Assembly (NCBI RefSeq): GCF_030411955.1
Contig: NZ_JASNRA010000001.1
Coordinates: 1 to 64,000, forward strand
Direction of reading: 5' to 3'
Origin: Massilia sp. YIM B02443
GTDB lineage: Bacteria; Pseudomonadota; Gammaproteobacteria; Burkholderiales; Burkholderiaceae_D
Length of the DNA stretch: 64,000 nucleotides
The notes beneath the pieces are model-generated. The model saw nothing but the letters and a program-made list of their open reading frames with translations. It was not told where the DNA came from and searched no databases. Shown here one piece after another: positions 1 through 64,000 of this stretch. Position numbers and translations under genes: made by a program. How positions within the stretch are numbered: the stretch's first letter is position 1; every line of letters begins with the position of its first letter.

Positions 1-33
1 CTCTACTTTTAGCGTGCTCTAAAAATGGGGGGA

Positions 34-1497
34 TTACCAGTGTTGCTTTTGCCCATGTACGACAGCGGGGCGAAATCTGGCAGCTATTCCATGGATCTCG
101 GCGGTCAACGGGTGGCCCGTCATTCGAAGCGCGCAATACCAGAGGCAAGCCAGCGGCAGGAACAAAACCAGGAGAACGGACATCGGTGCCAGCGAGGCGG
201 GAAGGGACATTTTCAGAATCGCTGCGCCTGTCATGCAGATGAGCGCAACAGCGGCACTGGGCCATAAGGCAGCAAGCATCGTGGCGAACCCGTGATGGAA
301 ATAGATGCGGTGCTGGATAATCAGCACGGGCGTCGCAACGATGGTCGCAGCGCAGATGATCCAGGAAAAACTCCAGATACTGCCGTCAAACAGGGCAAGA
401 GCGAAGGCAATGCGCGACAAGAGGGTCGTCGCGACAGGAAGCGCAGCCAGATGAGGTTTGCCGATCGCGCTCATGGCAGCCGGAGAATAATTGAAGATCG
501 TTCCAACGGCGCAAGCGACCAACAATCCGTCCATTGCCGGAACCGACGGCAGCCATTTTTCGCCATATAGCACGATAATGATCTCCTTGCTGAAAACATA
601 GGTCAATGCAAACGCTGTCCACGCGATACCCGTCAACAGCGTCGTTGCCTTGTTCAACAATTCGCCAACGCACTCGCCACGATGGTGGGCCTGGGCCAGG
701 TAAGACTCCGAGCCGTAGTTTGCCGTACTGCCGGCGATGTGGAAAAAGATCGTAACGGTCGAGTTTGCCCGGCTGAAAAAACCGACCAGCGTGGCATTGC
801 CGAGTTTACCCAGGAGGATGTCGGGAATCGAATGATTGGTCGCGGCCAGACAGTTGGTGAGCAGAGACCCGATGCCGAAATGCAGGACGCGGCGCCAATG
901 CCGCAATGAGGGTAGCCATGGAAGATATTCTGGCCGGAGAGGAATGTAAGCAAGACAGCAGGTAACGATATTGGCCAGATTGGCCCAGGCCATGCTGGCC
1001 GTGCCAAAACCCAAGTGAGCGAGGCCAAGACAAGTAACGGCTGACACAACGGTACTGATGATCGATACCCATGCCTGTTTGGTGGCGGCAAATTCGCGGG
1101 TGAGCAGCGAATGGGTGGTGGACGCGAAGGGGATGAGCGCGAAACAGATGGCGAGTATCTTCATCACCGGCGCCATCTGCGGTTCGTTGAACCAGCGGCC
1201 GAACCAGTCACTGCTGGCATATATGGCTGCGGCCATCAACCACGATGTCGTAAAAAACACACCCATGGCAGCGCGCAGTTTTTCCTGCGTCAGATCCTTT
1301 TCCCTTTGGAGATAACTGCCTATGCCAAAATCCTGGAAAACGTGCGCGATATTTATGAGCACGATGGTCATGGAATAGACCCCGATGTCGCTGGGGCTTA
1401 GCATGCGCGCCAGCACCAGGCTGACGGCGAACTGGATCAGCGTGCCGCCGGTCGAGGCGAAAAAGTTAATGTATAGAGAGCGCCGAATGTTGGCCAT
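34..1497 (-). CDS. Wzx-like polysaccharide/oligosaccharide flippase
   Basis: Integral membrane protein of the MOP superfamily (polysaccharide transport branch), expected to flip lipid-linked sugar repeat units for O-antigen or exopolysaccharide across the inner membrane. From the internal ATG at 1497 it is 487 residues with about 12-14 hydrophobic helices. The N-terminal signature (basic start, then a helix with FFASTGGTLIQFAVSLVLARML and SPSDIGVYSM downstream) is typical of the family. An upstream in-frame ATG at 1542 and the longest frame start at 1593 are possible but add residues unlike the family start; neither has a clear ribosome site. The stop lies 34 bases from the window edge, so the rest of the sugar cluster would be to the left. 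Family assignment is firm; the substrate cannot be told. Confidence 0.85.
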   Translation of the reverse strand: MANIRRSLYINFFASTGGTLIQFAVSLVLARMLSPSDIGVYSMTIVLINIAHVFQDFGIGSYLQREKDLTQEKLRAAMGVFFTTSWLMAAAIYASSDWFGRWFNEPQMAPVMKILAICFALIPFASTTHSLLTREFAATKQAWVSIISTVVSAVTCLGLAHLGFGTASMAWANLANIVTCCLAYIPLRPEYLPWLPSLRHWRRVLHFGIGSLLTNCLAATNHSIPDILLGKLGNATLVGFFSRANSTVTIFFHIAGSTANYGSESYLAQAHHRGECVGELLNKATTLLTGIAWTAFALTYVFSKEIIIVLYGEKWLPSVPAMDGLLVACAVGTIFNYSPAAMSAIGKPHLAALPVATTLLSRIAFALALFDGSIWSFSWIICAATIVATPVLIIQHRIYFHHGFATMLAALWPSAAVALICMTGAAILKMSLPASLAPMSVLLVLFLPLACLWYCALRMTGHPLTAEIHGIAARFRPAVVHGQKQHW

Positions 1498-1778
1498 GAA
1501 TGCTGCAATTATTTTTAATAGAATATTTCTCTCATTATGCATGGGGATGCAGTACTGACAGCGGCGAAAACAAGGCGGCAGGGGTGGCGGCATCCGAAGA
1601 GGCGTGTGCTGTGCCGGTGTTCATGCGCTCGACGGGCGTGCGCCGGACGGCAAGTGATGCACTGCCGAGTAGACCGTGCTCGTGCGTGCAGTGGCGCACC
1701 AAACCTTGTCATGCGCCGGTGTAGTCTGATGCCATCGAGCCGGCAATTGGGCCGCCTCGTCTGTCCAAAGGAGTCGTC
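1498..1778. other. intergenic region, no gene seen
   Basis: The divergent space between the flippase and the small gene at 1779 holds no supported coding frame. The first 50 bases beside the flippase are AT-rich and probably contain its promoter; I could not pick a convincing -35/-10 pair. Confidence 0.4.
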
Positions 1779-1937
1779 ATGCCGCAGGGGGATAAATCGT
1801 CGTACACCGACAAGCAGAAGCGTCAGGCCGAGCACATCAAGGAAGGCTACGAGAAGAAGGGCGTCGGCAAGCAGGAAGCCGAAAAGCGCGCCTGGGCTAC
1901 CGAAAACAAGATTTCGGGCGGCGGCAAGAAGCATTGA
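1779..1937 (+). CDS. small charged protein of the family often labelled plasmid stabilization protein
   Basis: A 52-residue frame reading MPQGDKSSYTDKQKRQAEHI and ending ISGGGKKH. It is very rich in Lys, Glu and Gly and begins with a Pro-x-Gly-Asp-Lys-Ser-x-Tyr-Thr-Asp-Lys-Gln pattern shared by a widespread family of small proteobacterial proteins that databases often name plasmid stabilization protein; that name has little experimental support. AAAGGAG at 1767-1773 sits 5-6 bases before the ATG, a strong ribosome site. It stands alone, with the MerR gene convergent behind it. The function is unknown; a role in stress or DNA binding is only a guess from its charge. Confidence 0.75.
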   Translation: MPQGDKSSYTDKQKRQAEHIKEGYEKKGVGKQEAEKRAWATENKISGGGKKH

Positions 1938-1971
1938 GCGCCGGGCCGGCGCGCCACACTGCGCCGAGCCC

Positions 1972-2322
1972 TCAGGCCGACAGCGGGCAGCTTAGCTCGA
2001 TGCGCTCCAGCAAACCCTGGCGCAGCGCTTGCAGCTGGGCGATGCGGGCGTCGATCACCGTCACCTTGTCGGCCAGCAGGCGCGCCAGCGCCTGGTCCGG
2101 CGCCGGGTTGTCCCATAGCGCCGGCAAATTTTCCCCGATCTCGGCCAGGCTGAAGCCGAGTCCCTGCGCCATGCGCACGTAGCCGACCAGCTGCGCCGTC
2201 TCGGGCGCATAGCGGCGGTAGCCGTTGGCGCCGCGCAGCGCCCGGATCAATCCCCGTTTTTCATAGAAGCGCAGCGTGTCGCAGCTCACGCCGGTCGCCT
2301 GCGCCAGTTCGCCGATCCGCAT
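1972..2322 (-). CDS. MerR family transcriptional regulator
   Basis: A 116-residue one-component regulator. Residues 1-40 form the winged helix-turn-helix with the hallmark MRIGELAQATGVSCDTLRFY pattern, and residues 75-108 form the antiparallel coiled coil used for dimerisation. The effector region is very short, and only Cys14 and a Cys near the C-terminus are present, so the three-Cys or paired-Cys metal sites of MerR, CadR or CueR are absent; the inducer is unknown. AGGGAGA lies 5-6 bases before the ATG. It is divergent from the membrane protein at 2399, and the shared spacer contains a textbook MerR-type promoter, so that gene is the likely target. Confidence 0.9.
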   Translation of the reverse strand: MRIGELAQATGVSCDTLRFYEKRGLIRALRGANGYRRYAPETAQLVGYVRMAQGLGFSLAEIGENLPALWDNPAPDQALARLLADKVTVIDARIAQLQALRQGLLERIELSCPLSA

Positions 2323-2340
2323 GGTTTTCTCCCTGAAGGC

Positions 2341-2372
2341 TTGACCCTGGAGTGTACTCCAGGCTTTACGCT
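2341..2372 (+). promoter_or_regulatory. MerR-type promoter and operator of the 2399 gene
   Basis: TTGACC (2341-2346) serves as -35. It is followed by the inverted repeat CTGGAGTGTACTCCAG (2347-2362), then a weak -10 at TTTACG or TACGCT (2365-2372). The 18-20 base spacer is at or above the usual length and is filled by the dyad, the arrangement that MerR proteins activate by DNA distortion. Confidence 0.8.
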
Positions 2373-2398
2373 GGGCTTTTCAATCAAGGAGAAGTCCG

Positions 2399-2827
2399 AT
2401 GCAGCCTGCCCGCTACCTGAAGATCGTGCGCCTGAGCGCCTGGTATGACCTGGTCGTCACCGCCGGTTTTGCCACGCCCTGGACCTTCATGTTGCTGCAT
2501 GGGGTGCTGTCGACGCTGGCTCAGCAGTCCGGTCTGCCCGGCGAGGTGCCGCCGTTCGCGCCGGCGCACGTGCTGATGGCCAACCTGCTGGGTTCGGTCG
2601 TGGTGGTGTGGTCCCTGCTGCGCCTGCACGCGACGCAGGTACTGCATGGACGCTACGATGCGCTGGCGCGCTTCCTGTTCGCTGCCTGTCAGCTGTACGC
2701 GGTTGCGCATGGCGCCAGCTGGCTGATCCTGGGATTCACGGCGGTCGAACTGGCGTTTGGCATCGCCCAGCTGCTGCCGGTGGCAATGGAAAAACAAGGA
2801 GAGGAGCGCTTGAAACAGGCGGCCTGA
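2399..2827 (+). CDS. small membrane protein, probable MerR target
   Basis: A 142-residue protein with four probable membrane helices (about 14-34, 58-80, 88-108 and 110-130) and a charged C-terminal tail. I do not recognise a named family with confidence; it has the size and layout of small uncharacterised inner membrane proteins. AAGGAGA at 2386-2392 is a good ribosome site. It is alone behind the MerR-type promoter and ends just before a strong hairpin. A role in response to the unknown MerR ligand is inferred from position only. Confidence 0.7.
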   Translation: MQPARYLKIVRLSAWYDLVVTAGFATPWTFMLLHGVLSTLAQQSGLPGEVPPFAPAHVLMANLLGSVVVVWSLLRLHATQVLHGRYDALARFLFAACQLYAVAHGASWLILGFTAVELAFGIAQLLPVAMEKQGEERLKQAA

Positions 2828-2835
2828 AAACACAA

Positions 2836-2863
2836 ACGGCCCGGTTCGCGAAAACCGGGCCGT
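2836..2863. terminator. bidirectional hairpin terminator
   Basis: A perfect 11-bp stem, ACGGCCCGGTT (2836-2846) with AACCGGGCCGT (2853-2863), and a 6-base loop. On the minus strand the stem is followed by TTGTGTTTT, so it probably ends the tRNA-Met transcript; on the plus strand it lies 9 bases after the stop of the 2399 gene. Confidence 0.8.
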
Positions 2864-2872
2864 CAGGTATTG

Positions 2873-2949
2873 TGGTGGTGATAGGTGGACTTGAACCACC
2901 GACCCCAGCATTATGAGTGCTGTGCTCTAACCAGCTGAGCTATATCACC
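2873..2949 (-). tRNA. tRNA-Met (CAT), copy 4 in transcript order
   Basis: 77 bases including an encoded CCA. It folds as a canonical cloverleaf: acceptor GGTGATA/TATCACC, D stem GCTC/GAGC, anticodon stem CAGCA/TGCTG around CTCATAA, T arm GGTGG-TTCAAGT-CCACC, discriminator A. The acceptor has A5-U68 like elongator tRNA-Met and lacks the C4-G69/C5-G68 pairs that mark tRNA-Ile2, so elongator Met is the better call. Confidence 0.93.
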
Positions 2950-3011
2950 GGAAGCTGATAAAGCAAAATGGCCTGACTCGTTGGAGAGCCAAGCCATTCG
3001 CTTGGAATTCT

Positions 3012-3088
3012 TGGTGGTGATAGGTGGACTTGAACCACCGACCCCAGCATTATGAGTGCTGTGCTCTAACCAGCTGAGCTATATCACC
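3012..3088 (-). tRNA. tRNA-Met (CAT), copy 3
   Basis: Identical in all 77 bases to the copies at 2873, 3151 and 3290. Anticodon CAT, CCA encoded. Confidence 0.93.
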
Positions 3089-3150
3089 GGAAGCTGATAA
3101 AGCAAAATGGCCTGACTCGTTGGAGAGCCAAGCCATTCGCTTGGAATTCT

Positions 3151-3227
3151 TGGTGGTGATAGGTGGACTTGAACCACCGACCCCAGCATTATGAGTGCTG
3201 TGCTCTAACCAGCTGAGCTATATCACC
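3151..3227 (-). tRNA. tRNA-Met (CAT), copy 2
   Basis: Identical in all 77 bases to its neighbours. Anticodon CAT, CCA encoded. Confidence 0.93.
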
Positions 3228-3289
3228 GGAAGCTGATAAAGCAAAATGGCCTGACTCGTTGGAGAGCCAAGCCATTCGCTTGGAATTCT

Positions 3290-3366
3290 TGGTGGTGATA
3301 GGTGGACTTGAACCACCGACCCCAGCATTATGAGTGCTGTGCTCTAACCAGCTGAGCTATATCACC
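3290..3366 (-). tRNA. tRNA-Met (CAT), copy 1 (promoter-proximal)
   Basis: First of the four identical genes in the direction of transcription. The sequence upstream (3367-3447) separates it from the miaA stop and must hold the promoter or receive read-through from miaA; a short AT-rich stretch (AATTTTCCGCACAG on the minus strand) lies there. Confidence 0.93.
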
Positions 3367-3447
3367 GCAACGACCGATATTATCGGGCGCGACAGGTTGC
3401 GTGTCAAGATCGTGACGAATTCTGTGCGGAAAATTCTCGTGACGATG

Positions 3448-4401
3448 CTATTTCTTCAATGATGCCAGATGCGCCAGCATTGCCCCTGCCGGATCCGGTC
3501 CCAGGCAGTCGATCACGATCCGCTCCGGCATCGCGCGCAGCCAGGTCACCTGGCGCTTGGCCAGTTGGCGCGTGGCGATGATGCCCAGCTCGCGCAGCTG
3601 CTTGCGGTCGATCGTGCCGTCCAGGTAATCCCAGGTCTGGCGATAGCCGACGCAGCGGATCGACGGCAGCGCGGGCGACAGGTCGCCGCGCGCACGCAGC
3701 CGTGCCACCTCGGCCACCAGGCCGGTATCGTCGCGCGTGCCCAGCATCTGGTCGAAACGCAGCGCGATGCGCTTGTGCAGCACGGCGCGGTCGTTCGGCT
3801 CCAGCGCGAACGAGACCAGCTCGAACGGCAGCTCCGGCTTGGCGCGTTTCGCCAGCAGCGCCGACATCGGCTGGCCCGCGAGTTGGATGATCTCCAGCGC
3901 GCGGTTGATGCGCTGGGCGTCGTTCGGCGCCAGGCGGTCGGCGGTGACCGGGTCGAGTTCGCGCAGCTTGGCGTGCATGCCGGGCCAGCCGATGCGCGCC
4001 GCTTCAAGGTCGAGCGCCGCGCGCAATTCCGGGTCGGCGCCGGGCAGGTCGTCGAGGCCGTCGACCAGGCCCTTGAAGTACATCATCGTGCCGCCCACCA
4101 GCAGCGGCAGCTTGCCGCGCGCCTGGATCTCGCCCACCAGGCGAATGGCGTCGGCGCGGAACTGGGCCACGGAATAGGCGTCGAGCGGGTCGATGATGTC
4201 GATCAGGTGGTGCGGCACGCTGGCCAGTTCTTCGCTGCTTGGCTTGGCGGTGCCGATGTCCATCCCGCGATATACCAGGGCCGAATCGACCGAGATGATC
4301 TCGACCGGATGTTCTTGTGCGATACGCAGGGCGGCGGCGGTCTTGCCGGACGCGGTCGGGCCCATGATGGCCACGGCCAACGGTTTGTTCATCGTCTTCA
4401 T
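3448..4401 (-). CDS. miaA: tRNA dimethylallyltransferase MiaA
   Basis: Transfers a dimethylallyl group to N6 of A37 in tRNAs that read codons starting with U, the first step of ms2i6A formation. It is 317 residues from the ATG at 4401. The P-loop GPTASGKT (residues 14-21), the [18 protein letters not shown] region and the tRNA-contacting [11 protein letters not shown] and [10 protein letters not shown] motifs are all present. The ATG overlaps the mutL stop as TAATG, implying translational coupling; an ATG three codons later (4392) is an alternative. Longer frames reaching 4476 run into mutL and are not supported. The mutL-miaA order is the one known from E. coli and many proteobacteria. Confidence 0.97.
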
Positions 4402-6356
4402 TACTGGCCGCGCAGGAACAGCTTGTCGAGCGCGGAAATCTCGAGTTGGACCCAGGTCGGGCGGCCGTGGTTGCACTGGTCGGCACGCTCGGTGCTTTCC
4501 ATCTGGCGCAGCAGGGCGTTCATTTCGGGCACGCTGAGGATGCGGTTGGCGCGCACCGCCGTGTGGCAGGCGAGGGTGCCGAGCAGTTCGTTGCGCCGTT
4601 CGATCAGCACGCGCGAGCCGCCGTATTCGCGCACGTCGCGCAGCACGTCGCGCGCCAGCGTCTGGGCGTCGGCGTTCTTCAGCAGCGTCGGCACGCTGCG
4701 CACCGCCAGCGTGGTCGGCGACAGCGCGGCGATGTCGAAGCCGAGCGTCTTCAATGTGTCGGCATGGTCCTGCGCGGTGGCGACCTCGATCGCGTCGGCG
4801 TAGAAGGTCACCGGGATCAGCATCGACTGCACCTGCATTTCCTGGCCCCGGGCCTGGGCGTCGAGCGCGTTCTTGATCTGCTCGTACAGGATGCGCTCGT
4901 GCGCCGCGTGCATGTCGACCAGCACCAGGCCGCGCGTGTTCTGGGCCAGGATGTAGATGCCGTGCAGCTGGGCCAGGGCAAAGCCGAGCGGGAAGTCGTC
5001 GTTCGACAGTGGACGGTCCGACGCCGACAGCGGCACGTTCAGCGCGGACGATTCCTGTACCGACTGCGCCGGGACGCGCTCGCTGTCATTCGACGCGAAC
5101 AGCGCGCCATACGCCTCGGTGCGCTGCGCCACGCCGCCGCCCGCGCTCGGATCATCCCAGCGGCTTCCCGGCGCGAACGGCGACGGCGAGAAGGTCGACG
5201 GAACGCCAGGCGCCAGCTGCGCGCCGAACGAGGTCTGCTGGTGCGGCCGCATCGGCGCCTGCGCCGGCGTTTGCGACAGTTGCCACAGCGGCGTGCCGCT
5301 CGGGCGCACTTCGGCTGCCGTGATCGGCGCCGGCACGCTGCCGTGCGCCGTGGCCGAGGTCTGCGCCAGCGTGCGCTGCACCGCATGGAACACGAACTGG
5401 TGCACCGCGCGGCTGTCGCGGAAGCGCACCTCGATCTTGGATGGGTGGACGTTGACGTCGACCAGCGCCGGATCGAGGTCGAGCGACAGCACGTAGCAGG
5501 GGAAGCGGTCGCCGTGCAGCACGTCCTGGTAGGCGGCGCGCACCGCGTGCACCAGCACCTTGTCGCGCACGAAGCGCCCGTTCACATAAAAGAACTGGCC
5601 GTCGGCGCGCGCCTTGGAGGCGGTCGGCAAGCCGACGTAGCCGTGCAGGCGCAACGGGCCGGCCGACTCGTCCAGGTGCAGGCGCGCCTCGGCAAAGTCG
5701 CCTCCCAGGATCTGGGCGCTGCGCTTGGCGTCCTCGCTGACGTTCCAGTGGTCGATGGTGCGGCCGTTGTGGGTCAGGCTGAACGACACGTCCGGCCGCG
5801 ACAGCGCGATGCGGCGCACGACCTCGGCGCAGTGGCCGTATTCGGTCTGTTCCGACTTCAAAAACTTGCGCCGCGCCGGGGTGTTGAAATACAGGTCCTG
5901 CACGTCGATGGTGGTGCCGAAGGCGCCCGACGACGGCGCCACCACGCCTTCGTGCGAACCGACGATCTCGAACGCATGCGGGGCATCGGGCGTGCGCGAG
6001 GTGACGCGCACCGCCGCCACCGAGGCGATCGAGGCCAGCGCCTCGCCACGAAAACCGAGCGTGCCGACGTTTTCCAGGTCTTTCAAGGACGCGATCTTCG
6101 AGGTCGCGTGGCGCGACAGCGCCAGCGGCAATTCCTCGGGCGGGATGCCGCGGCCATTGTCGGTGATGGCGATGCGCTTGACGCCGCCTTCCTCGAGGCG
6201 CACGGTGATCTGGGTCGCGCCGGCGTCGAGCGCGTTTTCCAGCAATTCCTTGACCACGGCCGATGGCCGTTCGACCACTTCGCCGGCGGCGATCTGGGAG
6301 ATGAGCTGATCAGGGAGCTGCTGGATGGGACGGCGGGTCGAGTCGGGGGCGTTCAT
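4401..6356 (-). CDS. mutL: DNA mismatch repair protein MutL with endonuclease motif
   Basis: 651 residues. The N-terminal GHKL ATPase has ENALDAG (about 40-46), DNGRGIP (about 70) and GFRGEAL (about 105). The C-terminal dimerisation domain contains [12 protein letters not shown] at about 481-492, matching the D[QM]HA(x)2E(x)4E metal-endonuclease motif, plus ACHTAVR (about 596) and CNHGRP (628-633). This set marks a nicking MutL as in Neisseria and Pseudomonas, not the E. coli type that relies on MutH. A proline/serine-rich linker (about 335-450) separates the domains. The start at 6356 gives the family N-terminus; the longer frame start at 6398 overlaps the upstream gene. Confidence 0.97.
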
Positions 6357-6363
6357 TCCCGGA

Positions 6364-7299
6364 TTATAGCCCGACCTCGCGCACCGGAATCGGCGCATTG
6401 CATACGTCGATGTGGCCGGCGGCGAGCTTCGTCCACGGGCCGCCGCGGTTGCGTTGCGCTTCCACTACCGCCTGATACGAGGCGCTGTCGGTGCGCATCA
6501 CTTCGAGCTTGCTGCGCTGCTCTTGCGGCACGTCGGCGGCCAGACGCACGGCCGTGATCGGCGTGCGCTGCTCGGGTTTGTCGTAGAAACCGGCAGCCGC
6601 AGTGCCGCGCGGGACCACAGTCAGCAGCGGCATCCCCCACACCACACGGCCGACTACGGTGATGTTGCGGTCCAGGTGGCGCGGTGCGTGGCCGATCACG
6701 GTGTACAGCTGCGAGCCGTTGCCGGTGTCCGATCCATTGTCGCGCGCCACGCCGACCGTGGCGTAGCAGTGCGGAATCCAGGTTTCGCCCCTGGCCGGGT
6801 CGCGCGCGGCCGGGAAGCCGTTGACGTGGCCGACCTGCGGCGCGTAGACGTCGGCGTCCTTCAGGCGGGTGAAGGCGCCGGCCGCTTTGATCGGCGCGGT
6901 GAACTCGGCCTTCACGGTCGACGCCGCCTTGAACGGTTTCGGGTTGGGGTTGTCCGCTTCCGGGTCGCCCCATTGCACCACGAAGCCGTCCTGGGCGCGG
7001 ATGATGGCCAGGCCGTCGAAGTAGCGCTCGCGCACCAGGGCGCGGATGTTGGCAGCCGTGTTCGGCGCGAAGGCGGGCGCCAGTTCGATCACGACGCGGC
7101 CGGTCGGCAGTTCCATGTACAGCGTGTTGTCCGGATCCAGCGGGCGCCATTCGGCCGCCTTGGACGCCTTGACCACGTCGGCCACCGAGGGCTTGGGCGG
7201 CAATTCTTTTTCCGCCTTGGCTGCAGCGTGGGCGCCGGACATGGCGAGCAGTGCCGCACCGACGGCGGCGGCGTGAAGGGTGGTCGAACGTGCCTGCAT
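6364..7299 (-). CDS. secreted cyclophilin-type peptidyl-prolyl isomerase
   Basis: 311 residues with a signal peptide (basic start MQAR, hydrophobic core, cleavage near GAHA-AA at about 25), so it acts in the periplasm on cis-trans prolyl bonds of folding envelope proteins. The cyclophilin fold runs from about 57 ([15 protein letters not shown]) to about 240. [20 protein letters not shown] and the VIG-HAP segment match the family, although the catalytic loop is divergent. AGGAG sits 8 bases before the ATG at 7299; the longer frame from 7416 lacks a signal-like start. It ends 7 bases before mutL and probably feeds transcription into it. Confidence 0.88.
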
Positions 7300-7501
7300 C
7301 CCGGATCTCCTGATTGTTTGTTGGGTCACTCTGAGGTAACCGAGCGATTGTAATCCAAGCCATTTTTGACTTGCCGAAATGTCTTGGATATCTTTTCGAA
7401 TACGCAGATCCGGCAAATTCTCACCATTTGTTGCTGTAGCGCACTCAAGTTACGCCCCTGGATTCCGATAACGGGAGAGTATGCCCACTCATTGGAACAC
7501 C

Positions 7502-8572
7502 ATGCGTAACCTGATCGCCCCCTTCGCCTTCGGCCTGGCCCTGGCGGCCGCGAATGCGACCGCGAGCGAAGCCGCTCCCAAGTCGGACAAAGCGGCCGAC
7601 GCCGTCAAGGCCGCCGCCGCTGCCGTCCCCTCGATCAAGCCGAACCTGAAGCTTGCCGCGGCGACCCCGGCCGTCGCTTCGCCTGCTGCCGCCGCATCGA
7701 AGTCGGAAGACGACGCCGAAGTCGACCTGTCGGTCCGCATCGCCGAGAAGCTGGCCGAACTGCGCGCCAAGCAGGCCCTGCGCGCCGAGCAGGCTGCGCG
7801 TGCGCGCAAGGTCAATGAAGCGAAGCGCCGCAAGGAAGCCGAAGCGGCTGCCGCTGCGGCAGCCATCGCGACCGCTGCAGCGGCCAAGCCGAAGAACGGC
7901 ACCCACTGGACCTATGAAGGCGAGTTTGGCCCGGAGAACTGGTCCAAGATCAATACCGCTTGGGCCTCGTGCAATACCGGCAACCGCCAGTCGCCGATCG
8001 ACCTGCGCGACGGCTTGAAGGTCGACCTGGAGCAGGTGACCTTCGACTACCACCCGAGCTCGTTCAACGAGATCGACAATGGCCACACGATCCAGGTGAA
8101 CGTTGCCGGCGGCAATTTCCTGACCGTGGGCGGCACCACCTACGAACTGCAGCAGTTCCACTTCCATCGTCCGGGCGAAGAGCGCATCAACGGCAAGGGC
8201 ACCGAGATGGTGGTGCACATGGTGCACAAGAGCTACGACGGCAAGCTGGCCGTGCTGGCGGTGCTGCTCGAGCGCGGCATCGCCAACCCGATGATCCAGA
8301 CCGTGTGGAACAACCTGCCGCTGGAAAAGCTGACCACGGTGACGCCGTCGATCGTGCTCGACGTGAATGAGATCCTGCCGGCACGGCGCGATTACTTCAC
8401 CTACATGGGCTCGCTGACCGAACCGCCGTGCACCGAGAACGTGCTGTGGATCGTGATGAAGCAGCCGATGACGGCCTCGCCGCAGCAGATGGCGCTGTTC
8501 TCGCGGCTGTATCCGTTCAATGCGCGGCCTATCCAGCCGAGCAATGGCCGCATGATCAAGGAATCGCAGTAA
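7502..8572 (+). CDS. alpha-class carbonic anhydrase with long N-terminal extension
   Basis: Hydrates CO2 to bicarbonate, probably in the periplasm. The catalytic domain starts at HWTYEGEFGPENW (about 135). Zinc ligands are His220 and His222 in LQQFHFH and His239 in EMVVHMVH. SPIDLRD, NGHTIQV and SLTEPPCTENVLWIV are typical of the class. Residues 1-23 look like a signal peptide. Residues 24-130 are an unusual Ala/Lys/Glu-rich stretch, the second half (about 75-125) likely coiled coil; most bacterial alpha enzymes lack this. An ATG at 7481 adds seven residues and has GGGAG only three bases away; I prefer 7502 because it gives a compact signal peptide. It is convergent with the CPA2 antiporter. 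Confidence 0.9.
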   Translation: MRNLIAPFAFGLALAAANATASEAAPKSDKAADAVKAAAAAVPSIKPNLKLAAATPAVASPAAAASKSEDDAEVDLSVRIAEKLAELRAKQALRAEQAARARKVNEAKRRKEAEAAAAAAAIATAAAAKPKNGTHWTYEGEFGPENWSKINTAWASCNTGNRQSPIDLRDGLKVDLEQVTFDYHPSSFNEIDNGHTIQVNVAGGNFLTVGGTTYELQQFHFHRPGEERINGKGTEMVVHMVHKSYDGKLAVLAVLLERGIANPMIQTVWNNLPLEKLTTVTPSIVLDVNEILPARRDYFTYMGSLTEPPCTENVLWIVMKQPMTASPQQMALFSRLYPFNARPIQPSNGRMIKESQ

Positions 8573-8591
8573 GGGTTGAGCAGGCGCGGCG

Positions 8592-10391
8592 CTAGTCGTC
8601 GCCGTCCTCTGGCGCGCGCTGCATGGCCACGAAATCGCGCTCGAACATGGCGTGCAATTCCTCGCGCGCACGCCGCGCCATTGACACATATTGGGCCCGA
8701 TTTTTGTAATACGGGTACACCTCGAGCACGCTCTTGAGGTTGTGCTGACGGAACCGCATCGACGCCTGGCGCGCAAAGTACGGCCCGAAGCCCAGCTCTT
8801 CCATCGCGCGCCGGCCCAGCATCAGCGCCGCTTCGAAGGTCTCGCGTTCGATCACCGATACCCCCAGGTCCATCAACTGGTAGTAATGCGTCACGTTGCG
8901 GGCGCGCGCCAGGATGGTCAAATCGGGAAACTCGGCGCGCACGGCGGCTGCCAGCCTGAGGCTGTCTTCGATGCCGTCGATCGCCAGCACCAGCGCCCGC
9001 GCTTCTGCGGCGCCCGCCGCATGCAGCAGGTCGATACGGGTGGCGTCGCCGTAATACACCTCGAAGCCGAAATCGCGCAGCGTGTCGACGTTGTCCGGAT
9101 CGTGGTCGAGCATGGTCAGCGGCACCTGGTTGGCGTGCAGCAGACGCGCCACGATCTGGCCGAAGCGGCCGAAGCCGGCCACGATCACGTGGTCGCGCCG
9201 CGCGTCCACCGTGTCGTCGTCGCGCCGCTTGCCCTGGCGCCAGCGCGGCTCGAGCACGCGGTCGAACAGGATCAGCAGCAGCGGCGTGGCCATCATCGAC
9301 AGCGCCACCACCACCACCAGGATCGAGGCCGTCTGCGGATCGAACACGCGCGCCGCCGCGGCCGCGCCAAAGACCACGAAGGCGAACTCGCCACCTTGCG
9401 ACAGCAGGAAAGCGAACAGCAGTTGCTGGCGGCCGCGCATGCCGAAGGCGCGCGCCAGCAGCCACAGCGCGGCCAGCTTGATCGCCAGGAAGGCCAGTGC
9501 GATCAGCACGATGCGCCACGGCTGGGCCAGGAACACGCCGAAGTCGGCCGACATGCCGACCGCGATGAAGAACAGGCCCAGCAGCAAGCCCTTGAACGGT
9601 TCCAGGTCGGTTTCCAGCGCATGGCGGTATTCGGAATCGGCCAGCAGCACGCCGGCCATGAAGGCGCCCAGCGCCATCGACATGCCGACCCATTGCATCA
9701 GCAGCGAAATCGAGATCACCAGCAACAGGGCGAAGGCGGTGAAGATCTCGCGCATGCCGGTGCGCGCGATGAAGCGCAGCACCGGACGGATCAGGAAGCG
9801 GCCCGCCAGCACCAGGCCGCCGATCACGGCCACCGCCTTGAGCACGCCGCTCCAGCCGGCGTCCGGATGGCTGTCGGCCACGCCCAGCAGCGGCACCAGC
9901 GCGATCATCGGGATCGCGGCGATGTCCTGGAACAGCAGGATCGAGAAGCCGGCCTGGCCGGCCGGCGTGGGGATCAGGTTACGTTCCTGCATCGTGGTCA
10001 GCGCAATGGCCGTGGACGACAGCGACAGCCCGAGCGACGCGATCAGCGCGATCTTCCAGCCGATGCCGCCCAAGAGTGCCGCCGCCATCAGCAGCCCCGT
10101 GACCGCGGCCACCTGGGCCGTGCCCCAGCCGAAGATCGAGCGCCGCAGCGCCCACAGGCGCTTGGGTTCGAGTTCCAGGCCGATCACGAACAGCAGCAGC
10201 ACCACGCCGAATTCGGCGAAGTGCAGGATGGTCTCGACTTCGCGGATCAGGCCCAGGCCCCAGGGGCCGATGGCGATGCCGGCCAGCAGGTAGCCGAGCA
10301 CGGCGCCCAGGCCGAGGCGTTTGGCGACCGGCACCACCAGGACGGCGGCGGTCAGGTAGATCAGGGCGTTGAGCAGCACGTTATGTTCCAC
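8592..10391 (-). CDS. CPA2 monovalent cation:proton antiporter, KefB/KefC type
   Basis: 599 residues: 12-13 membrane helices to about 380, then a cytoplasmic RCK/TrkA-N nucleotide-binding domain starting DHVIVAGFGRFGQ (400-412). Conserved Kef segments include FGVVLLLFVIGLELEPKRLW and HALETDLEPFKGLLLGLFF. Kef proteins release K+ in exchange for H+ during electrophile stress and are held shut by glutathione at the RCK domain. Its ATG lies inside the 3' end of the KefF-like gene (11-bp overlap), the usual Kef arrangement of ancillary protein then channel. Whether it is regulated by glutathione cannot be told from sequence alone. Confidence 0.92.
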   Translation of the reverse strand: MEHNVLLNALIYLTAAVLVVPVAKRLGLGAVLGYLLAGIAIGPWGLGLIREVETILHFAEFGVVLLLFVIGLELEPKRLWALRRSIFGWGTAQVAAVTGLLMAAALLGGIGWKIALIASLGLSLSSTAIALTTMQERNLIPTPAGQAGFSILLFQDIAAIPMIALVPLLGVADSHPDAGWSGVLKAVAVIGGLVLAGRFLIRPVLRFIARTGMREIFTAFALLLVISISLLMQWVGMSMALGAFMAGVLLADSEYRHALETDLEPFKGLLLGLFFIAVGMSADFGVFLAQPWRIVLIALAFLAIKLAALWLLARAFGMRGRQQLLFAFLLSQGGEFAFVVFGAAAAARVFDPQTASILVVVVALSMMATPLLLILFDRVLEPRWRQGKRRDDDTVDARRDHVIVAGFGRFGQIVARLLHANQVPLTMLDHDPDNVDTLRDFGFEVYYGDATRIDLLHAAGAAEARALVLAIDGIEDSLRLAAAVRAEFPDLTILARARNVTHYYQLMDLGVSVIERETFEAALMLGRRAMEELGFGPYFARQASMRFRQHNLKSVLEVYPYYKNRAQYVSMARRAREELHAMFERDFVAMQRAPEDGDD

Positions 10392-10965
10392 GGTGCGCTC
10401 CTGCTTCAGCTCCCGCTCCCGCTTCGGCGTTGTCCATGTATCGGCTCAGCAGCGCACGCAGATCGGCGGCGTGGGCATCCGTCGCCTCGGCCGAGGCGGC
10501 GCCGGCGCCGTAGAACACGTGCGGCGTCAGCCAATGCATGCCGCAGGCGTCGACGGTCTGTTCGAGCGGCGCCAGGTAGGCGGCGAACGGGCGGCCATGC
10601 TTGCCGCCTTCGCGGTAGTCGTCCGGCAGGTCGGCGCAGGCGACCGCGGCCAGCGCATGCTTGCCGTGCAGGCCGCCGGGCTGCCGGCGCGCCCACTCGG
10701 GCTTGAACACGGTGTCGAACCATTCCTTGAGCAGGGCCGGCATCGCATACCAGCCGAGCTGGAAGATGAACACGACCAGCGGCGCCGCCTCGAGCAGCTC
10801 GCGCTCCTGGCGCACGTCGATGTACAGGTCGGGGTAGAGCTGGTAGAGGTCTTGTACCTTGACGCCGGGGAGGGTGGCGACGGCTTCCAGCACGCGGCGG
10901 CTGATGCGGGAACGGTGCAGCGAGGAATCGGCAAACACGACCAGGGCGCGCAGGTCGGAGGGCAT
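10381..10965 (-). CDS. KefF-like NAD(P)H oxidoreductase, Kef ancillary protein
   Basis: 194 residues with the flavodoxin-like fold of the NQO1/KefF/KefG family: ALVVFADSSLHRSRIS (nucleotide-binding loop), FQLGWYAMPALLKEWFD (flavin region) and GGLHGKHALA. KefF and KefG bind the Kef RCK domain and are needed for full efflux activity, and also reduce quinones. AGGAG lies 6-8 bases before the ATG at 10965, better than the upstream ATG at 10989. The last 11 bases overlap the antiporter start, which strongly supports a functional pair. Confidence 0.9.
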   Translation of the reverse strand: MPSDLRALVVFADSSLHRSRISRRVLEAVATLPGVKVQDLYQLYPDLYIDVRQERELLEAAPLVVFIFQLGWYAMPALLKEWFDTVFKPEWARRQPGGLHGKHALAAVACADLPDDYREGGKHGRPFAAYLAPLEQTVDACGMHWLTPHVFYGAGAASAEATDAHAADLRALLSRYMDNAEAGAGAEAGAHRGT

Positions 10966-11054
10966 GGGAACTCCTGGGATGGCAGTCAATACGGAGTAGC
11001 AATTTTACATTGCACTAACGAAATTGAAGCAAGCCCGGCCACCACGCCGGTGGA

Positions 11055-11840
11055 TCAGGAAATGCGGTAGCGGCCTTCCCAGCTGGCGCCTGGGGCCAGG
11101 ACGTCTTGCTGCAGCCGCGCCGGTTCGATGCAGACGAAGCGCTGGTATTCGTCGTCTTCCATGTCCGCCAGCGCCGCCGTGTCGGCCGCGCCCGGGTTCC
11201 AGACCACCGCGTCGGTAAACCCTTGCTGTTCCAGCGTCAGCACGCGCGCCGGCGTGGCCAGCGTGATCGCGCCCTGGATGCCGGCGTAGATCCGGTCCAG
11301 CTTGTCGTCGATGGCCAGCGTGCCCGGCTCGACGCCGTCGATGCGCACGTCGGCCAGGTGCGGCACCAGGTGGTAGGTGTGCAGCGCGGCCGCGAACGGG
11401 AAGGGCGCGGCGCCGTTGTTGTGCACCGTGAACGTCATGCGCAGTTCGTTGGCTTGCACCGTCACGCGCAGCGTCAGCGCGAACTGGTGCGGCCAGGCGG
11501 CGGCATGTGCCGGCGCCAGGTCAGATTCGGACAGCGCGAATTCGGCCCACGCGGCGCCATCGTCGACGCCGTCGGCAATCGCGCGCCAGGTGCTGACGCG
11601 TGCAAAGCCGTGCCGCATGCCGCTGCCCTGTTCGGCGAACTGCGGAAAGATCACCGGCACGCCGCCGCGGATCGCACGGCCGCCGTCGAGCGATGAGCGC
11701 CGGCTCATGAACATGCGCTCGCCACCATCCGCGCCGACCCAGGACACCAGATGCGCGCCATACAGCGTGACCACGGCCACAGCGCCATCAGGCGCCGTGA
11801 TGCGTACGGCGGGCAATTGTCCGAAGGTGATGTGTTCCAT
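11055..11840 (-). CDS. D-hexose-6-phosphate mutarotase (aldose 1-epimerase-like, YeaD family)
   Basis: 261 residues. Interconverts the alpha and beta anomers of hexose 6-phosphates. The family pattern LYGAHLVSWVG, GGVPVIFPQF, RHGFARVSTW (first catalytic His) and HTYHLVPHLADVRIDG is intact, as is the C-terminal WNPGAADTAAL region with the Glu-rich end. The length is normal for the family. It starts two bases after the amiC stop on the same strand, so the two are cotranscribed; the biochemical link to cell wall cleavage is not obvious. Confidence 0.9.
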   Translation of the reverse strand: MEHITFGQLPAVRITAPDGAVAVVTLYGAHLVSWVGADGGERMFMSRRSSLDGGRAIRGGVPVIFPQFAEQGSGMRHGFARVSTWRAIADGVDDGAAWAEFALSESDLAPAHAAAWPHQFALTLRVTVQANELRMTFTVHNNGAAPFPFAAALHTYHLVPHLADVRIDGVEPGTLAIDDKLDRIYAGIQGAITLATPARVLTLEQQGFTDAVVWNPGAADTAALADMEDDEYQRFVCIEPARLQQDVLAPGASWEGRYRIS

Positions 11841-11842
11841 GT

Positions 11843-13321
11843 TCAGGTCTGGCGGCTCTTGGCCATCGGCGGATTATCGGAGAAGTAGCGGCGGATGCCC
11901 TTGGTGATCGCTTCGGCCAATTGATCCTGGTAGCCGTCGTCGTTGAGCTTGGCTTCTTCCTGCGGATTCGAGATGAAGGCGGTCTCGACCAGGATGGACG
12001 GGATGTCCGGGGCTTTCAGCACGGCAAAGCCGGCCTGTTCGACCGAGGCCTTGTGCAGGCGGTTGATGCCGCCGATCTCGCCCAGCACGGCCTTGCCGAG
12101 CTTCAGGCTGTCGTTGATCTGGGCCGTGGTCGACAGGTCGAACAGCACGCTGGCCAGGTGCTTGTCGGTGCTGCTGCCGAACTGGGCGCCGCCGATCAGG
12201 TCGGCCCGGTTCTGGTCGTTGGCCAGCCAGCGCGCCGCGCTCGAGCTGGCGCCTTTTTCCGACAGCACGAACACCGACGAGCCGCGCGCGTCGGGCTTGA
12301 TCCAGGCATCGGCGTGGATCGAGACGAACAGGTCGGCCTGGACCTTGCGCGCCTTTTCCACGCGCTTGCCCAGCGGCACGAAAAAGTCGCCGTCGCGGGT
12401 CAGCATCACGCGCGTGTTCGGCATCTGCTCCAACTTGGCCTTGAGGCGCTTGGCCACCGCCAGCACGATGTCCTTCTCGCGGCTGCCGCGCGCGCCGATC
12501 GCGCCCGGGTCTTCGCCGCCGTGGCCCGGATCGAGCGCGATGGTGACCATGCGCGCCACTTTCTGGGTCGGCACGGTCGGCTTGCCACGCGCCGGCGGCG
12601 GCTGGATCGGCTGCGCCGGCGGCGTGCCCTGCAAGCCGGACATGGCCGATTCGAGTTTGGCGATCGCGTCCGGCGCGGCGTTCGGCCGGGTCGGCGGCGC
12701 CACCGGCGGCGGGGTAGGGATCTGCACCGGGGGCGTGCCGGCCACCGGGTCGCCCAGCGTGGTCGTGCTTTCGGCCACGGCAGTGGTGGAACCAGGGCTC
12801 CAGTCGCCTTTTTCGATCATGGCCGCGATCGGATCGACTTCCTTGATCGGGTACAGGTCGAAGATCAGGCGGTGCTGGTAGCCGGCCACCGGGGCCAGCG
12901 TGAACACCTGCGGCTTGACTTCTTCCTTCAGGTCGAACACCAGGCGCACCACGTTCGGGCGGTTCTGGCCGACCCGCACCTGCTTGATGTACGGGTCGTT
13001 CGGCTCGACCTTGGCGACCAGGCTTTTCAGCGTATTGCTCAGGCCCAGCCCCTCGATATCGACCACCAGGCGCGGCGGATCGGGAATCAGGAAGTGTTCG
13101 GTCTTGAGGTCGGTGTCGTTTTCCAGCGTGACGCGTGTGTAGTCGTCGGCGGGCCACACCCGGACCCCGAGGATCTGGTTGGCGAACGCCGGCAGCGGCG
13201 CGACAACCGACAGCAGCAGCGTGCCGCCGGCTTTGAGCAGGACGCGGCGGCGCGACGAACCTGGCTTGTTGGCGGGGACGGCGGGATTCAGAGCGGCGGG
13301 AAGACGAGACGGTCGAGGCAT
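11843..13321 (-). CDS. amiC: N-acetylmuramoyl-L-alanine amidase AmiC, Tat-exported
   Basis: 492 residues. Cleaves the stem peptide from muramic acid during daughter-cell separation, in the periplasm. The N-terminus has a twin-arginine signal (SSRRRVLLKAGGTLLLS, residues about 22-38), followed by an AMIN septum-targeting domain (about 50-150), a Pro-rich linker (about 185-255) and a zinc Amidase_3 domain from ALDPGHGGEDPG (about 263). Ligands and catalytic residues are visible as His in DPGHGG, Glu in SREKDI, His in SIHAD and Glu in LVETAFISN. An inhibitory helix insert (SSAARWLAND-QNRADL) suggests EnvC/NlpD-type activation. It overlaps tsaE by 34 bases. Confidence 0.95.
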   Translation of the reverse strand: MPRPSRLPAALNPAVPANKPGSSRRRVLLKAGGTLLLSVVAPLPAFANQILGVRVWPADDYTRVTLENDTDLKTEHFLIPDPPRLVVDIEGLGLSNTLKSLVAKVEPNDPYIKQVRVGQNRPNVVRLVFDLKEEVKPQVFTLAPVAGYQHRLIFDLYPIKEVDPIAAMIEKGDWSPGSTTAVAESTTTLGDPVAGTPPVQIPTPPPVAPPTRPNAAPDAIAKLESAMSGLQGTPPAQPIQPPPARGKPTVPTQKVARMVTIALDPGHGGEDPGAIGARGSREKDIVLAVAKRLKAKLEQMPNTRVMLTRDGDFFVPLGKRVEKARKVQADLFVSIHADAWIKPDARGSSVFVLSEKGASSSAARWLANDQNRADLIGGAQFGSSTDKHLASVLFDLSTTAQINDSLKLGKAVLGEIGGINRLHKASVEQAGFAVLKAPDIPSILVETAFISNPQEEAKLNDDGYQDQLAEAITKGIRRYFSDNPPMAKSRQT

Positions 13322-13794
13322 AGCAGGCCCAATTCGGACAACGCCTGCAATTCTACCTCACGGCCGGGTCCGCTAACGTTGAGCAGGACGTGCACGTCGG
13401 GCGGCGGCAACACCGGATCGCCTTTTTCCGGCCACTCGACGATACAGACGTTGCGGCCGTCGAAGTCTTCGCGAAAGCCTGCATCCAGGAATTCTTCCGG
13501 GCTCGACATGCGGTAGAGGTCGTAATGGATGATGTTCAGTGGCTTGCCATCAAGCATCACCTTGTACGGCTCGGAAAGCGTATAGGTCGGGCTTTTCACC
13601 GTGCCGACGTGGCCTGCGGCATGGATCAGCGCGCGGGTGAGCGCGGTCTTGCCGGCGCCGAGGTCGCCGTGCAGGTAGATCACCAGCCCCGGCTGCAGGG
13701 CGCGGGCCAGCGCGGCGCCGAGGGCGGCCGTGGCAGACTCGTCCGCAAGATAGTGCCGACGATGTGGCTTGGATTCGGCTTTGATTGGCTGCAT
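13288..13794 (-). CDS. tsaE: tRNA threonylcarbamoyladenosine biosynthesis ATPase TsaE
   Basis: 168 residues from the ATG at 13794 (an ATG at 13824 gives 178). It is the ATPase that drives turnover of the TsaB-TsaD complex making t6A37 in ANN-decoding tRNAs. Walker A GDLGAGKT (about 43-50), SPTYTLSEPY switch region and HYDLYRMSSPEEFLDAGF Walker B-like region are all present. It is the first gene of the tsaE-amiC-mutarotase run and divergent from queG. tsaD, its partner, is at 28068. Confidence 0.95.
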   Translation of the reverse strand: MQPIKAESKPHRRHYLADESATAALGAALARALQPGLVIYLHGDLGAGKTALTRALIHAAGHVGTVKSPTYTLSEPYKVMLDGKPLNIIHYDLYRMSSPEEFLDAGFREDFDGRNVCIVEWPEKGDPVLPPPDVHVLLNVSGPGREVELQALSELGLLCLDRLVFPPL

Positions 13795-13848
13795 CGAATA
13801 AAATAACGGGTTGTGCGGCGTCATGCGCCGCGATGTTGTCTTCTTTCC

Positions 13849-14946
13849 ATGTCCACTTCCCCAGATCTTATTGCCGAACTACCCGAGCTGGCGCGCGCCA
13901 TCAAGGCCTGGGGCCTCGAGCTCGGCTTTGCCGACGTGCGCATCGCCGACGTCGACCTGGCGCACCTGGAAGCCGGCCTGCAAGCCTGGCTCGACGCGGG
14001 GTGTCATGGCGAGATGGATTATATGGCAAGCCACGGCATGAAGCGTGCGCGCCCGGCGGAGCTGGTGCCGGGCACGGTGCGCGCGATCGTGGCGCGCATG
14101 GATTACCTGCCGCATAGCCGCGCCGATGACTGGCGCGCGCAGGAACGCCGGCGCCACGAGGATCCCGACGCCGCCGTGGTCTCGGTCTATGCCCGCGGCC
14201 GCGACTACCACAAGGTGCTGCGCAACCGCCTGCAGTCGCTGGCCGAACGCATCCAGGGCGCGATCGGCCCCTTCGGCTACCGCGCCTTCACCGATTCGGC
14301 GCCGGTGATGGAGTTGCCGCTGGCCGAAAAGGCCGGCCTCGGCTGGCGCGGCAAGCACACGCTGCTGCTGTCGCGTTCGGCCGGCTCGACCTTTTTCATC
14401 GGCGAGATCCTGGTCGATATTCCCTTGCCGGTCGACCCGCCCACCGGCCGCCATTGCGGCGGGTGCAGCGCCTGCATCGACGCCTGCCCGACCGGCGCCA
14501 TCCTCGGCCCCGGCCGGCTGGATGCGCGGCGCTGTATTTCTTACCTGACGATCGAACTGAAGGGCAGCATCCCGGAAGAATTCAGGCCGCTGATCGGCAA
14601 CCGCATCTACGGCTGCGACGATTGCCAGGTGGTTTGTCCGTGGAACAAGTTCGCGCAACGGGCGCAGATTGCCGACTTCGACGAGCGCAACGGCCTGGGC
14701 GAGGGCGACCTGGTCACCCTGTTCGGCTGGGAAGAGGAAGAATTCAACCGCCGCATGGAAGGCAGCCCGATCCGCCGGATCGGCCACGAGCGCTGGCTGC
14801 GCAACCTGGCGGTGGGACTGGGCAATGCGGCTGTCGCCAAACGCGGCGACGAGCACATCTTGGCGGCCTTGCGGGCCCGGAGTGCGCACCCGTCGGAACT
14901 GGTGCGCGAACACGTGGCCTGGGCGCTGGCCCGCCACGTGCAGTGA
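13849..14946 (+). CDS. queG: epoxyqueuosine reductase QueG
   Basis: 365 residues. A cobalamin and 4Fe-4S enzyme that reduces epoxyqueuosine to queuosine at position 34 of GUN-decoding tRNAs. Two ferredoxin-like clusters are visible: CGGCSACIDACPTG (C-x2-C-x2-C-x3-C-P) and CDDCQVVCPWNK. The N-terminal domain (GMKRARPAELVPG, TDSAPVMELPLAEKAGLGWRGK) binds cobalamin, and HEAT-like repeats close the C-terminus. The ATG at 13849 begins MSTSPDL; upstream residues are not family-like. It is divergent from tsaE with only 54 bases between starts, so both promoters overlap. Confidence 0.96.
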   Translation: MSTSPDLIAELPELARAIKAWGLELGFADVRIADVDLAHLEAGLQAWLDAGCHGEMDYMASHGMKRARPAELVPGTVRAIVARMDYLPHSRADDWRAQERRRHEDPDAAVVSVYARGRDYHKVLRNRLQSLAERIQGAIGPFGYRAFTDSAPVMELPLAEKAGLGWRGKHTLLLSRSAGSTFFIGEILVDIPLPVDPPTGRHCGGCSACIDACPTGAILGPGRLDARRCISYLTIELKGSIPEEFRPLIGNRIYGCDDCQVVCPWNKFAQRAQIADFDERNGLGEGDLVTLFGWEEEEFNRRMEGSPIRRIGHERWLRNLAVGLGNAAVAKRGDEHILAALRARSAHPSELVREHVAWALARHVQ

Positions 14947-14962
14947 ACAAACTACGTGCGCA

Positions 14963-15343
14963 TCACAGTTCGATGCGCTTCAGGCGCAGCGCCGACCAGT
15001 CGCCGTCGATCGAGATCATCGCCACGCCGGTGATGCCGTTTTCCTTGGCGTAAGCGTTGATCGAATCGCGGTTGATGTCGGTCGCCTTGGAGGCGGTCTG
15101 CTTCAGGTAAGCGATCCACAGCGACCCTTTCTCGCCCAGTTTTTCCTTGGCCACCGGCAGGTATTGCTCGAGATCCTTGCGATGCATGCAGAACATCAGG
15201 ATCGCGTCGAACGGGCCGTCGCCGTCCTTCACCAGCTCGGCCGGCATCTGGGCCGCGACATTCGGATTGGCTTGCCCGTTCAGGATCAGCATCGACTTCG
15301 CTGTCCTCAAAAACATCTTGTCTGCAACTGTCTTTTCGTTCAT
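14963..15343 (-). CDS. conserved protein of unknown function (DUF3052-like)
   Basis: 126 residues, soluble, with no signal or membrane segment. The layout (early NGQANPNVAAQMP, middle FDAILMFCMHRKDLEQYLP, then GSLWIAYLKQ and a C-terminal DWSALRLKR) recalls small DUF3052-type proteins, in which a tryptophan-containing strand is followed by a short basic end; I am not sure of the family. It is convergent with queG (16-base gap) and stands alone on its strand. An AT-rich stretch (TAAAATAAATTT on the minus strand near 15400) may be part of its promoter. Confidence 0.7.
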   Translation of the reverse strand: MNEKTVADKMFLRTAKSMLILNGQANPNVAAQMPAELVKDGDGPFDAILMFCMHRKDLEQYLPVAKEKLGEKGSLWIAYLKQTASKATDINRDSINAYAKENGITGVAMISIDGDWSALRLKRIEL

Positions 15344-15565
15344 CGGAGTTCCTAAAAGAGAGTGCGCAGCGCGGCGCGTGGCCGCGGCGCGTTCAAATTT
15401 ATTTTACAAGGCTTCCCCGGATCGGCAGGGCACGTTGGCGCGCGGCATCATGGAACGGCAATGACGCGGCGCGTCCGTGCGCCGGGGCGGAATATGTGGA
15501 ACAGGTAAGGATGGGCTGCCGGATCGCAAGAGCATGCGCCGGCGAAAAGGCAGAGCGATCGGGCG

Positions 15566-16147
15566 TTATTTGAGCAGCCCGGCCAGTTCGACCGCCGTCT
15601 TGACCTGCATCTTGTCGAAGATATGCGCCCGATGCACCTCGACCGTGCGCATGCTGATACCGAGCTTGTCGGCCACGACCTTGTTCATCATGCCGGCCAG
15701 GATCAGGTCCAGCACTTCGCGCTCGCGCGCCGACAGCGTGGCCAGGCGCGCCTGCACGCCGGCCGAGGCGGCCGCCTTGCGCGACGCCGCCAGCGCTTCT
15801 TCGACCCGGTCCATCAAGACATTGTCGTTGAACGGTTTCTCGAAGAAATCGAACGCGCCGCGCTTGAGCGAATCGACCGCCATCGGCACGTCGCCGTGGC
15901 CGGTCAGGAAGATCACGGGCAGGCCCGGCAGCAGGCCGCGCTGGACCAGGCCATCGAACACGGCGATGCCGTTCATGCCCGGCATGCGCACGTCGAGCAG
16001 CACGCAGTCGCCGTTTTCGTCGGGCGTGCCGACCGCATCCAGGAATTCCTGGCCGCCGGCATAGCCGCGCGCAGCCAGGCCGCGCGATTGCGCCAGCCAG
16101 GCGAGCGAATCCCGAATGACGTCTTCGTCGTCGACGATGTGCAGCAT
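15566..16147 (-). CDS. FixJ/DctR-type response regulator
   Basis: 193 residues: receiver domain 1-120 with acidic pocket (VDDED), phospho-acceptor Asp in VLLDVRMPGMNG (about 53), and Lys in FEKPF; LuxR-type helix-turn-helix 135-193 with LSAREREVLDLILAGMMNKVVADKLGISMRTVEVHR. GGAG lies 6 bases before the ATG. It follows the sensor kinase gene after 108 bases on the same strand. Given the divergent TRAP binding protein, it most likely controls transporter genes for organic acids, as DctR does. Confidence 0.93.
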   Translation of the reverse strand: MLHIVDDEDVIRDSLAWLAQSRGLAARGYAGGQEFLDAVGTPDENGDCVLLDVRMPGMNGIAVFDGLVQRGLLPGLPVIFLTGHGDVPMAVDSLKRGAFDFFEKPFNDNVLMDRVEEALAASRKAAASAGVQARLATLSAREREVLDLILAGMMNKVVADKLGISMRTVEVHRAHIFDKMQVKTAVELAGLLK

Positions 16148-16255
16148 GCGTGTCTCCGTAGGGAGCGGGATGGGCAAGGTGCGCGCTCCCGCTTCGTTGT
16201 TGCTGGTGGTGATGAACGGCGCGTTCCGGATACGAAACGCGCCAGAGGACGGATT

Positions 16256-18268
16256 TTAGCCCAGCGCCCGGCTCGCCGCTTGGGCCGGCAGCGAAAAGGT
16301 GAACACGGTGCCGCCGGACGGGTGCGGCGCGTGGGTCAGCGTGCCGCCATGGAACTCGATCGCGGTGCGGCAGATCGACAGTCCCATGCCCATGCCTTCG
16401 GCCTTGGTCGAGTAGAACGGCGAGAACAGGCGTTCGGCCACTTCGGGCGAAATGCCGTGGCCGCGGTCGATCACCGACACCGTCACCTGGCCGTCCTCGT
16501 GGTCGGCCTCGATGCGCAGCACGCGCTGCTCGGGCCGGGTATCCTGCATCGCCTCGATCGCGTTGCGGGTCAGGTTCAAGAGCACCTGCTCCAGCAGCAG
16601 GCGGTCGGCCAGCACCGGCGGCAGGCCGGGCGGAATGTGCACGCGCAGGGCGACGCCGGCTTGGCGCGTCTGCAGTTCCACCAGCGCACGCACGCCGTCG
16701 ATCACGGTGCGGATCGGAACTTCCTGGCGCACCGGTTCGCGCTTCTTGACGAACTCGTGCACGCTGCGGATGATCTGGCCGGCCCGCTGGGCCTGCTGGC
16801 GCGCCTGTTCCAGCGGATGGCGCAGCATGCCCGGTTTCAATTCCTCGCCGCTGCTCGCAGCCCGTTCCAGCAGGTTCAGGGCGCCCGCCGTGTAGCTCGA
16901 GATCGCCGCCAGCGGCTGGTTCAGCTCGTGCGCCAGCATCGACGACAGCTCGCCCATGGTGGCCAGGCGCGCGCTGGCCTGCAGCTTTTCTTCCTGCTGG
17001 CGATTGAGTTCCTCGACCCGCTTGCGGTCGGTGATGTCGAGCACCGAACTCATCCAGCCGGTATGGCGTCCGTTGCGCTCGACCAGCGGCGCCTCGAACA
17101 CCAGCACCGGCACCCGGGTGCCGTCCGAACGTTGGAACACGGTCTCGAACTGCGGCGTGACCTTGCCCGACAAAATGCCCTGGAACCGTTCCTCGTACTC
17201 GGCGGTCGCTTCCGGCGCCCAATAGGCCATCGGCGGCTTCTTGCCGATCAGCTCTTCCGCCGGCAAGCCGACGATCTGGCAGAAGGCGCGGTTGACGTAG
17301 GTGACGCGGCCCTCCAGGTCGCGCGCGCGCAGCCCGGTCAGCAAGGAATTTTCCATCGCCGTGCGAAACGCCATCTGCTGGCGCAGCGCCCGTTCTGCGG
17401 CCAGGGTGCGCGAGATGTGGCGCCACAGCGCGGCCAGGCTCAGCAGCAGGCCGAGCGCCAGCATGATCACCGAACCGACCAGCAGGTTCGGCAGCAGGCG
17501 CGGGGCGCCTTTCACGCTGTCGGTGGCCAGCACCAGCTGGGCGCCGGGCAGGTCGAGCTCGCGCTGGTGGGTGTACACCCCGCGCCCCGGGCCGCCCGAG
17601 GCGCGCCGCGCCACCGTCAGCTCGTTGCGGTCGAGCAGGGACAGCGCATTGTCCTGGGCGAACCACCAGGGCACGGTTTCGTCGAGCAGCACCTGCAGGC
17701 TGTAGGTCGCCACCAGGCTGCCCATGAACTGGCCGTTGCGAAACAAGGGCAAATAGAAATCGATCAGGCCGTGGGTGGAGGGCGTGGCGCCGTACGGCTC
17801 GCTGTAGCGGCCGCGCCGCATCGAGCGCGCCATTTCGCCGGCCTGCAGGGTGGTGTCGGGCAGGCCGGCAGCCGGCAGGTCGCTGCCGTGCGTGTCCAGC
17901 ACGGCGCCGTCGGCATCGCTCCAGATCACGCGCACCAGTTCCGGGCCGTTCTTGAACATCTGCGTGAAGCGCGCCTGCAGCTTGGCCTGCGCCATCGGCG
18001 CCACCACCAGGTCGGCGCCCAGCGCGGACAAGGCTTCCTCGCTGCGCGCCAGTTCGAAGCGCAGGGTCTGCTCGACCCACAGCGTATCGGCGATCAACTG
18101 TTCCTGGCGCTCGGTGCTTTCCATCTGGCGCGCCTGCCATGGCAGCCAGATCAGCACTGCCAGGAACAGCAGCACCAGCAGCATCGGCACCAGCCAGCGC
18201 ATGAAGCGCCAGGCGCGGCGCGTACTTCTGCGCTGTTCCGGCAGGCTTGGGTCGATGGGAATTGTCAT
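16256..18268 (-). CDS. membrane sensor histidine kinase, DctS/FixL-like
   Basis: 670 residues. Two membrane helices (about 27-46 and 275-297) flank a periplasmic sensor domain of about 230 residues of double-Cache size. Then comes a PAS domain (about 318-430, ending LDITDRKR), a HisKA domain with phospho-acceptor in LSSMLAHELNQPLAAISSY, and a HATPase domain (LTRNAIEAM, DRGHGISPE, GMGMGLSICRT). The HELNQPL signature places it in the FixL/DctB-DctS kinase group. The start at 18268 avoids overlap with the divergent dctP-like gene. It is likely to sense a C4-dicarboxylate or other organic acid, possibly through that binding protein. Confidence 0.92.
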   Translation of the reverse strand: MTIPIDPSLPEQRRSTRRAWRFMRWLVPMLLVLLFLAVLIWLPWQARQMESTERQEQLIADTLWVEQTLRFELARSEEALSALGADLVVAPMAQAKLQARFTQMFKNGPELVRVIWSDADGAVLDTHGSDLPAAGLPDTTLQAGEMARSMRRGRYSEPYGATPSTHGLIDFYLPLFRNGQFMGSLVATYSLQVLLDETVPWWFAQDNALSLLDRNELTVARRASGGPGRGVYTHQRELDLPGAQLVLATDSVKGAPRLLPNLLVGSVIMLALGLLLSLAALWRHISRTLAAERALRQQMAFRTAMENSLLTGLRARDLEGRVTYVNRAFCQIVGLPAEELIGKKPPMAYWAPEATAEYEERFQGILSGKVTPQFETVFQRSDGTRVPVLVFEAPLVERNGRHTGWMSSVLDITDRKRVEELNRQQEEKLQASARLATMGELSSMLAHELNQPLAAISSYTAGALNLLERAASSGEELKPGMLRHPLEQARQQAQRAGQIIRSVHEFVKKREPVRQEVPIRTVIDGVRALVELQTRQAGVALRVHIPPGLPPVLADRLLLEQVLLNLTRNAIEAMQDTRPEQRVLRIEADHEDGQVTVSVIDRGHGISPEVAERLFSPFYSTKAEGMGMGLSICRTAIEFHGGTLTHAPHPSGGTVFTFSLPAQAASRALG

Positions 18269-18408
18269 GCTGGGTCCTGGTTTGGTTAAACTGTCGGGCT
18301 GTTGTGGAAGTCCACGATGGCCGCGCGGGGCGTGGCGGCGCATAGTGTTGCCTGCTTTTAGCCCAGCCCTCCAGCATAGCAATGTCTGATCAGGAAGAAC
18401 CAACCGTC

Positions 18409-19419
18409 ATGCAGATTTCCGTCCTGGCCGCCCGCGTCCTGTTGTCCGTATGCGCTGTCCTCGCTGCCCTGGCCGCCGCGCCCGCCTGGGCGCAAGGTCC
18501 GATCGTCATCAAGTTCAGCCACGTGACGGCGCCCGACACGCCCAAGGGCATGGCCGCCGAACGCTTCAAGGAACTGGCCGAGCGCATGACGAATGGCCAG
18601 GTGCGGGTCGAAGTCTATCCCAACAGCCAGCTGTACAAGGACCGCGAGGAACTCGAAGCTTTGCAACTGGGCGCGGTGCAGATGCTGGCGCCGTCGCTGG
18701 CCAAGTTCTCGCCGCTCGGCGTGAAGGAATTCGAAGCGTTCGACCTGCCCTATATTTTCCCGGACAAGGCGGCGCTGTACAAGGTGACGGAAGGCCGCAT
18801 CGGCGCCGACCTGCTGCGCAAACTCGAGCCGAAGGGCATCACCGGCCTGGCCTTCTGGGACAACGGCTTCAAGATCATGTCGGCCAATAAACCCCTGCTG
18901 GCGCCGCGCGACTTCGGCGGCCTGCGCATGCGGATCCAGGCTTCCAAGGTGCTGGACGCCCAGATGCGTGCGCTGGGCGCGCGTCCGCAGGTGCTGGCAT
19001 TCTCGGAAGCGGCGCCGGCGCTGCGCGATGGGGTGGTGGAGGGCACCGAGAACACGCCTTCGAACATGTACACCCAGCGCATGCACGAGACCCAGAGCCA
19101 CCTGACCGTGTCCAACCACGGCTACCTGGGCTATGCGGTGATCGTCAACCGCAAGTTCTGGAACGGCCTGCCGGGCGGGATCCGCGCCACGCTGGCGCGC
19201 GCCATGCGCGAAGCGACCGCCTACGAGAAGACCATCGCCCAGCGCGCCAACGACGAAGCGATGGAACAGATCCGCGCCGCCGGCACCACCACCATCCATA
19301 CCTTGTCGCCGGCCCAGCAGGCCGAATGGCGGCGCGCCATGCTGCCGGTGGTTGGACAAATGGAAAATCGAATCGGCAAGGACACGGTGCGTGCGATCCT
19401 GCGCGAAGTGGGGCGCTAA
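18409..19419 (+). CDS. TRAP transporter solute-binding protein, DctP family
   Basis: 336 residues from the ATG at 18409 (a frame start at 18382 adds nine). The signal peptide ends at PAWA-QG. Family features include IKFSHVTAPDTPKGMAAERF, the YPNSQLYKDREELEALQLGAVQM segment, RMRIQASKVLDAQMRALGA with the carboxylate-binding Arg, and ENTPSNMYTQ. It binds organic acids in the periplasm. No dctQ or dctM membrane subunit follows: the next gene is ogt after 459 bases. It is divergent from the sensor kinase, 140 bases between starts, so it may feed the kinase or work with a transporter elsewhere. Confidence 0.94.
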   Translation: MQISVLAARVLLSVCAVLAALAAAPAWAQGPIVIKFSHVTAPDTPKGMAAERFKELAERMTNGQVRVEVYPNSQLYKDREELEALQLGAVQMLAPSLAKFSPLGVKEFEAFDLPYIFPDKAALYKVTEGRIGADLLRKLEPKGITGLAFWDNGFKIMSANKPLLAPRDFGGLRMRIQASKVLDAQMRALGARPQVLAFSEAAPALRDGVVEGTENTPSNMYTQRMHETQSHLTVSNHGYLGYAVIVNRKFWNGLPGGIRATLARAMREATAYEKTIAQRANDEAMEQIRAAGTTTIHTLSPAQQAEWRRAMLPVVGQMENRIGKDTVRAILREVGR

Positions 19420-19440
19420 GGTCTGTCGCAGAGGCAAGCC

Positions 19441-19735
19441 GATGACTATCGACAATGAAGTGTTAATTGCGTTTTCTTTATAAGTAAAATAATTTTATGT
19501 GTTTGTGGTCGAAAACATACGTTTTCTCATGGCACTTGCGTTATGATGGGGACTGTTCGCACCGCCATGGTGCGTCCATGAGTACAGAACAAGCAAAAAT
19601 AGACAAGAACGATTGCATTGCAACGATTTTTGGGGGAGTAACACAAAAGAACGGTAATCCATACCGGAGACATTCGAGGAGACACCACGTTTTATAGAAT
19701 GCCATCTGAATGGCCGCAAACGTGACCCGAATTGG
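19441..19735 (+). other. AT-rich leader, possible small RNA or small-protein locus
   Basis: This stretch is far more AT-rich than its surroundings (for example 19461-19500) and contains promoter-like TTGCGT and TAAAAT elements, a small hairpin (GCACCGCCATGGTGC around 19558) and a 39-codon frame from the ATG at 19578 that has no clear ribosome site. It ends in a strong intrinsic terminator. No known RNA family is recognised. A transcript of roughly 200-250 nt is plausible but only inferred. Confidence 0.35.
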
Positions 19736-19762
19736 AGCGCACCAGATGGTGCGCTTTTTTTT
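19736..19762 (+). terminator. strong intrinsic terminator
   Basis: AGCGCACC (19736-19743), loop AGAT, GGTGCGCT (19748-19755) and a run of eight T. It lies 117 bases before the ogt start and more than 300 bases after the DctP stop, so it probably ends a short transcript from the AT-rich leader, or acts as an attenuator for ogt. Confidence 0.85.
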
Positions 19763-19878
19763 CGCCCGCGTGGTCCAAACACTGGTTCCCGGTGTTGTCA
19801 GACGTTAAGATGTGCGCTGCGCCGCCGGGATCATCGACTGTCCTGCTCACTGTCCCGGCCACTGCACGGAAAACCACC

Positions 19879-20424
19879 ATGAAGCCCCAGGCCGAGCTCA
19901 ACCCCGCTATCGACATCTTCAACGCCATCGTGCCCGCCCCGTTTGGCGCGCTGGGCATCCGCACGATCGACGCGCAGGTGCGCGAGCTGGTCTACCTGCC
20001 GCCCGCGTTCGCCGAAAAGGCGCCCGATAACGCGATTGCCGAGCTGGCCGCGCGCCAGGTCGCGCGGTATCTGGTCGATGCCGACTTCGCGTTCGACCTG
20101 CCGCTGCAGCCGGTCGGCACCGCCTTCCAGCGCAAGGTGTGGGAGCGCATCAATGCGATTCCGCGCGGCAGCGTGCGCACTTACGGCCAGCTGGCCGGGC
20201 TGCTCGAATCGCATCCGCGCGCGGTGGGCCAGGCCTGCGGCGCCAACTGGTTCCCCCTGATCGTTCCCTGCCACCGGGTCACGGCGGCGGGCGGCCTGGG
20301 CGGCTTCTCGAACCACGACGACGAGCACGGTTTCCACCTGTCGGTAAAGCGCTGGCTGCTGCGTCACGAAGGCGCCACCGCGCATGCAATGAGCCCATGG
20401 CAGCAACAGGCAATCTGGCCCTGA
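19879..20424 (+). CDS. ogt: methylated-DNA-protein-cysteine S-methyltransferase
   Basis: 181 residues. A suicide repair protein that takes the methyl group from O6-methylguanine onto its active cysteine. The motif IVPCHRV (Cys about 132) with preceding RAVGQACGANWFPL and the DNA-binding helix YGQLAGLLESHPRAVG are intact. The N-terminal domain is short, as in Ogt. Longer frame starts overlap the upstream terminator and are rejected. The last 28 bases overlap xerD, so the two are cotranscribed. Confidence 0.93.
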   Translation: MKPQAELNPAIDIFNAIVPAPFGALGIRTIDAQVRELVYLPPAFAEKAPDNAIAELAARQVARYLVDADFAFDLPLQPVGTAFQRKVWERINAIPRGSVRTYGQLAGLLESHPRAVGQACGANWFPLIVPCHRVTAAGGLGGFSNHDDEHGFHLSVKRWLLRHEGATAHAMSPWQQQAIWP

Positions 20425-21302
20425 TCGACGAATTCTGCGACACCCTCTGGCTGGAACAGGGGCTTGCGAAGAATTCCCTGGACGCCTACCGGCGCGACCT
20501 GCGCCTGTTCGCCGGCTGGCTGGAGGCGAAGCGTCCCGCCTGCGCCGGCCTGTTGGCGGCGGGACCGCACGATCTGGCCGCCTACTTCGCCGAACGCCAT
20601 CCCGAATCGCGCCCGAGCACGGCGAATCGCCGGCTGTCGGTGTTCAAGCGCTTCTATGGCCTGGCCTTGCGCCGCGGCCAGATCGCGGAAGACCCGTGCC
20701 TGAACATGCCGTCGGCGCGCCAGCCGCTGCGCCTGGTCAGCACCCTGACCGAGGGCCAGGTCGAGGCCTTGCTGGCCGCACCCGATGTCTCCACACCGCT
20801 CGGCTTGCGCGAGCGCACCATGCTGGAACTGATGTATGCCAGTGGCTTGCGGGTGTCGGAACTGGTGGCCCTGAAACTGGTCGAAGTCAGCCTGAATGAC
20901 GGCGTGCTGCGCATCACCGGCAAGGGCAGCAAGACGCGCCTGGTGCCGTTCGGCATGGAAGCGCGGCGCTGGCTGGAACGCTACCTGGCGGACGCGCGCG
21001 GCATCATCCTCAACGGCCAGGTCGACGACGCCCTGTTCGTCACCGGCCGCGGCGGACCGATGACGCGCCAGATGTTCTGGATCCTGGTCAAGAAACATGC
21101 GCAGAAGGCGGGGATTCAGGGACCGCTGTCGCCGCACACGCTGCGCCATGCGTTTGCCACCCACCTGCTCAACCACGGCGCCGACCTGCGCGTGGTGCAA
21201 TTGTTGTTGGGCCACTCCGACATTTCGACCACGCAGATCTATACCCATGTTGCGCGCGAGCGTCTGAAGCACCTGCACGCCCAGCACCACCCCCGGGGTT
21301 AG
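20397..21302 (+). CDS. xerD: site-specific tyrosine recombinase XerD
   Basis: 301 residues, the usual XerD length. With XerC it resolves chromosome dimers at dif under FtsK control. N-terminal SAM-like domain 1-100 (NSLDAYRRDLRLFAGWL); catalytic residues visible as Arg in SGLRVSELVAL, Lys in GKGSKTRLVPFG, His-x-x-Arg in SPHTLRHAFATHLL, His in LLGHSDIS and nucleophile Tyr in TTQIYTHV. The length, motif spelling and housekeeping setting argue against a phage integrase. The longer frame from 20139 runs through ogt and is rejected. Confidence 0.95.
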   Translation: MAATGNLALIDEFCDTLWLEQGLAKNSLDAYRRDLRLFAGWLEAKRPACAGLLAAGPHDLAAYFAERHPESRPSTANRRLSVFKRFYGLALRRGQIAEDPCLNMPSARQPLRLVSTLTEGQVEALLAAPDVSTPLGLRERTMLELMYASGLRVSELVALKLVEVSLNDGVLRITGKGSKTRLVPFGMEARRWLERYLADARGIILNGQVDDALFVTGRGGPMTRQMFWILVKKHAQKAGIQGPLSPHTLRHAFATHLLNHGADLRVVQLLLGHSDISTTQIYTHVARERLKHLHAQHHPRG

Positions 21303-21383
21303 GGCAAGCCACGCGCGCCGCGCTGGTCCATAATGGCCGTGGAAAAAAGCGGCGTCCTCCCGACCAACCACAGCGAGGTGACT

Positions 21384-21614
21384 ATGGCACGGAATAATTT
21401 CCAGTATGAAAAGCGGCAGCGGGAACTCGAGAAGAAACGCAAGGCCGAGGAGAAGGCCAGGCGCAAGCTCGACGCCAGGAACGCGCCGCCGGCGGCCGAC
21501 GGTGCCGAGGCGGTGGATGCGGCGGAGGCAGAGGCAACTGCGGAGCAAGCCGAGCCCGGCGCCGCCGACCCACAGCGCGAAGCCGGCACGGCGGCGCGTC
21601 CCAGCATCGCCTGA
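21384..21614 (+). CDS. small basic-then-acidic protein of unknown function
   Basis: 76 residues from the ATG at 21384. The first 30 residues are highly charged and helical (FQYEKRQRELEKKRKAEEKA), followed by an Ala/Glu-rich disordered tail. Short proteins beginning MARNNFQYEKRQREL occur widely next to other genes in betaproteobacteria; no function is known to me. An ATG at 21333 adds 17 residues with no better ribosome site. It lies 81 bases after xerD on the same strand. Confidence 0.7.
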   Translation: MARNNFQYEKRQRELEKKRKAEEKARRKLDARNAPPAADGAEAVDAAEAEATAEQAEPGAADPQREAGTAARPSIA

Positions 21615-21683
21615 TCGAACTAACGGCGTCTTCGACGGTCTGAACAATCTGAGCACTCTTCATTTCAGATCGAAAGGCCTGCC

Positions 21684-23765
21684 GTGAGCGAAGAGACGCC
21701 GGATATATCCGATCCGCCCGGACGCGGGCCCGCGGCCTTTGGCTGGCTGCACCATTTCGTCACCGCGCTCGAACTCGCGCCGGCGGTGGCGGTGCACTCG
21801 ATGGACCGCGCCGGCGTCATCCGCTTCTGGAACCACGCCAGCGAACAGTTGTACGGCATTCCGGCGGCGACCGCGGTCGGCCAGCCCTACCGCCAGCTGG
21901 TGCAGCACATCGAGCGCCAGGACGAGTTCGAAGCGGCGATCGCCAACATCTGGAACACCGGCCTGGCGCCGCCGGCACTCGACTGGCAGGTGCAGTCCAG
22001 CGCCGGCCGCCGCCACTGGGTGTATTCCTGCCACTATCCGATCAAGCACGACGGCGTGATGCAGGAAGTGTTCTGCATGGAAGTCGACATCACCGCGCGC
22101 AAGGAAGCCGAGAGCAACCTGCAGCAGGCGGCCCAGGTGTTCCAGAACGCGCGCGACGCCATCATCATGATGGATGCCGAATACCGCGTGCGCGCCGTCA
22201 ACGGCGCCTTCACCGGCATCACCGGCCATACGCCCGAGCAGATCGTCGGCCGGCCGCTGGCGAGCCTGGGCTGGGACGCCGACGACGGCTTCTACGAGCG
22301 CATCTGGGCCGAGCTGGACGGCAAGGACCACTGGGAAGGCGAGCTGGCCGGCGTGCGGCGCGACGGCCAGCGCTATCCGGTGCGCATCGCCCTGACCGCG
22401 ATCCGCGACCCGCACGGCGACGTCAGCAGCTATATGGCGATGCTGTCCGACATCAGCGAGCGCAAGCGCGCCGAAGCGCAGGTGCGCCACCAGGCCGAGC
22501 ACGACGCCCTGACCGGACTGCCCAACCGCATCCTGTTCCTCGACCGCCTGCACCAGGCGCTGGCCACCTGGCGCCGCCAGCACGAGCAGTTCGCCGTCAT
22601 GTTCCTCGACCTGGACAAATTCAAGGCGGTCAACGACACCCACGGCCACCAGGCCGGCGACATCGTGCTGCGCGAAGTGGCGGGCCGCCTGCGCGGCTGC
22701 GTGCGCGCGGTGGACACCATCAGCCGCCTGGGCGGCGACGAATTCGTGGTGCTGCTGGCCGATATCAAGGGCGCCGACCAGGCCGCCCACGTGGCCAGCG
22801 CCGTGACCCAGGCGGTGGCGCGCCCGGTCGACATCGGCGGCCAGGCCTTGACGCTGTCGACCTCGATCGGCATCGCGCTGTGCCCGGACGACGGCGATGA
22901 GGTCGAAACCCTGCTGCACCATGCCGACCTGGCCATGTATCACGCCAAGCAGGAGGGGCGCGACACCTTCCGCTTTTTCAGCCCGGCGATGAACGCGCAC
23001 GTGGTCGAGCGCGTGGAACTGGAAAACCGCCTGCGCCAGGCGCTCGACGGCGGCGAGTTCGTGCTCGAATACCAGCCCGAGATCGAGGTGGCGAGCGGGC
23101 GCGTCACCGCGGTCGAGGCGCTGCTGCGTTGGCGCCATCCCGAGCGCGGCCTGCTGCTGCCGCACGATTTCTTGCCGGCAGCCGAAGCATCGGGCCTGAT
23201 CGTGCCGATCGGCGAATGGGTGCTGCGCGAAGCCTGCCGCCAGGCGCGCGCCTGGCAGGATGCCGGCCATCCGGTCGCGGTGGCGGTAAACCTGTCCGAC
23301 GCCCAGCTGGCGCACGACGGCTTGTTGCCGGCGGTCGACGCCGCGCTGGCCACGGCCAGCCTGGCGCCCCAATCGCTCGACCTGGAAATTCCGGAGGATG
23401 CACTGATCCGCAGCGAAGCGGCGTTTGCCGCCACAGCGCAGGCGCTACGGGCGCGCGGCGTGCAATTGAGCGTGGACCGCTTCGGCACCGGCCTGTCGAG
23501 CCTGGAAGCATTGCGGCGCTTCCCGCTCACCAAGCTCAAGATCGACCGCAGCTACGTGGGCGACACCGGCCACGACCCGGTCGACGCCGCCATGGTGCCG
23601 GCCATCATTGCGGTGGCGCGCAGCCTGCGGTTGCGGGTGGTGGGGGAGGGCGTGGAAACGCCGGACCAGCTCGATTTCCTGCGGCGCCATGGCTGCGACG
23701 ATTACCAGGGCTTCCTGGCCAGTGCCGCCAGTGCCGAGCCGGACCTGGCGCCGCATCCGGGGTAA
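21684..23765 (+). CDS. PAS-PAS-GGDEF-EAL protein with degenerate EAL motif
   Basis: 693 residues, GTG start with GAAAGG eight bases upstream. Two PAS domains (about 25-140 and 145-262), GGDEF (about 265-425) with LGGDEFVVLL and an upstream RAVD inhibitory I-site at the correct five-residue spacing, then EAL (about 440-685). The cyclase half looks active and product-inhibited. In the EAL half, EALLRW, NLS and GEGVET are present, but the usual DDFGTG reads DRFGTG (Asp598-Arg599), replacing a metal-site Asp by Arg. Phosphodiesterase activity is therefore probably weak or lost, leaving a cyclase with a c-di-GMP-binding module. No membrane segment; cytoplasmic. Confidence 0.93.
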   Translation: MSEETPDISDPPGRGPAAFGWLHHFVTALELAPAVAVHSMDRAGVIRFWNHASEQLYGIPAATAVGQPYRQLVQHIERQDEFEAAIANIWNTGLAPPALDWQVQSSAGRRHWVYSCHYPIKHDGVMQEVFCMEVDITARKEAESNLQQAAQVFQNARDAIIMMDAEYRVRAVNGAFTGITGHTPEQIVGRPLASLGWDADDGFYERIWAELDGKDHWEGELAGVRRDGQRYPVRIALTAIRDPHGDVSSYMAMLSDISERKRAEAQVRHQAEHDALTGLPNRILFLDRLHQALATWRRQHEQFAVMFLDLDKFKAVNDTHGHQAGDIVLREVAGRLRGCVRAVDTISRLGGDEFVVLLADIKGADQAAHVASAVTQAVARPVDIGGQALTLSTSIGIALCPDDGDEVETLLHHADLAMYHAKQEGRDTFRFFSPAMNAHVVERVELENRLRQALDGGEFVLEYQPEIEVASGRVTAVEALLRWRHPERGLLLPHDFLPAAEASGLIVPIGEWVLREACRQARAWQDAGHPVAVAVNLSDAQLAHDGLLPAVDAALATASLAPQSLDLEIPEDALIRSEAAFAATAQALRARGVQLSVDRFGTGLSSLEALRRFPLTKLKIDRSYVGDTGHDPVDAAMVPAIIAVARSLRLRVVGEGVETPDQLDFLRRHGCDDYQGFLASAASAEPDLAPHPG

Positions 23766-23771
23766 GTGGGT

Positions 23772-23973
23772 GTAGGGTGGACGGCTATGCCGTCCACGCG
23801 TCGACCGTTGGCCGTGAAATCATCCGGCGCGATACCGGAAACGATAACAATTGCTGCAATGGTAGGGTTGGCGGCTACGCCGCCGACGCGGTGATCGTTG
23901 GCCGCAATATCATCCGGTACGACATTGGCACCGATAACAATCGACGCGTCGGCGGCATAGCCGCCAACCCTAC
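23772..23973. repeat. palindromic intergenic repeat, two tandem units
   Basis: Hairpin-forming segments GTAGGGTGGACGGC (from 23772), GTAGGGTTGGCGGC (from 23862) and an inverted end GCCGCCAACCCTAC (to 23973) are joined by related linkers; the linker motif GTTGGCCG starts at 23807 and 23897 (period 90) and each linker ends near GATAACAAT. It fills the space between two convergent gene ends. A related element lies at 46344-46556. Confidence 0.85.
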
Positions 23974-23989
23974 GTGTCCTAGTACCAGA

Positions 23990-24964
23990 TTATCCCAGCG
24001 CCGCGTCCAGCTCGCCACCCTGCTGGAACAACCTGATCCGCGCCAGCACCTGCCCGTGGTCCGACGCCTCGGGCAGACCCAGGTTCAGGTGGTCGTTCAG
24101 GTACACCACATCCACCACTTCCCCGATCGCCTGCGGCAGCGCGGCATTGAATTCGGGCGACACCAGGATGTGGTCGATGGTCGAGTGGCGCGTGTCGTGC
24201 AAAATCGAGAAGCCGACGTGGCGCTGGTGGTCGAGCCGGCGCTGCACCTGCACCGCGTCGTACAGGCGTTCGCCTGGCGGCGTGCCTTCGCCCAGCACGA
24301 TCTCGGTGGTGACCGAATCTGCGACGTCGTTGAAGTCGCCCAGCACGATGCGCGGGCGGCGGTTGGCGTGGCCCATCTCGGTGAGCAGCACGCGCAGCGC
24401 GGTGGCCTCGGTGCCGCGCCGCACCAGCGAGCGCAGGCAGGCCAGCGCATACAGGTGCGGATCGGCGCCGCTGTCGCTGGAACGGTAGTCGGGCCGGCGC
24501 GACTTGAGGTGCACCACCACCACGTCGATCGTCACGCCGGGCGCCGCGATCACGCCCGCGTGCAGCGGCGCGCGCGTGAAGCGGTCCGGGTCGCGGCTGC
24601 CGGGCGGCATCGCCACGTTGGACGGGAACATGCCCAGCGCCGAGCCCGGCTCGGCCAGCGGCAGGCGCGACACCAGCGCCACGCTCGGCGTCAGGCGCGC
24701 GGCCAGCGGATCGGGATCGAAGCCGACGTGGTGGGCGTCGCGGTAGCGGCGGGTACGGCGCAGCACTTCGCGCAGCACGCTCTGCGAAAAGATTTCCTGG
24801 AAGCCGATCACGTCGGCATTGATCAGGTCGAGCTGGTGCGCTGTCCAGTCGAGCTTGGCCTCGTATTCCTCGGGCGTGGTGGGCGCGAGGTTGTCATACA
24901 GGCGGACGCCGGGCGGGGCCAGGTTGAAAGTGTTGAAGGTGGCAAACCGTATTTCTTCCTGCAT
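23990..24964 (-). CDS. endonuclease/exonuclease/phosphatase (EEP) family protein
   Basis: 324 residues of the DNase I-like metal-dependent fold. Signatures: FATFNTFNL (Asn of the active site), IGFQEIF (metal Glu), VVHLKSRRPDY, VLGDFNDV (Asp, Asn), and terminal EASDHGQVLA (Asp-His). No signal peptide, so it acts in the cytoplasm. Substrate unknown: nucleic acid, phosphoinositide-like or phosphosugar are all possible in this fold. It is divergent from ybaK with 38 bases between starts. A second member of the fold is at 27045, but the two are not close in sequence. Confidence 0.85.
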   Translation of the reverse strand: MQEEIRFATFNTFNLAPPGVRLYDNLAPTTPEEYEAKLDWTAHQLDLINADVIGFQEIFSQSVLREVLRRTRRYRDAHHVGFDPDPLAARLTPSVALVSRLPLAEPGSALGMFPSNVAMPPGSRDPDRFTRAPLHAGVIAAPGVTIDVVVVHLKSRRPDYRSSDSGADPHLYALACLRSLVRRGTEATALRVLLTEMGHANRRPRIVLGDFNDVADSVTTEIVLGEGTPPGERLYDAVQVQRRLDHQRHVGFSILHDTRHSTIDHILVSPEFNAALPQAIGEVVDVVYLNDHLNLGLPEASDHGQVLARIRLFQQGGELDAALG

Positions 24965-25002
24965 AATAGAAACCCCTGTTATTCAGAGTTAGCGTACCAC
25001 GC

Positions 25003-25494
25003 ATGGCAAAGAAAGAGCACGTGTCAGAGACACCGGCGACGCAGTTCCTGCGCAGGCACGGCGTCGCGTTTTCCGAGCATCCTTATGACTACGAAGAGCA
25101 CGGCGGCACCGCGGTGTCGTCGCAGGCGCTCGGCGTGCCCGAACACGACGTGGTCAAGACCCTGGTGATGCAGGACGAAGCGGCGCGTCCGCTGATCGTG
25201 CTGATGCACGGCGACTGCAAGGTCTCGACCAAGAACCTGGCGCGCGCTATCCCCTGCAAATCGGTCGAGCCGTGTAAACCTGAGGTGGCGCAGCGCCATT
25301 CGGGTTACCTGGTGGGCGGCACTTCGCCGTTCGGCATCCGCAAGGCGATGCCGGTGTACGTCGAAGAAAGCATCCTGGCGTTGGAGAAGATCTACATCAA
25401 CGGCGGCCGGCGCGGCTACCTGATCGGGATCGATCCGCGCGTGCTGGTCGAGGTGCTGAAGGCGCGGCCCGTGCAATGCGCGCTGGCCGAGTAG
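25003..25494 (+). CDS. ybaK: Cys-tRNA(Pro)/Cys-tRNA(Cys) deacylase YbaK/EbsC
   Basis: 163 residues, full length for the family. It hydrolyses Cys-tRNA(Pro) mischarged by prolyl-tRNA synthetase. Family features: TPATQFLRRHGVAF, KTLVMQD (catalytic Lys), DCKVSTKNLARAI, GYLVGGTSPFGIRKAMPVYV and YINGGRRGYLIGIDP. It is a single gene, divergent from the EEP protein; plsY follows after 126 bases with a good ribosome site and probably its own promoter. Confidence 0.93.
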   Translation: MAKKEHVSETPATQFLRRHGVAFSEHPYDYEEHGGTAVSSQALGVPEHDVVKTLVMQDEAARPLIVLMHGDCKVSTKNLARAIPCKSVEPCKPEVAQRHSGYLVGGTSPFGIRKAMPVYVEESILALEKIYINGGRRGYLIGIDPRVLVEVLKARPVQCALAE

Positions 25495-25620
25495 CTTTCG
25501 CCGCCCGCTCCCGATGGTGTATATTCACGCACCAATTTCCGGTAAGTACCTGATTGCACACGTAAGCAGCTTGCATAGCAACGCGCAAAAGCGCGCTCCG
25601 GATCACACGAGAGAGACCCG

Positions 25621-26244
25621 ATGAATACCCTGATTGCCACCATTGCCGCCTACCTGCTCGGCTCGATTTCCTTCGCGATCGTGATGAGCCGCGCGTTCGG
25701 CCTGAACGATCCGCGCACCTACGGTTCCAAGAATCCCGGCGCCACCAACGTGCTGCGCAGCGGCAGCAAGAAGGCGGCGATCGCGACCCTGATCGGCGAT
25801 GCCGCCAAGGGCTGGCTGGCGGTGTGGCTGGCGGTGCGCTTCGGCGCGCAGTACGGCATCGACGACGACGGCGTGGCGCTGGTCGCGATCGCGGTCTTCC
25901 TCGGCCACCTGTGGCCGGTGTTCTTCCGCTTCGTCGGCGGCAAGGGCGTGGCCACCGCGCTCGGCGTGCTGCTGGGCATCAACGTCTGGCTCGGCCTGGC
26001 GACCCTGGCCACCTGGCTGATCATCGCCTACGCCTTCCGCTATTCCTCGCTGGCGGCGCTGATCGCGTCGATCTTCGCGCCGCTGTACTATGGCCTGCTG
26101 TTCGGCGCCGACAGCATCCTGTTCGCCGTCATCGTGATGAGCGCGCTGCTGATCTGGCGCCACAGCAGCAATATCGGCAACCTGATCGCCGGCAAGGAAT
26201 CGAAGATCGGCAGCAAGTCGGCGGGCGCCAAAAAAGCCAAATAA
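25621..26244 (+). CDS. plsY: glycerol-3-phosphate acyltransferase PlsY
   Basis: 207 residues, inner membrane, five to seven helices. Transfers acyl from acyl-phosphate to glycerol 3-phosphate, the first step of phospholipid synthesis. The three conserved motifs are present: [12 protein letters not shown] (about 36-47), the [18 protein letters not shown] segment (about 99-116) and the C-terminal [18 protein letters not shown]. The C-terminus is Lys-rich (GAKKAK). ACGAGAGAGA precedes the ATG. In many betaproteobacteria plsY is near tsaD, as it is here at some distance. Confidence 0.96.
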
Positions 26245-26379
26245 CGCCAGCTCATCCCGCACTTTCCACAGCCGCCCGGCCGCCAACCGCCGGGCGCGCG
26301 CTGAAAATCCCGTCACGCGTTACCATAGCTCTTGAATGCGGCGCAGCGTGCGCCGCGCAAGACAGAAAGGTGGTGCGCT

Positions 26380-27048
26380 GTGAGCAAGCAACTCAGGATC
26401 GATTTCGTGTCGGACGTCTCGTGCCCGTGGTGCGCGATCGGCTTGAAATCGCTGGAACAAGCCCTGCTGAAGGTGGGCGAAGAGGTCAAGGTCGACCTGC
26501 ATTTCCAGCCCTTCGAACTCAATCCCGACATGGGGCCGGACGGCCAGGACATCGTCGAGCACGTGACCCAGAAATATGGCGCCACCGCCGAGCAGCAGGC
26601 CGCCAGCCGCGAAACCATCCGCGCGCGCGGCGCCGCGGTCGGCTTCACTTTCGACATGGAGCGGCGCGGCCGCATCTACAACACCTTCGATGCGCACCGC
26701 CTGCTATCGTGGGCCGAGGAAGAAGGCAGCCAGCGCCAGCTCAAGCAAGCCCTGCTCGAAGCCTATTTCACCCGCTGCGAAGACCCGAGCAACCACGACG
26801 TGCTGCTGCGCACGGTGGAAAGCGTCGGCCTGGACCGCGAAGTCGCCGAACGCATCCTGAAGTCGGACGAGTACGCTGACGAAGTGCGCCAGCGCGAGCA
26901 GTTCTTCCTGCGCGCCGGCATCAAGTCGGTGCCGGCGGTGATCATCAACCAGAAGCACCTGATCTCGGGCGGCCAGCCGCCGGAGATCTTCGAGCGTGCG
27001 CTGCGCGAGATTCCGGCCTACGAGGCGCCGGCGGCTGCGGCGTCTTAA
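26380..27048 (+). CDS. DsbA-family oxidoreductase, FrnE-like
   Basis: 222 residues from a GTG at 26380 preceded by AAAGGTGG. Starting at the frame's ATG at 26332 would add 16 residues not seen in the family. Thioredoxin fold with insert: active site SCPWC (about 12-16) in IDFVSDVSCPWCAIG, helical insert including ERRGRIYNTFDAHRLLSWAEEEG, then SVPAVIINQKHLISGGQPPE. No signal peptide, so a cytosolic thiol oxidoreductase or isomerase; Deinococcus FrnE is the described relative. Its stop overlaps that of the convergent EEP gene in the four bases TTAA. Confidence 0.9.
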   Translation: MSKQLRIDFVSDVSCPWCAIGLKSLEQALLKVGEEVKVDLHFQPFELNPDMGPDGQDIVEHVTQKYGATAEQQAASRETIRARGAAVGFTFDMERRGRIYNTFDAHRLLSWAEEEGSQRQLKQALLEAYFTRCEDPSNHDVLLRTVESVGLDREVAERILKSDEYADEVRQREQFFLRAGIKSVPAVIINQKHLISGGQPPEIFERALREIPAYEAPAAAAS

Positions 27049-27890
27049 ATCAGTTCCAGCACCAGCGGCTGGTGGTCCGAGGCGGCCGTCTCGGACTGCA
27101 CGTCGATCGCCTTCAGCCGCGGCGCCAGGTCGTCGGTGACGAAGAAGTAGTCGTAGCACTCGGGCCGCTCCGGCCACGGGAAGCCGTGCAGCCCGGTGGT
27201 CGGCGCGCGCACCGCGTCGCCGTGCAGCACGCGCCAGGCGTCCACCAGCGGCAGCGCGCCGTGCTCGGGCGCCGCCAGCAGCGCCGCGTAGTCATCGGCG
27301 TCGGGCGCCAGATTGAAATCGCCGCACAGGATCGCCGAGCCGGGCCGGAAGCCCAGCTGGAACGGCGCATCCAGGCTCGGATCGGGCTGGAACAGGCGCG
27401 CCCGCGCGCAGGCTTCGGCGTGCAGTTCGCGGATGCGCGCCACCTGCGCCATGCGCTGCGGCGGCGAATAATATTCCAGGTGTGTGGTCAGCAGGCGCAG
27501 CTTGCCGGCCGGGGCGTCGACCACGGTTTCCAGCAGGCCGCGCGGCATGCCGGCCGGATGCGCCGGATCGGCCGGCCACGGCAGCAGGTGGCGGTGCACC
27601 TGCGAAATACGGTACTTCGACAGGATCAGGTTGCCAAACAGGCGCGGGACATTGTTCTTGTAGATTTCGCTCGGCGCATGCTCCATCGCATGGTAGCCGC
27701 CGAAGGCGCCGGCAAGTTGCTTGAACTGGTTGGCGCTGGCGCTGCCCTCGAGCTCGGGATGGTTGGCAGCCACTTCTTGCAGGCAGATTACATCGGGATT
27801 CAGGCGCCGCAACACGTCGATGATCGCATGGATCCGTATTCGTCCGTCCTTGCCGCAACCCCAACGAATATTCCAGCTTACAACGCGCAT
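27045..27890 (-). CDS. endonuclease/exonuclease/phosphatase family protein
   Basis: 281 residues, soluble, DNase I-like fold. Motifs: VVSWNIRWG (Asn), VICLQEVA (metal Glu), LLTTHLEYYS (His), ILCGDFNLAP (Asp, Asn) and TAASDHQPLVLEL (Asp-His). The compact length resembles bacterial members with nuclease or phosphodiesterase activity; the substrate is not known. It lies downstream of tsaD on the same strand after 177 bases, and its stop codon shares bases with the FrnE-like gene stop. Confidence 0.85.
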   Translation of the reverse strand: MRVVSWNIRWGCGKDGRIRIHAIIDVLRRLNPDVICLQEVAANHPELEGSASANQFKQLAGAFGGYHAMEHAPSEIYKNNVPRLFGNLILSKYRISQVHRHLLPWPADPAHPAGMPRGLLETVVDAPAGKLRLLTTHLEYYSPPQRMAQVARIRELHAEACARARLFQPDPSLDAPFQLGFRPGSAILCGDFNLAPDADDYAALLAAPEHGALPLVDAWRVLHGDAVRAPTTGLHGFPWPERPECYDYFFVTDDLAPRLKAIDVQSETAASDHQPLVLELI

Positions 27891-28067
27891 TGTTCACCTC
27901 CGTAAATCTTGACCATGGGATATTGCCACCGTTTGGCAAGGGACGGTCACACGGTAGGATCGGTGTCAGACTGGCAAGTTCAATGCCGAAGCCACTGAAA
28001 AGAGGGGGCGCCACTCGCCGAAATCGACAGCGCCGCGCCCGCTATTGCGGTGTCATGCGGATGACAT

Positions 28068-29108
28068 TCAGGCGGCTTCGAGCTCGTCGAGCGGCCAGCG
28101 CGGCCGCACGTTGAAAGCGTAATCACGCTGCGCCAGATCGGGATTGCGCTCCAGCCGCATGGCGCCGGCGAAGGCGATCATGGCGCCGTTGTCGGTGCAG
28201 AATTCCAGCTCCGGATAATAGACTTTGAATTTGCGCTTGACGGCCGCCGCATCGAGCGCCGCGCGCAGCTGGCGGTTGGCGCCGACGCCGCCCGCGATCA
28301 CCAGGCGCTTCAGGCCGGTGTGCTTGAGCGCATTGACGCACTTGGCCACCAGCACGTCGACGATCGCATCGACGAAGCCGCGCGCGATATTCGCCTTGTC
28401 CTGCTCGCAGATGTTCGCCACTACCTTTTCTTCGTGGTTCTTCACCACGGTCAGCACCGCAGTCTTCAAACCCGAGAAGCTGAAGTTGAAGTCCTTCGAG
28501 TGCAGCATCGGCCGCGGCAGCGTGTAGGCGCTCGGGTCGCCGAACTCGGCCAGGCGCGAAATCGCCGGCCCGCCCGGGTAACCCAGTCCCAGCAGCTTGG
28601 CCGACTTGTCGAAGGCTTCGCCGGCGGCGTCATCGAGCGTCTCGCCCAGCAGCGTGTAGCGGCCGACGCCGTCCACGCGCATCAGCTGGGTGTGGCCGCC
28701 CGACACCAGCAGCGCCAGGAACGGAAATTCGGGACGCTCCGAGGCCAGCAGGGGCGACAGCAGGTGGCCTTCGAGGTGGTGCACGCCCAGCACCGGTTTA
28801 TCGAGCGCCAGCCCCAGGCTGCAGGCGACCGAGGAGCCGACCAGCAGCGCGCCGGCCAGGCCGGGACCTTGGGTATAGGCGATGGCGTCGATATTCGAGG
28901 CCGGAATCGCGGCGCGGTTCAGCACCTCGTCCAGCAGCGGAATGGCGCGCCGGATATGGTCGCGCGAAGCAAGTTCCGGCACCACGCCGCCATACTCTTC
29001 ATGCATGGCCACCTGCGAGTGCAGGGCATGGGACAGCAGGCCACGCTCGGTGTCATACAGAGCAAAGCCGGTTTCATCGCAGGAGGATTCGACGCCGAGA
29101 ACGATCAT
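28068..29108 (-). CDS. tsaD: tRNA N6-adenosine threonylcarbamoyltransferase TsaD
   Basis: 346 residues. Transfers threonylcarbamoyl from TC-AMP to A37 of ANN-reading tRNAs, with TsaB and TsaE. ASKHA fold with [12 protein letters not shown] at the start, the iron/zinc-binding HHLEGH (about 110-115), [10 protein letters not shown] phosphate loop, and [10 protein letters not shown] near the C-terminus. In many proteobacteria tsaD is divergent from rpsU; here aroG, ybiB and other genes separate them by about 4.5 kb. Confidence 0.97.
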
Positions 29109-29149
29109 GGGGGATTACCGAGGAAGAGAGCGGAACCGGAGATTTTACC

Positions 29150-29171
29150 CCGGGAACGAGCGTTCCCGGGA
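29150..29171. terminator. 22-bp perfect palindrome between aroG and tsaD
   Basis: CCCGGGAACG (29150-29159) and CGTTCCCGGG (29162-29171) separated by AG, a near-perfect hairpin with no T run on either side. It follows the aroG stop by 14 bases. It could be a factor-assisted terminator for aroG or a protein-binding site; the sequence does not decide. Confidence 0.5.
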
Positions 29172-29184
29172 GAGCGCTGCGTTT

Positions 29185-30246
29185 TTACGGACGTTGCAGC
29201 AATTCTTGATGCGCGCTGCGCAACATTGCCGCGGTTTCTTCCCAGCCGATGCAGCCATCGGTCACCGAGCAACCGTATTTCAGCTGCGACAGATCCGCAG
29301 GAATCGACTGAGCACCGCTGACGATGTTCGATTCGATCATCACGCCCACCAGCGAGCGGTTGCCGTGGCGGATCTGCTGGATCACGTCCGACATCACCAG
29401 AGGCTGCAGTTCCGGCTTTTTATAGCTGTTGGCGTGCGAGCAATCGACCACCAGGTTGGCCGGCAATTTCGCCTTTTCCAGCGCCTGCTCGGCAATGGTG
29501 ACCGACACCGAATCGTAGTTCGGCCGGCCGCCGCCACCGCGCAGCACCACGTGGCCGTAGGCATTGCCGCTGGTACGCACGATCGCCACCGAGCCCTGGT
29601 CGTTGATGCCGAGGAAGGCGTGCGGGCTGGACGAGGACAGCACCGCGTTCACCGCGATGCTGACGTCGCCGTCGGTGCCGTTCTTGAAGCCGACCGGGGT
29701 CGACAGGCCGGACGACATCTCGCGGTGGGTCTGCGATTCGGTGGTGCGGGCGCCGATCGCAGTCCAGGCGATCAGGTCGCCCAGGTATTGTGGCGAGATC
29801 GGGTCCAATGCCTCGGTCGCGGTCGGCAAACCCAGCTCGCACACGTCGAGCAGGAAGCGGCGCGCGCGTTCCATGCCGACGTCGACGCGGAACGAATCGT
29901 CCATGAACGGATCGTTGATATAACCCTTCCAGCCGGTGGTGGTGCGCGGCTTCTCGAAATACACGCGCATCACCAGCACCATGGTGTCCTTGACTTCTTC
30001 CTGCAGCGCCTTCAGGCGCCGCGCATAGTCGAGGCCGGCTTCGGGATCGTGGATCGAGCAGGGACCGACCACGACGAACAGGCGCTTGTCCTTGCGGTCG
30101 AGGATGTTGCGCAGGGTGGCGCGGCCGGCCATCACGGTGGCGAAGGCGGCGTCGCTCAGCGGCAGGGTGGCGTGCAGCTCGACCGGCGTAGGCATGCGGG
30201 CGAACGAGCTGACGTTGGTGTTTTCGATATCGGGCGTGCTGATCAT
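29185..30246 (-). CDS. aroG: 3-deoxy-7-phosphoheptulonate synthase, class I (AroG-type)
   Basis: 353 residues, normal for the AroG/F/H class. Condenses phosphoenolpyruvate and erythrose 4-phosphate, the entry to aromatic amino acid synthesis. Signatures: VVVGPCSIHDPEAG, MRVYFEKPRTTTGWKGYINDP, ARTTESQTHREMSSGLSTPVGFKNGTDG and DCSHANSYKKPELQP. The N-terminal arm (about 1-45) that bears feedback control by Phe or Tyr is present. No leader peptide is visible in the 200 bases upstream. It stands alone between tsaD and a divergent membrane protein gene. Confidence 0.96.
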   Translation of the reverse strand: MISTPDIENTNVSSFARMPTPVELHATLPLSDAAFATVMAGRATLRNILDRKDKRLFVVVGPCSIHDPEAGLDYARRLKALQEEVKDTMVLVMRVYFEKPRTTTGWKGYINDPFMDDSFRVDVGMERARRFLLDVCELGLPTATEALDPISPQYLGDLIAWTAIGARTTESQTHREMSSGLSTPVGFKNGTDGDVSIAVNAVLSSSSPHAFLGINDQGSVAIVRTSGNAYGHVVLRGGGGRPNYDSVSVTIAEQALEKAKLPANLVVDCSHANSYKKPELQPLVMSDVIQQIRHGNRSLVGVMIESNIVSGAQSIPADLSQLKYGCSVTDGCIGWEETAAMLRSAHQELLQRP

Positions 30247-30449
30247 GATGCTGTCTTGGAGTCTCTTGGTGGATTGACCAGTGTAGACGGAAATTGCTGC
30301 ACGTGCACAGATCCTTGAGGAGCCAGTCGGTCTGAGAGCAGGCGGATTTTTAGCACATCAATTTCCTGGCCGCAACTAGCATGCAATTCAGATGTTTAGT
30401 ACGCTTTGGTGTGGAACAATCTTGAGTTGACTAGGATTTACATTACTTC

Positions 30450-31193
30450 ATGAAATTCAGACGCCCTCAAGCTCTTCAGCGACACGCTGTTGCAACACCA
30501 TTACCGTCGCCCTATGCGAGGATACTGAATGGAACAGTATTTCTTTCTATACTTACGTGGGCAGCGTATCTAGTAGGCGTTGTGTACCACCAAACTCTTC
30601 TTGACGACCTCGGCATCGATTCAGATATCTACCCGCAGGATGCAGCTCGATATTTCATTTTTGCCTTTTATGCCTTCTTCTCATCATTTATTTCGCTTCT
30701 GTCTCCAATGCTCTCGGACTTCACCGTTGCTGGTGTGATCTTGCTTGCATGGATATTGATAATGGTGGTCGTGTTGCTGATGGTGATGCTGGAAGAACGT
30801 TTGTGGGTGAAGCGGATCCAGGCTCAAGTCAAGAACGCTCGTCGACTTAGGCAGATCTCGTTCAGCATTGCCCTTCCGATTTTCGGCTCACTGATAACTT
30901 TTTATACGCCAATTTTGATCGCGTTTTTTCTCATCTTGCCAGTAGCGGTAGGACAAGGAGCGGGAAAGCGGGATGCTAAAAATTATTTAAAGCGCATCGA
31001 AAAAGGATGTGAGGTCGTTTCAAAACAAAGATTTTTTTGTGCCGAAATTATGGAAGATGGGAAGCCTATTGCGTTCGGGCTCGTCATCGCGGCAACGGAT
31101 AAGCACGTTGCCATCGTTGAACAGAATAGAAGCAGGTCGATCCCTTTGGAGGGTAAGGAGTTGGTAAGGCGGCGTCACGAAACAGTGCCTTAG
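30450..31193 (+). CDS. AT-rich membrane protein of unknown function
   Basis: 247 residues with three or four membrane helices (about 29-52, 70-90, 95-120 and 150-180) and a basic cytoplasmic segment between them (LEERLWVKRIQAQVKNARRL). The last 65 residues form a small soluble domain of strand-rich appearance. No family recognised. The gene is visibly richer in A and T than its neighbours and uses codons such as TTT, ATT and AAA freely, suggesting recent acquisition. It starts at an ATG with no strong ribosome site; nothing around it hints at a role. Confidence 0.7.
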   Translation: MKFRRPQALQRHAVATPLPSPYARILNGTVFLSILTWAAYLVGVVYHQTLLDDLGIDSDIYPQDAARYFIFAFYAFFSSFISLLSPMLSDFTVAGVILLAWILIMVVVLLMVMLEERLWVKRIQAQVKNARRLRQISFSIALPIFGSLITFYTPILIAFFLILPVAVGQGAGKRDAKNYLKRIEKGCEVVSKQRFFCAEIMEDGKPIAFGLVIAATDKHVAIVEQNRSRSIPLEGKELVRRRHETVP

Positions 31194-31247
31194 TTCGTTA
31201 GCTAACATGGCAGCCGTATCATCGCAGTATCCGTGTATCCTTTTGCC

Positions 31248-32237
31248 ATGACTATCGATATCCAAACAGATCAAACGCGCTTTGTAGCCGCACCCTTCAT
31301 CAAGGAAATCGGCCGCGGCGTCAAAGGGGCGCGCAGCATGTCGCGCATTGATGCCCGCAATCTCTATGAGGCCATGCTGCAGGGCCGGGTCTCGGACCTG
31401 GAACTGGGCGCGATCCTGCTCGCGATGCGCATCAAGGGCGAAGCCGTGGACGAGCTGGCCGGCTTCATGGACGCTGCCGAAGCTTCATTCGCGCCGCTGC
31501 CTGGTCCGCCGGGCGAATTCGCTCCGGTCTTGATCCCGACCTACAACGGCGCACGCAAGCTGGCCAACCTGACCCCGCTGCTGGCCTTGCTGCTGGCGCG
31601 TGAAGGCGTGCCGGTGCTGGTGCATGGCGTGCGCAACGATCCTGGCCGCGTCACCACTGCCGAGATCCTGGCCGAGCTCGGCTTGGCCGAAGCCGGTTCC
31701 AGTGCCGATATCGTGGACGCTTTCGCCGCGCAGCGCCCGGCCTTCGTCCCGATCGAGCGCCTGGCGCCGCAGCTGGCGCACATGCTGTCGCTGCGCCGCG
31801 TGCTGGGCGTGCGCAACTCGACCCACACCCTGGTCAAGATCCTGCAGCCATTCGACGGCCCGGCGCTGCGCCTGGTGTCGTACACCCACCCCGAGTAGCT
31901 GGAAACGCTGGGCGCTTATTTCGTGGAAGCAGCCAACGAAAAACGCGGCGACGCCTTCCTGATGCGCGGCACCGAGGGCGAAACCGTGGCCCATCCGCAC
32001 CGCGCCCAGCGCATCGACTGGTTCCATGAAGGCCAGCAGACGCTGCTGGTCGAGCGCGACGCGCCGACCGACCTGCAATCCGACGTACCGGATGGACGCG
32101 ACGCGGCCACCACCGCAGCGTGGATCGGCGCCGCGCTGCGCGGTGAAGTGCCGGTGCCGGCCTCGATTGCGACCCAGGTGGCGCACTGCGTGCAAGTGGC
32201 GCGCGCGCTGCGCCAGCGGCAGCCGCTGCCGGCCTGA
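31248..32237 (+). pseudogene. ybiB: ybiB (TrpD2-like DNA-binding protein) interrupted by an in-frame TAG
   Basis: One reading frame runs from the ATG at 31248 to a TGA at 32235, broken only by TAG at 31896-31898 after SYTHPE. Both halves match the YbiB/TrpD2 family, which has the anthranilate phosphoribosyltransferase fold but binds nucleic acid: GRGVKGARSMSRIDARNLYEAMLQG, GARKLANLTPLLALLLAREG, HGVRNDPGRVTTAEILAELG before the stop, and FLMRGTEGETVAHPHRAQRIDW after it. Without the stop the protein would have 329 residues, close to the family's 320. The truncated product would have 216 residues and lack the C-terminal third. A single base change or a sequencing error explains it; TAG is an ordinary stop elsewhere in the window. 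Confidence 0.88.
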
Positions 32238-32335
32238 GTTGCAGCCAGGGCGCAATTGAGCTGCTGACTGCGACCCGCCCGCCGGATTACAATGGCGGGT
32301 TTGGGCAAGCGCGCGAGCGCCAGGAAGACGGCAGC

Positions 32336-33553
32336 ATGGCAAAACAATATGATGTGGCGGTAATCGGCGCGGGCGCGGCCGGCATGATGTGCGCGGCCGT
32401 GGCGGCGCAGGGCGGCAAGCGCGTGGTGCTGCTCGACCATGCAACGAAATTGGCCGAGAAGATCCGCATCTCGGGCGGCGGGCGCTGCAACTTCACCAAC
32501 ATCAACGCTGCCCCACAGAACTTCCTGTCGCAGAACCCGCACTTCTGCAAGAGCGCGCTGTCGCGCTACACGGCGCAGGACTTCCTGGGCCTGGTCAAGA
32601 AATACCGCATCGCCCATCATGAAAAGCACAAGGGGCAATTGTTCTGCGATGACTCGAGCGAGCAGATCATCACCATGCTGCGCGCGGAATGCGAGCTGGG
32701 CGGCGTGAAATGGTGGATGCCGTGCAAGGTCGGCGGCGTGCGCAAGAGCGATACCGGCTTCGTGGTCGAGACCGACCATGGCGAGATTGACGTTGCCAAT
32801 GTCGTGGTCGCCACCGGCGGCCTGTCGATCCCGAAGATCGGCGCGACCGACCTCGGCTACCGCATTGCCAGCGGCTTCGGCCTCAAGATCATCGAGACCC
32901 GTCCCGGCCTGGTGCCGCTGACCTTCGACGGTCCCAGCTGGCAGCCGTTCGTGCCGCTGGCCGGCATCGCTTTGGAGGTGGAAGTGAGCACCGGCAGCGG
33001 CAAAGGCAAGGGTTCAGTGCGTGGTCATTTCCGCGAAGACTTGCTGTTCACCCACCGCGGCCTGTCCGGTCCGGCGATCCTGCAGATTTCCAGCTACTGG
33101 CAGCCGGGTACGCCGATCATGATCGACCTGCTGCCCGAAATGGACGTGGCCGAAACCCTGATCGGCCTGAAGAAGAGCGAAAAGAAACAGCTGGGCAATG
33201 TGCTGGCGCAATGGCTGCCGGCGCGCCTGGCCGAGGGCTTGCTGACGGCAAATGGTTTCGAGCCGGATGCGCGTCTGGCCGACATGGCCGACGCCAAACT
33301 GCGCAAGCTGGGCGACGCCATCAACCGCTGGGCCATCGTCCCAACCGGCTCGGAAGGGTATAAAAAGGCCGAGGTCACGCTGGGCGGCGTCGACACGCGC
33401 GAGCTGTCGCAGCAGACCATGATGGCGAATAAAGTGCCAGGTTTATATTTCGTCGGCGAGACGGTCGACGTCACCGGCTGGCTGGGCGGCTACAACTTCC
33501 AGTGGGCCTGGGCCTCGGGCGTGGCGGCCGGCCTGGCGCTGGCGGCAACGTGA
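32336..33553 (+). CDS. NAD(P)/FAD-dependent oxidoreductase, HI0933/YhiN family
   Basis: 405 residues. N-terminal Rossmann motif VIGAGAAGMMCA (about 8-19) binds FAD; KIRISGGGRCNFTN, VVVATGGLSIPKIGATDLGY, LVPLTFDG, FTHRGLSGPAILQIS, VTLGGVDT and LYFVGETVDVTGWLGGYNFQWAWASG are hallmarks of the family. Structures exist, but the reaction is not established. Cytoplasmic, length typical. It follows ybiB by about 100 bases and precedes rpsU, which has its own promoter. Confidence 0.92.
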   Translation: MAKQYDVAVIGAGAAGMMCAAVAAQGGKRVVLLDHATKLAEKIRISGGGRCNFTNINAAPQNFLSQNPHFCKSALSRYTAQDFLGLVKKYRIAHHEKHKGQLFCDDSSEQIITMLRAECELGGVKWWMPCKVGGVRKSDTGFVVETDHGEIDVANVVVATGGLSIPKIGATDLGYRIASGFGLKIIETRPGLVPLTFDGPSWQPFVPLAGIALEVEVSTGSGKGKGSVRGHFREDLLFTHRGLSGPAILQISSYWQPGTPIMIDLLPEMDVAETLIGLKKSEKKQLGNVLAQWLPARLAEGLLTANGFEPDARLADMADAKLRKLGDAINRWAIVPTGSEGYKKAEVTLGGVDTRELSQQTMMANKVPGLYFVGETVDVTGWLGGYNFQWAWASGVAAGLALAAT

Positions 33554-33617
33554 GAATTGCCGATGTGGCAAATGGATCACATCTTGATAAAAGCTTCCAC
33601 TGGGCTTGAAATGCTGC

Positions 33618-33623
33618 TAGAAT
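33618..33623 (+). promoter_or_regulatory. probable -10 element of rpsU
   Basis: TAGAAT, 38 bases before the rpsU ATG, in a locally AT-rich stretch. No matching -35 of good quality is seen at 16-18 bases, so only the -10 is proposed. Confidence 0.4.
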
Positions 33624-33661
33624 TTCGTTCTTCCCTAAATCCAACGGTTTGAATTTTTTAC

Positions 33662-33874
33662 ATGACCACTATCCGCCTTAAAGAAAACGAGCCGTTTGAA
33701 GTCGCAATGCGTCGCTTCAAGCGCACCATCGAAAAGACCGGTCTGCTGACGGAACTGCGCGCTCGCGAGTTCTACGAAAAGCCAACCGCTGAGCGCAAGC
33801 GCAAGCTGGCCGCTGCAGTGAAGCGCCACTACAAGCGCATCCGCAGCCAGCAACTGCCGAAGAAACTGTACTAA
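33662..33874 (+). CDS. rpsU: 30S ribosomal protein S21
   Basis: 70 residues, full length. Basic protein bound near the mRNA exit region of the 30S subunit and needed for initiation. The sequence is typical: [20 protein letters not shown], Arg/Lys-rich middle and C-terminal [12 protein letters not shown]. It opens the rpsU-yqeY-dnaG-rpoD macromolecular synthesis block. Confidence 0.98.
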
Positions 33875-33941
33875 GACAGTCCAGCCGGCCAAGACCCGGT
33901 GACGGCATTGCCTGTCCCGGCGAGTCGCTGACGTCCGCAAG

Positions 33942-33970
33942 CCCGCTCCGGTATCGCCGCAGCGGGTTTT
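33942..33970 (+). terminator. intrinsic terminator after rpsU
   Basis: CCCGCT (33942-33947) pairs with AGCGGG (33961-33966), followed by TTTT. It probably attenuates rpsU transcription before yqeY, which fits the need for far more S21 than primase. Confidence 0.6.
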
Positions 33971-34057
33971 GTCGTTTGGCTGCAACTTATTGCGTGCATT
34001 CTATTGCATGCATTTCAGTATGATTTTGCAGCCCCATTCATCTAATACGGAGATCCC

Positions 34058-34507
34058 ATGAGCTTGAAAGAACAACTGACCGACGACATGAAAGCGGCAA
34101 TGCGCGCCAAGGAAAGCGGCCGCCTGGCAGCGGTGCGCCTGATCATTGCCGAAGTCAAGCGCAAGGAACTCGACGAACAGACCGAGCTGAACGACACCCA
34201 GGTGCTGGCCGTGATCGAAAAGATGATCAAGCAGCGCAAGGATTCGATCACCCAGTTCGAAGCCGGCGGCCGTGCCGACCTGGCCGAGATCGAGAAAGCC
34301 GAACTGGCGATCCTGTCGACCTACATGCCGGCCGGCCTGTCGGACGAGGAAATCGCCGCCGAAGTCGCTGCTGCGGTCGCCGCCACCGGCGCCGCCGGTC
34401 CGGGCGACATGGGCAAGCTGATGGGCGTGCTCAAGCCGAAGCTGGCAGGCCGTGCCGACATGACCTTGGTGTCCGCGCTGGTCAAGAAAGCGCTGGCCGG
34501 CGCGTAA
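34058..34507 (+). CDS. yqeY: GatB/YqeY domain protein
   Basis: 149 residues: an N-terminal helical domain (MSLKEQLTDDMKAAMRAKES, DTQVLAVIEKMIKQRKDS) and the YqeY/GatB C-terminal tail domain (STYMPAGLSDEEIAAEV to DMTLVSALVKKAL). The tail domain binds tRNA in the amidotransferase GatCAB, but the role of the free protein is not settled. The rpsU-yqeY-dnaG order is common in betaproteobacteria. ATACGGAGATCCC gives a ribosome site before the ATG. Confidence 0.93.
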   Translation: MSLKEQLTDDMKAAMRAKESGRLAAVRLIIAEVKRKELDEQTELNDTQVLAVIEKMIKQRKDSITQFEAGGRADLAEIEKAELAILSTYMPAGLSDEEIAAEVAAAVAATGAAGPGDMGKLMGVLKPKLAGRADMTLVSALVKKALAGA

Positions 34508-34560
34508 GATGCGTTGCTCGGCGAGCAGCGTTAGCAATATTATTCGTCAGCTCTGAAACC

Positions 34561-34664
34561 GTCGTCCCCGCGCAGGCGGGGACCCAAGTTTCGTCACTCA
34601 ACCATTATGTTCGCGTTTAGTGGCGCGCAAACAAACTTGGGTTCCCGCCTCCGCGGGAACGACG
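34561..34664. repeat. inverted pair of REP-like palindromes between yqeY and dnaG
   Basis: Unit A (34561-34591) has CCCCGCGCAGGCGGGG at its core and ends CCAAGTTT; unit B (34633-34664) is its inverted partner, starting AAACTTGG with core TCCCGCCTCCGCGGGA. Each forms a hairpin and together they can form a longer stem around a 41-base loop. The arrangement resembles bacterial interspersed REP pairs. The rest of the 333-base gap shows no gene. Confidence 0.85.
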
Positions 34665-34840
34665 TTGATTTGAGTTAGATGGTGAGCCGGCCTCGGCGAT
34701 TTCTCCAACGCCAACTAAACAACACCGACAGCCACCACCACCTACAGCGGACCCATCCTCGTTCGCAACTTGTTGCACATCAACTTGCAGCGAGCCCTGC
34801 GGTATAGTCTGAACCCGGACAAACACTGAGTAACGCCAAA

Positions 34841-36637
34841 GTGATCCCGCAAACATTCATCACCGATTTGCTTAACCGTGTCGACATCGTCGACATCGTC
34901 GGCCGCTACGTCCAGCTGAAAAAGGGCGGGGCCAACTTCATGGGCCTGTGCCCGTTCCACAACGAAAAGTCGCCCAGCTTCACGGTCAGCCCGACCAAGC
35001 AGTTCTATCACTGCTTCGGCTGCGGCGCCCACGGCACCGCGATCGGCTTCCTGATCGAGTACTCGGGCATGGGCTTCGTCGACGCGGTCAAGGACCTGGC
35101 CCAGAACGTCGGCATGATCGTGCCGGACAACGACGACAAGATCCCGCCGGCCCAGCGCGCCGCCCAGCAGGCGCAATCGCTGGCGTTGACCGACGCCCTG
35201 ACGCAAGCCTGCAACTTCTACCGTGCCCAGCTGCGTGACGCCCCCAACGCCATCGGCTACCTCAAGAAACGCGGCCTGACCGGCGAAGTGGCCGCCCGCT
35301 TCGCCATGGGCTACGCGCCTTCCGGCTGGGACAGCCTGCGCAGCGTGTTCCCCGATTACGACGCCCACGTGCTGGTCGAGTCCGGCCTGGTGATCGACAA
35401 GGTCGACGAAGAGGGCAACCGTCACAAGCGCTATGACCGCTTCCGCGAGCGCGTGATGTTCCCGATCCGTAACACCAAGGGCCAGGTGATCGGCTTCGGC
35501 GGCCGGGTGATGGATGGCGGCGAGCCGAAATACCTGAACTCGCCCGAAACGCCGCTGTTCCAGAAAGGCCTGGAACTGTACGGCCTGTTCGAGGCGCGCC
35601 AAGCGATCCGCGACGCTGGCTACGTGCTGGTGACCGAAGGCTATATGGACGTGGTCGCGCTGGCCCAGCTCGGCTTCCCGCAAGCGGTCGCCACGCTCGG
35701 CACCGCCTGCACCAGTACCCACGTGCAAAAGCTGCTGCGCCAGACCGACACCGTGATCTTCAGCTTCGACGGCGACCGCGCCGGGCGCAAGGCCGCACGC
35801 CGCGCGCTCGAGGCCTGCCTGCCGCAGGTGGGCGACGACAAGACCATCAAGTTCCTGTTCCTGCCGCAGGAGCACGACCCGGACAGCTTCGTGCGCGAAC
35901 GCGGCGCCGAAGCCTTCGAGCAAGAGATCGCCGACGCCATGCCGCTGTCGCAATTCCTGCTGCGCGAAGTGACCCAGGAACATGACCTCGATTCACCGGA
36001 AGGCCGCGCCCACGCCCAGTTCGAAGCCCGGCCGCTGCTGCAGGCAATGTCGCCGACCAGCCTGCGCCTGCAGATCGTGCGCGGCCTGGCCAGCATGACC
36101 CAGTCGACTCCGGCCGAGATCGAAAGCCTGTTCGAATTGTCCAAGCCGGTGGCCGCCGTAAAACGCGCGCCGCCGCGCCAGGGCCGGCCGCAGCCGGTCG
36201 GCCTGGAACTGAAGATGCTGCGCATCCTGGTGGCCCATCCGCACCTGGCGCTGGCGCTCGACGAACAGGCGCTGGCGGCGTTCGACCATTTCGGCGAAGA
36301 ATCGAGCGAGCGCTTGCGCCATCTGGTCGAAACGGCACAGGCGCTGGGCGAAGCCGGCACCTTTGCGGCGTTGTCGCAACAGTTGCGCGAGGTGACGACC
36401 GAGTACGACGACATGATCGCCGAGATCGCCGCGGAACCGGAAAACGATGCCGATTCCGACCGCATTGTGCTGCTCAGTGCGGTACGTCAAATCAAGATGG
36501 ACTCGTTAAAACAAGAACTTAACCAGTTGTTTTCTGCGGGACTGACCCCAGATCAGGTAAGCACCCGCTACCGCGAGATCGTCGCTGAGCAGGACCTCCT
36601 GGCCCGCGAGGCTGCCGCAGAGATGACACCCCGATGA
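34841..36637 (+). CDS. dnaG: DNA primase DnaG
   Basis: 598 residues from a GTG start; no strong ribosome site is visible, and a CTG 15 bases upstream would read LSNAKV. Synthesises RNA primers at the replication fork. CHC2 zinc-binding domain with Cys37, His40, Cys58, Cys61; TOPRIM domain with VTEGYMDVVAL and FSFDGDRAGRKAARRAL; C-terminal helicase-binding helical domain (about 455-598). Weak initiation may help keep primase low, as known for this operon. Confidence 0.97.
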   Translation: MIPQTFITDLLNRVDIVDIVGRYVQLKKGGANFMGLCPFHNEKSPSFTVSPTKQFYHCFGCGAHGTAIGFLIEYSGMGFVDAVKDLAQNVGMIVPDNDDKIPPAQRAAQQAQSLALTDALTQACNFYRAQLRDAPNAIGYLKKRGLTGEVAARFAMGYAPSGWDSLRSVFPDYDAHVLVESGLVIDKVDEEGNRHKRYDRFRERVMFPIRNTKGQVIGFGGRVMDGGEPKYLNSPETPLFQKGLELYGLFEARQAIRDAGYVLVTEGYMDVVALAQLGFPQAVATLGTACTSTHVQKLLRQTDTVIFSFDGDRAGRKAARRALEACLPQVGDDKTIKFLFLPQEHDPDSFVRERGAEAFEQEIADAMPLSQFLLREVTQEHDLDSPEGRAHAQFEARPLLQAMSPTSLRLQIVRGLASMTQSTPAEIESLFELSKPVAAVKRAPPRQGRPQPVGLELKMLRILVAHPHLALALDEQALAAFDHFGEESSERLRHLVETAQALGEAGTFAALSQQLREVTTEYDDMIAEIAAEPENDADSDRIVLLSAVRQIKMDSLKQELNQLFSAGLTPDQVSTRYREIVAEQDLLAREAAAEMTPR

Positions 36638-36686
36638 TCGCCTTCAAAACCGGTCTCATCCGCCATGGATGGGCAGGCGTCCGCAA

Positions 36687-36715
36687 CTGGAAAAAAAAGG
36701 GGTGCGTGCTATAAT
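36687..36715 (+). promoter_or_regulatory. probable rpoD promoter
   Basis: A perfect TATAAT at 36710-36715 lies 143 bases before the rpoD start, with a poor -35 (CTGGAA, 36687-36692). A run of eight A just upstream may act as an UP-like or bending element. The leader contains the inverted repeat AACTTTA (36825-36831) and TAAAGTT (36845-36851) next to the start codon. Confidence 0.55.
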
Positions 36716-36858
36716 AAAACGCTAACTATTGCAACTGTTGAAACCATTTTTGGTTCAATTGCATGCGTCGTGTTTCAGTTAGCGGGGCCATAGATTTGTG
36801 CCTGCAGGAGATGTAAGGTAACAAAACTTTATCTTTAACCATCGTAAAGTTCGTCGTT

Positions 36859-39138
<2,280 letters not shown>

Positions 39139-39182
39139 TTGTCGGTCCACGCTTGACGGACCTGTAGTAAAAGCAATATGCT

Positions 39183-39229
39183 CTCGCCACTTCGCTCGTC
39201 CGGCAGCATGCCGGTGAGCCGGTGGCGAG
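39183..39229 (+). terminator. possible terminator of rpoD
   Basis: CTCGCCAC (39183-39190) pairs with GTGGCGAG (39222-39229), with an inner CCGGCAGCATGCCGG hairpin, followed by TTCATTTT. The T tract is imperfect, so this is a moderate call. Confidence 0.45.
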
Positions 39230-39254
39230 TTCATTTTCCACCGTTCCAGTTTCT

Positions 39255-39333
<79 letters not shown>

Positions 39334-39343
39334 TTAAAAACAA

Positions 39344-39376
39344 AGGCTTACGCGAATTTCCGCGTAAGCCTTTTTT
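39344..39376 (+). terminator. intrinsic terminator of the tRNA-Ile2 transcript
   Basis: Perfect 11-bp stem AGGCTTACGCG (39344-39354) and CGCGTAAGCCT (39361-39371) with loop AATTTC and a run of T. About 184 bases without a supported gene follow before the island operon ends. Confidence 0.93.
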
Positions 39377-39560
39377 GTTTCTGGTCCATTTCTGATTTAG
39401 TACCATAGCTCGGTCATATACGGCCAGCAAGCAATTGAGCGATCACGTTGTCCTGGTCTGAATTACATTAATCGGCCTCCACGACGGCCGCAGCGATTCA
39501 AACCGAAGGCAACGGTATTGAGCTTGGTCTTGAGCAGTACAAGAGGATGGCCGAGCTACT

Positions 39561-39938
39561 TCAACAATCGTAGTCATCCAGGCTTTTCCCGGTCTGACCA
39601 TCCATGCCGAAGTAACAGGAGTGGCCATATGCCTTTGTCCACGTACAAGTAAGGTCGCTTCGACGTCTTTCCCGGTAGTCAGGACTAGGCTTGCATTCGA
39701 CTTTTGAATCCCGACCAATGTGGTCAAACAGTTCTTTCGCGAGCGGCCCTGTCAGCATGAAAGACACTTTGCGGTCGTTCGATGTCGGCGGGGTGGAATC
39801 GCCAGAGCTTCCACCGTACACGTAATAGTCGCCCATCAGCGGCTTTGCCATATATCGCCGGTTCTCCTTCGTTCCCTCAGCGGCCTGAGCTGGCAATAAA
39901 ATGATTGCTCCGACGATAAGAATCAAGCGGGGGGGCAT
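39561..39938 (-). CDS. secreted cysteine-rich protein, candidate immunity protein
   Basis: 125 residues. Signal peptide 1-19 (PRLILIVGAIILLPAQA), then a small mature domain with four cysteines (in VECKP, LTCTW, HSCYF and the terminal YDC), enough for two disulfides, so it acts in the periplasm. No family recognised. It is the last gene of the Hcp-peptidase operon and its start overlaps the peptidase end by 16 bases, with AGGGAGA as ribosome site. By position and location it is the expected neutraliser of the peptidase; this is inference. Its YYVYG segment (38-42) also occurs in the peptidase. Confidence 0.8.
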   Translation of the reverse strand: MPPRLILIVGAIILLPAQAAEGTKENRRYMAKPLMGDYYVYGGSSGDSTPPTSNDRKVSFMLTGPLAKELFDHIGRDSKVECKPSPDYRERRRSDLTCTWTKAYGHSCYFGMDGQTGKSLDDYDC

Positions 39939-40447
39939 AGGTTCTCCCTGATCGCAATATGCAGGTGATCGTCATGCTTCTTCCAAGACTTTACGCGTGG
40001 CCCGCATGCCTTCTGCACCTCTGGATCATTGAAGAGGATGGTTCGCGTCATGGGGTGCTTTAAGAATATTCGGACTAATTTGATCGTCGCGGCTTGGTCA
40101 TAGATCGAGGTGTCACGGTAAGAGCACCCTGCGGTTGGACCGACTACCTTGTCTTTTCGAACTGGTCGGATATCCATTTCGATACCGCTCATATGTGTAC
40201 CGTGGTCGTATTTCGAACCATCAGAGACGCTAATATTTCCGATGCCAAATTTCCTGTGATCGACGGCCTGCCACTCCCGCTCGACCCAGAAGATCACCGA
40301 CAACATATTGGCGTGCGCGTACTGCGCCAGGTGGCCGGTGCCGGCAACACCTCTTACATTGCCATAAACATAGTAGCCCGCTTGCTCGGGCGCCTGAGGC
40401 AGCATAAACCACCCCTTCTCGCCCCTCGGCTGAATTGGCACGACCAT
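39923..40447 (-). CDS. LAS-type murein peptidase, probable T6SS effector
   Basis: 174 residues from the ATG at 40447, which has AAGGAG at 7-8 bases; the longer frame start overlaps hcp. LAS metallopeptidase motifs (the M15/M74 fold of MepA-like penicillin-insensitive endopeptidases) are visible: His85 and Asp92 in THMSGIEMDIRP (HxxxxxxD) and His161-x-His163 in KHDDHLHI. The segment TILFNDPEVQKACG also recalls MepA-like enzymes. No signal peptide, so it needs another route to the periplasm of a target cell. hcp lies 10 bases upstream and a secreted cysteine-rich protein overlaps downstream. The predicted role is cutting peptidoglycan cross-links in rival cells. Confidence 0.82.
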   Translation of the reverse strand: MVVPIQPRGEKGWFMLPQAPEQAGYYVYGNVRGVAGTGHLAQYAHANMLSVIFWVEREWQAVDHRKFGIGNISVSDGSKYDHGTHMSGIEMDIRPVRKDKVVGPTAGCSYRDTSIYDQAATIKLVRIFLKHPMTRTILFNDPEVQKACGPRVKSWKKHDDHLHIAIRENLCPPA

Positions 40448-40457
40448 GGTCGGCTCC

Positions 40458-40949
40458 TTATACGCACTTCTTGGCCGCGAGATCCCAGCCGCCGGACGTA
40501 CTGCCGCTCGTGCCACCGCGGATCGTTTGATGGGTGTATGTCCATTTGACCTTCGAGAAGCACAAGCCGATTTCATCCTGGAGCAGGCCACCATCCTGCA
40601 TGATCTGATCCATGTGAGACACCAGGACATTCTCAAGTTCGACCTGGTAATACTTTACTGGCTTGCCGTCGCCATCCGCGCGCATGAATTCAAGCTTTGC
40701 CTTCGGAATGGTTTTGCCCATTGAGCAGTGCTTCATGAGAAGCGGCGAGGCCAGGTCGGCAAGTTTGGTGAGCGAAATAGTGCGGTGCTCGCAGTGGCCG
40801 GCCGTATGGCCGCCGCCAGTAGATTTGGCGCTCACCGTTGGTTGCGTTACACCCCAGTGAGTAAACGTTAGCTCGATCCACCCTTGGTGCGAGCTGTCGA
40901 TTGACTCGCCTTTGATACCGTCAATTTGAAGATATGCGTCAGCAGCCAT
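40458..40949 (-). CDS. hcp: Hcp-family type VI secretion tube protein
   Basis: 163 residues, normal Hcp length. Starts AADAYLQIDGIKGESIDSSH, with GWIELTFTHWGV, then a His-rich GGGHTAGHCEHRTISLTKLADLASPLL and AKLEFMRADGDGKPVKYYQVELENV, all typical of Hcp. Hcp hexamers form the inner tube and carry small effectors in their lumen. AAGGAGG lies 6 bases before the ATG. No other T6SS component is in the window, so this is an orphan hcp leading its own cargo operon. Lower GC than flanking genes. Confidence 0.92.
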   Translation of the reverse strand: MAADAYLQIDGIKGESIDSSHQGWIELTFTHWGVTQPTVSAKSTGGGHTAGHCEHRTISLTKLADLASPLLMKHCSMGKTIPKAKLEFMRADGDGKPVKYYQVELENVLVSHMDQIMQDGGLLQDEIGLCFSKVKWTYTHQTIRGGTSGSTSGGWDLAAKKCV

Positions 40950-41350
40950 GATGCCTCCTTGTTAATGGAAGTCCATCATCACAGAGTTGTTTTTATTAAA
41001 ACATAGTGATCGTCAGTTTTTTGTTGGTTCTATATCAATGGTTTGTGCGTCTGCGCATGGTTCGAATCGCGCATGTACGCCGAGCGAAGAGCCAGTACTC
41101 TCAATATCAAGAAGAGTGCCGCTGCTCGAACACCATAAGCCGCAGGTATGCCAGCAAGTGGTCAACTGCGGCAGCTCGCCATGCGGCCTCCTCACGCCTT
41201 GCTCACTTCCGCCATGCATCGCCATGAGCCTCCCGCGACCTGGCTGAATCGACCTGAAGGGTTGCGGTATTCCACAGCCCCTTCTGTTTTTCCAGGGGCA
41301 GGTCGTGATGGCTTGTACAATCACCCGCATCGTTTCCTGACCAAGATTCC
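40950..41350. other. island border region, no gene seen
   Basis: The first 90 bases upstream of hcp are AT-rich (runs such as GTTTTTATTAAAAC) and should hold its promoter. The remaining 300 bases have short frames on both strands, none with a ribosome site or recognisable protein. No duplicate of the tRNA-Ile2 3' end was found here by eye. Confidence 0.4.
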
Positions 41351-41953
41351 ATGACCAGTGCCATCGCAGCCAACACCGGCTTCACGCTCAACGACATCGA
41401 CATCGGCCTGCGCGTGTTCGACGCGCTGGCGCACCATGCCCATGCCATGCACGGTGCCCCGATCACCTACACCGATCTGCTGACGCTGGCACGCAAGCTG
41501 CAACCGAAAGATGCTGCGCTCGGCCGTGCCGTCCCGGTCGGGATCGGCATGAAGCTGCGCTTCGTCAGCGGCTTTTGCGCGGCGTACGGTCATCCCGACC
41601 TGGCCTGTCTCGCCGTCAACCGCGCCACCATGCGCCCAGCCACAGGGGATGCAGATGCATGGGAAGCCGAGTGCCACGCCGTTGCCGCCGTCGACTGGAG
41701 CGCGGCCCGGCCAACGATTACCACCTACGCCGATACCGTACGCGCCACCGTGCCGGCACGCCTGAAACCGCGCAAGGAGCGCCCGGCCGATGTCGCCTGG
41801 TACGCCTATTTCTGCTCGCACCGCAGTGCCTGCGACAAGGTGACGCAGCACGACAAGCAGGAGATCATCAACCTGATCATGGCGGGCCTGGACCCGGACA
41901 CATCGCTCCGGCGCGTGCTGGCGGCAAAGGCCGACTTCAGCGAAGAGCCGTAA
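41351..41953 (+). CDS. conserved hypothetical protein
   Basis: 200 residues, soluble. The first half contains YTDLLTLARKLQPKDAALGRAVPVGIGMKLRFVSGFCAAYGHPDLACLAVN, a pattern (cooperative small domain ending in an Asp-Leu-Ala-Cys-Leu-Ala-Val-Asn strand) that I have met in uncharacterised bacterial proteins, sometimes linked to mobile regions, but I cannot name a family. The C-terminal half is basic and helical (RLKPRKERPADVAWYAYF). It lies next to the T6SS cassette on the opposite strand with normal high GC. Confidence 0.75.
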   Translation: MTSAIAANTGFTLNDIDIGLRVFDALAHHAHAMHGAPITYTDLLTLARKLQPKDAALGRAVPVGIGMKLRFVSGFCAAYGHPDLACLAVNRATMRPATGDADAWEAECHAVAAVDWSAARPTITTYADTVRATVPARLKPRKERPADVAWYAYFCSHRSACDKVTQHDKQEIINLIMAGLDPDTSLRRVLAAKADFSEEP

Positions 41954-42187
41954 AGCTCGCCGCGTTGGCGCACTCGCGGCCACCTCATCCCAAGCGGCGT
42001 CACCGGCATCTCCCGCTGTGCGAGAACGCCCTGCATGTACGAATCAGAACGTTCTTTCGATGCATGCCTCCAACAAAACTAGTCATGTATCACAGCCGTA
42101 CGAAATAAGTTGTGATTTTTCTCACTTTTCATCCAAACCTAGTAACAGATCGTCTACACTCCCACTCAATGATTCGAAGAGGCGAGA

Positions 42188-45100
42188 ATGTCTGATCCTG
42201 CAGTGACGAGCAGCGTCGTACCCACTGAGCCGGGTATCGTCCCGAGCACCCTGCAATTCCCGGTCATCGGCATCGGCGCCTCGGCCGGCGGCTTGCCCGC
42301 CCTCCAGCGCCTGTTCGAAAACATGCCCTCCGCGCATGAAATGGCCTTCGTCGTAATCCTGCACCTGTCGCCGCGCCACCCCAGCTCGGCGGCCGCGATC
42401 CTGCAGCGCGCCACCCGCATGCCGGTGGTCCAGGTCACTTCGCGGGTCCAGATCGAGCCCGGCCACGTGTACGTGATCGCGCCCAACCTGCACCTGTCGA
42501 TGGTGGACGGCCTGCTGCTGGTCGAGGAGTTGCAGCGCCCGCGCGGCCAGCACGTGGCGATCGACCTGTTCTTCCGTACCCTGGCCCAGGTGCATCGCGA
42601 GCGTTCGATCGCGATCGTGCTGTCGGGTACCGGATCGGATGGCGCGGTCGGCATCACCCGGGTCAAGGAGCAGGGCGGCCTGACCATCGTGCAAAGCCCG
42701 GGCGACGCCGAGCACGACGGCATGCCGCTGGCGGCGATCCGCACCGGCGCGGTCGACTTCGTCATGCCGGTGGTCGAGATGCCGCAGAAGCTGATCGACC
42801 TGTGGGACAACGCCAAGCGCATCCGGCTGCCGGCGCCGGGCGACGCCGAGACCCCGGTGCCGCAGCCGGACGGCCCGGACGAGGATCCCGGCGCCGAAGA
42901 TGCGCTGCACGACATCATCGCCTCGCTGCTGAACCGCACCGGCCATGATTTCCGCCATTACAAGCGCGCCACCGTGCTGCGCCGCATCGAGCGCCGCATG
43001 CAGGTGCGCCAGACGGCGATCCTGTGCGACTACCGCGACCTGCTCGAGAACGACGTCGCCGAAAACAAGGCGCTGCTCGACGACATGCTGATCGGCGTCA
43101 CCAATTTCTTCCGCGACCGCGAATCGTTCGAAGCGCTCGAGCGCGACATCATTCCCGAGCTGTACAAGGACCGCGCCGCCGGCGACGAAGTGCGGGTCTG
43201 GGTCGCGGCCTGCGCCAGCGGCGAGGAAGCGTATTCGATGGCGATGCTGCTGGCCGACCAGTCGGCCCTGAGCGAGCAGCCGCCGCAGTTCCAGGTGTTC
43301 GCCTCGGACATCGACGACCACGCGATCGACGCCGCGCGCGCCGGCAACTACCCGGTTTCGATCGTCACCGACGTGGCCCCGTCGCGCCTGCGCCAGTACT
43401 TCAAGCGCGAGGACAGCCGCTACCGCATCCGCAAGACGCTGCGCGACCGCATCCTGTTCGCCTCGCACAACCTGCTGCGCGATCCGCCGTTCTCGCGCCT
43501 GGACCTGATCAGTTGCCGCAACCTGCTGATCTACCTGAACCGCGAGGTCCAGGCGCGCGTGCTGCAGACTTTCCATTTCGCCTTGAAACCGGGCGGCTAC
43601 CTGTTCCTGGGCTCGTCCGAGTCGGCCGAATCGGTGTCCGAATATTTCATCCCGGTCGACAAGAAGAACCGCATCTACCGCGCCCGCGTCAATGGCCGCC
43701 AGCTGCACTACCAGAACCCGTCCTCGGCCCTGTACGGCGTGCGCCTGCCCGAGGTCAGCCGGCCCAAGCTGCAGGGCAAGCGCACCTCGACCTATGCCGA
43801 CCTGCACCAGCGCGCGCTGGCCGAGATCGCGCCGCCGTCGGTGGTGGTCGACCGAGAGGGCAACCTGGTGCACGTGTCCGAACAGGCCGGCAAATACCTG
43901 CGCATGGGCGGCGGCGAGCCGTCGCGCAGCCTGCTGGCGCTGGTGCTGCCCGAGCTGCGCCTCGAACTGCGTTCGGCCATGTACCAGGTGGGGCAGAGCG
44001 GCGGGCGGGTCGATTGCCGCCCGCTCGAACTGGACACCAGCGCCGAACCGGTCACGCTGGCGATGTCGGTGCGCGCCTTCCGCGACGAAGAATCCGAGAA
44101 CGATTTCATCCTGGTGCTGTTCCAGCAAAGCACGGCCGACGCCGCCGCCGCCGCGCCGGCGCGCCCCAACGGCAGCCACGACGTGGTGCTGTCCCAGCTC
44201 GAGGCCGAGCTGCAGCGCAAGCGCGAGCAGCTGCAGGAAACCATCGAGTATTCCGAGATCTCCACCGAAGAATTGCGCGCCTCGAACGAAGAGCTGCAGG
44301 CGATCAACGAAGAGCTGCGCTCGGCCACCGAGGAACTCGAAACCAGCAAGGAAGAACTGCAGTCGGTCAACGAAGAACTGGTCACGGTCAACTACGAACT
44401 CAAGGTCAAGGTCGAAGAGACCGGCAAGGCCAACGACGACCTCAACAACCTGATCGCCTCCACCGACATCGCCACCATCTTCGTCGACAGCGGCCTGCGC
44501 ATCAAGCGTTTCACGCCGCGCGCGGTGGACCTGTTCTCCATCATTGCCAGCGACGTCGGCCGTTCGCTGCTCGACCTGACACACAAGCTCGACTACGACC
44601 AGCTGGCCGAGGACGTCAGCGCCACCTTCGACACCCTGCGCATGGTCGAGCGCGAGGTGCGCAGCAACGAAGGGCGCTGCTACATCGTGCGCCTGCTGCC
44701 CTACCGCACCAACGAGGACCGCATCGAAGGCGCGGTGATGACCTTCTTCGACATCACCGACCGCCGCCACGCCGAGGAGCAGGCGCGCGCCAGCGAGGCG
44801 CGCATGCGCATGGTGGCCGAGAGCGCCAAGGACTACGCCATCATCACGATGGACGAAGAGGGGCGCGTCACCAGCTGGAACAGGGGCGCCGAGACCCTGT
44901 TCGGCTACAGCGAAGCCGAAATGCAGGGACAGGATACCGAACGCCTGTTCGTGCCCGAGGACGTTGCCGCCGGCGTGCCGCAGGACGAATTGCGCCGCGC
45001 GCGCGAGGACGGCCGCGCCGAGGACGAGCGCTGGCACCAGCGCAAGGACGGCAGCCGCTTCTTCTGCAGCGGCGTCACCACGCCGCTGCGCAATGGCGAC

Positions 45101-46357
45101 TTCTATGGCTACGCGAAAATCGCGCGCGACGAGACCGCGCGCGAGCGCCAGGGCAAGGAGCGCGAGCAGGCCCTCAACCGCGAACAGGCCGAGCGCTCGG
45201 ACGCCGAGAACGCGGCCGCGCTGAAGGACGAGTTCCTGGCCGTGATGTCGCACGAGCTGCGCCACCCGCTGAACATGATCCACATTAACGTCGAGCTGCT
45301 GTCGCGCATGCCCGAACTGCGCGGCTCGGCCAATTTCATGCGCGCCGCCACCGTCATCCGCAGTTCGGTGATGAGCCAGGCCAAGATCATCGACGACCTG
45401 ATGGACATGTCGCGCGTGCGCACCGGCAAGCTGTCGCTCACGATGGCGCCGGTGGTGCTCGACACCCTGCTGCAGGGCATGGTGGATGCGGCGCGCAACG
45501 ATCCGGCCGCGCAGGACATCACGATCGAATTCACCGGCGGCGCCGACAACCTGCCGGTGCTGGCCGACGTGGTGCGCATCGAGCAGGTGGTGATGAACCT
45601 GCTGAGCAATGCGGTCAAGTTCACGCCCAAGGGCGGGCGCATCGAGGTGCGCCTGGCGCGCGAGCCGGAAGCGCTGCGCATCGACGTGGTCGACAACGGC
45701 CAGGGCATTGCGCCGTCGTTCCTGCCGCACGTGTTCGACATGTACGGCCAGAGCATGGCGGTGACCACCCGCAGCAAGGGGGGCCTCGGGATCGGGCTGG
45801 CGCTGGTGAAGGAGCTGGTGGCGCTGCACGGCGGGCGCATCGAGGCCGCGTCAAGCGGCATCGGCAAGGGCGCGCGCATGAGCGTCTGGCTGCCGCTGTT
45901 CGACAGCAGCGCCGCGCCGCACGGCGCCGGCGCCGGCAAGGGCGGCGACGACCTGGCCGGGCTGCGCATCCTGGTGGTGGACGACATGGAAGAGATGCTG
46001 ATGGTGTTCAAGTCGCTGCTCGAGACCAGCGGCGCCACCGTGTTCGAAGCCGGCAGCGCGCTCGAGGGCCTGGCCGTGCTCGAGCGGCAGGAAGTCGACC
46101 TGGTGATCTCGGACGTGTCGATGCCCGAGATCGACGGCTACGAATTCCTGCGCCGCGTGCGCGCCATGCCGAAGCATGCCCGGCTACCGGCGATCGCCCT
46201 GAGCGGCATGCGGCGCGACGCCGACATCCAGCGCGCGCGCGACGCGGGCTTCTCGGCCCACCTGGGCAAGCCGGTGTCGGTCGAGCGCCTGCACGAGATC
46301 GTGCACGACCTGCTGCCGCGGGGTGGGGAATCGTCGGCTCCACCGACGACGCGGTGA
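42188..46357 (+). CDS. CheB-CheR-PAS-histidine kinase-receiver fusion protein
   Basis: 1389 residues. CheB methylesterase 25-215 with the Ser-His-Asp set in IGASAGG, ILHLSPRH and GTGSDGAVG; CheR methyltransferase about 235-500 (IGVTNFFRD, VWVAACASGEEAYSMAMLL, FASHNLLRDPPFSRLDLISCRN); long coiled coil 665-745 (repeats of NEELQ-type heptads); two PAS domains (about 745-990); HisKA with His in AVMSHELRHPLNM (about 1020), HATPase and a C-terminal receiver (ILVVDDMEE at about 1260, phospho-Asp in VISDVSMPEIDG). All key residues are intact. CheB and CheR on one chain suggest a chemosensory-like adaptation circuit coupled to phosphorelay. Cytoplasmic. Its last codons lie in the repeat element that follows. 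Confidence 0.95.
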   Translation: MSDPAVTSSVVPTEPGIVPSTLQFPVIGIGASAGGLPALQRLFENMPSAHEMAFVVILHLSPRHPSSAAAILQRATRMPVVQVTSRVQIEPGHVYVIAPNLHLSMVDGLLLVEELQRPRGQHVAIDLFFRTLAQVHRERSIAIVLSGTGSDGAVGITRVKEQGGLTIVQSPGDAEHDGMPLAAIRTGAVDFVMPVVEMPQKLIDLWDNAKRIRLPAPGDAETPVPQPDGPDEDPGAEDALHDIIASLLNRTGHDFRHYKRATVLRRIERRMQVRQTAILCDYRDLLENDVAENKALLDDMLIGVTNFFRDRESFEALERDIIPELYKDRAAGDEVRVWVAACASGEEAYSMAMLLADQSALSEQPPQFQVFASDIDDHAIDAARAGNYPVSIVTDVAPSRLRQYFKREDSRYRIRKTLRDRILFASHNLLRDPPFSRLDLISCRNLLIYLNREVQARVLQTFHFALKPGGYLFLGSSESAESVSEYFIPVDKKNRIYRARVNGRQLHYQNPSSALYGVRLPEVSRPKLQGKRTSTYADLHQRALAEIAPPSVVVDREGNLVHVSEQAGKYLRMGGGEPSRSLLALVLPELRLELRSAMYQVGQSGGRVDCRPLELDTSAEPVTLAMSVRAFRDEESENDFILVLFQQSTADAAAAAPARPNGSHDVVLSQLEAELQRKREQLQETIEYSEISTEELRASNEELQAINEELRSATEELETSKEELQSVNEELVTVNYELKVKVEETGKANDDLNNLIASTDIATIFVDSGLRIKRFTPRAVDLFSIIASDVGRSLLDLTHKLDYDQLAEDVSATFDTLRMVEREVRSNEGRCYIVRLLPYRTNEDRIEGAVMTFFDITDRRHAEEQARASEARMRMVAESAKDYAIITMDEEGRVTSWNRGAETLFGYSEAEMQGQDTERLFVPEDVAAGVPQDELRRAREDGRAEDERWHQRKDGSRFFCSGVTTPLRNGDFYGYAKIARDETARERQGKEREQALNREQAERSDAENAAALKDEFLAVMSHELRHPLNMIHINVELLSRMPELRGSANFMRAATVIRSSVMSQAKIIDDLMDMSRVRTGKLSLTMAPVVLDTLLQGMVDAARNDPAAQDITIEFTGGADNLPVLADVVRIEQVVMNLLSNAVKFTPKGGRIEVRLAREPEALRIDVVDNGQGIAPSFLPHVFDMYGQSMAVTTRSKGGLGIGLALVKELVALHGGRIEAASSGIGKGARMSVWLPLFDSSAAPHGAGAGKGGDDLAGLRILVVDDMEEMLMVFKSLLETSGATVFEAGSALEGLAVLERQEVDLVISDVSMPEIDGYEFLRRVRAMPKHARLPAIALSGMRRDADIQRARDAGFSAHLGKPVSVERLHEIVHDLLPRGGESSAPPTTR

Positions 46358-46556
46358 TTGTTATCGGCTCCGCTTTCGCGCCGGATGACCGCGCTGCAAA
46401 TTACTGCAGTGCAGCTAGCGCGGCGGAGGAACGTAGGGTTGGCGGCTGCGCCGCCGACGCGTCGATTGTTATCGGCTCCGCTTTCTCGCCGGATGATCTT
46501 GCTGCAAACTATCACCGCGTCGGCGGCGAAGCGCGAGGCCGCCTAGGCCAACCCTA
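46344..46556. repeat. palindromic intergenic repeat, two tandem units (same family as 23772)
   Basis: The motif GATTGTTATCGGCTCCGC begins at 46356 and again at 46464 (period 108). The second unit is bounded by GTAGGGTTGGCGGC (from 46433) and CCAACCCTAC (to 46556). In reverse complement the linker matches that at 23.8 kb (GATAACAAT, ATCATCCGG). The element supplies the last codons and stop of the CheB-CheR fusion gene and the stop codon of the convergent kinase gene. Confidence 0.85.
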
Positions 46557-48784
46557 CTCTACGCCCGTATGCAATTCCTCCAGCACCGCTTCCAGCTGCT
46601 CCGGCCTGAGCGGCTTGACGTAGTGGCGCTCGAAGCCGGCCGCCAGTGCGCGCGTGCGGTCCGCCGGCTGGCCGTAGCCGGTCAGCGCCAGCAGCCGCAT
46701 CGGGGCCAGCGCCGGCTCGGCGCGCAGGGCGGCGGCGATCTGGTAGCCGTCCATCCCGGGCAGGCCGATGTCGACGATCGCCAGCGCCGGGTGCGCCTGA
46801 CGCGCCAGCGCGATGCCATCGACACCGTTGGCGGCTTCCAGCACCCGGCAGCCGGCCGCCGCCAGCTGCGCCGCCAGCACCGTGCGCGCGTCGTCGTTGT
46901 CTTCGATCAGCAGCACCGTGGCGTCGCCGGGCGCGGCCTGGCGCGCCGCCGCGGCAGCGCCGGCAGGCGCAGCCTGCGCCGCGCCGTCGCCCGCGCCGCC
47001 AGCCTGCGCGGCCAGCAGCGGCAGGCGCAGCGTGAACGTGCTGCCCTGGCCGGGTCCGGCGCTGGCCGCCTCGATCGACCCGCCGTGCAGCGCCACCAAG
47101 CTGCGCACTACCGACAGCCCGATCCCCAGCCCGCCCTGGGTGCGGTCGAGCGTCACCTTGCCCTGCACGAAGATGTCGAACAGGCGCGGCAGCAGCTCGG
47201 GCGTGATGCCGATGCCGTCGTCGCGCACCGTCAGCCGGGCTTCGCCGCTGTCCTCGTTCGCGGTCAGCGCGATCTCGACCGTGCCGCCGGCCGGGGTGTA
47301 CTTCAGCGCATTGCCCACCAGGTTGCCGATCACCTGTTCGATGCGCGTGGCGTCGCCGCGGATCCAGGCCGGCGCCAGCTGGCAGCGCAGCGTGTGCTCG
47401 ACCCGGCCACCGACACGCAGCGCGTCGACGATGGCGCCGGTCATGGCGGCCAGGTCGAGCGGCCGCATGTCGAGTTCGACCTTGCCGCGCGCCAGCCGCG
47501 CCAGGTCCAGCAGGTCGTCGACGATGCGGGTCAGGTGCTTGCTCTGGCGTAGCAGGATGTCGTGGGCGCGCTCCTTCAGCGCCGCGCTGGCCGGCCCGCT
47601 GCGCAGCAGCTGGGTGGCGCCGACGATGCCGCTGAGCGGGTTGCGCAGCTCGTGGCTGAGCATGGCCAGGAAATTGTCGCGCGTCTCGACCTGCTGCTCG
47701 GCCAGCACCCGCGCTTCCTGTTCGCGCTGCAGCAGGGCGGCGCGCTCGGCCGCGGCGTGGGACAGCTTGGCGCCGGCGTCGTGCAGCGCATGCTGCAGGC
47801 GGTCGACTTCGGCGATCCCGCTGGCGCCGCTGGACGGCACTTCGCCGCGGCTGAGCATGGCGGCCGAGCCGCCCGCGTCTTGGATCGCGCGCAGCAGGCG
47901 GCGCCCGAACAGGGCGGCGGCGGCGGCCGCGCACAGCATGGCCAGCAGCATGCCGACGGCGGCCAGCGTCACCGCGCGCTGCGCCACGCCCTCGATCTCG
48001 CGTGCCGGCACCGACACCGTCACCAGCCAGCCCGACATCGGCGAGCGGAAGAAGGCGTGGTAAGCGTCCACGCCGGCGCGCGTGTCGTAGCGCGCCAGGC
48101 CTTCGTCGCGCCCGGCCGCGGCGCGCATCAGCGCCGGATTGGCGAACTGGCCGAAGCGCGCCGGTTCGTTGCTGCGCGCGATGACGTGGCCTTCGGTGTC
48201 GACCACCGACAGCTTCCAGCCCGGCGCCAGCGCCCGGCGCGCGATCACCTTCGAAAAATAATCGGGCGAGAACACCGAGGCCAGCACGTAGCGGCGGCCG
48301 CCGTCGAGCGGCACCGGGATGTTGACGGTGGTGACGGGAATCTTTTGCACGGCGCCGCTGATCAGGCCCGAGACCACAGTCTTTTGCGTCTCGATCACGC
48401 GCCGCGTGCGGGTGCGCACATAGTCGGGCGGCGGCGGCAGCGGCGCGCCCAGCGGCTGCACGGTGTTGATCAGCTGCTGGCCGCTGGGCGCGAACAGGAT
48501 GGTGCGCCCGCCGTCGCCACGGTCGGCGCTGGTGGCGTGGCGGTAGAAGCCCTGCATGTCGCCGCTGGCCAGGTGCGGCGAGCGCGCCAGCACCCGCAGC
48601 GCCGCTTCGGCGCTGCCCAGTTCGCGGTCGACCAGCAGGCGGTGGCGCTGGCGGTTTCGCTGAGCGTATGCAGCGCCGCTTCGCGCTCGGCCTGCAGCAG
48701 GGTGCGCAGCGCGATCGCGGCCAGCAGGAACACCGGGACGATGATGGCGCCGATCATCAGTAGCAGGTAGGAACGGATTTTCAT
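46554..48784 (-). pseudogene. hybrid sensor histidine kinase with a frameshift near 48640
   Basis: The N-terminal part starts MKIRSYLLLMIGAIIVPVFL at 48784 and reads a membrane helix to about codon 48 (SETASATA); the frame then shifts, and VDRELGSAEAALRVLARSP continues the protein in another frame to 46554. One missing base in the GC-rich run around 48639-48641 explains it. The rest is intact: periplasmic Cache-like domain, second helix (about 48000-47900), HisKA (LAMLSHELRNPLSGIVG), HATPase (GNLVGNALKYTP, DDGIGI, GGLGIGLSVV) and receiver (VLLIEDNDD, VDIGLPGMDG). If real, the mutation removes the first helix and the gene is broken; a sequencing error is equally possible. Confidence 0.8.
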
Positions 48785-48964
48785 TCGGTAAGCGCGCCGA
48801 GCCGCCGTATCCGGATAAAACGGCACAGGCGTCAGCTGGCGATTTCAATGGCAATATTATATGCGTCGGCCTCGTCGGCGTCGCCCGTCTGCGGCCGCTA
48901 CCGGTGCTGCCTCAATCCGTTGGAACCGTTCCCACCGTCTCAAAACTACGTTACTATTCGTCAA

Positions 48965-48982
48965 GTTACGTAATTACGTAAC
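48965..48982. promoter_or_regulatory. 18-bp perfect palindrome upstream of the antiporter-KfrA-like operon
   Basis: GTTACGTAATTACGTAAC, a perfect inverted repeat 33 bases before the TTG start of the antiporter. A further GTTAC half-site lies 15 bases upstream at 48950. Its position suits an operator; the KfrA-like protein encoded in the same operon is the obvious candidate ligand. Confidence 0.7.
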
Positions 48983-49014
48983 CCTGAAAACGATAACGAT
49001 AACGGAGACAACCC

Positions 49015-50223
49015 TTGAACACGACCGAGATCTTCCTGATCGCGATGCTGCTCATCTTCGTGGCGCCCTACCTGCTATGGCGCCTCGGACGCACCGACTA
49101 TTTCGCCCCGCTGGTGGTGGTCCAGATTGTCATGGGCATCCTGCTCGGCCCCGGCGTGCTGGGCGCCGCCTTCCCGCAGTACCACGCCTTCGTCTTCAAC
49201 CCCGACGTGGTCAAGACCCTGAACGGCATCGCCTGGTGGGGCGTGATGCTGTTCGTGATGCTGGCCGGGATCGAGCTCGACCTGAAAAAAGTGTGGCAAT
49301 ACCGGCGCGAGAGCGTGACCACGGCCGGCCTGTCGCTGAGCATGCCGTTGCTGTTCGGCTGCGGCGCGGCCCTGTTGCTGGTGGGCTACCAGGGCTGGAT
49401 GGGACCGCGGGCCGCCACCTGGCAGTTCACGCTCGGCATCGGCATGGCGTGCGCCGTGACCGCGCTGCCGGTGCTGGTGCTGCTGATGGAAAAGCTCGGC
49501 ATCCTGCGCCAGCCGATGGGCCAGCGCATCATGCGCTACGCCAGCCTGGACGACGTCGCGATCTGGGGCGTGCTGGCGCTGATCATGCTCGACTGGGAAC
49601 GGGTGGGGCGCCAGGCCGGCTTCCTGGCCGGGTTCACGCTGCTCACGTTCCTGTACCGGCGCCTGATGGCGCGCCTGCCGAAGAGCGACCGCTGGTACGT
49701 GGCGCTGATCTGGCTCATCGCCTGCGCCTTCGGGGCCGACTGGGCCGGGCTGCACTACATGGTCGGCGCCTTCCTGGCCGGGGTGGTGATGGACGCCGAC
49801 TGGTTCGAGCAGGAGCAGCTCGACAGCCTGTTCAGGAACGTGCTGCTGGTGCTGATGCCGGTGTTCTTCCTCAGCACCGGCCTGCGCACCAAGTGGGACC
49901 TGGGCGGCTACTCGGTGTTCTTCGTGGCCGGGCTGCTGCTGTTCGCGTCCTGCGGCGGCAAGCTGGCCGGCGCCCACATCGCCGGCCGTGCGCTGGGCTG
50001 GAAGCGCGGCGAAGCGACCATCATCGGCTGGCTGCTGCAGACCAAAGGCCTGATCGAGATCATCTTCGCCAACATCCTGCTCGACAAGGGCATCATCACT
50101 AGCGAGATGTTCACCGCGCTGCTCCTGATGGCGGTGGCCAGCACCATGCTGACCATCCCGGTCGTGCATCCGAAGCTGAACCGCAGCCAGAACGCGGGCC
50201 TGGTCAACCAGGCCAGTTCCTGA
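49015..50223 (+). CDS. CPA2 cation:proton antiporter without RCK domain
   Basis: 402 residues from a TTG preceded by ACGGAGA. Eleven to thirteen membrane helices; VVVQIVMGILLGPGVLG, LFVMLAGIELDLKKVW, SLDDVAIWGVLALIML (Asp-Asp of the transport site) and FFLSTGLRTKWDL match the Na+/K+:H+ exchanger family PF00999. It ends after the membrane part, lacking the RCK module of the antiporter at 8592. The ion is not predictable. The KfrA-like gene begins 10 bases after its stop, so they form an operon. Confidence 0.9.
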   Translation: MNTTEIFLIAMLLIFVAPYLLWRLGRTDYFAPLVVVQIVMGILLGPGVLGAAFPQYHAFVFNPDVVKTLNGIAWWGVMLFVMLAGIELDLKKVWQYRRESVTTAGLSLSMPLLFGCGAALLLVGYQGWMGPRAATWQFTLGIGMACAVTALPVLVLLMEKLGILRQPMGQRIMRYASLDDVAIWGVLALIMLDWERVGRQAGFLAGFTLLTFLYRRLMARLPKSDRWYVALIWLIACAFGADWAGLHYMVGAFLAGVVMDADWFEQEQLDSLFRNVLLVLMPVFFLSTGLRTKWDLGGYSVFFVAGLLLFASCGGKLAGAHIAGRALGWKRGEATIIGWLLQTKGLIEIIFANILLDKGIITSEMFTALLLMAVASTMLTIPVVHPKLNRSQNAGLVNQASS

Positions 50224-50233
50224 GGAGACGCGC

Positions 50234-50785
50234 ATGGCACGCACCGGATTGAGCAAGGCCCAGGTCAGGGCCTGCCGCGACGAATTGCTGGCGCAGGGAC
50301 GCCATCCCTCGGCCGACGCCGTGCGCACGGCGCTGGGGACGGGATCCAAGTCGACCATCCACCGTTACCTGAAGGAGCTGGCGGCGGAAGCTCCCGATGC
50401 CGCCATGCAGCGCCAGCAGACCGCGCACACGTTGCAGAGTCTGGTCGAGGAGCTGGCCGAGCGCCTGCACCTGGATGCCGAGCATGACATGCACGACCTG
50501 CGCGCGCTGTGCGCCAACTACGAGGCGCAATTGCAGGAAAAGGAGCGCCAGCTGGCCGCTTTGCGCGGCACCGTGGCAGCCCTGAATGCGCGGCTGGAAT
50601 CGCTGGCGCAGGGCGCAGACCAGGACGGCCAGGCGGCGTCCGGCCACGGCGGCTTCGGCGGCCTGCTGCCGAACCCGGTCCTGGGGGCGCGCGGTCCGTC
50701 GCCGTTCAGCATCATGCTCAGCAGCGGGCGCTCGGAAGTGTTCGACATCGAGCGCCTCGGCCCGGCCGGCTTCAAGTTCCAGTAA
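50234..50785 (+). CDS. KfrA N-terminal-domain DNA-binding protein
   Basis: 183 residues. The N-terminal 50 residues (ARTGLSKAQVRACRDELLAQ, HPSADAVRTALGTGSKSTIHRYLKEL) form the helix-turn-helix of the plasmid protein KfrA; residues 75-125 are coiled coil (LHLDAEHDMHDLRAL, EAQLQEKERQLAALRG). The C-terminus (residues 135-183) is Gly-rich and not like KfrA. Plasmid KfrA binds its own operator and forms filament-like assemblies; a chromosomal copy behind an antiporter suggests a local repressor. GAGGAGACGC precedes the ATG. Confidence 0.85.
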   Translation: MARTGLSKAQVRACRDELLAQGRHPSADAVRTALGTGSKSTIHRYLKELAAEAPDAAMQRQQTAHTLQSLVEELAERLHLDAEHDMHDLRALCANYEAQLQEKERQLAALRGTVAALNARLESLAQGADQDGQAASGHGGFGGLLPNPVLGARGPSPFSIMLSSGRSEVFDIERLGPAGFKFQ

Positions 50786-50803
50786 GCCCGCGCGCCGGCC
50801 GTC

Positions 50804-51775
50804 TCACACGGCCTGCCGTAATTCCCCGGTGCGATCCAGCACGTAGTGATCGAGGTCGCGCGCCAGCACCAGCTGGCCGTCGAACTCGGCGCGCGCCTCG
50901 TCTTCCAGCAGCGACAGCGGCAGTGGCCCGCCGTCCTGGTAGCGCGGGCTGAAGTGGGTCAGCACCAGGTTGCGCACGCCGGCCCCCTGCGCGAAGCGCG
51001 CCACCCGCAGCGCCGAACTGTGCTGCGGGCCGGGGCCGACCTTGAGCAGGACTTCTTCGGTATACGTCGCTTCGTGCACCAGCACGTCGGCGCCGTGCGC
51101 GGCGGTGGCCAGCAGTTCGGGCCTGTCGTTGTCGCCGGCGACCACGATGCGGCGCGCGCGGCGCGGCGCCAGCAGGTAGTCGTGGGCGGCGATGCGGCGC
51201 CCGTCTTCCAGCGTCACGTCGCGCCCGCGCTGCAGTTCGCCCCACAGCGCCGACGAAGGAATGGCGTCGGCGCGCAGTTTGTCGGTGTCCAGCCGCCGCT
51301 CGAGCGCGCTTTCGGTGAAGCCGTAGGCCCAGCACGGGATGCGGTGCGACAGCGCGGTCGCCTCGACCGCCAGGTCGGGCAGGCTGTCCTGCAGCAGCGC
51401 CGGGTCTTCCAGCTCGTGCGGCGTGAGAAAGGTGAGCGGGTAGGGCAGCGTCAGTTCGCTCGCCGCCATGATGGCCTCGATCATGGCGCGCAGCGGCGGC
51501 GGGCCGACGATCGTCAGCGGCTCGCTGCGGCCCAGCATGCCGGCGCTGGCCAGCAGGCCCGGCAGGCCGTAGCAGTGGTCGCCGTGCAGGTGGGTGATGA
51601 ACACGGCGCGCAGGCTCATCAGGGAAAGCGGGGTGCGCAGGACGCGGTGCTGGGTGCCTTCGGCGCAATCGACCAGCACCCACTGGCGCGCGCCGCGCAG
51701 GCGCAGCGCCAGGCCGGACATATTGCGTTGCCGGGTCGGGGTGCCGGCCGAGGTGCCGAGGAACAGGATTTCCAT
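50804..51775 (-). CDS. rnz: ribonuclease Z / tRNA 3' endonuclease
   Basis: 323 residues from the ATG at 51775. Metallo-beta-lactamase fold with the zinc motif THLHGDH (about 62-68), MEILFLGTSAGTPTRQRN start, further His/Asp ligands in VHEATYTEE and LTHFSPRY, and the exosite region around ELTLPYPLTFLTPHELED. It cleaves tRNA precursors at the discriminator base or, when CCA is encoded as here, may act on other RNAs. Convergent with the KfrA-like gene (19-base gap). Confidence 0.94.
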   Translation of the reverse strand: MEILFLGTSAGTPTRQRNMSGLALRLRGARQWVLVDCAEGTQHRVLRTPLSLMSLRAVFITHLHGDHCYGLPGLLASAGMLGRSEPLTIVGPPPLRAMIEAIMAASELTLPYPLTFLTPHELEDPALLQDSLPDLAVEATALSHRIPCWAYGFTESALERRLDTDKLRADAIPSSALWGELQRGRDVTLEDGRRIAAHDYLLAPRRARRIVVAGDNDRPELLATAAHGADVLVHEATYTEEVLLKVGPGPQHSSALRVARFAQGAGVRNLVLTHFSPRYQDGGPLPLSLLEDEARAEFDGQLVLARDLDHYVLDRTGELRQAV

Positions 51776-52016
51776 GGATGCGTGTCTGGGTTGAAGTCGC
51801 TCCATTATGCGCGACGGCGCCGGATGGCGGCGCAGCCTGCCGTGACCCGGATCTTGTTTGAGCCTTCTCAAAAGGCTCACGCGCGCCGCCGCCGGCCGCG
51901 CACTCGCGCTACTCCCCGTGGTCTGACCTGACGGGAAAGCCGCCATCGGGGCGGCCATGCCCTACTTCATGACTCGGGGTCACGACTCGGGTCGCCACCT
52001 TTTTCCAGGAGGGACC

Positions 52017-52409
52017 ATGCGCACCATGATGTCCGGCGCCGCCGCATTGACGGCCGCCGCAGCCTTGACCTTGCTTTCGCCCCTGGCCGCCGCGGCCGAC
52101 GGCGTCGACGGCGCCAGTATGTGCCTGCGCGGCACGCCGCCGCAATCGCTTCCCACCGGCAGCGACGTGCTCGACCAGATGGAAGGAAAGTACCGGTTGT
52201 CCAACGGCCAGCGCGTGACGCTGCACCGGATCAACCATCGCCTGTGGATCGACTTTGGCCGCCGCCGCGACATGCCGCTCGAACGGGTCGGCGACAACCA
52301 GTTCATGTCGCGCGACGGCTCGGTCAACCTCAGCTATGTGCCCGAGCGCGAAGAGATCTCGATGCGCTATCCGGCCGACGCGCGCGGGCGCTTCGTCAGG
52401 GCTTGCTGA
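52017..52409 (+). CDS. periplasmic protein of unknown function
   Basis: 130 residues. Signal peptide 1-27 (MRTMMSGAAALTAAAALTLL, cleavage near AAA-DG), then a small strand-rich domain (MEGKYRLSNGQRVTLHRINHRLWIDFGRRR, LSYVPEREEISMRYP) with two cysteines. AGGAGGG gives a strong ribosome site at the ATG at 52017. No named family. The 3' end overlaps the convergent flavoprotein gene by 14 bases. Confidence 0.75.
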   Translation: MRTMMSGAAALTAAAALTLLSPLAAAADGVDGASMCLRGTPPQSLPTGSDVLDQMEGKYRLSNGQRVTLHRINHRLWIDFGRRRDMPLERVGDNQFMSRDGSVNLSYVPEREEISMRYPADARGRFVRAC

Positions 52410-53328
52410 ACGGCGCCACGCCGAACAGCAGCGAGCGGTGCACGCCGACGCCGGCCATGGCGCCGTCGGCCACCGCCATGGCCACGTTGCCGGCGTTGCG
52501 TATCGCGTCGCCGGCGGCGAACACGCCCGGCACCGTGGTCTGGCGCGTGTCGTCGGTGCGGATGTAGGGGCCGAGCGGGCCGTCGTCCAGCGCGCAGCCG
52601 AGCCCTTCGGCGACCGGGCTGGCCATGTGCAGGCGGCCGAAGGTGAACAGGCCGTCCATCTCCAGGCGCCGGCCGCCGGCCAGGATCACGGTGGCGCGCT
52701 CTTCGATGCGGTCGACGCGCGCAGGCTCGACCTGCACGCCGCGCCGGTCCAGGTCGGCCTGCTGCTCGGCGTCGAGCGGGCAGACCTCGTTGGCGAACAG
52801 CGTCACCCGGCCCCAGTGCGGCAGCATCTGCGCCTGGTGCAGCGACATCGGACCGTTGGCGATCACGCCGATCCGGCCTCCGTCCAGCTCGTAGCCGTGG
52901 CAGTAGGGACAGTGGAACACGCTCTTGCCCCAGCGCTCGGCCAGGCCCGGGATTGGCGGCAACTCGTCGCGCACGCCGGTGGCCAGCAGCAGGCGCGCGG
53001 CGCCTGCCAGCGTGCCGTCGTCCAGCGCGACGCTGAAGCCCTCGCCATCGGGCCGGGCGCCGAGCGCCATCCCGTCGTGGAAGCGCACGGTGGGATAGGC
53101 GGCCAGCTGGGCCCGGCCTTCGGCGGCGATGGCGGCCGCCGGCTGGCCGTCGCGCGTCAGGAAACCGTGCGAATCGCCGGCGAAGCGGTTGCGGCGCTGG
53201 CCGGCGTCGACCACCAGCACGCGGCGCCGCGCGCGCGCCAGTTGCAGCGCGCCCGACAGGCCGGCGTAGCTGCCGCCGATGACGATGACGTCGAAGTCCA
53301 GTGTGGAATCATTGCGGATCGTGTTCAT
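52396..53328 (-). CDS. thioredoxin reductase-like NAD(P)/FAD oxidoreductase
   Basis: 310 residues from the ATG at 53328 (GGAAAG nearby; an ATG at 53343 is possible). FAD motif VIVIGGSYAGLSGALQLARA, redox disulfide CPYCHGYE (about 134-141), NADP-binding region around GRIGVIANGPMS (lacking the classic GxGxxA) and GVFAAGDA. This shape is common in a group of TrxR-like proteins paired with Rrf2 or other regulators; the reductant acceptor is unknown. The gene start lies inside the 3' end of the Rrf2 gene (20-base overlap), an obvious regulator-target operon. Confidence 0.88.
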   Translation of the reverse strand: MNTIRNDSTLDFDVIVIGGSYAGLSGALQLARARRRVLVVDAGQRRNRFAGDSHGFLTRDGQPAAAIAAEGRAQLAAYPTVRFHDGMALGARPDGEGFSVALDDGTLAGAARLLLATGVRDELPPIPGLAERWGKSVFHCPYCHGYELDGGRIGVIANGPMSLHQAQMLPHWGRVTLFANEVCPLDAEQQADLDRRGVQVEPARVDRIEERATVILAGGRRLEMDGLFTFGRLHMASPVAEGLGCALDDGPLGPYIRTDDTRQTTVPGVFAAGDAIRNAGNVAMAVADGAMAGVGVHRSLLFGVAPFSKP

Positions 53329-53773
53329 GCTGGAGCTTTCCATAGAGGTGAAGGTCGTAGCGGCCGTTGAAGTCGCGCGCCAGGTCGGCCAGCGTCACCT
53401 GGCCCAGGCGCTCGACCAGCAGCGCCTCGGCCTGGGCGAAGGCGTCGGCCAGCGAGGCGTTGACCACCTGCTCGACCAGGCAGGCGCTGTGCTCGTTGCG
53501 GTTGCCCATCGCGAACACGGTCGGCGCGCCGACCGCGTCGTAGACGTCGCGCAGGGTGACCGTGGCCAGGTCGCAGGTGATCGACCAGCCGCCGCCATGG
53601 CCGCGTTCGGAACTGATGTAGCCGCGCTCGCGCAGGCCGGCCAGCACGCGCCGCACCAGCACCGGGTTGGTGCCCAGCATGGCGGCCATCTGGTCCGACG
53701 TCATCGGGCGCTCGCTGTGCGCCAGGTGCAGCAGCACGTGGAGCACGGAAGAAAGTTTGCTGTCGCGTTTCAT
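53309..53773 (-). CDS. Rrf2 family transcriptional regulator
   Basis: 154 residues. Winged helix in the first 80 residues (KLSSVLHVLLHLAH, MTSDQMAAMLGTNPVLVRRVLAGLRERGYISSERGHGGGWSI). Only two cysteines (in SITCDLA and HSACLVEQ) are present, so the three-Cys iron-sulfur site of NsrR or IscR is missing; a thiol-based switch is possible. It is the first gene of an operon with a disulfide flavoprotein, which fits redox sensing. Confidence 0.9.
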   Translation of the reverse strand: MKRDSKLSSVLHVLLHLAHSERPMTSDQMAAMLGTNPVLVRRVLAGLRERGYISSERGHGGGWSITCDLATVTLRDVYDAVGAPTVFAMGNRNEHSACLVEQVVNASLADAFAQAEALLVERLGQVTLADLARDFNGRYDLHLYGKLQHEHDPQ

Positions 53774-53790
53774 GTAACTAATGATAGTAC
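53774..53790 (-). promoter_or_regulatory. candidate Rrf2 operator/promoter
   Basis: GTAACTAATGATAGTAC on the plus strand, an imperfect dyad directly upstream of the Rrf2 start codon and the only AT-rich stretch nearby; on the minus strand it reads as an extended -10-like TACTATCAT. Autoregulation is plausible. Confidence 0.4.
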
Positions 53791-53845
53791 AAAAAACGGC
53801 GCGGGTGGTGAAGGCTGCCGAAAAACGCCGGCCGGCCCTTGTGCC

Positions 53846-54448
53846 TCAGGACTTGGCGGCGCCGGCTTTCAGGCGGAACTGGGCTGCCTTGTGGCGGTTG
53901 CCGCAGGTGCTCATGCTGCACCAGCGCCGCCTGTGGGCCTTGGTGCGGTCGTAGAACCACAGGATGCAGTCGGGATGTTCGCACTGCTTGACCAGGCCGA
54001 AGTCGCCTTCGGCCAGCAGTTGCGCCAGCGCCTGCGCGACCGGACCGAGCAGGGCGGCGAGCGGCTCCGCGCGCGTCACCCGCGCCAGCACGGGGGCGCC
54101 GTCGGCATTGCGTTCCAGCGACGGCGCGCTCAGCCAGGCGTGCAGGTAGCCGTTGAGGGCGTTCGTGTCGTCCGTGTCGAGCGCGTCGCCATTGCGGCGC
54201 GCCGTGACCAGGCGCTGCGCCAGCGTGCGCAGCGCCGTTGCCTGCGCCAGCAGTTGCGCAGGGGCAGGCGCCGGCACTCCTGGCGCCAGGGTCACGCCAT
54301 GCTGCGCCAGCCAGCGCAGCACGTCCGCGCCATCGTGCCAGTAATCGACCGTTGCGCCATCCTTGCGCGCTTCGGTGTTGAGCAGGTCGAGTGCCAGGTG
54401 GTCGGCCAGTATCGGCGCGGCATCGGTATTGGTGGACGTGTTCGTCAT
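53846..54448 (-). CDS. ABATE/CGNR zinc-finger transcriptional regulator
   Basis: 200 residues. N-terminal ABATE domain (LALDLLNTEARKDGATVDYWHD, about 17-125) presumed to bind a small stress ligand, and a C-terminal CGNR zinc finger: CEHPDC at about 156-161 and CSMSTCGNRHKAA at about 177-189, four cysteines for zinc. It is divergent from an alpha/beta hydrolase. The spacer holds two 30-bp repeats around a good sigma-70 promoter, so the protein most likely controls that hydrolase and itself. Confidence 0.92.
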   Translation of the reverse strand: MTNTSTNTDAAPILADHLALDLLNTEARKDGATVDYWHDGADVLRWLAQHGVTLAPGVPAPAPAQLLAQATALRTLAQRLVTARRNGDALDTDDTNALNGYLHAWLSAPSLERNADGAPVLARVTRAEPLAALLGPVAQALAQLLAEGDFGLVKQCEHPDCILWFYDRTKAHRRRWCSMSTCGNRHKAAQFRLKAGAAKS

Positions 54449-54453
54449 TCAGC

Positions 54454-54483
54454 AACCCCTAAAAATGAGATTGACAGGTTATT
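54454..54483 (+). promoter_or_regulatory. operator-like repeat 1
   Basis: AACCCCTAAAAAT (54454-54466) followed after 7 bases by ACAGGTTATT (54474-54483). The AACC and GGTT ends form an imperfect dyad. It overlaps the -35 element and lies just before the regulator's own start. Confidence 0.65.
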
Positions 54484-54500
54484 TGGCGCGTGCTTATACT
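54471..54500 (+). promoter_or_regulatory. sigma-70 promoter of the hydrolase gene
   Basis: TTGACA at 54471-54476 and TATACT at 54495-54500 with an 18-base spacer, close to consensus. The start site would fall at about 54507, just before operator-like repeat 2. Confidence 0.8.
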
Positions 54501-54510
54501 CGCCGCAAGT

Positions 54511-54540
54511 AACCTCTAAAAATTAATTATACGGGTTATT
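54511..54540 (+). promoter_or_regulatory. operator-like repeat 2
   Basis: AACCTCTAAAAAT (54511-54523), 7 bases, ACGGGTTATT (54531-54540): the same layout as repeat 1, starting exactly 57 bp later, and placed just downstream of the promoter where bound protein would block transcription. Confidence 0.65.
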
Positions 54541-54571
54541 CGTCAACCTTCCCACCGCAACAGGAGAACGC

Positions 54572-55468
54572 ATGCAAACCCATGACACAGCACCCGCCAG
54601 CGACGACGCCACCCGGGTCCGCTACCGCACGGCGCACCTCGACGGCGTCGACCTGTTCTACCGCGAAGCCGGTTCGCCGGCCGCGCCCACCGTGCTGCTG
54701 CTGCACGGCTTCGGCGCCTCGTCGTTCATGTTCCGCGAACTGATTCCCGAACTGGCGCGCCACTACCACGTGCTGGCGCCCGACCTGCCGGGCTTCGGCC
54801 AGACCGTCGTCGCCCCGGGCGCCGGCTTCGACTACACCTTCGACGCCCTGGCCGCCGTGATCGACGCCTTCACCGTGCGCCAGGGCGTGCAGCGCTATGC
54901 CATCTACGTGTTCGACTACGGCGCGCCGGTCGGCTGGCGCCTGGCGGTCAACAATCCCGGCAAGATCACGGCAATCTTCACCCAGAACGGCAACGGCTAC
55001 GAAGAGGGCTTGAGCGCGGGCTGGGCCGACATGCGGCGTGCCTGGGCCGAGCCGACGCCGGCCAACCGCGAAGCGCTGCGCCGCTTCAACACGCCCGAGA
55101 TGATCCGGTGGCAGTACACCGAAGGGGTGCGCGACACCGCGCTACTGGCGCCGGAAGCCTGGCTGCTGACCTCGGCCGACCTCGAACGCATCGGGGTCGA
55201 ACCGCAGCTCGACCTGCTGCTCGACTACGGCAGCAACATCCGCCAGTATGGGCAGTTGCACGAGTACTTCCGCCGCCACCGGCCGCCGCTGCTGGCCATG
55301 TGGGGCCGGAACGATCCGTTCTTCACGCCGGCCGGCGCCGAAGCGTTCAAACGCGACAATCCGAACGCCGAGGTGCGCTTCCTCGACACCGGCCACTTCG
55401 CGATCGAAACCCACGGCCGCGAGATCGCGGCCGCCATGCTGGAATTTTTGGCGCGCAGCGTGCGCTGA
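54572..55468 (+). CDS. alpha/beta hydrolase, epoxide hydrolase/haloalkane dehalogenase type
   Basis: 298 residues with AGGAGAA before the ATG. Fold signatures: LLLHGFGASSFMFRELIPEL with the oxyanion HGFG, PDLPGFGQT, and an aspartate nucleophile in YVFDYGAPVGWRLA, which points to epoxide hydrolase- or dehalogenase-like enzymes and not serine esterases. The catalytic His is in LDTGHFAIETHG and the cap domain is between about 150 and 225. No signal peptide. Its control by the divergent CGNR regulator suggests induction by a toxic organic compound; substrate unknown. Confidence 0.9.
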   Translation: MQTHDTAPASDDATRVRYRTAHLDGVDLFYREAGSPAAPTVLLLHGFGASSFMFRELIPELARHYHVLAPDLPGFGQTVVAPGAGFDYTFDALAAVIDAFTVRQGVQRYAIYVFDYGAPVGWRLAVNNPGKITAIFTQNGNGYEEGLSAGWADMRRAWAEPTPANREALRRFNTPEMIRWQYTEGVRDTALLAPEAWLLTSADLERIGVEPQLDLLLDYGSNIRQYGQLHEYFRRHRPPLLAMWGRNDPFFTPAGAEAFKRDNPNAEVRFLDTGHFAIETHGREIAAAMLEFLARSVR

Positions 55469-55475
55469 AAGGCGG

Positions 55476-55910
55476 CTAGGCGCCGCCGTCGCGGCGGGTG
55501 CTGTCGGACGGCAGCGCCGCCTGCGCCCGCTTGCGTTCCGACTTCGGCGGCAGGCGCAGCGTCGGCAGGAAACGCCACAGGTAGGTGCTGACGCAGACCC
55601 CGATCAGGATCATCAGCAGCAGGATGGCGCCGCTGTCGAAATGGCGGGTCGACCACAGCATCGAGCCCCACAGCATGACGGTGGCGACGATCTTGCCCTT
55701 CAGGGGAATGCCGCGTCCGGCCTCGAAGTTGGCCAGGTAATCGCCGAACACCGGGTGCGACAGCAGCCAGCGGTGCAGGCGTAGCGAGCCGCGCGCGAAG
55801 CAGGCCGAGGCCAGCAGCAGGAAGGGCGTGGTCGGCAGCAGCGGCAGGAAGATGCCGAGGATGCCGAGCACGACGGCCAGCACTCCGGCCACGTTATAGA
55901 ACAGTTTCAT
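55476..55910 (-). CDS. ybaN: YbaN family (DUF454) inner membrane protein
   Basis: 144 residues with three or four membrane helices. The family signature GILGIFLPLLPTTPFLLLASACFARGS and LLSHPVFGDYLANFEAGRGIPLKGK are intact. Function unknown. The C-terminal tail is charged and longer than in E. coli YbaN. Convergent with the hydrolase, 7 bases apart. Confidence 0.92.
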   Translation of the reverse strand: MKLFYNVAGVLAVVLGILGIFLPLLPTTPFLLLASACFARGSLRLHRWLLSHPVFGDYLANFEAGRGIPLKGKIVATVMLWGSMLWSTRHFDSGAILLLMILIGVCVSTYLWRFLPTLRLPPKSERKRAQAALPSDSTRRDGGA

Positions 55911-56020
55911 GGCATCACTTTAGCATTCGCAGAACGATCCGATTACTCTCTCATGCATTCAGCATGGATTGTGCATGAACCGCATGTGTCTCGCATAAAA
56001 AGCATAATTATTAGCAACAT

Positions 56021-56049
56021 TTAGTGCATATCAGCAACTTCTGTATAAT
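56021..56049 (+). promoter_or_regulatory. probable promoter of the diguanylate cyclase gene
   Basis: A perfect TATAAT (56044-56049) preceded by a weak -35 (TTAGTG, 56021-56026) at 17 bases, in a 90-base AT-rich stretch between two GC-rich genes. Several GCAT repeats occur just upstream. Confidence 0.55.
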
Positions 56050-56179
56050 AGCCGCTTCCTATGACGGGCGCATCCGCTTTATGTAGCGGCAGCAGCAAGA
56101 GGAGACGCAAACGCACGCCCGGCCGCGTTCCGATTGCCGCCCCGTGCCTTCCCCGGTCGTGAACCGGGCGACCCTCCCA

Positions 56180-58078
56180 ATGCCTCATTCGACTTCGTCC
56201 AATCCCATCGTGGCCACGTTCGGCAGTTATTTTCATGGCCGCGTGCTGCGCCGGCTCGCCGTCTACCTGGCGCTGATGCTGTCGGTGGTATGGAGCCTGG
56301 TGGCGATGGAACAGGCGCGCTTCGACCAGCTGGCCGAAATCGGCAGCAAGAACAATGTCCAGAACCTGTCGCGCGCGTTCGCCGAAGAAGTGCGGGCGAC
56401 GCTGGCGGTGGTCGACCTGTCGCTGGTGCAGCTGCGCGGCACCTGGCAGCGCGACCAGGCCGACTTCGGCAAGGCGGTGGCCGACCATGCGCGCTACCTG
56501 CGCGACCGGGTCCCGATGCGCATCGCCGTCACCGATGGCGCGGGGCGCCTGGCCAGCACCGGTGCTGCTACGGCCCGTGCCGGGCTGATGCTGGGCGACC
56601 TGCCGCAGTTCAGCATCCACCGCGGCCGCGGCGACGACCTGCTGGCGGTAGGCGGCCCCGAACACTGCCGCATCACGGGCCGCCCGGCGCTGCAGCTGAC
56701 GCGCCCGATCCGCGACGGCGCCGGGCGCTTGAGCGGCGTGATCGCGGCCTCGGTGCCGCCGGCCTATTTTCTGCGCTTTTACGACAGCATCGACCTCGGT
56801 CCCAACACCACCGTCAGCCTGGTGCGCGAAGACGGCACCGTGGTCGCGCGCAATACGCAGGGCGGGCGCAACCTCGACATGGGACGCAAGCTGACCGGTG
56901 CGCCATTCCTGTTGACGGACGCCGCCAGCGGCGCCTTCCGCCGTGCCAGCCAGCTGGACGGCATCGAGCGCTTCTATGCCTGGCGCCGCCTGCCCGAGTA
57001 CGGCCTGGTGGTGACGGTGGGGCAGGCGGTGCAGGACGCGCGGGCGCGCTACGCCCAGCAGCGCGCAGTCATGAACAGCGCCGGGGTCACGGTCTCGGTC
57101 GTGCTGGCGCTGCTGGGCTGGGCGGCGATCGGCGCCGCCGACCGGCGCCGGCGCGCGCTCAAGGCGCTGGCCGCGGCCGAGGCGCGCTGGAAGCTGGCCC
57201 TGAACGCGGCCGGCGACGGGGTCTGGGATTGCGACGTCACCACCGGCATGGCGACGCTGTCGCCGAGCGCCCAGCGCATCCTCGACAGCGAGCATGCCGA
57301 GATTTCCTGGTTCGGCAACAAGGGCATCGCCGAACTGCTGCATCCGGACGAAATCGAGGCTATCCGCGCCGCCCTGGGCGCCCATATTTCCGGCGCGACG
57401 CCCGATTACGTGTACCAGCACCGCATCCGGCTGCGCAACGGCGAGTGGCGCTGGATGGAGGCGCGCGGCACCGTGGTCGAGCGCGGAGAACGCGGCGAGC
57501 CGCTGCGCATGGTCGGCACCTTCTCCGACATCGACGCCCGCAAGCAGGAAGAAGAACGGATGCGGCGCATGGCGCACGAGGACGCGCTCACCGGCCTGCC
57601 CAACCGCGCGCTGCTGGAGGAGCGCCTGCGCCAGGCGATCCTGGCTGCCCAGCGCGAAGGCCACAAGGTCGGCCTGATCTACTTCGACCTGGACAAGTTC
57701 AAGCCGGTCAACGACACCCACGGCCACGCGGTCGGCGACCGCCTGCTGCGCATGGTGGCGGCGCGCGTGCGCGGCGCGCTGCGCGCGTCGGACACGCTGG
57801 CGCGGGTCGGCGGCGACGAATTCGTGGTGCTGCTGCCGCGCTGCGCGCAAGCGGCCGATGCCGAACGGGTCGCCGTCACCATCCTGGCGCAGCTCGAGCA
57901 GCCGTTCCGGGACGGCGACCTGGCGCTGCACATCTCGGGCAGCCTCGGCTACGCGCTGTATCCCGACTGCGGCGGCGACGGCGAGGCGCTGCTGCGCTGC
58001 GCCGACCTGGCGATGTACGACGCCAAGGCGCATGGCAGGAATCGGGTGTCGGGGAGTTATCGGACGACGGTGGCGTAA
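56180..58078 (+). CDS. membrane diguanylate cyclase, Cache-PAS-GGDEF
   Basis: 632 residues from the ATG at 56180 (a GTG at 56144 adds 12; neither has a clear ribosome site). Two membrane helices (about 25-45 and 305-325) enclose a periplasmic sensor of about 260 residues; PAS about 345-460 (GDGVWDCDVTTG, ending FSDIDARKQEE); GGDEF 465-625 with LTGLPNRALLEERL, FDLDKFKPVNDTHGHAVGD and VGGDEFVVLLP. An RASD I-site precedes GGDEF by five residues, so product inhibition is expected. No EAL domain. It makes c-di-GMP in response to an external ligand. Confidence 0.92.
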   Translation: MPHSTSSNPIVATFGSYFHGRVLRRLAVYLALMLSVVWSLVAMEQARFDQLAEIGSKNNVQNLSRAFAEEVRATLAVVDLSLVQLRGTWQRDQADFGKAVADHARYLRDRVPMRIAVTDGAGRLASTGAATARAGLMLGDLPQFSIHRGRGDDLLAVGGPEHCRITGRPALQLTRPIRDGAGRLSGVIAASVPPAYFLRFYDSIDLGPNTTVSLVREDGTVVARNTQGGRNLDMGRKLTGAPFLLTDAASGAFRRASQLDGIERFYAWRRLPEYGLVVTVGQAVQDARARYAQQRAVMNSAGVTVSVVLALLGWAAIGAADRRRRALKALAAAEARWKLALNAAGDGVWDCDVTTGMATLSPSAQRILDSEHAEISWFGNKGIAELLHPDEIEAIRAALGAHISGATPDYVYQHRIRLRNGEWRWMEARGTVVERGERGEPLRMVGTFSDIDARKQEEERMRRMAHEDALTGLPNRALLEERLRQAILAAQREGHKVGLIYFDLDKFKPVNDTHGHAVGDRLLRMVAARVRGALRASDTLARVGGDEFVVLLPRCAQAADAERVAVTILAQLEQPFRDGDLALHISGSLGYALYPDCGGDGEALLRCADLAMYDAKAHGRNRVSGSYRTTVA

Positions 58079-58128
58079 CGTGGCCGCAAGGTCCAGAGAC
58101 CGTCATCGCTCCCATTGGTCGCAATGAC

Positions 58129-60522
58129 TCACGGCGCCACCCCCACCACCGGCTCCGGCAACGCCGCCACTTCCGGCGCCACGTGCCGCGGCAGATAGAT
58201 CGTCACCGTGGTCCCGGCCCCCGGCGCGCTGGCCAGGCGGATGTGTCCGCCGCTCTGGCGCACGAAGCCGTGCGCCATCGACAAGCCGAGGCCGGTGCCC
58301 TTGCCCTCGGGCTTGGTGGTGAAGAACGGCTCGAACGCGTGTTCCATCACGTCGGGCGGCATGCCGTGGCCGTTGTCGCTGACCGCCACCGCGACGTAGT
58401 CGCCGGGCGCCATCTCGGCGTCGAACTGCTCGGCCGCGCCGGGCGGCAGGGGAGAGGCGGCGGCGGCGATGGCGGCGGAACCCGGCGCCTGGCCCGGCTC
58501 GACCGTCACGTTGGCCAGCTGCAGCGCGATGCGCCCGCCCCCTTCCATCGCGTCGCGCGCATTGATCACCAGGTTCAGCAGCACATGCTCGAGCTGGTTC
58601 GGATCGACCAGGGTCGGCCACAGGTCGGGCGGGCTGCTGCGGGTCAGCACCACGCCGTCGCCGGCGGCGCGCTGCAGCAGGCTGTCGCTGCGTTCGAGCA
58701 GCTGGCCGGCGTCGACCACGCTCGGGTGCAGCGGCTGGCGCCGCGCGAAGGCCAGCAGCTGGCCGGCCAGGCGCGACCCGCGCTCGACCGCGTCGAGGAT
58801 GTTGTGCAGGCGCTTGCGCGACGGCGGGCCGTCGGCGCGCAGCATCAGCTGCACGTTGGCGCTGATGATGTGCAGGATGTTGTTGAAGTCGTGCGCCACG
58901 CCGCCGGTGAGCTTGCCGACCGCCTCAAGCTTCTGGGCCCGGTCCAGCGCCTGGCGCGCTTCCACCAGGCGCGCCTGGCGCTGCTGTTCGCGCGCCTCGG
59001 CCTCGCGCCGCGGCGTGATGTCGCGCACGAACACGGTGATGCCGGCGCCGTCCTTGTCCTCTGCCTTGCCCGGCAACAGCGCCACCGCCAGCTCGACCGG
59101 GATGCGGCGCCCGCTGCGGTGCAGCGCCTCGGCTTCGGTCGGGCCTTCCAATAGTGGGCTGGCAGCGCCGCGCGCGAAGGCGGCGAAGGCGGCGCGCAGC
59201 GTGGCACGGGTCTCTTCCGGCGCCAGCACCTCGGCCGCCTGCCCGATCGCTTCCTCCGCCGTCAGCCCGAAGATGCGGGTCGCCTGCGCGTTCCAGTCGG
59301 TGATGCGCCCGTGGCGGTCGAGCGCGACGAAGCCGTCGTAGGCGTTCTCCAGGATCACCTTGATGCGGCGCTGCTCGGCCGCGATGCGGTCGTGCGACGC
59401 GCGCAGCTCGAGCGTCATGCCCTGGGCCAGCTGCAGCGCGCGCCGGCGAGAGCCGGCCAGCAGCCACACCACCAGGCTGACCAGGCCGCCGAGCAGCACG
59501 CCGGCGGCGGCGATCAGGCGCGGACCGGCGCCGTCGTAGGTCGCTTCCAGCTCCGGGCTGGAGGTCATCTCGACGGTCCAGGTGCGCCCGGCGATCAGGA
59601 CCGGGATCGCCGTGCGCATGCGCGGCGCCCGGGTCCGGCCCGGCTGCGCGGCCGGGCGGTACAGCAGGGCGTCGGGCGTGGCCGTGTCGCCGTCGTACAC
59701 CGCGACCTCGAGCTGGGACGCCGCCACGCCGCCCACGCCGCGCATCAGGTCGACCATGCGGAACGGCGCGTACACCCAGCCGAGCAGGGCGGCGCGGCGC
59801 TGGTCCCGGCTCCATACCGGCGCGCCGGTGCGGTACACCGGCAGATACATCAAAAAGCCCGATCCGGTGCCGGCGCTGCCTTCCTGCACCAGCACGACTT
59901 TACCGCTGAGCGCGGCCTGGCCGCTGTCGCGCGCGGCCGCCATCGCCGCGCGCCGCACCGGCTCGCTGTACATGTCGAAACCGAAGGCGCGCAGGTTGCG
60001 TCCGCTGAACGGCTCGATGTGCGAGATCGCCGTCACCAGCGGGCGTTGCTGACCGGACCCCTCCACGCCCGGCTGCACCCGGTATTCGGGAAAGCCCTCG
60101 GCGCGCACCCGCGCCTCGTGCGCGGCGACGTCGCCCGGGCCCATGGCGCTGGCGATGCCGAGCGCTTCCAGGCCGGGGAAGGACTGGTCCAGGCGCAACT
60201 GGCGGTAATACTCGCCGAACCCGGCACGGCTGACGTCGACCGAGCCGCGCAGGTAGCCGCGCGCGCCGCGCAGCACCTGTTCATACACCGCCAGGCGGCG
60301 CACGATGCTGTAGCTCATGTCGCGCGTGCGATACTCGAACGCCTGGCGCAGCTGGGTGTCGGCCTCGCGCCGGGCGCCGGACCAGGCGACGAAGGTGACC
60401 GCCAGCGCCAGCACGAACACGGCCAGCGCCAGCAGCAGCGGCGCCTGTCCGGCGCCGGGCCGTTCCGACGATGGCGGCGGTGCAGATGCAGGTGGGGGAG
60501 TGTGGTGGGTGGTCTGCTGCAT
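58129..60522 (-). CDS. CHASE-PAS sensor histidine kinase
   Basis: 797 residues from the ATG at 60522 with AGGGA upstream. Helix at about 28-48, periplasmic CHASE domain (about 60-290: YEQVLRGARGYLRGSVDVSRAGFGEYY, FPGLEALGIA, PVYRTGAPV), second helix about 335-360, PAS (about 395-510), HisKA with phospho-acceptor in GGVAHDFNNILHII, and HATPase (VLLNLVINARDAMEGGG, DNGHGMPPDV, GKGTGLGLSM). No receiver domain. No response regulator gene is adjacent, so its partner is elsewhere. Convergent with the diguanylate cyclase. Confidence 0.92.
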   Translation of the reverse strand: MQQTTHHTPPPASAPPPSSERPGAGQAPLLLALAVFVLALAVTFVAWSGARREADTQLRQAFEYRTRDMSYSIVRRLAVYEQVLRGARGYLRGSVDVSRAGFGEYYRQLRLDQSFPGLEALGIASAMGPGDVAAHEARVRAEGFPEYRVQPGVEGSGQQRPLVTAISHIEPFSGRNLRAFGFDMYSEPVRRAAMAAARDSGQAALSGKVVLVQEGSAGTGSGFLMYLPVYRTGAPVWSRDQRRAALLGWVYAPFRMVDLMRGVGGVAASQLEVAVYDGDTATPDALLYRPAAQPGRTRAPRMRTAIPVLIAGRTWTVEMTSSPELEATYDGAGPRLIAAAGVLLGGLVSLVVWLLAGSRRRALQLAQGMTLELRASHDRIAAEQRRIKVILENAYDGFVALDRHGRITDWNAQATRIFGLTAEEAIGQAAEVLAPEETRATLRAAFAAFARGAASPLLEGPTEAEALHRSGRRIPVELAVALLPGKAEDKDGAGITVFVRDITPRREAEAREQQRQARLVEARQALDRAQKLEAVGKLTGGVAHDFNNILHIISANVQLMLRADGPPSRKRLHNILDAVERGSRLAGQLLAFARRQPLHPSVVDAGQLLERSDSLLQRAAGDGVVLTRSSPPDLWPTLVDPNQLEHVLLNLVINARDAMEGGGRIALQLANVTVEPGQAPGSAAIAAAASPLPPGAAEQFDAEMAPGDYVAVAVSDNGHGMPPDVMEHAFEPFFTTKPEGKGTGLGLSMAHGFVRQSGGHIRLASAPGAGTTVTIYLPRHVAPEVAALPEPVVGVAP

Positions 60523-60674
60523 GTCCCTGGAGTTGGCGCAGCCGGGGCGGCGGGGTTGATCGAAAGCCCGAAGTTTTCGTAGCATACGCATCCTTGTCAT
60601 GACAGGGCGCACGCGTTTGCGAATTTTTCAATTCACCATGGTCGTTGAATGTTTACTCGGGGCAATATTTTAAT

Positions 60675-61169
60675 ATGCGTGCGGCATGGACGCCAGCCGC
60701 GCCGCATGCAGCCGGCGCCGTGCGCGTGAGCGCGCTGCTGTTGCGCCACTGGCCGCTGTCCGCCGGCGCCGCAGCGCTCGCGCTGCTTTTGCTGTGGAGC
60801 ATGCTGGCGCCGCTGGGTGGCGGCAGCCATGAGTTGCTGCTCGAGTTTCCGCCCGGCGCGCGGCGCGACGGCCTGACGGTGCCGGCCGAGATCCGCCTGA
60901 CGCGCGGCGTGCGCGACGTGCTGCTGCTGCGCAACCGCGACAGCGCGCCGGTGGTGTTCGGTCCGCTGCGGGTGGCCGCCGGCGCCGAGCTGCGCCTGCC
61001 GTTCGAGGACGAAGGGAGCCACCTGTTCGCCTGTCCGCCGGTGGCGGGCGGGGTGGTGGCGGTGCGGGTGCTGGCCGCGCCCGGCCCCGGCTGGGGCCGG
61101 CTGCGCTGGCGCCTGGGCAACCTGGCGCAGTCGCTGCGCTACCTGCCGCTGCGTTCGCCCGACGACTGA
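60675..61169 (+). CDS. membrane-anchored protein with possible cupredoxin-like domain
   Basis: 164 residues from the ATG at 60675 (60645 also possible). One membrane helix (about 25-48) then an exported domain of about 110 residues. The pattern LTVPAEIRLTRGVRDVLLLRNRDSAPVVFGPLRVAAGAELRLPF followed by GSHLFACP resembles cupredoxin-fold proteins, but only one cysteine and one nearby histidine are seen, so copper binding is doubtful. No family named. It may be cotranscribed with the Lon-N domain gene 88 bases on. Confidence 0.6.
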   Translation: MRAAWTPAAPHAAGAVRVSALLLRHWPLSAGAAALALLLLWSMLAPLGGGSHELLLEFPPGARRDGLTVPAEIRLTRGVRDVLLLRNRDSAPVVFGPLRVAAGAELRLPFEDEGSHLFACPPVAGGVVAVRVLAAPGPGWGRLRWRLGNLAQSLRYLPLRSPDD

Positions 61170-61257
61170 CGCCGCCTCCGGCGCAGGCCGGCGCGGGCCA
61201 CTTGTGCCGATGGCAATCGTGCTCCCGCGATGCGGGCGATTCTGTCATCATGGGGCC

Positions 61258-61878
61258 ATGTCGACGCTTACCATGCCACTGTTCCCGCTCAGTACGGTAT
61301 TGTTTCCGGACGGGGTCTTGCCGCTGCAGGTGTTCGAGGTGCGCTACCTCGACATGATCAGCCGCTGCCTGACCGACGACACGCCGTTCGGCGTGGTGCT
61401 GCTGACCCATGGCCACGAGGTGCGCCGCCCGGACGCCGACGGCGAACGCTTCGTTGCCTCCGGCACCGTGGCCTCGGTCACCGAGACCACCACCGACACG
61501 CCCGGGCTGCTGCAGGTGCTGTGCCGCGGCGGTTCGCGCTTCAACGTCGTCACCGCCGAGCAGCGCGTCAACGGCCTGTGGATGGCCGAGGCCGAACTGG
61601 TCGAGGACGACCGCAGCATCCGCATCCCGTCCGAGCTGCAGGGCGCCGCCGACGCGCTTGACCGCGTCCTCGGTTCGCTGCACGATGTGCCGCAGGGACG
61701 CTGGCCGGTGCAGCCGCCGTTCCGGCTCGACGATTGCGGCTGGGTGGCCAACCGCTGGTGCGAGCTGCTGCCGCTGCCGAATCAGCAAAAGCATAATATG
61801 CTGATGCTCGACAATCCCGTGATCCGGCTCGAATTGCTGCACGACGTGCTGGACGAACATGGCCTGATCACCTCCTAG
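61258..61878 (+). CDS. Lon N-terminal (substrate-binding) domain protein
   Basis: 206 residues from the ATG at 61258. The sequence MPLFPLSTVLFPDGVLPLQVFEVRYLDMISRCL is the classic start of the Lon N-domain family; no ATPase or protease part follows, so it is a stand-alone LON-substrate-binding-domain protein as found in many proteobacteria. Its role is not established; protein-quality control is assumed from the domain. The longer frame start at 61204 has no ribosome site. Confidence 0.9.
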   Translation: MSTLTMPLFPLSTVLFPDGVLPLQVFEVRYLDMISRCLTDDTPFGVVLLTHGHEVRRPDADGERFVASGTVASVTETTTDTPGLLQVLCRGGSRFNVVTAEQRVNGLWMAEAELVEDDRSIRIPSELQGAADALDRVLGSLHDVPQGRWPVQPPFRLDDCGWVANRWCELLPLPNQQKHNMLMLDNPVIRLELLHDVLDEHGLITS

Positions 61879-61912
61879 CCACTCACCGACACTCAACCCA
61901 CCGGGCGCCAGC

Positions 61913-62701
61913 ATGAGATTCTCGGACGACCTCCTGATCGCGTACATCCACGGCGAACTGGCCGAGCCGGCGCGGGCGGCGGTGGAACGGGCGATGCGCG
62001 CCGACCCGGTGCTGGCAAGCCGGATTGCACAACACCGCGCGCGCCACCGCGCCGAGGACGCCGAGGGCAGGGCGCGCCAGCACACCGGCCGCAGCCGCCT
62101 GTTCGGGGTTTCGGCCAACGGCCACGAACGGCGCGAGGACGCCGGCCACGGCAGCCACGCGGCGCCGCCGTGCGGGGCCAAGGTGGTGCACCTGAACAGC
62201 CTGCGCCCGGGGCGCGCGCCGCCGCCGCCGCAGGTCGCCTACAGCAACTGGTGCCGCCGCCACTGGGTGGCGATCGGCGCCGCCTTCGTGGTCGGCGCCG
62301 CCGCCGGCGCGCTCGGCTGGAGCACGATGGGCCACGATCCCGGCCTGGCCATGCTCGACGACGACAACGGCACCCTGGTCGCGCGCGGCCCGCTGGTGGC
62401 GGCGCTCGACGGCCAGCTGGCCAGCCCCGGGCCGTCCGGCAGCGGGGTGCGCATCGGCGTCACCTTCGTGGCGCGCGACGGCGGTTATTGCCGCAGCTTC
62501 GTGGTCGACACCATCGCCGGCCTCGGTTGCCTGAGCGGCGGGCGCTGGACCATTCCGGTGCTGGGCCAGGCCGGCGCCGCCTACGTCGACGGCAGCACCC
62601 CGCCGCCGGCGGTGCGCGAGGCGATCGAGCAGCGCATTGTCGGCGCCACCCTCGATCCGGACGCCGAGCGCGCGGCCAAGCAGCGCGGCTGGCGCCAATG
62701 A
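61913..62701 (+). CDS. anti-sigma factor-like membrane protein
   Basis: 262 residues. The N-terminal FSDDLLIAYIHGELAEPARAAVERAMRADPVLASRIAQHR is the small helical module seen in anti-sigma factors of the ChrR/RseA-like broad group, without the zinc-binding HxxxCxxC motif. One membrane helix at about 118-140, then a periplasmic domain of about 110 residues (RIGVTFVARDGGYCRSFVVDTIAGLGCLSGGRWTIP). No ECF sigma gene is adjacent: the gene before it encodes the Lon-N protein. Either the sigma factor is elsewhere, or this is a relative with another partner. Confidence 0.75.
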   Translation: MRFSDDLLIAYIHGELAEPARAAVERAMRADPVLASRIAQHRARHRAEDAEGRARQHTGRSRLFGVSANGHERREDAGHGSHAAPPCGAKVVHLNSLRPGRAPPPPQVAYSNWCRRHWVAIGAAFVVGAAAGALGWSTMGHDPGLAMLDDDNGTLVARGPLVAALDGQLASPGPSGSGVRIGVTFVARDGGYCRSFVVDTIAGLGCLSGGRWTIPVLGQAGAAYVDGSTPPPAVREAIEQRIVGATLDPDAERAAKQRGWRQ

Positions 62702-63044
62702 GAGCAACGAGCGCATCCCCCGTGGCTTGTTGTTTCTTTTGGTAAACTGTCTGGAAAACAGGACAGCATATACAGTGGTGCCGATTTCGGGTATCGTGTC
62801 ACCCGCTAAAAGTGTCTCTACGTCCGCTCAACCGGCCAACTCAGCGGCTTGCCGACGGTCTGCCGCTTCCGGCCTGCCGCCGCCGGACCTGGTCCCGGGC
62901 CTGGCGCGCTGGCCGATCGCCGGTCTGCACCGCCCCGCGCGTGCGCCGGCTCCCCGTTGTCGCCCCTTGCCGTGTCGCGTAGCGCGACCCACGGCGGGAG
63001 TAGCTGCCCGATCGTAGAACAGAACGAAATAACGCCTGGAAAAC
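62702..63044 (+). other. long leader region upstream of the rhlE-type gene
   Basis: 343 bases without a supported gene. A short hairpin CTGTC-GACAG (62747-62766) and a TATACA at 62769 mark the AT-rich first part, where a promoter is likely; the rest is GC-rich. If transcription starts near 62780 the helicase mRNA would have a leader of over 250 nt, as some RNA helicase genes do. Confidence 0.4.
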
Positions 63045-64000
63045 TATGTCTGATACACCGAACAACAACGAACTCGCCGCGGCTCCTGTCGACGCACCGG
63101 CCGCGCCTGCCGCCGACGCTGTTGCTTCCGCTCCTGCTCCAGTCGCTGCCGCTGCTGCTTCGGCCCCTGCACCTGCTGCTGTGGCTCCTGCTGCTGCGGC
63201 TCCCGCCCCGGCGCCCACCGTGCGTTTCGCCGATTTCGGCCTGGCGCCGGAAATCGGCCGCGCGCTGGCCGACCAGGGCTACGAGCACCCGACCCCGATC
63301 CAGGCCCAGGCAATCCCCGTGGTGCTGCAAGGCCGCGACGTGATGGGCGCGGCCCAGACCGGCACCGGCAAGACCGCCAGCTTCTCGCTGCCGATCCTGC
63401 AACTCCTGATGCCGCATGCGAACGCCAGCATGTCGCCGGCGCGCCACCCGGTGCGCGCCCTGGTGCTGGTGCCGACGCGCGAACTGGCGGTGCAGGTGGC
63501 CGACAACGTCAAGGCCTACGCCAAGCACACTCCGCTGCGCGCCACCGTGGTGTTCGGCGGCATGGACATGAAGCCGCAGACCGAGATCCTGCGCCGCGGC
63601 GTCGAGATCGTGATCGCGACCCCGGGCCGCCTGCTCGACCACGTGGAACAGAAGAACATCAGCCTGGGCCAGGTGCAGATGCTGGTCATGGACGAAGCCG
63701 ACCGCATGCTCGACATGGGCTTCCTGCCCGACCTGCAGCGCATCATCAACCTGCTGCCGAAACAGCGCCAGAACCTGATGTTCTCGGCCACCTTCTCGCC
63801 CGAGATCAAGAAGCTGGCGAATACCTTCCTCAACAATCCGCTGACGATCGAAGTGGCGCGCAGCAACGCCACCGCCGAGCGCGTCACGCAGGTCGTGTAC
63901 AAGGTCGAGGACGCGCACAAGCAGGACGTGGTCGAGCACCTGATCCGCGAACGCAACATGAAGCAGGTGATCGTGTTCTCGAACACCAAGATCGGCGCAT
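63045..64000 (+). CDS. rhlE: DEAD-box RNA helicase, RhlE type (3' end beyond window)
   Basis: Open to the window end: 318 full codons seen. After an unusual 55-residue Ala/Pro-rich leader (repeats such as [20 protein letters not shown]) the helicase core starts VRFADFGLAPEI. Q motif YEHPTPIQAQAIP, motif I AAQTGTGKT, Ia PTRELAVQ, Ib TPGRLLDH, II DEAD (in VMDEADRMLDMGF) and III SAT (in FSATFSPEI) are all present; motifs IV-VI lie partly beyond the edge. RhlE remodels ribosome precursors and mRNA, notably in the cold. Most RhlE proteins lack the leader; no later ATG fits the core start. Confidence 0.93.

Follow-up and report, generated by a model that had tools for sequence, protein, structure and literature searches.

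In the papers found, KfrA proteins have been studied as plasmid maintenance factors; at the locus described here such a protein is encoded directly behind an ion exchanger. The window, i.e., the whole analysed stretch of 64,000 nucleotides from Massilia sp. YIM B02443, contains on its plus strand the gene of a predicted NapA-like CPA2 Na+/H+ antiporter of 402 amino acids with a TTG start (49015-50223, stop codon at 50221-50223) and, after a gap of 10 bp, that of a short KfrA_N protein of 183 amino acids (50234-50785). The candidate operator of the two genes is GTTACGTAATTACGTAAC, a perfect 18-bp palindrome at 48965-48982, 32 bp upstream of the antiporter start; the region from 48940 to 49010 has a GC content of 37%, versus 66% across the window. 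At up to three mismatches the palindrome has one match in the window and none in 100 shuffles, and its 16-bp core occurs only once in the genome (5.71 Mb) when up to two mismatches are allowed. An earlier note on this DNA had described a protein with a KfrA-type N-terminal domain directly after a CPA2 antiporter and a perfect palindrome just 5′ of the latter, and both descriptions are borne out. An RNA element was rejected for this region, as Rfam gave nothing at gathering score between 48500 and 51000. No open-access paper on a KfrA-antiporter unit was found by title or by the beginning of the abstract, with most subscription papers lying outside this search.

The antiporter matches the Pfam family Na_H_Exchanger (PF00999) with an E value of 1.8e-35 (123 bits, cut-off 26.2) and the NCBIfam CPA2 model TIGR00932 with 6.1e-28, but in the latter case with 98 bits, below the cut-off of 238. 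Its structure model, which is of middling confidence (mean pLDDT 75.9), has its best structure match in NapA (5bz2; Z 36.1, rmsd 4.0, 371 residues). With the NapA-type CPA2 Na+/H+ antiporters it shares the fold, a similar length, and the aspartate pair D179-D180, which is invariant in 21 of 21 antiporters; it differs from them in an identity of only 23% in the structural alignment and in forming an operon with a KfrA_N gene. Paired aspartates are typical of the electrogenic CPA2 members, which catalyze Na+/H+ exchange, and the substrates here would likewise be Na+ and H+. Identity with KefB or KefC was rejected, since the C-terminal RCK domain is missing (no RCK-type Pfam match at E ≤0.1) and the equivalog scores are 33 and 23 bits against cut-offs of 804 and 752. 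A PDB sequence search with the antiporter gave no match at E ≤0.001.

The 183-amino acid protein matches Pfam KfrA_N (PF11740) over residues 8-119 (E 2.3e-21; 77 bits, cut-off 26.1). Its model (mean pLDDT 78.6, pTM 0.40) comprises a helix-turn-helix (HTH) domain of three helices (8-52), a single helix spanning 54-131 (pLDDT mostly >90), and a tail that is largely disordered, with a low-confidence helix at 157-165. The order of an HTH and a coiled coil, known from plasmid KfrA, is thus predicted by the model, while the long α-helical tail of a protein of about 345 amino acids is absent. Foldseek gave nothing for this model at E ≤0.001, the top rows being LexA at 0.4. The PDB sequence search at E ≤1 yielded 23 doubtful matches, the best of which (0.022), to a ubiquitin ligase chain, runs along the part with the long helix, and no KfrA_N-DNA structure surfaced in this search; a short KfrA together with a clear 18-bp site would be a good object for such a structure.

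Across the related soil bacteria Massilia, Duganella, and Pseudoduganella the pair has been conserved, so that the earlier note passes the test of conservation in related genomes by which it could have failed. Among 294 genomes of the family, 66 match KfrA at E ≤1e-15, mostly with the N-terminal part of longer proteins; at the loci from this search the order is antiporter-kfrA in 12 (the own locus included) and kfrA-antiporter in three (L012, L018, L028), and one locus (L013) has a short kfrA alone. In a named collection a single-protein query found nothing, while an alignment query gave 531 matches, the best 80 of which were considered. The best 20 relatives among these (L085-L104), some from genomes that overlap with the family search, belong to Duganella, Pseudoduganella, and Massilia; in 13 of them a full-length antiporter match lies in front and the site is present, one (L088) is cut by a contig end, four are without the antiporter, and two have a broken remnant of it. 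In the order, 17 of 399 genomes have a KfrA match at E ≤1e-25, none of which, outside the own genome and with up to eight candidates scored per genome, extends beyond profile position 138; a full-length relative outside the family is therefore not seen at 1e-25. Of plasmids, 215 records match, none covering 80% of the KfrA protein.

The palindrome was compared in its occurrence with and without kfrA. In all 24 distinct pairs (29 loci minus five duplicates), which answers the search for conserved pairs with the same site that the earlier note had called for, the site lies before the first gene, 9 to 52 bp from the start codon, with the consensus RKTAYRTAATTACRTWAY, seven positions of which are invariant while individual sites deviate elsewhere. 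All 21 antiporter-first pairs have it ahead of the antiporter (at least 24.7 bits), versus none of 28 antiporters without kfrA (at most 9.1 bits); in all three kfrA-first pairs it lies ahead of kfrA and is missing ahead of the antiporter. For the co-occurrence of site and kfrA the Fisher p is 2.6e-14, uncorrected for relatedness. The scores refer to 52 distinct antiporter starts, with duplicate upstreams collapsed; antiporter matches had to start by residue 30 and to have at least 150 bp upstream, and long-KfrA upstreams had to reach 60 bp. The score matrix was built, without leave-one-out, from the pair sites that it then scores, so that counting mismatches to the core found in the window gives a measure less dependent on it. 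There are 0-4 such mismatches in the pairs, and in the antiporters without kfrA that were examined nothing lies within four mismatches of the core over 1.5 kb on either side of the start. Evolution has in this way provided natural controls, with the site there when kfrA is there, gone when kfrA is missing, and shifting with gene order.

A scan of 30 genomes for the core at up to two mismatches gives 19 places, of which 16 coincide with the pair and three lie away from it (G268, G687, G688); the genomes G199, G188, and G277 carry the pair but show no place at this threshold because their sites have three to four mismatches. The control, the pattern read backward, is commoner in these genomes, with 67 places on a single strand versus 19 for the site, so that the argument rests on location and not on rarity. 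A global regulon is not supported, with only three of the 19 places away from the pair. Judged from the compared sequences, the site belongs with the kfrA gene and follows gene order. Since it is present in relatives only together with kfrA, expression of the pair is most likely under the pair's own control, and the autoregulated unit suggested by the earlier note is well supported by the joint travelling of site and kfrA, by the dependence of the site on gene order, and by related sites at many distant KfrAs. A link of this unit to ions or pH, which the earlier note also suggested, would be a guess.

On these grounds it is probable that the two genes form an operon under negative autoregulation, in which a KfrA dimer on the palindrome would limit transcription of the antiporter gene and of its own. 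The short KfrA_N protein would dimerize through its long helix, and its N-terminal HTH would bind the single palindrome, which would lie 7 bp downstream of the predicted -10 hexamer and cover about +1 to +18. Binding would block initiation, and both the antiporter and KfrA would be held at a set level. The promoter placed at 48929-48957 on the plus strand (TTCCCA, 17 bp, TACTAT, with the -10-like hexamer at 48952-48957) is a prediction by eye and from the alignment, where a hexamer similar to TACTAT precedes the site in many relatives; a strict sigma-70 consensus scan of 48700-50900 gave no promoter. Repression rather than activation would be expected from the position of the site and by analogy with the plasmid KfrAs, which are reported as transcriptional autoregulators (PMC7783346, PMC7821693). 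The plasmid KfrA operator is located at the protein's own promoter near -10, and the candidate site here is similarly placed. Because no ligand domain is seen in the KfrA model, the control would be of a set point rather than a response to a ligand.

A different role could be sought in the C-terminus, which is Gly-rich, as the earlier note had stated, and in the relatives carries a conserved motif of roughly the form GFG.F..L..SR.G....SPF......GR. A profile of this motif, built from 19 antiporter-first members, recovers these 19 and seven of seven orphan, remnant, and contig-edge members (E 1e-13 or better) as well as, more weakly, three of three kfrA-first members (E 2.5e-7, 0.0012, and 0.0012), and gives nothing better than E 5 in the 91 long KfrAs. 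Across 10 aligned members five residues of the tail do not vary. These findings would suit a KfrA that activates, or a signal-gated switch in which the tail senses the state of the antiporter, the membrane, or the ions and frees the operator. Such a protein is nevertheless unlikely, since the tail is retained at loci without an intact antiporter and is predicted to be disordered apart from its one low-confidence helix, and since the position of the site suits a repressor. Less likely again is a mainly DNA-organizing, filament-forming KfrA of the kind proposed for plasmids, with antiporter control as a side effect. Filament formation and a contribution to plasmid stability are indeed reported for plasmid KfrAs (PMC7821693, PMC7783346), and kfrA survives the loss of antiporter and site, but the protein is about half as long and, at up to two mismatches, the core is rarely found away from the pair (three of 19 places). 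That an unrelated antiporter regulator reads the palindrome and KfrA is an incidental neighbour is highly improbable, for although LacI-type sites suggest further regulators at these promoters, none of the 28 antiporters that lack kfrA has the palindrome in front of it, and the palindrome shifts with kfrA when the order flips and has related sites before many kfrA genes without an antiporter.

The last point concerns the long KfrA genes, which, without an antiporter, often have arrays of related half-sites, such as TAGTATGTAATTACATGGTATGTAATACATTACG, before their own start. Examples come from a Xanthomonas plasmid and from the genomes of Stenotrophomonas, Undibacterium, and Herbaspirillum; variant arrays occur in Acinetobacter and Azonexus and on a Variovorax plasmid. 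The 99th percentile of shuffled upstreams is exceeded by 41 of 77 long KfrA upstreams, and 36 of the 77, including a sister of the Variovorax plasmid sequence, are below it. With the site motif, KfrA_N operators could be recognized at many loci that lack annotation. Long KfrAs of chromosomes and plasmids resemble the short protein in a very similar HTH and, in many cases, in related TAYGTAATTAC half-sites; their own features are a double-block operator array and a long coiled coil, and they are without an adjoining antiporter gene on the same strand. Their median length is 347 amino acids, versus 176-211 amino acids in 22 antiporter-type members in pairs, i.e., about twice that of the latter. 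In five of nine loci looked at, the long KfrA gene and a presumably recombinase-like gene, similar between these loci, are divergently oriented, with the KfrA site array in between (L106 3359-4327, L111 3318-4313, L120 3376-4326, L107 3359-4306, L132 3362-4333; Undibacterium, Herbaspirillum, Massilia, and Acinetobacter). Together these elements look like a small mobile module.

The KfrAs of the plasmids RK2 and R751 (IncP-1) and RA3 (IncU) likewise have an N-terminal KfrA_N-type HTH followed by a long helix; the comparison covered R751 and RA3. Over 62 columns the R751 HTH is 37% identical to that of the 183-amino acid protein. R751 KfrA has 342 amino acids, and its operator is a long inverted repeat with TTGTATGTTGTAG arms; RA3 KfrA has 345 amino acids and an operator of five 9-bp repeats (PMC7783346). 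The tail of the plasmid proteins is a different one. Both operators differ in sequence from the single palindrome at the locus described here, and the pairing with an antiporter is a further difference from the plasmid KfrAs. The 183-amino acid protein is a member of KfrA_N but, given its half length, its tail, and its single-palindrome operator, strictly speaking no plasmid KfrA. In a tree of the N-terminal 135 residues, a branch with 99/92 support separates 48 long KfrAs (a subset of the 91 used for the tail motif) from 29 antiporter-type KfrAs; many forks of this tree are unresolved and four long branches are flagged. With one branch parting the two types, one recruitment suffices. That a relative of plasmid KfrA has here acquired a different genetic partner is well supported by the comparative evidence, and the new task put forward for it in the earlier note is plausible; the finding suggests a mobile-element type of regulator working on an ion exchanger. 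There is a slim chance that a single recruitment of a plasmid-type autoregulator, in Oxalobacteraceae, founded a new class of regulators of transporter operons, in which half of the coiled coil would have been lost, the operator reduced to a single palindrome, and a conserved C-terminal peptide gained that would couple the operator to the antiporter or to the ion state of the membrane.

In six of the 20 named relatives the antiporter is lost (four) or broken (two), and there the site is missing too while kfrA is kept. L085, L098, L103, and L104 have an intact kfrA but no longer an antiporter or a site at the locus; L089 retains two overlapping pieces that match antiporter residues 44-242 and 261-402, and L100 two pieces that match residues 315-402, both without the antiporter start and without the site. 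At all six loci kfrA outlasts antiporter and operator, and the tail motif is retained. None of five genomes searched with an orphan or remnant unit has the site elsewhere (≤2 mismatches). A genome-wide antiporter search, which covered five of the six loci, found none at 1e-40 for L098, L100, L103, and L104, and in the genome of L089 the two pieces and a second, near-full-length antiporter elsewhere. On the KfrA tree the label "orphan", which includes L088, a locus merely cut by a contig end, changes six times; four of the changes are forced by well-supported branches, so that there has likely been more than one separate loss. As to negative autoregulation, the survival of kfrA would fit a repressor whose loss before that of its target is harmful; outliving antiporter and site, it may equally have a second task.

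The neighbours of the unit vary. The pair is found next to a TatD nuclease gene in Duganella and next to a creatininase-type hydrolase gene in one Massilia group, kfrA alone next to peptidase U32 in M. arenosa, and the pair in the window next to a histidine kinase gene and an RNase Z-like gene. Neither the kinase gene, which is divergent, nor the RNase Z-like gene belongs to the unit, since in none of 29 genus relatives with a fetched locus does the pair or the kinase occur 1.5 kb or less from the RNase Z-like gene. Judged from its surroundings, the unit has relocated or been transferred; a non-systematic look at the neighbours listed revealed no recombinase beside it. The neighbourhood of the RNase Z-like gene on the window contig is common to some genus relatives, which suggests a chromosome, and the replicon of the pair is probably chromosomal.

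The antiporters form at least two branches of one family, in which the antiporter-first members group weakly (87/65) and the kfrA-first members fall in two places outside this group. Either kfrA was linked early and often lost, or it moved between paralogous antiporters. The same genome encodes on another contig a second antiporter, 71% identical (G000:C10:39672-40856; L065 3173-4357), which is without an adjoining kfrA and without the palindrome; downstream of it, on the opposite strand, lies a sulphur-transport-type gene.

A second regulatory layer may be represented by LacI-type palindrome-like sites, one of which (TGGAACCGTTCCCA) is located at 48921-48934 in the window, with similar sites upstream in relatives. 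Such palindromes (TGGAAACGNTNCCA, GAAAWCGCTTTC) occur before 18 of 20 antiporter-first pairs and one of three kfrA-first pairs; antiporters without kfrA have them in 16 of 27 cases, and single-base shuffles in 1.4 of 50. They are the only second layer seen and possibly point, if anywhere, to sugar supply. Several antiporters without kfrA (L067 1514-2773, L068 1357-2628, L072 1985-3286) are divergent to a gene of a solute-binding-protein ABC transporter, named by Pfam at one locus and by similar sequence at the others. Such a connection of an ion exchanger with the uptake of solutes, perhaps sugars, is unexpected, and it hints at sugar uptake as a further process with which the antiporter is associated.
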